Made by a program: the position numbers and the translations under genes. DNA of 26,673 nucleotides from the IMG/VR virus record IMGVR_UViG_3300017725_000058, positions 1 through 26,673 of that record, one strand, 5' to 3'. Shown here in pieces: positions 1 to 26,673 of the stretch; the first letter of the stretch is position 1, and every line of letters begins with the position of its first letter. Under the pieces are notes generated by a model. It worked only from the letters and a program-made list of their open reading frames with translations. It searched no databases and was not told the origin of the DNA. The DNA comes from a virus.

Positions 1-230
1 AGACTACATCCATACTGCAACAGTAAAGACACTGCCTTACCAGATGCTCTAAGCTCTCTATCCAGAGTACTTTCATTTGGTTTTATCTTAACCCAAATAG
101 CCATAGGCGTTACTCCTCCAGAGCTTATAGTGTAGTCCACTATAGCTACTACTCTTCTATCATCTATATCCATACGTACTGTATTACTTCTCATTCTATT
201 TGGTACTTCCATTCTAGCCACGTTATCCAT
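1..230 (-). CDS. Ribonucleotide reductase C-terminal (TSCPD/NrdJ-like) protein, partial
   Basis: The gene starts at an ATG at 230 and runs off the left edge of the window, so 76 codons are visible. After a basic N-terminus, residues 42-75 contain a Gly-Gly, an AIWVK strand and then a GKAVSLLLQYGC segment. That last segment resembles the end of class II ribonucleotide reductases, where a similar AVSxxLQYGxPLE stretch occurs in the TSCPD region. The start codon overlaps the stop of the upstream gene as TAATG, which suggests translational coupling. If the assignment is right, this would be a free-standing C-terminal piece of a split reductase supplying dNTPs. The family assignment is from memory of the motif and is moderate at best, because the body of the protein lies outside the window. 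Confidence 0.45.
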   Translation of the reverse strand, partial: MDNVARMEVPNRMRSNTVRMDIDDRRVVAIVDYTISSGGVTPMAIWVKIKPNESTLDRELRASGKAVSLLLQYGCS

Positions 231-460
231 TATAACCTTTCTATTAAATCTTTTATTTCGTAATTAAGTTTTTCAGCATTGCTTTTACAATGCCTGATTA
301 CCGCAGCCAATATGTTGGCATGAAACTTTTCTTCTATATCATTTAGTTCCTGTTGCACAACACTTGGCTCTGGATAATCTAAGTTGATTGCTATCTCATT
401 TGAACCAGTCAAATGGATATTCATTCCAAACAGATGTGATTTATTTTTTGCCATCTGCAT
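230..460 (-). CDS. Hypothetical protein, 76 aa
   Basis: This is a short soluble protein of unknown function. The first third is polar or mixed. Residues from about 33 onward form one long, probably helical, charged segment rich in Glu, Lys, Ile and Leu that ends in DLIERL, consistent with a coiled coil. The start could be the ATG at 460 or the one at 454 (MAKNK); neither has a good Shine-Dalgarno sequence. Both overlap the end of the upstream gene by 14-20 bases, so re-initiation from that gene is likely. Its stop overlaps the next start as TAATG. No family was recognised. Confidence 0.7.
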   Translation of the reverse strand: MQMAKNKSHLFGMNIHLTGSNEIAINLDYPEPSVVQQELNDIEEKFHANILAAVIRHCKSNAEKLNYEIKDLIERL

Positions 461-665
461 TCTTCGCTACAAAGTCAGCCCCAATGTTTGGATCTAGTTC
501 TTTTAATCCTCTAGATAGAACTTCAATACCCTGTACTACTTCACCATAAGGTCTAGTAAACAGATATCTTAGTATACTTTGTACTTGAGATCCAGATATT
601 ATATATTGTTTCTCAGCTAATCTATTAGCCTCTTGCATTTGTTCTTCTGTAGTTTTTTCTGCCAT
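441..665 (-). CDS. Hypothetical protein, 74 aa
   Basis: This small protein of unknown function begins with a Glu/Lys-rich amphipathic helix (MAEKTTEEQMQEANR). A polar domain follows, with the motif QVQSILRYLFTRPYGEVVQGIE, here split as QVQSILRYLF and TRPYGEVVQG. The start is secure because AAAGGAG lies seven bases upstream of the ATG. It is the first gene after a 120-base gap holding a good promoter (739-775), so it probably begins a separate transcript that continues into the two genes to its left. No signal peptide, membrane segment or known family was seen. Confidence 0.75.
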   Translation of the reverse strand: MAEKTTEEQMQEANRLAEKQYIISGSQVQSILRYLFTRPYGEVVQGIEVLSRGLKELDPNIGADFVAKNADGKK

Positions 666-738
666 TTTATTCTCCTTTTATTAAAATTTTTCTTGTTTAG
701 ATATAGTAAATATTAACGAATAATGTATGGGTGATACG

Positions 739-775
739 ATTATATCATATAGCACACATTTGTTTGTACGTGCAA
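739..775 (-). promoter_or_regulatory. Sigma-70-like promoter with extended -10
   Basis: On the minus strand, TTGCAC (770-775) is followed after 18 bases by TGC-TATATG (746-751). A second -10-like TATAAT sits just downstream at 739-744. It lies in the only sizeable gap of the left arm and points at the gene starting at 665. The -35 box is imperfect, but the TGn extension compensates in known sigma-70 promoters. Confidence 0.5.
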
Positions 776-786
776 GTTTGACCCCT

Positions 787-1017
787 TTAAATTGATTTCA
801 TGTCTTTTACCTCCTTTATTAGTCTCTTCAAGTACCATTCTGCTTTTTCTAAATCTTGAATGGCATTTCCTTTATATTTATACCTAGACATGTACTTCAT
901 GCATGCACCTTTTAAGTATCCATGAAACTCTTCTACAGTCATAGAAGATTTAATTATGTCAATAGTCTCAGTAGACGACTGCCTATAGTGATTAGGATTA
1001 TTTACTAGGTCTTCCAT
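787..1017 (-). CDS. DUF3310 protein (T7 gp1.7-like nucleotide kinase family)
   Basis: The protein has the layout of the DUF3310 family: an N-terminal NPNHYRQ motif (residues 7-13), an ETIDII segment, then YLKGACMKYMSRYKYKG and DLEKAEWYLKRL near the end. DUF3310 is found in many phages and includes the C-terminal part of T7 gp1.7, which phosphorylates dGMP and dTMP. By family it would act in nucleotide supply for replication, fitting its place beside replication genes. At 76 residues it is the DUF3310 domain alone. It overlaps the upstream phosphoesterase gene by 20 bases. The family call is good; the kinase activity is inferred from the T7 homologue only. Confidence 0.8.
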   Translation of the reverse strand: MEDLVNNPNHYRQSSTETIDIIKSSMTVEEFHGYLKGACMKYMSRYKYKGNAIQDLEKAEWYLKRLIKEVKDMKSI

Positions 1018-1747
1018 ATCTTCTTTTTACTTCCTTTACATTTACTATTTCTATATCGTACTCTCCACCTTTAACATTGCGTTTAACTATCAGTCCACTC
1101 CACCACATTCGTTGTGTATTATATGCGTATGATTCTTTGTGTGTTAAGTAACATCCTGCAGATAGTCCCATTATCTTTTTACCTGTTGGATATGCACCTA
1201 CAGCATAGTCTAGAAGATGACAGTGCCCTACAGTAGATGATACTTTATTCTTATTTAATAAAGTCCTAGCTATATTCTCTCCAGAAATAGCCGATCCCAT
1301 AATACCACTAGGAAAATTATGTGAATAGTGTACCCCATCTATAATTACAGGATATCTATAAGTATACTCATTCCAGCCATAGTCTGGATACTTTAAGTCA
1401 TCAATAGATATAGCACCTTCAAGCTCTGGATTATCTTCTACCATACGATCAATACGATCTTCATGATTACCTAAAGTCATGTGCATCTCTGCTTTATGGT
1501 TGCCCATAGCATTGTTAAATAACTCTAAGGCTTGATGGGCATGTCCAATATCTTTACGATATCTCCTACCTTGAAAGGATTTTTTACCTCTATCCCAACT
1601 AGATAGAGAGTCCATACTTGCAAAATCTCCCATACATATTATCTTATCTGCCCCAATATCTTTTGCCATTCGTCCTGCCCAAGTAAATCTTTCGTTACTA
1701 GCATGAGGTGTACAATGGGGGTCTCCTATTACTAAGTGAGTTGTCAT
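998..1747 (-). CDS. Calcineurin-like metallophosphoesterase
   Basis: This is a metal-dependent phosphoesterase of the calcineurin superfamily. The ordered metal and catalytic motifs are visible: D9-P-H11, G40-D41, G93-N-H-E96, a histidine at 143 (YSHN) and G174-H-C-H177. The 249-residue length is normal for single-domain phage members, and there is no signal peptide, so it is cytoplasmic. The substrate cannot be read from sequence; phage relatives are variously proposed to act on DNA ends, cyclic nucleotides or phosphoproteins. The start ATG overlaps the upstream stop as TAATG, putting it in the operon that starts at 2210. Confidence 0.88.
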   Translation of the reverse strand: MTTHLVIGDPHCTPHASNERFTWAGRMAKDIGADKIICMGDFASMDSLSSWDRGKKSFQGRRYRKDIGHAHQALELFNNAMGNHKAEMHMTLGNHEDRIDRMVEDNPELEGAISIDDLKYPDYGWNEYTYRYPVIIDGVHYSHNFPSGIMGSAISGENIARTLLNKNKVSSTVGHCHLLDYAVGAYPTGKKIMGLSAGCYLTHKESYAYNTQRMWWSGLIVKRNVKGGEYDIEIVNVKEVKRRYGRPSK

Positions 1748-2028
1748 TAGTTTAAGTCTCCTTTTTTAAAATTAAATAGATCAACAACATTATCTTTGTT
1801 GTTTTTCTTACCATGTTCTATATCATCTTCATAAAAACCTTGCATGCCCTCTTCATATATTATGTCAGCATTAGTTGTAACAAATCTAATTAAACCTTTA
1901 GCTATATAAGAACATATGTCTCTATCTTCAGGTGGTTTAGAATCTATTACCCCACATGTAAATCCTTTTTTATGTGGGGTAATTATCACAGATACAGAAT
2001 TAAATATATCTATCGGATCATCTGACAT
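1747..2028 (-). CDS. Hypothetical protein, 93 aa
   Basis: A small, probably soluble protein of unknown function. A beta-rich first half (SVSVIITPHKKGFTCGVID) is followed by a helical stretch and an acidic, Asn/Lys-rich tail. The start and stop codons overlap both neighbours as TAATG, so it is translated in a tightly coupled chain with the 60-residue protein before it and the metallophosphoesterase after it. No domain was recognised. Conserved position in replication modules of related phages would be the best clue to its role. Confidence 0.75.
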   Translation of the reverse strand: MSDDPIDIFNSVSVIITPHKKGFTCGVIDSKPPEDRDICSYIAKGLIRFVTTNADIIYEEGMQGFYEDDIEHGKKNNKDNVVDLFNFKKGDLN

Positions 2029-2210
2029 TATATATTGCCTATCAATTCATCTAATCCTTTTATCTCTTCATCATCTTCAGGTAAACCAGTTTCTAGTAAT
2101 TTTTTTCTTTTCACTACTAGATTGTGTATAGCTTCTTGCTGTTCTTCTTCTGTTTTTTCTGCCATAAGTTCTAGCTCTTCATCTGTAAGTTCGGTATAAA
2201 ATGTAACCAT
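2028..2210 (-). CDS. Hypothetical acidic protein, 60 aa
   Basis: A very small acidic protein, almost wholly helical by composition (long runs of Glu, Leu and Lys, such as ELTDEELELMAEKTEEEQQE), perhaps a helical hairpin or coiled coil. The start is well supported: AAAGGAG lies just upstream, and a TATAAT-containing promoter (2238-2265) lies inside the end of the preceding gene. It is therefore the first gene of the transcript that continues through the phosphoesterase and DUF3310 genes. Small acidic phage proteins often act as inhibitors or DNA mimics, but nothing here shows that specifically. Confidence 0.75.
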   Translation of the reverse strand: MVTFYTELTDEELELMAEKTEEEQQEAIHNLVVKRKKLLETGLPEDDEEIKGLDELIGNI

Positions 2211-2212
2211 TA

Positions 2213-2575
2213 TTATTCTCCTTTGTTGTTTTGTTTTATTATACCTAAAAATGAAGTGAAGTCAAGTACAATAAGGGGTTTTCTGCCATTCATTTTTAAT
2301 ACTACAGCAGGTTCTAAGTTAGCATTGGAAATAGATTGATCATAAGAATCATACAATCCTTTCCATGTTTCTTTATTCTTACATTCAATAGAGAATGGGA
2401 ATAACTTTTGGGCTTTTTCAGATAGCTTGATGTCTATACCAGACTCTCCCATGATAGCACACCATACATCTGTATCTATTTTTAAGCTAGGGAACGCACC
2501 AAGTAGTGCGTCCCTAACCCAGTTTTGAAGCCTTCGCCCCTTGGCTTTTCTACTTCGTACACTAGAAGCCATCAT
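2213..2575 (-). CDS. PD-(D/E)XK endonuclease, resolvase-like
   Basis: A 120-residue protein with the hallmarks of a restriction-endonuclease-fold nuclease: an N-terminal basic helix (RSRKAKGRRLQNWVRDALL), a GESGID segment with E44 and D48, and then S62-I-E64-C-K66, the usual D...ExK metal site. Residues 84-105 finish the core with beta strands (AVVLKMNGRKPLIVLDF). Size and motifs resemble small phage Holliday-junction resolvases such as T7 gp3, and it sits next to an exonuclease and the polymerase. It likely resolves or debranches replicating DNA; this specific substrate is inferred. The start is 2575 or 2572, and it overlaps the upstream exonuclease gene by up to 14 bases. Confidence 0.72.
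   Translation of the reverse strand: MMASSVRSRKAKGRRLQNWVRDALLGAFPSLKIDTDVWCAIMGESGIDIKLSEKAQKLFPFSIECKNKETWKGLYDSYDQSISNANLEPAVVLKMNGRKPLIVLDFTSFLGIIKQNNKGE
2238..2265 (-). promoter_or_regulatory. Promoter inside the end of the nuclease gene
   Basis: On the minus strand, TTGACT (2260-2265) is separated by 16 bases from a consensus TATAAT (2238-2243). The predicted start is near 2231, giving a leader of about 20 bases that contains the AAAGGAG of the gene at 2210. The promoter overlaps the last codons of the upstream nuclease gene. Confidence 0.65.
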
Positions 2576-3452
2576 CTACCCTCGGATTACTGACCTCAGT
2601 GTACCAAACCCACTTAGGGTTTTTTGCTTGCGATTGCTGTTGTGGCAGCATTTGCAAGTTTTCTCCCCAACAAGGAAACTTGTAGGGGCAGAAACCGCAT
2701 GCCGTACCTAATACTTTATTGCCTGTCTTTTGTTTTCTAAAGTATTCGTCTTCGGCTTTGAAACATCTTTTAAATTCTTTGTCTAAAGTTATAGCTCTAA
2801 TGTTATTATCAATAGTACTTATAGCTTGCTCTTTATATTCATCATCTGCTATTGGTGCTTCAGTAACGACCCACTCACCTGTAGATTTATTAATAACTAT
2901 CCAACCACCAAAAGGTTTTTGCCTAGACTCAGCATACATATACCCTTGAGTTAGATAACCAAACAAATCATCCTCTGCTACTGCATGAAAGCCACCATTC
3001 TCTCCAAACTTATTAGTGAAAGACCATGGTGATGCACTTTTAATATCCCATACTTTATCTTCTATCTCAACATCAAGAGTACCGTTAACTGTAACCGCAT
3101 CTAGCTTGTACTCTGTCTTAGTTTGCTCTGATTGTATCTCTACACCAGATGCTTTCATTATAATCATTGCCGCTTGTTCTATAAGATCACCAAATAGATT
3201 TCTCATCTTAACATTATAAGGTTGCGACTCACCTTTAATGCCCCTCTTCTCCATCTGTAATTGACACAGAGGTCGTCCGATGCTTGATGCCCTAAGACCA
3301 AACTCTTTTTTTCTTTGGTCAGTGAACTGCTTGCGGAATGATTCCTTACAAGCCTCACCAAACTGGTCTATCAAATCATCGGATACCTCTACTGCGTCTT
3401 TGTTTGCAGACTCCAGGAACACCCTAACTTTTTCTAGGATGTTTGAACTCAT
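2562..3452 (-). CDS. Cas4/RecB-like PD-(D/E)XK exonuclease with Fe-S cluster cysteines
   Basis: A 296-residue nuclease of the PDDEXK_1/Cas4-like group. The metal-site motifs are GTLD (D127) and DIKSA (D136, K138), followed by Q169-x3-Y173 as in RecB-family nucleases. Four cysteines are placed as in the iron-sulfur clusters of AddB and Cas4: C63 before the active site and C252, C255 and C261 after it. It probably trims linear DNA to single-stranded ends for recombination or degrades host DNA. It starts within the ATGA overlap with the upstream gene, so the two are co-translated. Neighbouring polymerase, resolvase-like and ssDNA-binding-like genes support a replication and recombination role. 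Confidence 0.85.
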   Translation of the reverse strand: MSSNILEKVRVFLESANKDAVEVSDDLIDQFGEACKESFRKQFTDQRKKEFGLRASSIGRPLCQLQMEKRGIKGESQPYNVKMRNLFGDLIEQAAMIIMKASGVEIQSEQTKTEYKLDAVTVNGTLDVEIEDKVWDIKSASPWSFTNKFGENGGFHAVAEDDLFGYLTQGYMYAESRQKPFGGWIVINKSTGEWVVTEAPIADDEYKEQAISTIDNNIRAITLDKEFKRCFKAEDEYFRKQKTGNKVLGTACGFCPYKFPCWGENLQMLPQQQSQAKNPKWVWYTEVSNPRVDDGF

Positions 3453-4297
3453 GCAGATAGAACTTCTATTGGATCATCTTCAAGTTCATCTGTAGCTTCT
3501 ATAATCTTAGCATCAGATTTAGATGGAGAAGATTTTTTAGCTGAACGCCATAGCTCTACTATCTCTTCGTTCTCAGTGTTGATAACATCTTGAAAAGATA
3601 AGAGAATCTCTTTCTCTTTATCAGTGAAATTAACTTCCTCTGCATTAACAGATATGTTTGATACATAGAATACATTACTACCTGCTTTCTTCTTCATAGT
3701 TTTAAGATCAAGTGTGTGATTAAACATTACCTTACCTCTGCGTCTAAGACTTTCTATTGCCTCGCCTACAGGTTTAAAGTTACTGCCTGTTACTTTCCAT
3801 AACACAGGTAAATCATCTACCTCTACTTCTTCCCCTCCTGGAAGAGTACCTTTAAAAGAAACTAAACCATAAACTAAACGATAACACTTTACCGCTTTCT
3901 GTTTCATTCTCTCTTCGTCAGAAAGACTAGCAAGTTCTTTAGCTGGTATCTTACCACATCTAGTACCACCTTGTATATCTATCGCCTCATCTTTCCAAGA
4001 CTTAAAGATTATACTTCTGTTACTATATTCATTCTTTTCTGCATCATACTTCATGTACTGGTATGCATTCATGAATGGCCTAAACGTTACTGGCTTTCCA
4101 TAAGCCATGCTGTCTAGCTCTGGAACATACACACCGTATGATCCTACTGGTACTTCTGCACCATCATCGTTCTCTGGAAATCTATTTATGGCTAACTTCG
4201 GTAAGAAGTTCCCAGTAGAAGATTTTTCTTGGCCAATCATAGACATGATCTGATCTTGTGATAGACCATCTATGTTAGCTACTTCATTATTTGACAT
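3449..4297 (-). CDS. Putative ssDNA-binding / replication accessory protein
   Basis: A 282-residue protein. I chose the ATG at 4297 because GAAGGAGG lies eight bases upstream, rather than an upstream in-frame ATG at 4336 that would overlap the promoter. A short helical N-terminus precedes a beta-rich central part (about 30-190) with many aromatic residues, and the C-terminus is highly acidic (EATDELEDDPIEVLSA). An acidic tail after a beta-rich core is typical of phage single-stranded DNA-binding proteins, and the gene sits directly between the polymerase and the exonuclease. The function is inferred from context and composition; no motif is decisive. It has its own strong promoter. Confidence 0.55.
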   Translation of the reverse strand: MSNNEVANIDGLSQDQIMSMIGQEKSSTGNFLPKLAINRFPENDDGAEVPVGSYGVYVPELDSMAYGKPVTFRPFMNAYQYMKYDAEKNEYSNRSIIFKSWKDEAIDIQGGTRCGKIPAKELASLSDEERMKQKAVKCYRLVYGLVSFKGTLPGGEEVEVDDLPVLWKVTGSNFKPVGEAIESLRRRGKVMFNHTLDLKTMKKKAGSNVFYVSNISVNAEEVNFTDKEKEILLSFQDVINTENEEIVELWRSAKKSSPSKSDAKIIEATDELEDDPIEVLSA

Positions 4298-4327
4298 CAA
4301 ATTGTCCTCCTTCGGTTGGTTTGTTTT

Positions 4328-4356
4328 TTTATACACTATTTTACAAAAAAAGTCAA
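4328..4356 (-). promoter_or_regulatory. Sigma-70-like promoter for the ssDNA-binding-like gene
   Basis: On the minus strand, TTGACT (4351-4356), a 17-base spacer and TATAAA (4328-4333) form a near-consensus promoter in the 150-base gap after the polymerase gene. The predicted start near 4321 gives a short leader carrying GAAGGAGG before the ATG at 4297. The rest of this gap (4357-4448) is very AT-rich with no further recognisable element. Confidence 0.75.
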
Positions 4357-4448
4357 GTTAAATTATAAAAAATTATATAAAATTATTCCTATAAATACTA
4401 CCAAAAAAAGCAGTATAGTAAATACTCTCTCGAATATTAAGAGAAATT

Positions 4449-6509
4449 TCATAGAGTGTCACCTTTCTGTTGAGTTAACTCCTGCATATCAAGCCAATTG
4501 TATCCTATCTTAGTTTCTGTGTCAAGTGGCACATTAAAGTCTAAGCCATAATAAGATTGAAGAGAATCTATAACTTCAAACGTAGCAGCATCTAGTATAT
4601 CTGCCATAGTATCTTCTTCTCCAGGATATATATCTGCAACAATAGAATCATGTACTGTATTAATAAGCAAACTCTTAACCCCCTGTTCTTTCATAAGGTT
4701 ATAGGCATTAATACATGCGATAGGAACTATATCGGCAGTTGCAAAACCCTGTACTGGATAGTTTTTTATCTGAGTTGAATAGCTTGATCCCCCCCAGGCC
4801 TGTCTCTGTGCGTAAGGAAAGGCATACTCTCTTCCAGATGGAGTCTTAATTTTTTTAAACTCAATAGCACTACTTTGCAAAGTTTCATGCCACTTTGCTA
4901 TATCTTTATACTTATCTAAGAATGCTTTGTAATATCTTTTCTCATCCTCTGTACCAGACATACCACCATATAGTGGCTTAAACGTATGTGCTTTAGCATC
5001 CTGCCTACTAACACCTATAGTATCTGCAGTAAATTGGTGTACATCTACACCATCATCTATATCTTTCATGCCCTGCTTATCTTGTGCTAAAAATACAGCA
5101 GTTCTAAACTCTAGTTGAGAAAAATCTATCTCCATTATTTTACCACCTTTAAATCTAGATGTAATTACTTTACGAATAGGAAAGGTATTGCCTCGTGGTT
5201 GATTCTGAAAGTTAGGATCACGACTTGATAGTCTTGCTGTTGCTGTAACGCACTGCATAAACTTAGGATGTAGTATGCTATCTGCATTTACATGGTCCCT
5301 CATACCATTTACAAATGTGTTTAAGTATGTGTCTATTGCATTGTATCTTATAATTAAATCAATGAATTCTCTTAGCTCTCCTGTTGCTCGTGACGCTATC
5401 TTTTTAAGAGTATCTCTATCTGTTTTAAATCCTCCATCAGCTACCTCAGATACACCTACAGGTGTCTGCTCAAAACCTGCAGTACGATTTAACTCTGTAT
5501 ATATTAGTCCTGTACCCTCACACACATCACACTTAGATAAGTTTTTATATCTATCACCATTAACTTTAACTCTTTGTATAGTTCCATCACCACTACATTT
5601 TTCACATTGAGTTGCCATAGTTTTTTTAATTATAATTGTATTAAAATTTACAGCATCTTTAAATTTAGATTTAGAAAAGATAGGTCGTTTCTTTTTTTTC
5701 TTAGTGGCTTTATCTATTCCTATATTAAACATCTGTGCCCATTTCTTTTTATCTGTAACTTTTCTAGAATATATAAGCCAAGACAGTTGCTCTCCGCTAC
5801 TAGGATTGATAGGGGTATCACCCATTTGCTCCCATATTATAGTCTTAATCTTTTGTGCTATAGTACCAAACTCTTCTTTAAACTCTTGCTCAACTAGATC
5901 AAGTCCAGGAACATCTATGTGTATTCCATTCATCTCCATATTGCCTAACACAGGTAAGAACTCATTCATCATCTTAACAGATTTGAGCAAGCCTTTATTG
6001 TCTGCCTTCTTAAAGTCTGCCATCTGTGAATCAAACAAAGCCCTAGTAGATATGACATCTTGTCTGCCATACTCTTCAATAATATCTACTGGTATATTCT
6101 CAAAAGATATTTTATCTTTCATGTATTGATCTACTGCATCAGATTTTTGTGATATACTTCTACGTTTACAAATCTCTTTTAGAGACAATGGCTTACGCAA
6201 ACCTCTAAGCAATACATACTCACCGATCATTGTATCATATAGTCTGCCATCATATTTAAATCCAGACTCTAGTAGCCATACTAAATCAAACTTAATATTG
6301 TGACCAACTAATAGTTTTGTTCTATCTAGTATAGCTTGTACTGCTAAATGATTAGACTTAATATCATGCTCATTATGATTATGATTAAAAAAATAGTAAT
6401 CGTCATTGACTCCTATACTAACTAAAAAATTATGGGGATTAAAAGGTAGTGGGTCTACCTTACCATCTACAATTTGAAAGCTAGTCTCTACGTCTAATAC
6501 TGTAATCAT
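4449..6509 (-). CDS. Family A DNA polymerase with inserted DnaJ-type zinc finger
   Basis: This is the replicative DNA polymerase, 686 residues. The 3'-5' proofreading exonuclease is intact: D6 and E8 (LDVET), G69-H-N-x3-D75 and Y147-x3-D151. The polymerase domain has TATARLSSRDPNFQNQP (422-438), motif A D462-F-S-Q-L-E, motif B R502-x3-K506-x3-F510-x3-Y514-G, and motif C H620-D621-S622. The residue matching E. coli position 762 is F510, the type usually tied to fast virulent phages, not the Tyr of T7. Between the two halves, residues 302-334 hold C302-x2-C305-x-G-x-G and C327-x2-C330-x-G-x-G, the DnaJ zinc-finger repeat, as in HMO-2011-type phages. It overlaps the helicase gene by ATGA. Confidence 0.96.
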   Translation of the reverse strand: MITVLDVETSFQIVDGKVDPLPFNPHNFLVSIGVNDDYYFFNHNHNEHDIKSNHLAVQAILDRTKLLVGHNIKFDLVWLLESGFKYDGRLYDTMIGEYVLLRGLRKPLSLKEICKRRSISQKSDAVDQYMKDKISFENIPVDIIEEYGRQDVISTRALFDSQMADFKKADNKGLLKSVKMMNEFLPVLGNMEMNGIHIDVPGLDLVEQEFKEEFGTIAQKIKTIIWEQMGDTPINPSSGEQLSWLIYSRKVTDKKKWAQMFNIGIDKATKKKKKRPIFSKSKFKDAVNFNTIIIKKTMATQCEKCSGDGTIQRVKVNGDRYKNLSKCDVCEGTGLIYTELNRTAGFEQTPVGVSEVADGGFKTDRDTLKKIASRATGELREFIDLIIRYNAIDTYLNTFVNGMRDHVNADSILHPKFMQCVTATARLSSRDPNFQNQPRGNTFPIRKVITSRFKGGKIMEIDFSQLEFRTAVFLAQDKQGMKDIDDGVDVHQFTADTIGVSRQDAKAHTFKPLYGGMSGTEDEKRYYKAFLDKYKDIAKWHETLQSSAIEFKKIKTPSGREYAFPYAQRQAWGGSSYSTQIKNYPVQGFATADIVPIACINAYNLMKEQGVKSLLINTVHDSIVADIYPGEEDTMADILDAATFEVIDSLQSYYGLDFNVPLDTETKIGYNWLDMQELTQQKGDTL
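4497..4525 (-). promoter_or_regulatory. Candidate promoter inside the polymerase 3' end
   Basis: TTGACA (4520-4525) and TACAAT (4497-4502) on the minus strand are exactly 17 bases apart, within codons for the DTETKIGYNW end of the polymerase. It would be a second promoter for the downstream gene. Because the encoded residues may be under protein-level constraint, coincidence is possible. Confidence 0.4.
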
Positions 6510-7714
6510 ACTCTATACCTCGATAGTTGTGGTTCGATATTACAAGTTATCTCTCCATGATAGCCTGATATCTTATTCTTACTTATACACAATACTCGTG
6601 TAGTGTCAAGGGAATCTAAACTACCATGCTTACCTATGCCTATGATTAGGTCTGCCTCTGCGGCTTTACCTGTCTTAGAGTTCTCCATCATATCGAATGA
6701 TATGCTTGTCTTACCATGTGCATCTGCTGATGCTTGTGATATAGCTATAACACAACAGTCATGTCTCTTTGCTATCTCTCTTGCTCCTGTATATACAGCC
6801 CGTAACTTCTCATCTGTGCGTGAAAAATTACCCAGTACATTTACTTTATCTAACTGATCAATGATAAGTATGTCGGGCTTATGTTGCTCACAATGATTAT
6901 TGACATCATCAATAGTCCAATCAACAGTATCCATAAGTTTAACATTATCTTTTATATCCTTCCATTTATCTTTTGCTACGTCCATGTTATCTAGTATCTC
7001 TTCTTTAGTCATGCCTGTGTGTGCATTAATAACTCGCATCTGTGTCCTAACTGCAGGCTCTTCATTAATTAGTGCGTGTACCTTTGCTCCTTGTGATGCA
7101 AAACCTTGTATGCCACCTACTAGATTAACCCAGAATGCAGTCTTACCAGACTCTGGTCTGGCAAATAATATAACTAGATTGCCTGCACCTATGCCTGGAA
7201 CGTGTTCGTGTAAACTTGGTAAGTTAAACTCAAACTTAGTTTGTATCTCTAAACTTTCTATAAGTTCTCCTATATCATCTGTCACTGCTTCTTCTTCCTG
7301 AACTTCTTCTTGTGTACCCTCAAGTAAATCCTTGATATCATTGAAAGATCTGGAGTGACCATTGAATATATCTGTAGCCACTACTGCTACCTTGTGTGCA
7401 AGATTACGTTTGTGTACTGCAGTTAATATATCCTCAACAACATTTTCATTAGGCTCTTGTTCGTTTCTTATTTCATCTACCATAGATTCAAAATTAATCC
7501 TAGCCGCACGAGTAAGGGCAGGATTATATTTCTCTAAATGTAAATCTATAAGTTCATCTATTGATAAATCTTTTTCATAATCTTCATGGGCTTTTTGTAT
7601 AGTAGTAAAAACATTTCCAAGACCATTAGTAAATGTGGTCTTAGAAACTTTTGCTTTGTTCTTATCATAAAACTTTTTCTTTAATAGAAGTTTTATTAGC
7701 TGTCGTTCTTGCAT
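6506..7714 (-). CDS. DnaB-like replicative helicase
   Basis: A 402-residue RecA-fold helicase. The Walker A motif is A185-R-P-E-S-G-K-T192 and Walker B is D281-I-L-I-I-D-Q287. A later VIAISQAS strand (about 322-329) and a C-terminal SKTGKAAEADLIIGIGK segment match the motif 3 and 4 regions of DnaB and T7 gp4 helicases. The first 150 residues are helical and charged and would serve as the linker/oligomerisation part. Primase is encoded separately and just upstream, overlapping by 19 bases, unlike the fused T7 gp4; the polymerase follows with a 4-base ATGA overlap. It should form a ring that unwinds the fork ahead of the polymerase. Confidence 0.9.
   Translation of the reverse strand: MQERQLIKLLLKKKFYDKNKAKVSKTTFTNGLGNVFTTIQKAHEDYEKDLSIDELIDLHLEKYNPALTRAARINFESMVDEIRNEQEPNENVVEDILTAVHKRNLAHKVAVVATDIFNGHSRSFNDIKDLLEGTQEEVQEEEAVTDDIGELIESLEIQTKFEFNLPSLHEHVPGIGAGNLVILFARPESGKTAFWVNLVGGIQGFASQGAKVHALINEEPAVRTQMRVINAHTGMTKEEILDNMDVAKDKWKDIKDNVKLMDTVDWTIDDVNNHCEQHKPDILIIDQLDKVNVLGNFSRTDEKLRAVYTGAREIAKRHDCCVIAISQASADAHGKTSISFDMMENSKTGKAAEADLIIGIGKHGSLDSLDTTRVLCISKNKISGYHGEITCNIEPQLSRYRV
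6582..6609 (-). promoter_or_regulatory. Candidate promoter inside the helicase 3' end
   Basis: TTGACA (6604-6609), 16 bases, TATAAG (6582-6587) on the minus strand, about 70 bases before the polymerase start. It would give the polymerase its own transcript besides read-through from the primase-helicase unit. Confidence 0.5.
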
Positions 7715-8487
7715 AGTATCTCCTTTATCATTGCTGGTCTATAATATTTTAGGTCGTCTTTAAGTATAACTACCCTTGTCTTAAGTTTCATACTACTAAG
7801 TTCTTTTGCAATGTCAAATGATTTTGTAGTTGCGTCTCTGTCTAGTGCCACAATTACTTCTTTGTATTTACTTTGTATGATGGGTATAAATGTTTCTGGT
7901 AAACTTGTACCCATAAGTGCAACACCTGCAAAGTCTTGTGATACTGCACAAGCAGAGGCACAGTCCTCTACCAATACAGCCACATCACCTTCACCACATA
8001 TGTAGGGATAATCTTTTCTGCCATACACATACCACTTGGGCATCATGTCTGAACGCATGGCTCTACCTACACCACCAATTATATTGTGCTTGTCATCTTG
8101 TATCATGAACACAGCTCTATGATTCTGTGGATCATATTGTATGTTAGCATTACCCTGATTGTATGCCTCAATACAGTTGTTTCTGCTTAAGTATTTTGCT
8201 ACTGTGTGAGTAGAATGTCCAGGCTGAAAGTGGCTGGGTACTTTCCAATCTATTTTATCTTCTGATTTTTTCTTTACCATATAAGTAATATCCTCCATTG
8301 TTTTGTCTGTGTCAATAACTCCTTTAGCATTACAAGAAGCACTGAAGCAATACCATTTCATCTGTCCACTTTCTTTGGTTAGCTGTAAGGTATTGTTATG
8401 AAAGCAAAAAGGACAATCCATTCTTATGGACTGTCCTGTATGTATGGGTATGTTTTGTATTACTTCTTTTTGTTCTCTGTAATTCAT
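7696..8487 (-). CDS. DNA primase (zinc finger plus TOPRIM)
   Basis: A 263-residue primase of the DnaG/T7 gp4 type. Its zinc finger uses C25-x2-C28 and C47-x4-C52. The TOPRIM core has the catalytic glutamate E174 (VLVED) and the D216-R-D218 pair (VALDRDAT). It makes RNA primers for the lagging strand and should work with the helicase gene just downstream, which it overlaps by 19 bases. There is no Shine-Dalgarno sequence before the ATG. Instead a TTGACA-17-TATAAG promoter ends six bases upstream, so the predicted transcript starts at or next to the ATG: a candidate leaderless mRNA. Confidence 0.9.
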   Translation of the reverse strand: MNYREQKEVIQNIPIHTGQSIRMDCPFCFHNNTLQLTKESGQMKWYCFSASCNAKGVIDTDKTMEDITYMVKKKSEDKIDWKVPSHFQPGHSTHTVAKYLSRNNCIEAYNQGNANIQYDPQNHRAVFMIQDDKHNIIGGVGRAMRSDMMPKWYVYGRKDYPYICGEGDVAVLVEDCASACAVSQDFAGVALMGTSLPETFIPIIQSKYKEVIVALDRDATTKSFDIAKELSSMKLKTRVVILKDDLKYYRPAMIKEILCKNDS

Positions 8488-8493
8488 GCTTTG

Positions 8494-8522
8494 CTTATAC
8501 CATGATTGGTAGCTTATGTCAA
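8494..8522 (-). promoter_or_regulatory. Consensus promoter for the primase, leaderless spacing
   Basis: TTGACA (8517-8522), a 17-base spacer and TATAAG (8494-8499) on the minus strand. Only six bases (CAAAGC) separate the -10 box from the ATG at 8487, so the transcript would start at the start codon. The -35 box abuts the 3' end of the candidate structured RNA upstream. Confidence 0.75.
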
Positions 8523-9007
8523 GTGATTATGAAGCTTGCGCCCCAGATTTCTCTAAAAGAATCACACCTGGGGCTTGCCCCCTTCATAGCTGCGCGCGTT
8601 TACCTCCAGCCAGGGGGCGTGGATCACTTTCTCTCGAGAACAGTATTCGCGATCCCGATTGTACTCTTAAGCCTCTCGCATACACCGAGACCAGGTGGTA
8701 GGTAGCGAACCTAACGCTCTCTAAAAGTACAATCGGCATAGCGATTGTGGGTGGGGGATGCCTGTGCCGTTGATGGCTAGTACCTCGGATATACTTTAAG
8801 AAAAACTAGCAATAATTCTTAACGATTATATTTAGACCCGTCCCCCATAATTTGGGTGGGGGTGCCCAGTAGGCTTCAGATTGTAACTGGCTTTCGGTAC
8901 CGTAACCTGCACCCCCATAATGTGGGGTAGGCAACGACCAAGCCCACCCCTTGAATACGAACACTACCTCTGTAGCATGCTTTGTGTTTTACTATGCTCG
9001 TAATCAA
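8521..9007 (-). ncRNA. Candidate large structured noncoding RNA (about 490 nt)
   Basis: This stretch has no convincing gene on either strand and is 50-58% G+C in the lines counted, against about a third in the genes around it. On the minus strand it starts just after a TTGACA-17-TAATAT promoter. The transcript folds into many perfect helices. These include a 9-bp hairpin (8942-8950 with 8924-8932), an 8-bp helix (8909-8916 with 8858-8865) and a 16-bp helix with two G-U pairs (8721-8736 with 8656-8671). A nested 3' domain is closed by 8623-8629 with 8521-8527, then 8582-8587 with 8529-8534, then 8568-8573 with 8541-8546. Some segments have two exclusive partners. No U-tract terminator is visible. 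It lacks RNase P, tmRNA and group I intron core motifs. It could belong to, or resemble, the large phage RNAs GOLLD or ROOL. Confidence 0.7.
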
Positions 9008-9013
9008 TATGGT

Positions 9014-9042
9014 ATATTAACACTTCTTTGGCTCTGTGTCAA
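9014..9042 (-). promoter_or_regulatory. Strong promoter for the candidate structured RNA
   Basis: TTGACA (9037-9042), exactly 17 bases, TAATAT (9014-9019) on the minus strand. The next coding start in that direction is more than 500 bases away, so the main product must be the RNA spanning 8521-9007, unless it serves as a long leader for the primase. Confidence 0.75.
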
Positions 9043-9046
9043 GTCG

Positions 9047-9373
9047 TTATATTAAATTACTAACACTAGATAGTTTTAACTTTCTACCTTTAGGTGTCAC
9101 CTCAACAGTATACATATTACCATTGAATTTAATCCATTGTAATCTAGATAGAGATACATTGATATACTTAGAGTTAACTGTGTCCCATACAATCATGTAG
9201 TCTTTAGGGTCAGTAGTTCTGACACCACCCTTAAGATGTTTAGTAACATTGAACTTACAGTTAGCAACTCTAGTGCTATCGTCTTTCTTTATAAAGCAGG
9301 CAGAGAAAAACTTTGCTCCTACTCGCTTTCTTATTTCACCTTCAAAGTCTAGGCGTTTTATTGATTCAGTCAT
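9047..9373 (-). CDS. Small beta-rich phage protein, possibly SH3-like fold
   Basis: A 108-residue protein with an excellent start: AAAGGAGG lies four bases before the ATG. The central part alternates strands and turns (FFSACFIKKDDSTRVANCKF, then YMIVWDTVNSKYINVSL and NGMYTVEV-like strands). It resembles small phage proteins annotated as SH3 beta-barrel proteins, which share an F-x-K-x-DGS-x-R start and a later VWD/YD strand. The function of that family is unknown. It follows the gene at 9393-10073 by only 19 bases and its stop lies close to the promoter of the structured RNA. The fold assignment is tentative; the gene itself is secure. Confidence 0.75.
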   Translation of the reverse strand: MTESIKRLDFEGEIRKRVGAKFFSACFIKKDDSTRVANCKFNVTKHLKGGVRTTDPKDYMIVWDTVNSKYINVSLSRLQWIKFNGNMYTVEVTPKGRKLKLSSVSNLI

Positions 9374-9392
9374 GTGACCTCCTTTGTTGTTG

Positions 9393-10073
9393 TTAATGTG
9401 TTTTAAATATCACTGGTTGTTTCTTCATTGCCCAGCATAGACCACAATCAGCACAGCTCTTAGCCTTGCCTGTCTGCTCTGGACATATCACACCTTTGTC
9501 TGCTATCTCTTCTGAGTTAGCTGATAGTATATCTCTGGTGTAATCTGAAAATCGTACTGAGAATCTATCCCATTGTGCTGTGCGTATTCTCTTAATCTCA
9601 TCACCTATATCTGTTCCTGGGTGCCAATGGGTATAGCCCCAGATGGCAAGACCTGGAAATTTGGCAAGGCACTTCTCCCAGAACTGTACATAGTCTACCG
9701 AGTAGAAGTCACCAAGCACATGCAGTCTTACAAGAAACTTCTCATGCTTTCTCTGTATCTCGGTGAGGTCTGTGTATAGTTTGTGAGCCAGTCCCTTGCC
9801 ATGTGATATTCTGTGTGCGAATGGCATGTTGTTGCCATAGCAATCATCCCAATGCCCACAAGTACGAGGGCATGTGGCTCTCTCTTCTAGTGTTAGTGTG
9901 AATATAGGTCTATCCTTATGCATGCCCTTGCTTACCTTCTTACCTAACTTCTTGTTGGTAACAGGCTTCAGAGCCTTATAAGGATAGAACTCCACCACCT
10001 TGATAGTTTTAGTGTAGATGGTGTGACCGTTTTTAATCTTGTCTAAAGATATTTGTGAATAATTTTTTTTCAT
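9393..10073 (-). CDS. Cysteine-rich GP88-like protein
   Basis: A 226-residue protein resembling phage and plasmid proteins related to the gp88 family. Conserved-looking blocks are TLEERATCPRTCGHWDDCYG (cysteines spaced C-x3-C-x5-C), RLHVLGDFYSVDYVQFW, AIWGYTHWHPG, and the C-terminal ICPEQTGKAKSCADCGLCW with four more cysteines. The cysteine groups suggest metal or Fe-S binding; an N-terminal triad followed by an alpha/beta core invites comparison with radical SAM enzymes, but the spacing is not canonical. No Shine-Dalgarno is seen. A TTGACT-17-TATTAT promoter ends six bases before the ATG, so the mRNA is predicted to be leaderless. Confidence 0.75.
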   Translation of the reverse strand: MKKNYSQISLDKIKNGHTIYTKTIKVVEFYPYKALKPVTNKKLGKKVSKGMHKDRPIFTLTLEERATCPRTCGHWDDCYGNNMPFAHRISHGKGLAHKLYTDLTEIQRKHEKFLVRLHVLGDFYSVDYVQFWEKCLAKFPGLAIWGYTHWHPGTDIGDEIKRIRTAQWDRFSVRFSDYTRDILSANSEEIADKGVICPEQTGKAKSCADCGLCWAMKKQPVIFKTH

Positions 10074-10079
10074 GCTACT

Positions 10080-10108
10080 ATAATACTACGCAACAGACTC
10101 TAAGTCAA
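10080..10108 (-). promoter_or_regulatory. Promoter with leaderless spacing for the GP88-like gene
   Basis: TTGACT (10103-10108), 17 bases, TATTAT (10080-10085) on the minus strand. Six bases (AGTAGC) separate the -10 box from the ATG at 10073. The promoter overlaps the last codons of the upstream gene. Confidence 0.7.
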
Positions 10109-10574
10109 GCCACCAAGCAGGTGCGTCTACACCTTTGTTCCACTTGGCAAAATACCTTTTGTCATACCAATAGTAATCTCTGTATCCTTGAATATAATCT
10201 TCATCTTTGTATTCATCAGGCATACATTGTGGTGGCTCAGTAAATCCTATATCAGGAATGCCTATATACTCATCTGCTAACACTTGCAGTATTATATGTG
10301 ACTTATGTGAATTGTTAAATCTTTTAGTGTACTGATTTGATATCTCTACTGCATGGTCAAATGCCCAATCAAAGTTTGCCTTTGAATCTCCAACCCATAT
10401 TGTCATGGGGTGTTTGGGATATGCTGGTTTATAAAGTTCTTCATGTTCTCCCATGTGTCGTTGGTATGCAGTAGATAACATCTGGCATGTCTCAAGTAAC
10501 ATCTTGGGTACATGCTTATCACACAACATCTGTGCTGATGTTTCTGGTAGTCTATGTAAAAAAAATATATTCAT
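10086..10574 (-). CDS. Conserved phage protein with DKH...KM...E...M motif
   Basis: A 162-residue protein with a start fixed by AAGGAG four bases before the ATG. Its N-terminus (MNIFFLHRLPETSAQMLCDKHVPKMLLETCQML) matches a pattern I recognise from many viral and phage hypothetical proteins: a short strand, then D-K-H-x2-K-M-x3-E, a HPxTxW segment (here HPMTIWVG at about 55-62) and a later helix with YTKRFNNSHKSH. The conserved Asp, His and Glu could form an active site, and some relatives are labelled pyrimidine-dimer glycosylases, but I cannot support that label here. It ends inside the promoter region of the next gene. Confidence 0.7.
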   Translation of the reverse strand: MNIFFLHRLPETSAQMLCDKHVPKMLLETCQMLSTAYQRHMGEHEELYKPAYPKHPMTIWVGDSKANFDWAFDHAVEISNQYTKRFNNSHKSHIILQVLADEYIGIPDIGFTEPPQCMPDEYKDEDYIQGYRDYYWYDKRYFAKWNKGVDAPAWWLDLESVA

Positions 10575-10582
10575 AATTCTCC

Positions 10583-10611
10583 TTGACTTAAATTGAAATT
10601 CGTGCTATATG
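10583..10611 (+). promoter_or_regulatory. Possible antisense promoter
   Basis: On the plus strand, TTGACT (10583-10588) is followed after 17 bases by TGC-TATATG (10606-10611), an extended -10. It would transcribe against the minus-strand genes to its right, starting near 10618. It overlaps the Shine-Dalgarno of the minus-strand gene starting at 10574, so the resemblance may be accidental. Confidence 0.3.
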
Positions 10612-10642
10612 AACCTGTGGTTCCGAGGGGGGTCTATATATA

Positions 10643-10867
10643 CTAATACTTCTCATGGTATTCTTTTTGGTATTGGCGAATTGATTCTTGATTAGCTATT
10701 CTGTATGCTCTTGAATACTCTTGCTGTTTTCTTTTCTTATAGGCAACACCTTCTTCACTCTCTTCAAAAGTTTTTATCTGTGTGCGTAGTGTCTTGATGG
10801 TATTGCGTAAGCCGTCCATCGCTTGTTTGCGATAGTATTGTTTGTGATAACTTTTTCTGTTAGCCAT
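10643..10867 (-). CDS. Small basic protein, 74 aa
   Basis: A strongly basic, Tyr- and Gln-rich helical protein. Its N-terminus (MANRKSYHKQYYRKQAMDG) and C-terminus (QESIRQYQKEYHEKY) are repeats of aromatic-basic residues of the kind found in the DNA-contacting flanks of phage HNH endonucleases (for example NREKIREYQREY), but no HNH motif is present. It may be a free DNA-binding segment or a remnant; that is inference. The start is well supported by AGGAG six bases upstream. It is followed by a gap of about 70 bases with a small GAACC/GGTTC hairpin (10611-10623). Confidence 0.7.
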   Translation of the reverse strand: MANRKSYHKQYYRKQAMDGLRNTIKTLRTQIKTFEESEEGVAYKKRKQQEYSRAYRIANQESIRQYQKEYHEKY

Positions 10868-10870
10868 AAA

Positions 10871-11065
10871 TTACTCCTGTGTTTGTATTATGCTACAAGT
10901 ATATCCTATTACTTCTACTCCGTCAAGGTAGGTACTAGGTATATCATATGTAATGCGTTCGATTGTTTCTAAATATTTGATGTACTCATCACAGCCCACT
11001 CCTTGTTGAAGTGGTACTGTGATTTCTGCTCCGACCAGCCATAGAATTATTGCGAAAGTGTCCAT
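10871..11065 (-). CDS. Small protein with N-terminal hydrophobic segment, 64 aa
   Basis: Residues 4-19 (FAIILWLVGAEITVPL) form a hydrophobic segment that could be an uncleaved signal anchor, followed by a polar domain with two cysteines (GVGCDEY and GYTCSII). This layout, a short membrane or export segment plus two cysteines that could form a disulfide, recurs in small phage envelope proteins. No lipobox or clear signal-peptidase site is seen. It overlaps the upstream gene by 19 bases and has only a weak ribosome binding site, which suggests coupled translation. Function unknown. Confidence 0.65.
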   Translation of the reverse strand: MDTFAIILWLVGAEITVPLQQGVGCDEYIKYLETIERITYDIPSTYLDGVEVIGYTCSIIQTQE

Positions 11066-11256
11066 TCTTTTTCCATAGTTTTTAGATTAGGTTTAGGGAA
11101 TAGGTCATTGAATATTTCCAAAGCCCTAGCTTCAGTATATATTTCTAGCCTGTAGCTTCTGCGTTCTCTACAGTTCCAACGATACCACTTATCAAAGTTC
11201 CAATCGTATGGCATATCAGTATTGTATTCAAACTTTAAGTCCTGTCCTGTACTCAT
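11047..11256 (-). CDS. Hypothetical protein, 69 aa
   Basis: A small soluble protein rich in Trp, Tyr and Arg (YDWNFDKWYRWNCRERRSYRLEIY), followed by a helical part (ARALEIFNDLF) and a polar end. Four tryptophans in 69 residues is unusual. The start overlaps the stop of the zinc-finger gene as ATGA, and the end overlaps the next gene by 19 bases, so it is part of a translationally coupled run. No family recognised. Confidence 0.65.
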   Translation of the reverse strand: MSTGQDLKFEYNTDMPYDWNFDKWYRWNCRERRSYRLEIYTEARALEIFNDLFPKPNLKTMEKEWTLSQ

Positions 11257-11774
11257 AGTATGCCTTCCAATCTCTTAGTCATAGCCTCATAGTCTGGTAA
11301 GTCTACCTTGACTTCTCTTTTCTTACGAGGCTTTTTCTTAGCTACCTTTGGCTCGGCTTTATACTGCTCAATGACAGGCAACATCTGTTCTATAACTTCT
11401 GGTCTTTGCATAAACTCTAGCATACAAGACTGTGAATGAAACTGAAATTCTACTGGGTCACATATGCGTTCACTATATTTTACATAGTATCTATCGGGGT
11501 GATTGTATCTGCCCATAGTTTCTACCTGTAATGGCTCATCACCATTGCCATGCCACCCATTCCACCTATGTCCAGCTTCTGTCAGTAGTTGTAGGTGTGC
11601 TTCAGCTTCATGTCTGGTAGCAAACACTTCATTTCTTTCTTCTAAATGGTAGTAATGATAGTTGGCATAGCCAGTAGTACCAAAGTATTGTTGCTGATAA
11701 GTATAAGCCATTCGTTTACCGCAGTTCTTGCAGTAAATTTTAGGGTTTCCGTTCTTGTCTAGTTCTTGTGTCAT
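11253..11774 (-). CDS. Putative zinc-binding protein with basic tail, 173 aa
   Basis: The N-terminus carries C15-x2-C18-G (YCKNCGKRM), and a later HSQSC motif near residues 113-117 could complete a treble-clef-like zinc site. The middle is rich in Tyr, His and Trp. The C-terminal third is a long helix, then a Lys/Arg cluster (KVAKKKPRKKREVKV) that could bind nucleic acid. AAGGAG lies about ten bases before the ATG. The gene is first or second on the transcript from the promoter at 11870-11897. A DNA- or RNA-binding regulator is plausible but not shown. Confidence 0.7.
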   Translation of the reverse strand: MTQELDKNGNPKIYCKNCGKRMAYTYQQQYFGTTGYANYHYYHLEERNEVFATRHEAEAHLQLLTEAGHRWNGWHGNGDEPLQVETMGRYNHPDRYYVKYSERICDPVEFQFHSQSCMLEFMQRPEVIEQMLPVIEQYKAEPKVAKKKPRKKREVKVDLPDYEAMTKRLEGIL

Positions 11775-11862
11775 GTCGTTTTTTCTCCTTGTTTTGTTTT
11801 TTCTTTTTATAGTACTCTACCCAGAAAGGGTTAGCTTTTTTATAAAAAGAATTATTGAACAT
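11740..11862 (-). CDS. Possible leaderless basic peptide, 40 aa
   Basis: An ATG lies only seven bases after the TATAAT of the minus-strand promoter. It opens a 40-codon frame beginning MFNNSFYKKANPFWVEYYKK and ending in a very basic tail. The frame overlaps the next gene by 35 bases. Support is the promoter-to-ATG distance, which matches other candidate leaderless genes here, and the non-random aromatic/basic composition. It could equally be plain 5' untranslated sequence for the gene at 11774, whose Shine-Dalgarno falls inside this frame. Confidence 0.35.
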   Translation of the reverse strand: MFNNSFYKKANPFWVEYYKKKKQNKEKKRHDTRTRQERKP

Positions 11863-11869
11863 ACCAACC

Positions 11870-11897
11870 ATTATAAACATTTATATATGTAAGTCAA
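11870..11897 (-). promoter_or_regulatory. Leftward arm of divergent promoter pair
   Basis: TTGACT (11892-11897), 16 bases, TATAAT (11870-11875) on the minus strand. It drives the accessory genes from 11862 leftward. Its -35 box is half of a palindrome shared with the rightward promoter. Confidence 0.72.
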
Positions 11898-11906
11898 GTA
11901 CTTGAC
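11893..11906. repeat. 14-bp palindrome joining two -35 boxes
   Basis: GTCAAGTACTTGAC is a perfect palindrome. Each half supplies most of the -35 box of one of two diverging promoters, so their -35 regions are only four bases apart. RNA polymerases could not bind both at once, and a dimeric protein bound here would block both. Confidence 0.85.
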
Positions 11907-11930
11907 ATACACACACATAAGGTATATACT
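11902..11930 (+). promoter_or_regulatory. Rightward arm of divergent promoter pair
   Basis: TTGACA (11902-11907), 17 bases, TATACT (11925-11930) on the plus strand. Transcription would start near 11937, about 30 bases before the ATG at 11967, leaving room for the GAAGGAG ribosome binding site. Confidence 0.75.
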
Positions 11931-11966
11931 AAGGACTTATCAACGCCAACAGAAGGAGTTAATCTA

Positions 11967-12986
11967 ATGGCAAAAACACTAATAGATAAAAGTGCAAAGG
12001 AGAATATTATTCTTCCTCATGCACTCAAGACTATCCACGCATTACCTAGTGAGCATAGAAATTCTTATGTAGAAGCTAGGGATAATTGGAGAGAGGCTTA
12101 CGACCAATCTTGGAATGTAGCCAACAGTTATATCACATCACATGTACCACAAGACCAGATACAGATAGTGAAAGAAGTAAGTGATAGAAACAAATGGAAT
12201 AGTTCTGGTATGCCAGTAGCTACTGCCATAGCAGACTTAAAGCTAGAGCATTTTGTTTGTAAAGAATACGACAAAATAAAACCAACAGTAGGTAGTGTTG
12301 GCAGATACTATGGGCATAGTCGTGAGCAATTTCATTTAGACCAATGCGTTACTTTTAATCTAGTATCGAGAGAGTCAGATGATATGGACAACTATGACGC
12401 AAGGGCTGACTTCAATACCTATCCAGATAGAAGTACCTTTGAGTTAGTAGAGCATGACTATCTAAAAGAAAATGGTATCATGTCTATGAGTTCTCCAGAG
12501 TACACGGATAGGTCATACCATAAGCGAGATGAGTTAGACACTCAGATAAATAGTCATGAGGCTTATACCAAATGGGTTGTTGATAACTTCAATGACAAAG
12601 TTTGTATTCGCTTGAATGTTGATTGTCATTCTCAAGGTCTAGCTGTTCATGACATTAATGATTTCAATGCTATCAAACAAGAGAAGATACTTAGAGAAAG
12701 AATGTCTATGGCTTTAGATAGTCTTAAGTCAGAAAGACAGGGCTACTATAATGATGTCAAAGGTATCTTATCTAAGATAAGAAGTGTTGAGGGATTAATG
12801 GAATCTCCACTAGGTAAGATGATGAAGCCGATTGAAGGTGACCTTCAAGGTGTCGGTACATCTATTGCCCTAACACCTCAAGCACAGTTCAGAATCAATA
12901 AGCTGAACAATGCACTAGATGGCATAACAGAAGAAGCACAAGTGCCTAATGTTATTGTCTTACAGGGTATGTCTGGCACTGCTTGA
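11967..12986 (+). CDS. Orphan 339-aa protein with own promoter and terminator
   Basis: A soluble-looking protein of unknown family. GAAGGAG lies eight bases before the ATG. The N-terminal 100 residues are helical and charged; a middle part (about 105-215) is rich in Asp, His, Tyr and Ser (YYGHSREQFHLDQ, DNYDARADFNTYPD, YTDRSYHKRDE). A long helical segment (about 235-280) and a smoother C-terminus follow. It stands alone on the plus strand between minus-strand operons, with a strong promoter, a structured 3' UTR and a bidirectional terminator. That isolation and strength of expression signals suggest a high-level early or structural-accessory product, but no function can be assigned. Confidence 0.8.
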   Translation: MAKTLIDKSAKENIILPHALKTIHALPSEHRNSYVEARDNWREAYDQSWNVANSYITSHVPQDQIQIVKEVSDRNKWNSSGMPVATAIADLKLEHFVCKEYDKIKPTVGSVGRYYGHSREQFHLDQCVTFNLVSRESDDMDNYDARADFNTYPDRSTFELVEHDYLKENGIMSMSSPEYTDRSYHKRDELDTQINSHEAYTKWVVDNFNDKVCIRLNVDCHSQGLAVHDINDFNAIKQEKILRERMSMALDSLKSERQGYYNDVKGILSKIRSVEGLMESPLGKMMKPIEGDLQGVGTSIALTPQAQFRINKLNNALDGITEEAQVPNVIVLQGMSGTA

Positions 12987-13078
12987 TGAATCCCGAAGAT
13001 GAGTTCGGTTGGTAGCCGAGCAAATGTGGTGCAGAATTTCGGCAGTCTGTTAAATGTTGGGGCACCATAACAGCCACA
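12987..13078 (+). other. Structured 3' untranslated region, possible sRNA
   Basis: Between the stop codon and the terminator, the plus-strand RNA can form a CCGAA/TTCGG hairpin (12993-13008) and a 6-bp helix TGGTGC/GCACCA (13027-13032 with 13062-13067) enclosing about 30 bases. Together with the terminator this could be a 3'-derived small RNA or a stabilising element. It does not fit a tRNA cloverleaf. Confidence 0.4.
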
Positions 13079-13081
13079 AAA

Positions 13082-13111
13082 AACCCCACTAGGAATTATC
13101 TTAGTGGGGTT
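13082..13111. terminator. Bidirectional rho-independent terminator
   Basis: AACCCCACTA (13082-13091) pairs perfectly with TAGTGGGGTT (13102-13111) across a ten-base loop. A T-run follows on the plus strand (TTTTTT from 13110) and another on the minus strand (A-run at 13078-13083 on the plus strand). It separates the convergent genes ending at 12986 and 13127 and can stop transcription from both sides. Confidence 0.92.
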
Positions 13112-13126
13112 TTTTATTACCTAAAT

Positions 13127-13504
13127 TTATTCGTTTGCGTATTTTAGTGAGATAGGGTCAAGCCAACTGTTTATGTGCTTGTGTGTTGTCCAATCAGATA
13201 ATGCGTCAATGCCCTCACCATTACATGCAACCCACATAATCCACCCACCTTTATCAAAAATAATGTGCATTATATCTGTCTGATTATATTCTTTGAGAGA
13301 TGCTTCAATGTCATTAGTAAACACCCAGTTATCATAGTCGCCTTGTGTTTCATTAGCCTCGTCATAAGGAAAGAAATTTTCTCCATCACATTGAAAAATC
13401 CATTTCAGTCCTTGTGCTTTAGCTTCTGTTAGTATGGCAACAATCAAAGGAATCTTAATTAATCCCTTTGACTCTAGCTTACTCAGTTCTACTTGAGTAA
13501 GCAT
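13127..13504 (-). CDS. Hypothetical protein, 125 aa
   Basis: The last and largest gene of the small-gene operon. It begins with a helical segment (VELSKLESKGLIKIPLIVAILTEA) and continues as an acidic, aromatic domain with five tryptophans, most in the last 70 residues (NWVFTND, GGWIMWVACNGEG, DWTTHKHINSWLD). Two cysteines are present but no metal-site pattern. It overlaps the upstream 57-residue gene as TAATG, with a GAGGTG about ten bases before the start. Transcription should end at the terminator just beyond. No family recognised. Confidence 0.72.
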   Translation of the reverse strand: MLTQVELSKLESKGLIKIPLIVAILTEAKAQGLKWIFQCDGENFFPYDEANETQGDYDNWVFTNDIEASLKEYNQTDIMHIIFDKGGWIMWVACNGEGIDALSDWTTHKHINSWLDPISLKYANE

Positions 13505-13677
13505 TATTCTTTCACCTCACCAAAGATACTATATTTTTCTACAGTTCCTTCAAGCATATTAAGGTCTATCCTAGAATTTATCCATGACTGACACTTAAGT
13601 TTATCTTCTGATTGGTACTCATAGCTATAAGTATTAGCTATGTGGCTATACTCATTCTCTTTTAATACTACATACAT
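13504..13677 (-). CDS. Hypothetical protein, 57 aa
   Basis: A short polar protein starting MYVVLKENEYSHIANTYSYE and ending SIFGEVKE. AGGAG nine bases before the ATG marks the start, and the stop overlaps the next start as TAATG. It follows a leader containing a perfect 9-bp hairpin whose loop is complementary to this gene's Shine-Dalgarno sequence, so translation may be controlled. Composition suggests a small alpha/beta fold; no family recognised. Confidence 0.6.
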   Translation of the reverse strand: MYVVLKENEYSHIANTYSYEYQSEDKLKCQSWINSRIDLNMLEGTVEKYSIFGEVKE

Positions 13678-13711
13678 AGTCTTATTCTCCTATTACTCCT
13701 GTTGATTGCGA

Positions 13712-13744
13712 TAGCCCTAGATAGGAGTAAATTTACTAGGGCTA
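13712..13744 (-). promoter_or_regulatory. Leader hairpin with anti-Shine-Dalgarno loop
   Basis: On the minus strand TAGCCCTAG pairs perfectly with CTAGGGCTA (13736-13744 with 13712-13720). The 15-base loop contains CTCCTAT, which is complementary to ATAGGAG, the ribosome binding region of the gene starting at 13677. There is no U-run, so it is not a terminator. A second small hairpin with a GTAA loop, ATTCC/GGAAT, precedes it (about 13749-13762). Confidence 0.5.
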
Positions 13745-13758
13745 CGATTCCTTACGGA

Positions 13759-13787
13759 ATATTATAAGTCTTTGTATTTACTGTCAA
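13759..13787 (-). promoter_or_regulatory. Internal promoter of the small-gene operon
   Basis: TTGACA (13782-13787), 17 bases, TAATAT (13759-13764) on the minus strand, overlapping the end of the gene at 13762-13935. Transcription would start near 13752, so the leader would begin just before the anti-Shine-Dalgarno hairpin. Confidence 0.5.
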
Positions 13788-13935
13788 ATACCTCTTGAGA
13801 TATCATGCCATTCTTCAAAGACTTCAAAGCTGATGCCTTGATAATTTTATTATAAAAATCTCCAGCCGTTTTTGTCTTATAGTTTTCGGCTATCTTATCT
13901 TCTCTATATTTATTTAAGTCTATTACATTACTCAT
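13762..13935 (-). CDS. Hypothetical protein, 57 aa
   Basis: A small basic helical protein (MSNVIDLNKYREDKIAENYK at the start, DSKYKDL at the end). AGGAG five bases before the ATG supports the start. A lysine-rich centre (KTKTAGDFYNKIIKAS) and a short C-terminal KNGMISQEVFDSKYK helix suggest a compact helical bundle. The end of the gene contains the internal promoter at 13759-13787. No family recognised. Confidence 0.6.
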   Translation of the reverse strand: MSNVIDLNKYREDKIAENYKTKTAGDFYNKIIKASALKSLKNGMISQEVFDSKYKDL

Positions 13936-13943
13936 AGCTTCTC

Positions 13944-14102
13944 CTAATGTATTGTAAAGTTTAATGTGTTAAGTAATACTTCTAGCTCATCTTTGAATGG
14001 TTGTAATTCAAATGGTACTTCACTATCAAACTGATGATGAAGTATAAAAGCTATGTCAATGAGAACATTTATCATGCTCTCATCAACATTAGAACTAAGC
14101 AT
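13944..14102 (-). CDS. Hypothetical acidic protein, 52 aa
   Basis: I chose the ATG at 14102 because AAAGGA lies nine bases upstream and the start overlaps the stop of the preceding gene; a TTG at 14126 or ATG at 14120 would extend it without a ribosome binding site. The protein begins MLSSNVDESMINVLIDIAFI, with a moderately hydrophobic helix (residues 10-20), then an acidic second helix (PFKDELEVLLNTLNF). It is probably soluble or peripherally membrane-bound. Unknown function. Confidence 0.6.
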   Translation of the reverse strand: MLSSNVDESMINVLIDIAFILHHQFDSEVPFELQPFKDELEVLLNTLNFTIH

Positions 14103-14262
14103 TGAAGTCTTTCCTTTCATGCTCAAGAACTGTAATCATATTACTTAACTGATTGCGTTTGTATTTCCATACCTCTTGCATGTAATTACTTTTGCATTTT
14201 CGTATTGGAATCAACAACTTATCTCGTTTTTGTTTTAAGATATTAATCCTAGATAATAGCAT
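14095..14262 (-). CDS. Small basic helical protein, 55 aa
   Basis: The start is the ATG at 14262, preceded by AGGAG at seven bases; an in-frame ATG at 14295 would place that ribosome binding site inside the gene. The protein (MLLSRINILKQKRDKLLIPI at the start) is rich in Lys, Arg and Leu and probably forms two helices. The C-terminal helix (NMITVLEHERKDFNA) is amphipathic. It overlaps the upstream membrane peptide gene by 28 bases and the downstream gene by 8. Function unknown. Confidence 0.6.
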   Translation of the reverse strand: MLLSRINILKQKRDKLLIPIRKCKSNYMQEVWKYKRNQLSNMITVLEHERKDFNA

Positions 14263-14387
14263 AAGCCTACTCCTATTGTTATAATTAATAAACATAATGA
14301 AAAGAATACCATGTCGTTGTAAAAGTTTCTTATGATTTTACATCTACGACAATAGCATTCGTCATGATATCGATATTCGTATTTCAT
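14235..14387 (-). CDS. Small membrane protein with CxCxxC motif, 50 aa
   Basis: The ATG at 14387 follows GGAGG at six bases and overlaps the upstream stop as ATGA. Residues 1-25 are polar and contain C11-Y-C13-x2-C16 within a basic stretch (CYCRRCKIIR), a possible metal site or redox group. Residues 27-49 are a single strongly hydrophobic segment (VFFSLCLLIITIGVGLCYY). By the positive-inside rule the basic N-terminus would stay in the cytoplasm. Small one-span phage proteins may be holin-like, exclusion or host-envelope factors; which applies here is unknown. Confidence 0.6.
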   Translation of the reverse strand: MKYEYRYHDECYCRRCKIIRNFYNDMVFFSLCLLIITIGVGLCYYLGLIS

Positions 14388-14479
14388 ATCATACCTCCAG
14401 TCATGTATCTAAAAGAATAGATTAGTAAACAAACATAGCCTACAAATAGTATGGCTAGTACATAATCTAAGTTAATCAT
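14384..14479 (-). CDS. Single-span membrane peptide, 31 aa
   Basis: A frame of 31 codons starting at an ATGA overlap with the previous peptide gene and ending in an ATGA overlap with the next. Residues 5-22 (DYVLAILFVGYVCLLIYS) form one hydrophobic segment, and the short tail RYMTGGMI is basic. Its last codons contain the GGAGG used by the next gene. There is no separate ribosome binding site, so it depends on coupled translation. Confidence 0.55.
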   Translation of the reverse strand: MINLDYVLAILFVGYVCLLIYSFRYMTGGMI

Positions 14480-14547
14480 ATGCCCACCATTGCTAAAACA
14501 AATAGGCATACTATTATAGTACAACTGTACAATATTAATAATGGCAT
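14476..14547 (-). CDS. Single-span membrane peptide, 23 aa
   Basis: A 23-codon frame (MPLLILYSCTIIVCLFVLAM and three more residues) that is hydrophobic from end to end. The start overlaps the stop of the zinc-ribbon gene as TAATG and the stop overlaps the next start as ATGA. The precise coupling at both ends is the main evidence that it is translated; length alone would not justify a call. Confidence 0.5.
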   Translation of the reverse strand: MPLLILYSCTIIVCLFVLAMVGI

Positions 14548-14789
14548 TATAATAACCCTTTCTTTCTAAAGTCTTTAGGCTCTACTGGTACATTATTAAA
14601 AGCCCTGTAAAATTCTTTAGCTACTTGGTCTAAGCCTAAAGGTTCTGGTTGAGTACAGCTAGGACAGTTTACCTGTACCTTTTCATAGTCATAAAAGTTT
14701 TCACCTTTATAAGTATGTGCTACTCTAGTTGATTGCATTTTAGTAATGTAGTGATTGCCACCACATTGTTTACATATTGATTCTGTCAT
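14547..14789 (-). CDS. Zinc-ribbon-like protein, 80 aa
   Basis: Two cysteine pairs, C6-x2-C9-G-G and C42-x2-C45, are spaced like a zinc ribbon, with beta-prone sequence between them (HYITKMQSTRVAHTY, then FYDYEKVQVN). The C-terminal half (LDQVAKEFYRAFNNVPVEPKDF) is helical. Such small zinc ribbons often bind nucleic acid or partner proteins. It starts four bases after the stop of a 16-codon membrane peptide and shares a TAATG with the following one, so it sits inside the membrane-peptide operon. Confidence 0.75.
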   Translation of the reverse strand: MTESICKQCGGNHYITKMQSTRVAHTYKGENFYDYEKVQVNCPSCTQPEPLGLDQVAKEFYRAFNNVPVEPKDFRKKGLL

Positions 14790-14792
14790 ACT

Positions 14793-14843
14793 CTATCCTA
14801 TGGATAGAAGTATCACAAAAATTATTAGTGATTCTATTGTCAT
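14793..14843 (-). CDS. Very short membrane peptide, 16 aa
   Basis: ATG at 14843 is preceded by AGGAG at five bases and opens a 16-codon frame, MTIESLIIFVILLSIG, which is hydrophobic from residue 5 onward. It lies directly downstream of a consensus promoter. The good ribosome binding site and hydrophobicity favour translation. Alternatively it is a leader frame that raises translation of the zinc-ribbon gene just downstream. Confidence 0.5.
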   Translation of the reverse strand: MTIESLIIFVILLSIG

Positions 14844-14877
14844 AACTTCTCCTATTAAGTTGTTGATATTATTACAA

Positions 14878-14906
14878 ATAATACCACCTTAGAGATGTTA
14901 TGTCAA
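14878..14906 (-). promoter_or_regulatory. Consensus promoter within the membrane-peptide operon
   Basis: TTGACA (14901-14906), 17 bases, TATTAT (14878-14883) on the minus strand. The -35 box begins two bases after the stop codon of the 33-residue peptide gene, with no spare sequence. The transcript would begin near 14871. Confidence 0.72.
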
Positions 14907-14907
14907 G

Positions 14908-15009
14908 CTATATAAATAGCACTGCAACAATACCAATGAATATAACAATCATAATAACTGATTGTATAAATGAGCAAAGCATTGTCAAAATATTTTTTTG
15001 TTCGGTCAT
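14908..15009 (-). CDS. Single-span membrane peptide, 33 aa, probably leaderless
   Basis: The frame starts at 15009, nine bases after the TATGAT of a strong promoter, so the mRNA leader would be about three bases or none; there is no Shine-Dalgarno. The peptide begins MTEQKNILTMLCSFIQ and continues with a long hydrophobic segment (SVIMIVIFIGIVAVLFI, residues 17-33) reaching the C-terminus. A short polar N-terminus plus one membrane span resembles toxin-like or holin-regulator peptides, but this is only a resemblance. Confidence 0.6.
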   Translation of the reverse strand: MTEQKNILTMLCSFIQSVIMIVIFIGIVAVLFI

Positions 15010-15018
15010 AATGAGGCT

Positions 15019-15047
15019 ATCATAAACCTATCATAAGTATATGTCAA
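15019..15047 (-). promoter_or_regulatory. Lead promoter of the membrane-peptide operon
   Basis: TTGACA (15042-15047), 17 bases, TATGAT (15019-15024) on the minus strand. A weaker tandem candidate lies upstream: TTGACA (15086-15091), 18 bases, TATGCT (15062-15067). Confidence 0.7.
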
Positions 15048-15124
15048 GTGCATTAGCTATGAGCATAGCGACAGCAGGTAAAATCTGTCAATTTTTTTTG
15101 ATTTTTTTTGAGGTAAATTTATGA

Positions 15125-15150
15125 GTACCTATATCAGAATGATATATATA
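15125..15150. repeat. 26-bp repeat copy 1 with inverted repeat (operator-like)
   Basis: GTACCTATATCAG followed by AATGATATATATA. The core ATATCA-GAA-TGATAT is an inverted repeat with 6-base arms. A second copy lies at 16371-16396 and matches at 23 of the first 25 bases. The two copies flank the gene at 15333-16130. Copy 1 lies between the divergent promoters of this region. Confidence 0.75.
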
Positions 15151-15246
15151 AATTTGAAAGCTAGTAAATAAAGGGTATTGAAAACATTAGATAATTTAGG
15201 GAATTAATTCCTTGATTTATCCAATGAAATCAATGACTTAGATTTA

Positions 15247-15274
15247 TTGACTTAGGTGTTTATATGTTTATAAT
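15247..15274 (+). promoter_or_regulatory. Promoter for the orphan gene at 15333
   Basis: TTGACT (15247-15252), 16 bases, TATAAT (15269-15274) on the plus strand. Transcription from about 15281 leaves a 50-base AT-rich leader with AAGGA before the ATG at 15333. Confidence 0.7.
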
Positions 15275-15332
15275 CATGGGTAATTGATTCGCAATTATGC
15301 AAATCAAAATTTAATAAAAGGAAAATAAAAAT

Positions 15333-16130
15333 ATGACTACAATTAAATCAGACTTAAAAACATTATTAATTAATAATTTAAAAGACATTAATAATGCAAG
15401 TTCGCCACTAACAATTAATAATTTAGTGTTAGCAATGAATAATGAAACCAATGATGTATTTAAAAAAGAAATTTTTGATGCTGAAAAGGTGAAGGACTAT
15501 TGCTGGAATTTGGCAAGTTATGCAGGTCAAGTAAAGGATAAACTTGGTTTCATTACTTCTGACAGAAACAAATTATTTGAAGATAATGTATTGAGGGCAA
15601 TTTCAGTATATAAAGAAAAAATAATTAAAGGTGGTGAAAGTAAAATTCAATTTAAAGAAAAATCTTTTATTGTAAAACTTGCTGACTATAAACCAGAACA
15701 TAAGGACTTAAAAAAATCACCTAATAAAATGGTTAAGTTGCCACTTAGTGAATTAGTAAATTTTGCTGATGAATCAATAACTGGTGTAAAGAAAACTAAG
15801 GGAACAGTTGCCAAGCCTATATTTAGTGAAGTTGTTTTTAATGCTGTTGAAGATTTTAAACATGCAATTTGTAAGGGTACGCAATTAAATACTTACGATA
15901 AAGCGACAAATACTTATGGGTTTAATTATGAAACTTTCATTGATAAATTTGATGACCATGTAGTGAAAGATTTAAACAGCATGAAAGATTTCATTGAGTT
16001 ATTACTTGATGTAAATGAAACAGCAATTGCTGAAGCAACTGAAGATGGCAATGTGAAAGTAGATAAAGAAATATCAGATGTTCATGTAGTAGAATTTAAG
16101 CCATTCGCTAAAATGTTTAAAGCAAGTTAA
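15333..16130 (+). CDS. Orphan AT-rich gene, 265 aa
   Basis: A soluble Lys/Asp/Asn-rich protein of unknown family. The first 75 residues are helical (SDLKTLLINNLKDINNASS; VKDYCWNLASYAGQVKDKLG). The middle contains a Lys-rich segment (KPEHKDLKKSPNKMVKLPL) and the C-terminal third is acidic and helical (DHVVKDLNSMKDFIELLLD). Its DNA is visibly more AT-rich than its neighbours, with A or T in most third positions. It has its own promoter and terminator and is bracketed by two repeats. It behaves like an inserted single-gene cassette or a self-regulated gene; it has no helix-turn-helix I can identify with confidence. Confidence 0.8.
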   Translation: MTTIKSDLKTLLINNLKDINNASSPLTINNLVLAMNNETNDVFKKEIFDAEKVKDYCWNLASYAGQVKDKLGFITSDRNKLFEDNVLRAISVYKEKIIKGGESKIQFKEKSFIVKLADYKPEHKDLKKSPNKMVKLPLSELVNFADESITGVKKTKGTVAKPIFSEVVFNAVEDFKHAICKGTQLNTYDKATNTYGFNYETFIDKFDDHVVKDLNSMKDFIELLLDVNETAIAEATEDGNVKVDKEISDVHVVEFKPFAKMFKAS

Positions 16131-16151
16131 GTTTTAAATAATAAAACAATC

Positions 16152-16185
16152 AAAGCCCTTTCATTAATTTGTTAGGGCTTTTTTT
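16152..16185 (+). terminator. Rho-independent terminator
   Basis: AAAGCCCT (16152-16159) pairs with AGGGCTTT (16174-16181) over a 14-base loop, followed by T's to 16185. It ends the transcript of the 265-residue gene. Confidence 0.9.
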
Positions 16186-16370
16186 GTGCCTAGATTTTAA
16201 CGCCAATATTTTCAAAGTACCCAGCTTGTTTTTACAAGAACAACGCCATGCACATTTTAATAGTTGCCATTGGTGGTTTCCATAGTTCCCATAAGATACG
16301 CTTTCATAGTTGCTCTAAGTTTTAAAATAATTGAAACCATAAAAGAATTTTTATTATTATTTTTTCAGGT
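16186..16370. other. Gene-free stretch without clear elements
   Basis: No credible gene, promoter or strong fold was seen here. It has a small CTTGT/ACAAG hairpin near 16225 and a few CATAGTT repeats. It lies between the terminator and repeat copy 2. Confidence 0.5.
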
Positions 16371-16404
16371 GTACCTATATCAGCTTGATATATATCATTC
16401 TGAC
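16371..16404. repeat. 26-bp repeat copy 2 with an added inverted half
   Basis: GTACCTATATCAG followed by CTTGATATATATC repeats copy 1 at 15125. The sequence continues into TATCATTCTGA, the reverse complement of the TCAGAATGATA found in copy 1, so this site carries both orientations of the motif. It lies just beyond the U-tract of the second candidate RNA. Confidence 0.7.
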
Positions 16405-16410
16405 TGTACC

Positions 16411-16624
16411 AAAAAAATATATGTAGGGATTTCAATAGGATAGGTGCAGGGGGCTAGGGGGGTACGTGCTATATCCTATACGCCATAGCTGGAAAATTAC
16501 TAAAAAAGCATGGTAACCACTTAGGTGGCCACATTAGTATGGTACCTGTAGGGGTCCCACACCCATAAGTGAGTCCCTAATAGTAAATTTAGGTAATACA
16601 TATAGGGGCCTGGGGGGAGGCCTT
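16411..16624 (-). ncRNA. Second candidate structured noncoding RNA (about 214 nt)
   Basis: No gene is found in this stretch on either strand, yet a perfect consensus promoter faces into it on the minus strand and it ends in seven U's (16411-16417). Lines counted here are 45-52% G+C, above the AT-rich genes around it. Predicted helices include GGCCT/AGGCC closing a C6 loop at the 5' end, CCTAA/TTAGG, an 8-bp GTGGCCAC/GTGGTTAC hairpin with a CTAA loop (about 16514-16533), and a perfect 8-bp ATAGGATA/TATCCTAT helix around a C-rich loop (about 16435-16480). GCTAT/ATAGC offers an alternative to the last. C-rich loops could pair with G-rich ribosome binding sites. No known family was recognised. 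Confidence 0.6.
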
Positions 16625-16630
16625 AATACC

Positions 16631-16659
16631 ATTATACACCCTGAATGCGATTCTGTCAA
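16631..16659 (-). promoter_or_regulatory. Perfect consensus promoter for the second candidate RNA
   Basis: TTGACA (16654-16659), 17 bases, TATAAT (16631-16636) on the minus strand: no mismatch to the sigma-70 consensus. The start would be near 16624. No coding start exists within several hundred bases in this direction. Confidence 0.8.
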
Positions 16660-16697
16660 CAACAAAATAAATAATCTAAATAAAACAAATAAATGTA

Positions 16698-16726
16698 TTG
16701 ACAGAATTGCTATATGTGTGTATAAT
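16698..16726 (+). promoter_or_regulatory. Perfect consensus late promoter
   Basis: TTGACA (16698-16703), 17 bases, TATAAT (16721-16726) on the plus strand, divergent from the promoter at 16631-16659. It begins the rightward run of small genes, terminase, portal and structural genes. Transcription would start near 16733. Confidence 0.85.
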
Positions 16727-16823
16727 AGATAGATATACAGTAGTTACCAACGGGTCACACAGATATATAACGAAAACAACCAAGGACATTCACGGAAACT
16801 ACTGGTTTTTAAGGAAAAATTAC

Positions 16824-17003
16824 ATGGGAATCAGACAAATACACGGATCTATAGGCAAAGAGATGATCAATGGCAAGTTTTATAGCATGCCACAAGAGCA
16901 ATATAATCAAATATTTGGTAAAAAAAATAAAAAAACTAAGGAGAATAGCTATGTACGGAGCAATGAAACCAAAAAAACCAATGAAAAAAGTAAAAAAGAC
17001 TAA
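16824..17003 (+). CDS. Small basic protein, 59 aa
   Basis: The first gene after the late promoter. I placed the start at the ATG at 16824, with AAGGA eight bases upstream. The same frame is open back to 16698, but that extension would run through the promoter and has no ATG, GTG or TTG after the predicted transcription start. The protein starts MGIRQIHGSIGKEMINGKFY and ends in a lysine- and asparagine-rich tail. The upstream in-frame codons look protein-like (GNYWFLRKN), so a longer form with an unusual start cannot be excluded. Unknown function. Confidence 0.55.
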   Translation: MGIRQIHGSIGKEMINGKFYSMPQEQYNQIFGKKNKKTKENSYVRSNETKKTNEKSKKD

Positions 17004-17037
17004 GAAAAAAGTTAAAAAACCTATGAAAGGTTACTAA
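16951..17037 (+). CDS. Lysine-rich peptide, 28 aa
   Basis: AAGGAG seven bases before the ATG opens a 28-codon frame in which about half the residues are lysine (MYGAMKPKKPMKKVKKTKKK at its start, ending KPMKGY). It overlaps the previous gene in another frame. Such peptides precede terminase genes in related marine phages and may bind DNA or act as capsid cement or charge neutralisers; this is inference. Confidence 0.5.
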   Translation: MYGAMKPKKPMKKVKKTKKKVKKPMKGY

Positions 17038-17041
17038 CCAC

Positions 17042-17137
17042 ATGAAGTCTAAGAGTTATCCAAAGAAAACTAAGAAGAAAAGTAAGAAAAAAACTAAGAA
17101 GTCCTCTAAAAAGGGACTATTAATAGTTATATCGTAA
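17042..17137 (+). CDS. Lysine-rich peptide with hydrophobic end, 31 aa
   Basis: A 31-codon frame four bases after the previous stop, with KKTKKKSKKKTKKSSKK in its centre and a hydrophobic GLLIVIS tail. It has no clear ribosome binding site of its own and probably relies on re-initiation. The strongly biased composition matches its neighbours. Unknown function. Confidence 0.45.
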   Translation: MKSKSYPKKTKKKSKKKTKKSSKKGLLIVIS

Positions 17138-17253
17138 TGACTTTTTCTGAATTAACAGATATACTTAATAAAAAATCTAAGGAGCAAGCCCATGCAACTA
17201 GACAACGGACTCGGACTAACTACAGAAACAGAAAAAAAACCAGCAGGCTGTAA
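17137..17253 (+). CDS. Possible basic peptide, 38 aa
   Basis: This frame starts in a TAATG overlap with the previous stop and encodes MTFSELTDILNKKSKEQAHA followed by an Arg-rich tail. It overlaps the next gene by about 60 bases in another frame. The TAATG coupling is the only support; the overlapping Cys-rich gene has a better start signal, so this is uncertain. Confidence 0.35.
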   Translation: MTFSELTDILNKKSKEQAHATRQRTRTNYRNRKKTSRL

Positions 17254-17362
17254 GAACTGCAACCATAGTTGCCATTGTGGTAACAATGGTGTTTGTGTAT
17301 CATGTGAATGTGCAAACTGTGAGCATAATGCATTAGATGAATTTTATAATAACTTAAAGTAA
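17192..17362 (+). CDS. Cysteine-rich metal-binding protein, 56 aa
   Basis: AAGGAG seven bases before the ATG supports the start. After a short polar N-terminus, residues 20-43 contain eight cysteines, C20-x2-C23-x3-C27-x-C29-x5-C35-x2-C38-x-C40-x2-C43, with histidines at 25, 28 and 45. The density suggests metal binding: either two zinc knuckles or a metallothionein-like cluster. The tail is acidic and helical (NALDEFYNNLK). Its place among virion-associated small genes suggests a role late in infection. Specific homologues were not recognised. Confidence 0.7.
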   Translation: MQLDNGLGLTTETEKKPAGCKNCNHSCHCGNNGVCVSCECANCEHNALDEFYNNLK

Positions 17363-17363
17363 T

Positions 17364-17546
17364 ATGGCAAAATCTAAAAGTACAGTAAATAAAGCAGGTA
17401 ACTATACTCAGCCTGGAAAAAGAAAACAGATATTTAATAGAATTAAAGCCCAAGCATCTCACGGTACTGGTGCAGGCAAGTGGTCAGCTCGTAAGGCACA
17501 AGCTTTAGCCAAAGCATATAAAAAAGCAGGCGGAGGATATAAGTAA
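17364..17546 (+). CDS. DUF5872-like small basic protein, 60 aa
   Basis: A basic protein ending in the recognisable pattern GAGKWSARKAQALAKAYKKAGGGYK, given here as GKWSARKAQALAKAYK plus KAGGGY. This W-S-A-R-K-A-Q-x-L-A block is common in small proteins of marine phages and large viruses (DUF5872-like). The family's role is unknown; basic charge and virion-region location suggest DNA or capsid association. The start lies one base after the previous stop and has no strong ribosome binding site, so translation is probably coupled. Confidence 0.72.
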   Translation: MAKSKSTVNKAGNYTQPGKRKQIFNRIKAQASHGTGAGKWSARKAQALAKAYKKAGGGYK

Positions 17547-17680
17547 TGCTTAAAGGTAAACAAAAAAAATTAGATAAGAATAGAGATGGTAAAATCTCAA
17601 AAGTAGACTTTACACTATTAAAGAAAAAGAAAAATAATGGCACTAGCAAAAAGTCAAAAAAGCCTAAAGTCTTGGGGTAA
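17546..17680 (+). CDS. Single EF-hand protein, 44 aa
   Basis: This frame starts in a TAATG overlap, with GGAGG nine bases upstream. Residues 10-21 read DKNRDGKISKVD, a canonical 12-residue EF-hand calcium loop: D1, N3, D5, G6, I8, S9 and D12. The rest is lysine-rich. EF-hands normally work in pairs, so a single loop may dimerise or bind calcium, which is abundant in seawater, at the virion surface. The last 44 bases overlap the next gene in another frame. Confidence 0.65.
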   Translation: MLKGKQKKLDKNRDGKISKVDFTLLKKKKNNGTSKKSKKPKVLG

Positions 17681-17885
17681 ACAAAAATGGCGAACTAAGT
17701 CAGGGAAAAAATCTTCTGTGACTGGTGAACGCTACCTTCCTGAAAAGGCAATCAAAGCATTATCTGCTGCAGAATATGCTGCGACCACAAAGGCAAAAAG
17801 AAAAGCTAAAGCTAAAGGTAAACAAGTTTCAAAACAACCAAAAAATATTGCAAAAAAAGTAAAAAAATATAGAAAGATATCATAA
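17637..17885 (+). CDS. Small basic phage protein (WRTKSGK...TGERYLP family), 82 aa
   Basis: The N-terminal half reads SLKSWGKQKWRTKSGKKSS and TGERYLPEKAIKALS, a pattern I know from small proteins next to terminase genes in marine phages. The C-terminal half is Ala/Lys-rich and probably a long helix. It is highly basic, with no membrane segment. It overlaps the EF-hand gene upstream and shares a TAATG with the next gene. The biochemical role is unknown. Confidence 0.72.
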   Translation: MALAKSQKSLKSWGKQKWRTKSGKKSSVTGERYLPEKAIKALSAAEYAATTKAKRKAKAKGKQVSKQPKNIAKKVKKYRKIS

Positions 17886-18046
17886 TGAAAGGCGTAAAGC
17901 ACTACACAAAAGACGGTAAAGAATGGAAAGGTGCTACGCACAAAATGCCTAATGGTAAGTTGCATACAGGCAAAAGCCATAGTAAAAATAGTAAACCTTT
18001 AGTACATAAAAAAGATATTAAAAAGAAAAAAACTAAGAAGGCATAA
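17885..18046 (+). CDS. Small basic phage protein (HKMPNGxxHTGKxH family), 53 aa
   Basis: The frame starts in a TAATG overlap. The sequence VKHYTKDGKEWKGATHKMPN, followed by GKLHTGKSH, matches a recurrent small phage protein with a HYxxDG-x-W-x-G-x-THKMP-x-G core. The end is lysine-rich (KKDIKKKKTKKA). The conserved His and Gly residues suggest a folded beta element, perhaps metal-binding. Too short for many gene finders, but the recurrent core makes it credible. Confidence 0.7.
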   Translation: MKGVKHYTKDGKEWKGATHKMPNGKLHTGKSHSKNSKPLVHKKDIKKKKTKKA

Positions 18047-18049
18047 GGC

Positions 18050-18316
18050 ATGGCTAAGTCAGCAGCATGGACTAGAAAAGAAGGTAAGAATCCAAAGGGT
18101 GGATTAAATGCTAAAGGCCGTGCAAGCTATAATAAAGGCAAGACTAAGACTGGCAAAAAAAGAAACCTTAAAGCACCAAGTAAAGTAAAAGGTAATCCAA
18201 GAAGAGCCTCATTCTGTGCAAGAATGAAAGGGATGAAAAAGAAATTGACCTCTGCTAAAACAGCAAGAGATCCTGATTCAAGAATAAACAAATCATTAAG
18301 AGCATGGAATTGCTAA
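18050..18316 (+). CDS. DUF6321-like protein, 88 aa
   Basis: The protein has the full pattern of this small phage family: SAAWTRKEGKNPKGGLNAKG at residues 4-23, a basic linker, then RRASFCARMKGMKKKLTSAK and ARDPDSRINKSLRAWNC at the end. Nearly every residue of the C-terminal block is conserved in relatives I recall. The function is unknown; strong basicity and position before the terminase genes suggest DNA binding or packaging support. The start is three bases after the upstream stop. Confidence 0.82.
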   Translation: MAKSAAWTRKEGKNPKGGLNAKGRASYNKGKTKTGKKRNLKAPSKVKGNPRRASFCARMKGMKKKLTSAKTARDPDSRINKSLRAWNC

Positions 18317-18326
18317 AGGAGAATAA

Positions 18327-18434
18327 ATGGAAAAATTAATGTGGATTAAAGATAAAATTATGGCTATGCCAAAGCATAAACAAATTGCTTTAGGTATTGC
18401 TGTTATCGCAGTAATAATTGTTGTATGCTTCTAG
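18327..18434 (+). CDS. Small single-span membrane protein, 35 aa
   Basis: AAGGAG seven bases before the ATG marks the start. The first 19 residues are polar/basic (MEKLMWIKDKIMAMPKHKQI), followed by one membrane segment, ALGIAVIAVIIVVCF, at the C-terminus. Similar WxKD-x-I-x-MPKH peptides occur near the terminase genes of marine phages. The span and late position would suit a holin-type or envelope-targeted role, but one span with no following charge is not diagnostic. It overlaps the terminase gene by ten bases. Confidence 0.65.
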   Translation: MEKLMWIKDKIMAMPKHKQIALGIAVIAVIIVVCF

Positions 18435-18808
18435 ACAAGAAAGAAACAACAGAATTAACTGAAAAACAAAAGACATTTCTCTCTGTTCTATTTGGAGAAG
18501 CTAATGGTGATCCAAGAACAGCTGCAGAGATTGCAGGCTATGCTCCCACCTCATATCCGAAAGTGGTACAAGGTTTAAGAGACCAGATCATAGAACGTGC
18601 CGAAACGGTATTAGCAGCTCACTCACCGAAAGCTGCATTAAGCATAGCCAACGCAATAGATGATGATGGATCTATACCTGGTGCTAGCATTAGAATGGAA
18701 GCAGCAAAACAGATACTGGATAGAGTAGGTGTAGTCAAGAAAGAAAAATTAGATATTAATGCCAAAGTCGCCCATGGTATATTTATATTACCAGCCAAAG
18801 AAGCATAA
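18425..18808 (+). CDS. Terminase small subunit
   Basis: A 127-residue protein that fits phage terminase small subunits: an N-terminal LTEKQKTFLSVLF helix followed by RTAAEIAGYAPTSYPKVVQG, a helix-turn-helix-like unit for recognising packaging sites. A central helix of the oligomerisation type comes next (about 50-75), then RMEAAKQILDRVGVVKKEKL, a signature-like segment shared with many small terminases. It would bind the packaging start and recruit the large subunit, encoded about 310 bases downstream. No Shine-Dalgarno is obvious; it overlaps the preceding membrane peptide gene. Confidence 0.8.
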   Translation: MLLDKKETTELTEKQKTFLSVLFGEANGDPRTAAEIAGYAPTSYPKVVQGLRDQIIERAETVLAAHSPKAALSIANAIDDDGSIPGASIRMEAAKQILDRVGVVKKEKLDINAKVAHGIFILPAKEA

Positions 18809-18909
18809 TGAAATCTATATTATATAGAGTATATATTTGGTCAGGAAAAATACATAGTTGGTCGTGGACAATGCTATATGGGAAACGAAACAATGAGCCT
18901 AGGACATAA
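18808..18909 (+). CDS. Small Trp-rich protein, 33 aa
   Basis: A 33-codon frame starting in a TAATG overlap with the small-terminase stop. It has three tryptophans and a basic tail (VYIWSGKIHSWSWTMLYGKR). Short Trp-rich peptides with SxKLHxWSW-like content occur at this place in related phages. It overlaps the next gene in another frame by 17 to 32 bases. The function is unknown. Confidence 0.5.
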   Translation: MKSILYRVYIWSGKIHSWSWTMLYGKRNNEPRT

Positions 18910-19126
18910 AAAAAGAATTTCAAGAACTGTTCCATTTGGTTATAAAGTAAGTGAGCAGGATAATAAGTTATTAGAGCCGATCCAAGAGGAACTTGAAGCT
19001 ATAGAACAAGCAAAACAATATATTAAAAGTTGTTCCTATCGAGAAGTTGCTGGTTGGGTAGAAAGAAAAACAGGCAGATATATATCTGCACCAGGCTTAA
19101 GAAAGGTGTTGTCAAGAAGTGAATGA
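18878..19126 (+). CDS. Small HTH-like protein upstream of large terminase, 82 aa
   Basis: The protein contains RTVPFGYKVSEQDNKLLEPI, then EELEAIEQAKQYIKSCSYRE, and VAGWVERKTGRYISAPGLRK. The PFGY start and the later SYREVAxWV...ISxxGLRK unit recall the C-terminal recombinase region of serine recombinases and may form a helix-turn-helix. No catalytic resolvase domain is present, so it is a stand-alone accessory. This type of gene is common just before the large terminase in marine phages. The start could be 18878 or the ATG at 18893 (MSLGHKKR); neither has a strong ribosome binding site. Confidence 0.7.
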   Translation: MGNETMSLGHKKRISRTVPFGYKVSEQDNKLLEPIQEELEAIEQAKQYIKSCSYREVAGWVERKTGRYISAPGLRKVLSRSE

Positions 19127-20735
19127 TATACCACCACCTAAAAAGAAAAAGAAAAGTATAGCTAAAGCAAAACGATCTGCTAAAGCTAGCATTAGTGATA
19201 TAGCTAAACAAGTACAAAAAGCAAAAGATGATTATCACAATGCACAAAAAAAATTAAAGAATAAAAAAGAAGCTATTAAAAAAGCTGACAATGTTCTAGA
19301 AAATAAACAAAATATAGTTGTTGAAGATGATCTAGAAATAATACCATCAAATGTAAAAAAGGCAGTACAAGAACAAGAAGTTATATTTGAACCTAATGAA
19401 GGACCTCAAACACAATTTTTAGCTGCATCAGAACGAGAAGTATTTTATGGTGGTGCAAGAGGCGGAGGTAAATCATATGCAATGCTTATTGATCCACTTC
19501 GTTATTGTGATAAGGCAAAACACAGATGTCTACTATTAAGACGTTCAATGCCAGAGTTAAGAGATTTAATTAATCACTCACAACAATTATATCCTAAAGC
19601 ATACCCTGGTGCTAAATGGAGAGAACAAGAAAAAGAATGGAGATTTCCGTCAGGGGCGAAAATAGAATTTGGATACGCTGAGAACACTACTGATGCACTT
19701 CGATATCAAGGTCAATCTTACACATGGATTGGAATCGATGAGCTACCACAATATCCCAATCCAGATATTTATAATTTTCTAAGGTCATCTCTTCGATCAG
19801 TAGATCCAGAGATACCAGTGTTTATGAGAGCAACAGGCAATCCAGGTAACGTTGGATCAACATGGGTAAAAGAAATGTTTGTAGATCCTGCTACTCCTAA
19901 TACAAGGTTCTCTATAAATATTCAAACACCAGTTGGTAATAGGTCTATAACTAGAAGATTTATACCAGCTAAGTTACAAGATAATCCTTATCTAATGCAA
20001 ACAGAGGATTATTATATTATGCTAGCCTCTTTGCCTGAAGTGCAAAGAAAACAATTCTTAGAAGGAGATTGGGGAGCTTACGAAGATGCTGCTTTTCCTG
20101 AGTTTAATAGAGCAGTTCATGTAGTTGAACCCTTTGACATTCCTAGAAATTGGCATAGGTTTAGATCTTGTGACTGGGGATACTCATCTCCCGCATGCGT
20201 ACTATGGTTTGCAATTGATTTTGATAATAATCTTTGGATTTACAGAGAACTATATACAAAAAAAGTTGTAGCAGATGTATTTGCAAGAAAAGTATTAGAG
20301 ATGGAGAATGGTGAGTATATTCGTTATGGCATATTAGATTCTAGTACCTGGGCACGAAGAGGTGATGTAGGTCCAAGTATAGCAGAAACAATGATAACTG
20401 CAGGATGCAGATGGCGACCATCTGATAGATCACCTCGAAGTCGTATAAATGGTAAATTAGAATTGCACAAACGTTTATCAGTTAGAGATAAAGGAGATAC
20501 AAAACAACCATCCCTTTTTGTTTTTAATAATTGTATAAATTTAATACGAACACTACCTCTACTACCGTGTGATAAAAATAATCCAGAGGATGTTGATACA
20601 CACACAGAAGATCATGCATACGATGCATTACGTTATGGATGTATGTCTCGCCCCATTAACCCACAAGGAAATGGTTTTGATGATTTTGGTAAAAATAAAA
20701 CATTTAAACCAGCAGATAGAATATTTGGATACTAA
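19119..20735 (+). CDS. terL: Terminase large subunit
   Basis: The DNA-packaging motor and nuclease, 538 residues. Walker A is G111-G-A-R-G-G-G-K-S119, Walker B is I204-G-I-D207-E208, and the coupling motif is T239-G-N-P242. The nuclease metal residues are D352 (SCDWGYSS), D407 (YGILDSS) and D498 in HTEDHAYDALRY. The N-terminal 80 residues are lysine-rich and helical and are not part of the usual core. The start is a GTG at 19119, overlapping the previous gene by eight bases; an ATG at 19123 is in another frame. It should cut concatemers and pump DNA through the portal encoded downstream. Confidence 0.95.
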   Translation: MNDIPPPKKKKKSIAKAKRSAKASISDIAKQVQKAKDDYHNAQKKLKNKKEAIKKADNVLENKQNIVVEDDLEIIPSNVKKAVQEQEVIFEPNEGPQTQFLAASEREVFYGGARGGGKSYAMLIDPLRYCDKAKHRCLLLRRSMPELRDLINHSQQLYPKAYPGAKWREQEKEWRFPSGAKIEFGYAENTTDALRYQGQSYTWIGIDELPQYPNPDIYNFLRSSLRSVDPEIPVFMRATGNPGNVGSTWVKEMFVDPATPNTRFSINIQTPVGNRSITRRFIPAKLQDNPYLMQTEDYYIMLASLPEVQRKQFLEGDWGAYEDAAFPEFNRAVHVVEPFDIPRNWHRFRSCDWGYSSPACVLWFAIDFDNNLWIYRELYTKKVVADVFARKVLEMENGEYIRYGILDSSTWARRGDVGPSIAETMITAGCRWRPSDRSPRSRINGKLELHKRLSVRDKGDTKQPSLFVFNNCINLIRTLPLLPCDKNNPEDVDTHTEDHAYDALRYGCMSRPINPQGNGFDDFGKNKTFKPADRIFGY

Positions 20736-21103
20736 TGGATATAGACAATAAAAAATTAAGAGTTGGATTTCAGGATCTAACTATTGAAGTAAGAGATGCA
20801 GATTTTAGAACAGATAATCTAACAGATTGCTATGGACATTATTTGCAAAGAGAAAATAAGATACAAATAAATACAAATTTAGAACAACACGATTTATTAA
20901 ATACAGTAATTCATGAAATTTTACATGCATGCTGTTATGTTGGTGGGCTCACAACTAAATCTAATCCATTATCAGATGAGGATAAAGAAGAAGTTGTTAC
21001 TAGTACTTTAGCCAATCAATTACATATTGTCTTACGAGATAATCCGTGGCTCTTAAAATTTATACAAGAGTCATTATTAAAAACTAAAAATAAGGAGAAA
21101 TGA
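20735..21103 (+). CDS. HExxH zinc metallopeptidase-like protein, 122 aa
   Basis: The motif V58-I-H60-E61-I-L-H64-A within a helix is the zinc-binding site of gluzincin or SprT/ImmA-like peptidases. E85 or E86 in DEDKEEVVTSTLANQL, on the next helix, is a possible third ligand. Beta-prone sequence precedes the helix, as in those minimal proteases. Position between large terminase and portal suggests a role in capsid maturation or in processing a virion protein; the target is unknown. It starts in a TAATG overlap with the terminase gene. Confidence 0.8.
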   Translation: MDIDNKKLRVGFQDLTIEVRDADFRTDNLTDCYGHYLQRENKIQINTNLEQHDLLNTVIHEILHACCYVGGLTTKSNPLSDEDKEEVVTSTLANQLHIVLRDNPWLLKFIQESLLKTKNKEK

Positions 21104-21104
21104 C

Positions 21105-21284
21105 ATGGATATCATGAAAAAATATAAACAAGGTGATTTAGATGAAGTAAACACTTCACCTGATAGACCTGCCAATAATATGCCTGCTGTTGAAGAAGGT
21201 GGAAAAAATGAAGATGCACCTAAAGTAAAAACTAATATGGTAGACGGCAAAGTATTTTCTATGGCTGACGAACGAGACTACTAA
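21105..21284 (+). CDS. Hypothetical protein, 59 aa
   Basis: AAGGAG seven bases before the ATG supports the start. The protein is polar and probably disordered (MDIMKKYKQGDLDEVNTSPD at the start), ending in a more ordered NMVDGKVFSMADERDY. Its place between the metallopeptidase and portal genes suggests a small capsid-related protein, possibly a protease substrate or tag; that is inference. No family recognised. Confidence 0.6.
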   Translation: MDIMKKYKQGDLDEVNTSPDRPANNMPAVEEGGKNEDAPKVKTNMVDGKVFSMADERDY

Positions 21285-21300
21285 AAATTAGGTACATTAC

Positions 21301-23460
21301 ATGGCTGATGACAATATAGGACTAAGAGATGATATAATTGTAGGATTAGGTGAACCTGATGAAACAGAAAAAACACCAACCTATGATGATTTTGCTAGTC
21401 TTCAAGGATTAATTAAATCTAGATTTAATAAGTCAGAAGATGCTAGATTATTTGATGAAAGCAGATGGCTTAGAGCATATAAAAACTATAGAGGAATCTA
21501 TGGTTCTGATATGTCTTTTACAGAAAAAGAAAAATCTAGAGTATTTGTTAAAATAACAAAAACAAAAGTTCTTGCCGCATTTGGTCAATTAATTGAAGTT
21601 CTTTTTTCTAGTGGAAAATTTCCAATAGGAGTAGAGCCTACCCCTATGCCTGAAGGTATAGCAGAATTTGCAAGGGTAAAGCAAGACAATGAACCTGAAC
21701 AAAAACCTAAAGAAGAAAATAATTTAGTAGATCTTTATGGGTATCCAGGAGATGGTAAAGAAATGGCTCCTGGTACTACAACAACAGATTTACTAAGAGG
21801 AATAAAGAATGATTATGAAGGTATTGAATTTGCCGAAGGTCCTTCTCCACAATCTCCTGCTATGCCACAAATTGAACCAGCAAGACAGGCAGCTGAAAAT
21901 TTAGAAAAATTAATTCATGATCAGTTAGATGAAACTAGTGCTATAACAGTATTACGGCATGTTTTATTTGAAATGGTATTACTAGGCACTGGAGTTTTAA
22001 AAGGTCCTTTTACTCATGATAAAACTTTACATAAATGGGATACAAATGAAGAGGGAGAGCAAGAATACAGGCCTCAATCTAAAACTGTTCCAAAACTAGA
22101 AGCGGTAAGTGTATGGGATTTTTACCCAGATCCAGATGCAACAACAATTCAAGACTGTGATTATGTAATACAAAGACATTCATTAAATAGATCTCAGCTT
22201 AGAGACTTAGCTAATAGACCTTTATTTAGAAGAGGTGCTATAGCTGAGTGCATAAAGATGGGTGAAAATTATGAAGTTCGTGGATTTGAAACGGCACTAC
22301 TTGATAGAGAGAATGTTGATGATCTTAAGAAAAAAAGATTTGAAATATATGAATATTGGGGATCAATGGATGCAACTCTTGCAGAAGAGGCAGGCTTAGA
22401 AATTGATGAAGATTTTGATGAGTTATCTGAAGTACAAATAAATGCTTGGGTATGTAATGGCCATATACTTAGATTAGTACTAAATCCTTTTACTCCTGAA
22501 AGAATACCGTTTCATGTAACTCCATATGAAATAAATCCATATCAATTTTTTGGTGTAGGCATACCAGAAAATATGGAAGATGCTCAACAAGTAATGAATG
22601 GTCATGCAAGAATGGCTATTGATAACCTAGCATTAGCAGGTAATTTAGTGTTTGATATAGATGAAACACAACTAGTACCAGGACAAGATATGAGTATATA
22701 TCCTGGTAAAATATTTAGAAGACAATCTGGTGTAACAGGAACTGCAATAAATGGATTAAAGTTTCCTAATACAGCAACAGAAAATTTAATGATGTTTGAT
22801 AAGTTTAGACAACTGGCAGACGAATCGACAGGTATACCATCTTACTCACATGGAGCAACTGGTGTACAATCAACAACAAGAACCGCAGCAGGTATGTCTA
22901 TGTTAATGGGAGCTGCTGCATTAAGCATTAAAACAGTAGTTAAGAATATAGATGATTATTTATTAAGACCCCTTGGTGAATCTTTATTTTCTTGGAATAT
23001 GCAATTTAATCAAAACGTAGAAAATATAAAAGGTGACTTAGAAGTAAAAGCAAGAGGGACATCTTCTCTAATGCAAAAAGAAGTAAGGTCACAAAGATTA
23101 ATGACATTTATGCAAACTGCAAATAATCCTAATATTGCACCGTTTGTTAGATGGCATTCTATCTTAAAAGAAATTGCTAAATCATTAGACATTGATCCAG
23201 ATCAATTAATTAATGATCCAGAGAATGCACAAATTTTTGCAAAAATAATGGGGATGACAAATGGAAATCAACAAACTCAAAGCCCTAGTGGCGGACAACA
23301 GAATGTGGGGGCTCCTAACGGAATACCTCCAGGCTCAAATCCAACAGACGCATCGGGAGTTGGAAACGGCAACATCGGCACAGGAAATGTTCCGCAGCCA
23401 GGGGAAGCTGGTTATGCTGAAACATCTCCTACAACTCCGAGAGCAGTTAACGAAAGCTAA
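21301..23460 (+). CDS. Portal protein
   Basis: A 719-residue protein matching podovirus portal proteins in size, position and sequence style. It has a helical N-terminus with DESRWLRAYKNYRGIY and a middle with RIPFHVTPYEINPYQFFGVG and IPENMEDAQQVMNGHARMAI. A C-terminal helical part holds STTRTAAGMSMLMGAAALS and KNIDDYLLRPLGESLFSW. It should form the dodecameric ring through which terminase pumps DNA. The last 66 residues are Gly/Pro/Asn/Ser-rich and low in complexity. Their DNA is about 50% G+C, against a third nearby, because a second gene is encoded there in another frame. Confidence 0.9.
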   Translation: MADDNIGLRDDIIVGLGEPDETEKTPTYDDFASLQGLIKSRFNKSEDARLFDESRWLRAYKNYRGIYGSDMSFTEKEKSRVFVKITKTKVLAAFGQLIEVLFSSGKFPIGVEPTPMPEGIAEFARVKQDNEPEQKPKEENNLVDLYGYPGDGKEMAPGTTTTDLLRGIKNDYEGIEFAEGPSPQSPAMPQIEPARQAAENLEKLIHDQLDETSAITVLRHVLFEMVLLGTGVLKGPFTHDKTLHKWDTNEEGEQEYRPQSKTVPKLEAVSVWDFYPDPDATTIQDCDYVIQRHSLNRSQLRDLANRPLFRRGAIAECIKMGENYEVRGFETALLDRENVDDLKKKRFEIYEYWGSMDATLAEEAGLEIDEDFDELSEVQINAWVCNGHILRLVLNPFTPERIPFHVTPYEINPYQFFGVGIPENMEDAQQVMNGHARMAIDNLALAGNLVFDIDETQLVPGQDMSIYPGKIFRRQSGVTGTAINGLKFPNTATENLMMFDKFRQLADESTGIPSYSHGATGVQSTTRTAAGMSMLMGAAALSIKTVVKNIDDYLLRPLGESLFSWNMQFNQNVENIKGDLEVKARGTSSLMQKEVRSQRLMTFMQTANNPNIAPFVRWHSILKEIAKSLDIDPDQLINDPENAQIFAKIMGMTNGNQQTQSPSGGQQNVGAPNGIPPGSNPTDASGVGNGNIGTGNVPQPGEAGYAETSPTTPRAVNES

Positions 23461-23464
23461 ATAG
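23261..23464 (+). CDS. Overprinted gene inside the portal 3' end, 67 aa
   Basis: An ATG-started frame, shifted +1 relative to the portal frame, lies almost wholly inside the portal gene. It encodes a compact helical protein (MEINKLKALVADNRMWGLLT at the start, KLVMLKHLLQLREQLTKAK at the end), with the pattern of small proteins that follow portal genes in related phages (EYLxxxIxxTHxxLE...YRxQG). In the portal frame the same DNA encodes low-complexity sequence, and its base composition (101 of 200 G or C) differs sharply from the flanks. This implies that the 67-residue frame is the constrained one. A GGGG lies about seven bases before the ATG. Confidence 0.72.
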   Translation: MEINKLKALVADNRMWGLLTEYLQAQIQQTHRELETATSAQEMFRSQGKLVMLKHLLQLREQLTKAK

Positions 23465-23467
23465 ATT

Positions 23468-25411
23468 ATGGCAATATACGATAATCCACCTTCAATAGAT
23501 CCTAACACTGGACAAATACCTGATTATAAACAAGTTATGGTACAAGATACAGATGCTAATAGTCCTACTTATGGACAATATATTTTAAAATATGAGTATA
23601 CAATAGGGTCTACTAAAGTGTCTAATTCATTGCTTACAGAAGCTAGAACAGAATATGATCAATTTGAAGGAGATGCTGGAAGTGAAGATGGCACTGATGA
23701 TGGTACTGATGATGGTACTGATGATGGCACTAATATTACAAGAATAACACAAGGTAGAGGCGGAGAAAGAAGGGCAAGAGAAGAAGCAGCTAGACAAAAG
23801 GCATTAGCTGAAAGTCTTTCAGGAACGTATGATCCTGAAGCTATGACTAATTTTGCATACGGTGGAAATTTTCTTACAAATCTTGTTATGTCCGAAGTTC
23901 CAATTATTGGAGGACTGTATGCTTTTGGAAAGTATAGAACTGCTAAAGAATTAAAAGACAATTTTGGAATTGATAAAAAAGTATATGGTCAAATGCAAAA
24001 AGAAATGAAAGAGAACAATCTAACATTTGATCAAGCATATTCTAAAACACAAGGCGGATCAGCAATGACAGCTACAGATGATCCTAATTATGATCCATAT
24101 GGAAATATTTATAGATCAGCTACAGGAGCAACAACAGGACGTGCATTTGGTAGTGGATACGAAGGATATAGAGACAAATCTATATCAGAAGAACGTGGAG
24201 GTTTTATTCAAGGAACTGGAGAAGCACAAGAAAAAAGCAGCTGGGATAAGATAAGAGAAATGGTAGGCTATGATAAAGACCTTAGTCTTGATTTTAGTAG
24301 AGAATCATATTCAGCAAATACTAGTCCAGCAGAGTTTGATAGGATTGCACAAATAAATAGAGATTATGCCAATGCTGTTGAAACAGGAGATTATAGTGTA
24401 TTTGGAGTTGAGAAGGATACAACAGATACTCCTGGCAACGAACTCTCAGCGCTAGATCAAATAGCAGAAACAGCTAATGAAACTAGTGCAGATACTGATC
24501 AAAGTGGAGAAGCTACAACAGATTTATCAAATCCAGGAAGTGGCTATGGTTGGAGTAGTGTAAATGGTTCTACAATGACTTCATCATCTACAAGTACTAA
24601 TACAGATGGTACTACAAGTATTAATGAATCAGGATTGACAACAGCTAATAATGTAGTTAGTGAGGGTACTGGAGGAACAAGCGGATATAGTGAAAGTGAT
24701 GTGTCTAATGCTCAAAGCACTATTGATGGTTCTGTTAATACTGGCGGAAATGCCTATGGAATGGATAATGGTGTAAGTGCAGTTGGATGGGGAGCAACTA
24801 CTGATAGTGAAGGCAATACCAGTTATTCAGGCACAGTAACTTATGGTGGTTATAATGCAGGAACAGGAACAAGTACTCCTGTTGGCAATGTAACAACAGG
24901 AGGTCCTAATACAGGCGGTGCAATTAGTAATCCAGATGGTGCCTATGGTAATAGTAATAATAGTGGTGGTGATGGTGAATGTTTTTTAGCAGGAACTCTT
25001 ATTACTATGGCAGACGAAACTAAAAAACCAATTGAAGAAATAGATCTTATGGAAAAGGTTGCAGTTGGAGGATACGTTGGTGGAGTTGGTAAATTTTTAA
25101 CAGATGAATTATATAATTATAATGGAGTTAAAGTATCTGGCAATCATTTAGTTAATGAAAATAATAAATGGATGTATGTTAAAGATTCTAAAAATTCAAA
25201 ATCATTAGGTGATGATACTCACGTTGTATATGTTCTTGGAACTGAACATAGAAGATTATTAATTGAAAATATTTTGTTTACAGACTACTTAGAAACAAAA
25301 GAACAAAAAATGTTTATAGCAAAAGGAAGTGATTATTTTTTTAATTCACATGCAAAAATAGGCAATGAAATTGCACAAGAAAATTTAGATACACTTAATG
25401 CAAAAACTTAA
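23468..25411 (+). CDS. Virion-associated protein with C-terminal Hint domain, 647 aa
   Basis: A long mosaic protein. Residues 1-65 are mixed. Residues 73-88 are a four-fold DGTD-type repeat and 98-118 are a basic helix. Residues 340-503 are a low-complexity Gly/Ser/Thr/Asn region typical of fibres or linkers. Residues 505-612 are a Hint (hedgehog/intein) domain with nucleophile C505 in ECFLAGTLITMAD, S557-G-N-H560 as the block-B histidine, and FTDYLETKE near its end. No extein follows: only a 35-residue tail. The domain may therefore cleave or transfer the long N-terminal part, as in hedgehog or bacterial intein-like proteins. It directly follows the portal gene. Confidence 0.82.
   Translation: MAIYDNPPSIDPNTGQIPDYKQVMVQDTDANSPTYGQYILKYEYTIGSTKVSNSLLTEARTEYDQFEGDAGSEDGTDDGTDDGTDDGTNITRITQGRGGERRAREEAARQKALAESLSGTYDPEAMTNFAYGGNFLTNLVMSEVPIIGGLYAFGKYRTAKELKDNFGIDKKVYGQMQKEMKENNLTFDQAYSKTQGGSAMTATDDPNYDPYGNIYRSATGATTGRAFGSGYEGYRDKSISEERGGFIQGTGEAQEKSSWDKIREMVGYDKDLSLDFSRESYSANTSPAEFDRIAQINRDYANAVETGDYSVFGVEKDTTDTPGNELSALDQIAETANETSADTDQSGEATTDLSNPGSGYGWSSVNGSTMTSSSTSTNTDGTTSINESGLTTANNVVSEGTGGTSGYSESDVSNAQSTIDGSVNTGGNAYGMDNGVSAVGWGATTDSEGNTSYSGTVTYGGYNAGTGTSTPVGNVTTGGPNTGGAISNPDGAYGNSNNSGGDGECFLAGTLITMADETKKPIEEIDLMEKVAVGGYVGGVGKFLTDELYNYNGVKVSGNHLVNENNKWMYVKDSKNSKSLGDDTHVVYVLGTEHRRLLIENILFTDYLETKEQKMFIAKGSDYFFNSHAKIGNEIAQENLDTLNAKT
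23687..23734 (+). repeat. Four 12-bp tandem repeats (DGTD-type)
   Basis: Four consecutive copies of GATGGYACTGAT (the last is GATGGCACTAAT) encode DGTD three times and DGTN. Copy number could vary between strains by slippage, changing the length of an acidic spacer in the Hint-domain protein. Confidence 0.85.
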
Positions 25412-25892
25412 AGCTAGATTATGGAATCTAGATAAAGACTATGATACTATAAAATTATGGTGGAAAGAATACGATTGGACAAGTCCTCCAAAAGATTGTT
25501 TACCTCCAGATGGAATTATTGTAGAATATAATAATATTCCAATATGTTGTACAGGAATTTATTTTGGACTAGGATGTAAATTTGCTTTTATGGAATGGGT
25601 ATTAGTAGATAAAAAACAAGATTCAAAAATTAGATACGAGTGTTTAAAAAAATGTCTTGATTCTATATTTCAATTAGCAAAAGTAAAAGGATATAAACTT
25701 ATTGGCCATACTACTTCTGAAAGTAAACTATATGATCGTTATGAAAAAGATCATGGCATGATTAAAGTAGATCCTATACTAACAGGATTTTTAAAAATAA
25801 TAACAAACAATAATGAATTTAAAACTGTAGACGATATAGACTTTATGGTTGGAGATGAATACTACAAAGAAATAAATAATAGGAGAATATAA
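25398..25892 (+). CDS. GNAT-like acetyltransferase-fold protein, 164 aa
   Basis: The sequence follows the GNAT order of elements: a strand and helix (ARLWNLDKDYDTIKLWWKEY), DGIIVEYNNIPICCTGIYFG strands 2 and 3, FAFMEWVLVDKKQDSKIRYE (strand 4 into the acetyl-CoA-binding turn) and a helix, CLKKCLDSIFQLAKVKGY, then LIGHTTSESKLYDRYEKDHG. The classic Q/RxxGxG/A loop is not obvious, so catalysis is uncertain. It overlaps the Hint-protein gene by 14 bases, and a similar pair occurs in other phage structural regions. It might modify that protein or a host target. Confidence 0.65.
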   Translation: MQKLKARLWNLDKDYDTIKLWWKEYDWTSPPKDCLPPDGIIVEYNNIPICCTGIYFGLGCKFAFMEWVLVDKKQDSKIRYECLKKCLDSIFQLAKVKGYKLIGHTTSESKLYDRYEKDHGMIKVDPILTGFLKIITNNNEFKTVDDIDFMVGDEYYKEINNRRI

Positions 25893-26357
25893 ATGGCAAA
25901 CGGAAATATGCAAGGGGCAGGAATGATGGCCTCAAACCCACAAGAAAATAGAATGCCCATGGAAGAATCAGTAGGGGGTTCTATTGTTGACGGTGGCAGA
26001 TTTCAACAGGCAGTGTCTAATCTATCAGATGAATCAAGTACTATACTTGAGCAACATTTAACTCCTCCTGTAAAAAAAGCTATGGCAGAATTGTTTGGCC
26101 CTGAAGTTGTAGGAGTCTTAAAAGATTTTGGCCCAACAGAACCTACAATAAATATACCAGTTTCGATTGTTTCTCAAACGTATCCTGCAAAAACTATAGA
26201 AGAGTCTATAGAAATGATGGGACAAGATTTTGCTAGTAAAGCATCATCTAGTATGAACAATCAACAAGTTTCTAACCAACAAGGATTAGGAAGCTCTCCT
26301 GCAATGATGACAGAAGAGCAAAATAATGTGCCACCTGCTAAGCCAATAATGGCCTAG
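25893..26357 (+). CDS. Hypothetical protein, 154 aa
   Basis: TAGGAG seven bases before the ATG supports the start. The first 35 residues are Met/Gly/Asn-rich and flexible. Residues 36-95 are more ordered (FQQAVSNLSDESSTILEQHL, then PPVKKAMAELFGPEVVGVLK), and the last 35 residues are Gln/Asn/Pro-rich and disordered. The position between the portal-proximal genes and the probable scaffold gene suggests a minor structural or assembly protein. The family was not recognised. Confidence 0.7.
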   Translation: MANGNMQGAGMMASNPQENRMPMEESVGGSIVDGGRFQQAVSNLSDESSTILEQHLTPPVKKAMAELFGPEVVGVLKDFGPTEPTINIPVSIVSQTYPAKTIEESIEMMGQDFASKASSSMNNQQVSNQQGLGSSPAMMTEEQNNVPPAKPIMA

Positions 26358-26358
26358 C

Positions 26359-26372
26359 AGCCCACTAGGGCT
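26359..26372 (+). promoter_or_regulatory. Small intergenic hairpin before the scaffold gene
   Basis: AGCCC pairs with GGGCT over an ACTA loop. There is no T-run, so it is not a terminator; it may stabilise the downstream transcript, mark a processing site, or mean nothing. Confidence 0.3.
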
Positions 26373-26413
26373 ACCCTTCCCATAAGGCACCCAACTCAAC
26401 TAAGGAGGATATT

Positions 26414-26673
26414 ATGGTTGACGACACGAATGAAGATGTAATAGAAACAACGGAAGAAGTTTCTGCTACACCTGAACAGGAACAAGTAGAAGAGATACTT
26501 GATCCAACACCTTATCAAAACAAGTACAAAAGAGATCTCGAGGATAAGGATACTGATACAGCTACCGAACAACAGGACACCGAAGAAGAGGCTACTCCTG
26601 AAGAACGCCCTGTAACAGCCGAGGAAAAGGCTTTTAAGAAACGTTATGACGATCTTAAACGCCATTACGACAA
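26414..26673 (+). CDS. Probable capsid scaffolding protein, partial
   Basis: An excellent ribosome binding site, AAGGAGG, precedes the ATG at 26414. The 86 visible codons encode an acidic, disordered Glu/Thr/Asp-rich N-terminus ending in KAFKKRYDDLKRHYD, and the gene runs off the window. In related marine podoviruses a scaffolding protein with an acidic start and a KKRYxDLKRHYD helix sits between portal and major capsid genes, which fits this place. It would direct procapsid assembly and not be kept in the virion. The assignment rests on composition, the short motif and gene order. Confidence 0.65.
   Translation, partial: MVDDTNEDVIETTEEVSATPEQEQVEEILDPTPYQNKYKRDLEDKDTDTATEQQDTEEEATPEERPVTAEEKAFKKRYDDLKRHYD

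Follow-up and report, generated by a model that had tools for sequence, protein, structure and literature searches.

The window, by which we mean the whole stretch of DNA analysed here, is a virus record of 26.7 kb (IMGVR_UViG_3300017725_000058; 26,673 nt) with the primase, helicase, DNA polymerase and Cas4-type exonuclease genes on the minus strand and the terminase and portal genes on the plus strand. Its closest primases are those of Pelagibacter phage HTVC033P (41%) and HMO-2011-type roseophages, and the large terminase subunit (TerL) shares 75% identity with its HTVC033P counterpart. On these grounds the virus belongs to, or near, the HMO-2011-type group. The locus of interest is the interval between the primase gene (7696-8487, minus strand) and a phrog_2267 gene (9047-9373, minus strand), and it is considered here together with the TerL gene (19119..20735, plus strand; phrog_979, E 3e-58), the message of which is the proposed target of an RNA encoded in the interval.

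No gene lies between 9047 and 8487, and the GC content of 45-56%, against 30-37% in the flanks, bears out the gene-free, GC-rich island described in a first-pass annotation. The promoter named there, TTGACA, 17 nt and TAATAT, was likewise found (9014..9042, minus strand, reading from 9042 to 9014) and carries the TG of an extended -10 element; counted over the entire region, promoter-like matches are no more frequent than chance predicts (13 found, 13.0 expected). The interval folds beyond its shuffles on the minus strand (-179.8 vs -151.9 kcal/mol, z -4.55, 0/100 shuffles) and on the plus strand the z value is -2.0; the unusual stability is on the minus strand only. Among the helices reported earlier, the 16-bp one corresponds to a 23-nt inverted pair with 87% complementarity (8647-8669/8722-8744), and the perfect 9-bp helix is present at 8857-8865/8909-8917. 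A coding origin was rejected, as no conserved reading frame runs across the interval and the plus-strand ORFs at 8502-8705 and 8516-8701 are not conserved because the segments on which they sit, the cassettes described below, are missing in relatives. Searches with cmscan against Rfam 15 gave no match at gathering score for the window or for seven relatives, and at E<=10 the sole match of the interval was a weak one to STnc560 (E 0.78, 16.4 bits vs 55). The known classes, including GOLLD, ROOL and c4 (RF01695), were rejected on this basis, and the structured phage RNA is, as had been suspected, of a class missing from Rfam. Further, a tRNA/tmRNA search of the window found none.

Common to the relatives is a core of 85 nt (8923..9007, minus strand) consisting of the helices P1, P3 and P4 and recognised in the window by covariance model R2 (63.9 bits, E 2.3e-12), which was built from six distant-clade sequences only. 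The 5' strand of P1, TTGATTACGA (8998..9007, minus strand), pairs with the 8949-8959 region (96.5% of cells paired, three pairs with two-sided changes). The P3 hairpin GCUA-CAGAGG-UAGU (8963..8976, minus strand) is nearly invariant with 100% of cells paired, and P4, a GC-rich terminator hairpin GGGGUGGGC...GCCUACCCC (8924..8950, minus strand), shows two-sided changes in five of its nine pairs. For the covariation analysis, 26 distinct sequences were placed in a model-guided alignment, a procedure that leans towards the given structure; in it 98.5% of cells pair, compared with 34-57% for slid versions, eight pairs have two-sided changes (five in P4 and three in P1) and covariation is scored at 0.393 (0.177 for shuffles). 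Covariation among relatives thus supports the fold. A MAFFT alignment of the two clades was discarded together with its RNAalifold result because it misplaced P1. P1 and P4 contain many G-U pairs, and since these cells would be A-C on the opposite strand, the RNA is read from the minus strand, which is also the strand of the promoter and of the T-tract.

Of 47 loci selected by primase alone, about 40 have an R2 match to the RNA, located upstream of primase, and several of those without a match are on contigs that stop short of the RNA's place. The same core, with its stem sequences replaced, occurs in distant contigs with primases about 55% identical (G011 and G015), and a pattern scan enlarged the set to 43 stretches in IMG/VR. 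The pattern scan of 84,980 prokaryote genomes found no core RNA, and the isolated phages gave no match to it. It is near certain that these sequences represent a previously undescribed, phage-encoded RNA family with a conserved fold.

The surroundings of the core differ between clades. A -35/-10 pair precedes the RNA in L010, L013 and the window clade; it is missing in the distant clade, in which the RNA begins anywhere from 18 nt after to about 33 nt before the stop codon of an upstream gene that is of at least six kinds. There, the RNA is probably cut from the 3' end of an mRNA. At its own 3' end, P4 is directly followed by the T-tract in cassette-free relatives, and P4 with TTTTT is seen in L010 and other relatives; the core of L010 ends in GGGGATAGG...CCTATCCCC-ATTTTT, an intrinsic terminator. 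A conserved structured RNA with its own terminator is what is expected of a phage trans-acting base-pairing sRNA. The primase has a separate promoter, TTGACA-17-TATAAG (8485..8522, minus strand), that is kept in all relatives, even where a methylase gene stands between RNA and primase. The primase ATG lies where expected, 7 nt past the TATAAG -10 element, and the primase mRNA is probably leaderless because of this short distance.

Several further features of the neighbourhood were observed. A DNA cytosine methylase-like gene lies between the sRNA and primase at positions 634-1563 of L010, 3050-3979 of L013 and 132-998 of L022, with the primase promoter kept at its far end; in L010 and L013 it separates a core of about 95 nt from primase. 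In L004, L005, L008, L009, L014 and L017, distinct small ORFs (45-75 aa) have been inserted precisely where the 9047-9373 homolog has its stop codon, and in these relatives the -35/-10 of the sRNA promoter overlaps or directly adjoins the end of the inserted ORF. Additionally, a second modular RNA-like element, structured and promoter-led (TTGACATAGCGAT...TATTAT, then hairpins), precedes the phrog_2267 gene in relatives of both clades (about 1780-1930 in L006, 209-345 in L018 and 1901-2093 in L237). Its parts are exchangeable, and it is absent from the window (about 9374-9392).

Alignment of the interval to 24 primase relatives revealed a mosaic: the block 9048-8853 is present in nearly all of them, and the remainder is missing in clean steps. 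The interval is retained to about 8849 in L006 and L007 before joining primase, and only to about 8918 in L016. The earlier description of one conserved large RNA of about 490 nt is therefore replaced by that of an 85-nt core to which the remaining approximately 380 nt have been added as hairpin cassettes, precisely gained and lost between P4 and its T-tract, so that the closest relatives carry from 0 to about 410 extra bases. In core-only relatives (L016, L223, L227-L229, L237 and L240) the sequence reads P4-A(C)TTTA-TTGACA, and cassette carriers have M2, M3 or both between CCCAC and TTTA, with CCCACTTTA repeated at the junction. Cassette M2 (ATTATGGGGG...CACCCCCACCC; 8854..8921, minus strand) shows precise presence and absence, also in the distant clade (L162 and L230-L233). 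M3 (AATTATGGGGG...CATCCCCCACCC; 8749..8853, minus strand), which has the same termini, is missing in L003, L008, L014 and L015 and stands alone after the core in L245. The two have the ends TTATGGGGG...CCCCCACCCAC in common, with differing interiors, and each occurs in both clades. Both copies of ATTATGGGGG that the first-pass annotation had pointed out are present (8842-8856 and 8912-8926, minus-strand reading), and the shared 5' ends of two cassettes account for the two exclusive partners better than a switch would.

In the window lineage M2 and M3 are followed by MC, MD, ME and others. MC (8621..8746, minus strand) comprises the long helix of 15-16 bp and the following small hairpin and is missing in L004, L006, L016, L018 and others; MD (GCCCCC...GGGGGC; 8577..8620, minus strand) has other hairpins in its place in L008, L009 and L005; and ME (GCCCCAG...CTGGGGC; 8540..8576, minus strand) is a further hairpin cassette. 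The cassettes lengthen the RNA and lie outside its conserved unit. Elsewhere in IMG/VR contigs no M2/M3-type cassettes were found beyond this locus, apart from two further pattern matches with unrelated interiors, and a transposon or mobile-element reading was rejected as copies elsewhere were not found. Among M2 variants (8854-8921, minus strand, and the M2b of relatives), a palindrome centred on GUAC is kept while its arms change together (CGGTACCG, GAGTACTC, TGAGTACTCA), which suggests either a loop-loop dimer or a GUAC hairpin of 2-3 bp.

A comparison of the 551-nt interval with its own genome gave one further match only, antisense to terL (20540-20560; E 5.6e-4). The segment concerned, AGAGGUAGUGUUCGUAUU (8954..8971, minus strand), is an 18-nt perfect complement to the TerL mRNA at AATACGAACACTACCTCT (20543..20560, plus strand), and it is the most conserved stretch of the RNA. 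It lies partly in the P3 loop, which presents its AGAGG end, and partly in the strands of P1 and P3. When targets were ranked in the five genomes carrying both RNA and terL, the TerL site formed the best duplex in four and the second best in G011; in the window the predicted duplex reaches -29.4 kcal/mol, against -23.9 for the next site, and stays first once unfolding costs are paid. Long conserved complementarity to a distant mRNA, a hallmark of trans-acting sRNAs, was thus found at rank 1 or 2 in all five genomes. Matches to the 18-nt target in prokaryote data were limited to three unrelated MAG contigs, so that no target in a cellular host was recognised. In L131, L134, L140 and L144 the 18-mer was set aside, as it lies there in an unrelated frame (NTNTTS) and about one chance match is expected in the collection.

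Joint change of seed and target gave a mixed picture of one matched change and one mismatch each in two lineages. In G015 and G028 the RNA has AGUGG for AGAGG (A-to-T), matched by CCACT for CCTCT in terL (T-to-A). G011 and G034 each have one mismatch at their own TerL site, and both of their RNAs pair better with the window's TerL. As mixed RNA-TerL pairs sometimes beat own pairs, this coevolution matrix was excluded from the support. The seed itself is base-paired within P1/P3, and most of its changes are transitions that also preserve the internal helices; because they are also compatible with these helices, the seed changes do not discriminate. Long TerL contigs of the same clade and without a primase match were also seen (G020, G012, G017 and G018).

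On the terL side, ten bases, GAACACTACC (20548-20557), are unchanged in 37 TerL genes of >=85% identity, four synonymous sites included; elsewhere in terL, fourfold sites are invariant in just 14%. This stretch comes first among 351 windows with at least four synonymous sites, for a window length of 10 nt that was picked post hoc, and windows fixed by RNA conservation rank 52 of 665 (12 nt) and 204 of 1135 (18 nt). Among 44 TerL genes at 72-75% identity the codons of the site vary freely (ACA/ACT, TTA/TTG/CTA/ATG, always AGA/AGG), and the RNA is missing from the near-complete genomes of this type, G013 and G014, and from HTVC033P. Taken together, the constraint on the terL side and the absence of the RNA in these relatives favour a working pair of RNA and target, without amounting to proof.

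Based on these sequence comparisons, we propose a new phage sRNA family that may act in trans as an antisense RNA on the phage's own TerL mRNA, a function to which we give about an even chance. In the window lineage, the RNA would be transcribed from its own promoter on the strand of the replication genes, and in the distant clade it lies at the 3' end of whichever gene precedes. It folds into a 5' stem-loop domain (P1/P3) followed by the intrinsic terminator P4, which lies shortly ahead of the primase promoter; between P4 and the T-tract, the window lineage has accrued additional hairpin cassettes. In the cell, AGAGGUAGUGUUCGUAUU would then pair with the TerL coding region near the 3' end of the mRNA, beginning at the exposed P3 loop (AGAGG) and afterwards opening P3 and P1; the 5' domain alone is predicted at -13.2 kcal/mol and the duplex at -29.4. 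The TerL message may in this way be repressed or destabilised until late, while the replication genes are active. A pairing site deep in a coding region is less usual for repression.

The same locus could instead be a structured 3'-UTR and terminator only, which terminates the preceding operon ahead of the primase promoter and makes the upstream mRNA more stable, with a 5' domain serving RNA processing or protein binding and a coincidental match to TerL. The position of P4 and its T-tract directly before the primase promoter fits such a role, as do the promoterless RNAs of the distant clade that overlap or closely follow the stop codons of upstream genes of at least six kinds, and the TerL windows chosen a priori are without exceptional constraint. 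However, conservation of the 5' domain and of its unpaired AGAGG loop goes beyond the needs of a terminator, the window clade has acquired a promoter of its own, and the 18-nt match (E 5.6e-4) is the top site in four of five genomes; on balance we consider this explanation rather unlikely. The reading as one giant ornate RNA, either a divergent GOLLD/ROOL type, as first suggested, or a new one of about 490 nt, has in its favour the stable minus-strand fold with several hairpin domains in the window, yet it is contradicted by the core-only relatives, in which 85 nt are conserved and the rest are dispensable cassettes. With no Rfam match, even at E<=10 in the case of GOLLD and ROOL, and no tRNA nearby, it is hardly credible.

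Two other readings accept the complementarity and assign it a different meaning. The sRNA might be directed mainly against the TerL mRNA of co-infecting relatives rather than its own, in superinfection competition: the site is common to most of the TerL clade, and two of four RNA lineages pair better with the TerL of another phage. Against this, the RNAs of the window and of G015/G028 have their best partner in their own TerL site, and one-base differences may be drift, so that we judge it improbable. Carried further, the sRNA would be a weapon against competitors, with which the first phage in a cell silences packaging by a later arrival; small changes in its own terL would make self-silencing milder, and the cassettes would be exchangeable extra RNA parts. 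This version we regard as distinctly improbable; if true, an abundant marine phage group would hold an RNA-interference-like weapon with its seed fixed on packaging-motor codons common to competing relatives. Finally, the complementarity is equivalent to one DNA word being present in inverted copy, and it might reflect a DNA-level motif, such as a site for a packaging or replication protein, that the RNA locus and terL have in common. Yet G011 and G015 each contain exactly two occurrences of GGTANTGTTC, one in the RNA and one in terL, and the RNA copy is part of helices whose compensatory changes and G-U pairs are meaningless in DNA, which makes a DNA motif very improbable.

If the sRNA does target the terminase message, it would represent post-transcriptional early-to-late control on packaging in a lytic marine phage. 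The growth of a phage RNA can also be followed at this locus, with a terminator-ended core of 85 nt accreting hairpin cassettes at one precise point, and the clades differ in that the RNA is embedded in a 3'-UTR in one and has its own promoter in the other. HMO-2011-type phages have been described as a dominant group with a broad distribution in the ocean (PMC9038755), and a term search of the main text of that paper gave no mention of small or non-coding RNA. Phage antisense sRNAs are known as a kind (sar, c4 and PAK_P4as15; PMC12197685), and the present family is new to Rfam 15. A limited open-access literature search found no phage antisense sRNA on a terminase message.

Among the known systems, sar of phage P22 is transcribed beside its target and is not known to have sequence kinship with the present RNA, whose locus and proposed target are 11.5 kb apart on opposite strands and whose action would fall within the TerL coding region. 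The likeness to sar lies in a similarly short phage RNA with perfect complementarity to a phage mRNA, here a predicted one; sar (68/69 nt) pairs with ant mRNA as a trans-acting antisense sRNA (PMC12197685). The c4 antisense RNA (RF01695) is likewise a structured phage antisense RNA, to the Rfam model of which the present RNA has no match. PAK_P4as15 of Pseudomonas phage PAK_P4 has been proposed to hold down a late gene, endolysin (PMC12197685), and both RNAs are thus proposed to act against a late phage gene, PAK_P4as15 being a cis-antisense RNA of about 550 nt and the present one trans-encoded with a conserved core of about 85 nt. GOLLD and ROOL are large, ornate and often found beside tRNA islands, and GOLLD, often >800 nt long, keeps its 3' region (PMC12286853). 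As phage-encoded structured non-coding RNAs absent from most annotations they resemble the present RNA, which has an 85-nt unit in place of a large conserved fold and no tRNA in the window; the retained portion is on the 3' side in GOLLD and on the 5' side (85 nt) in the present RNA, which varies in its 3' part.
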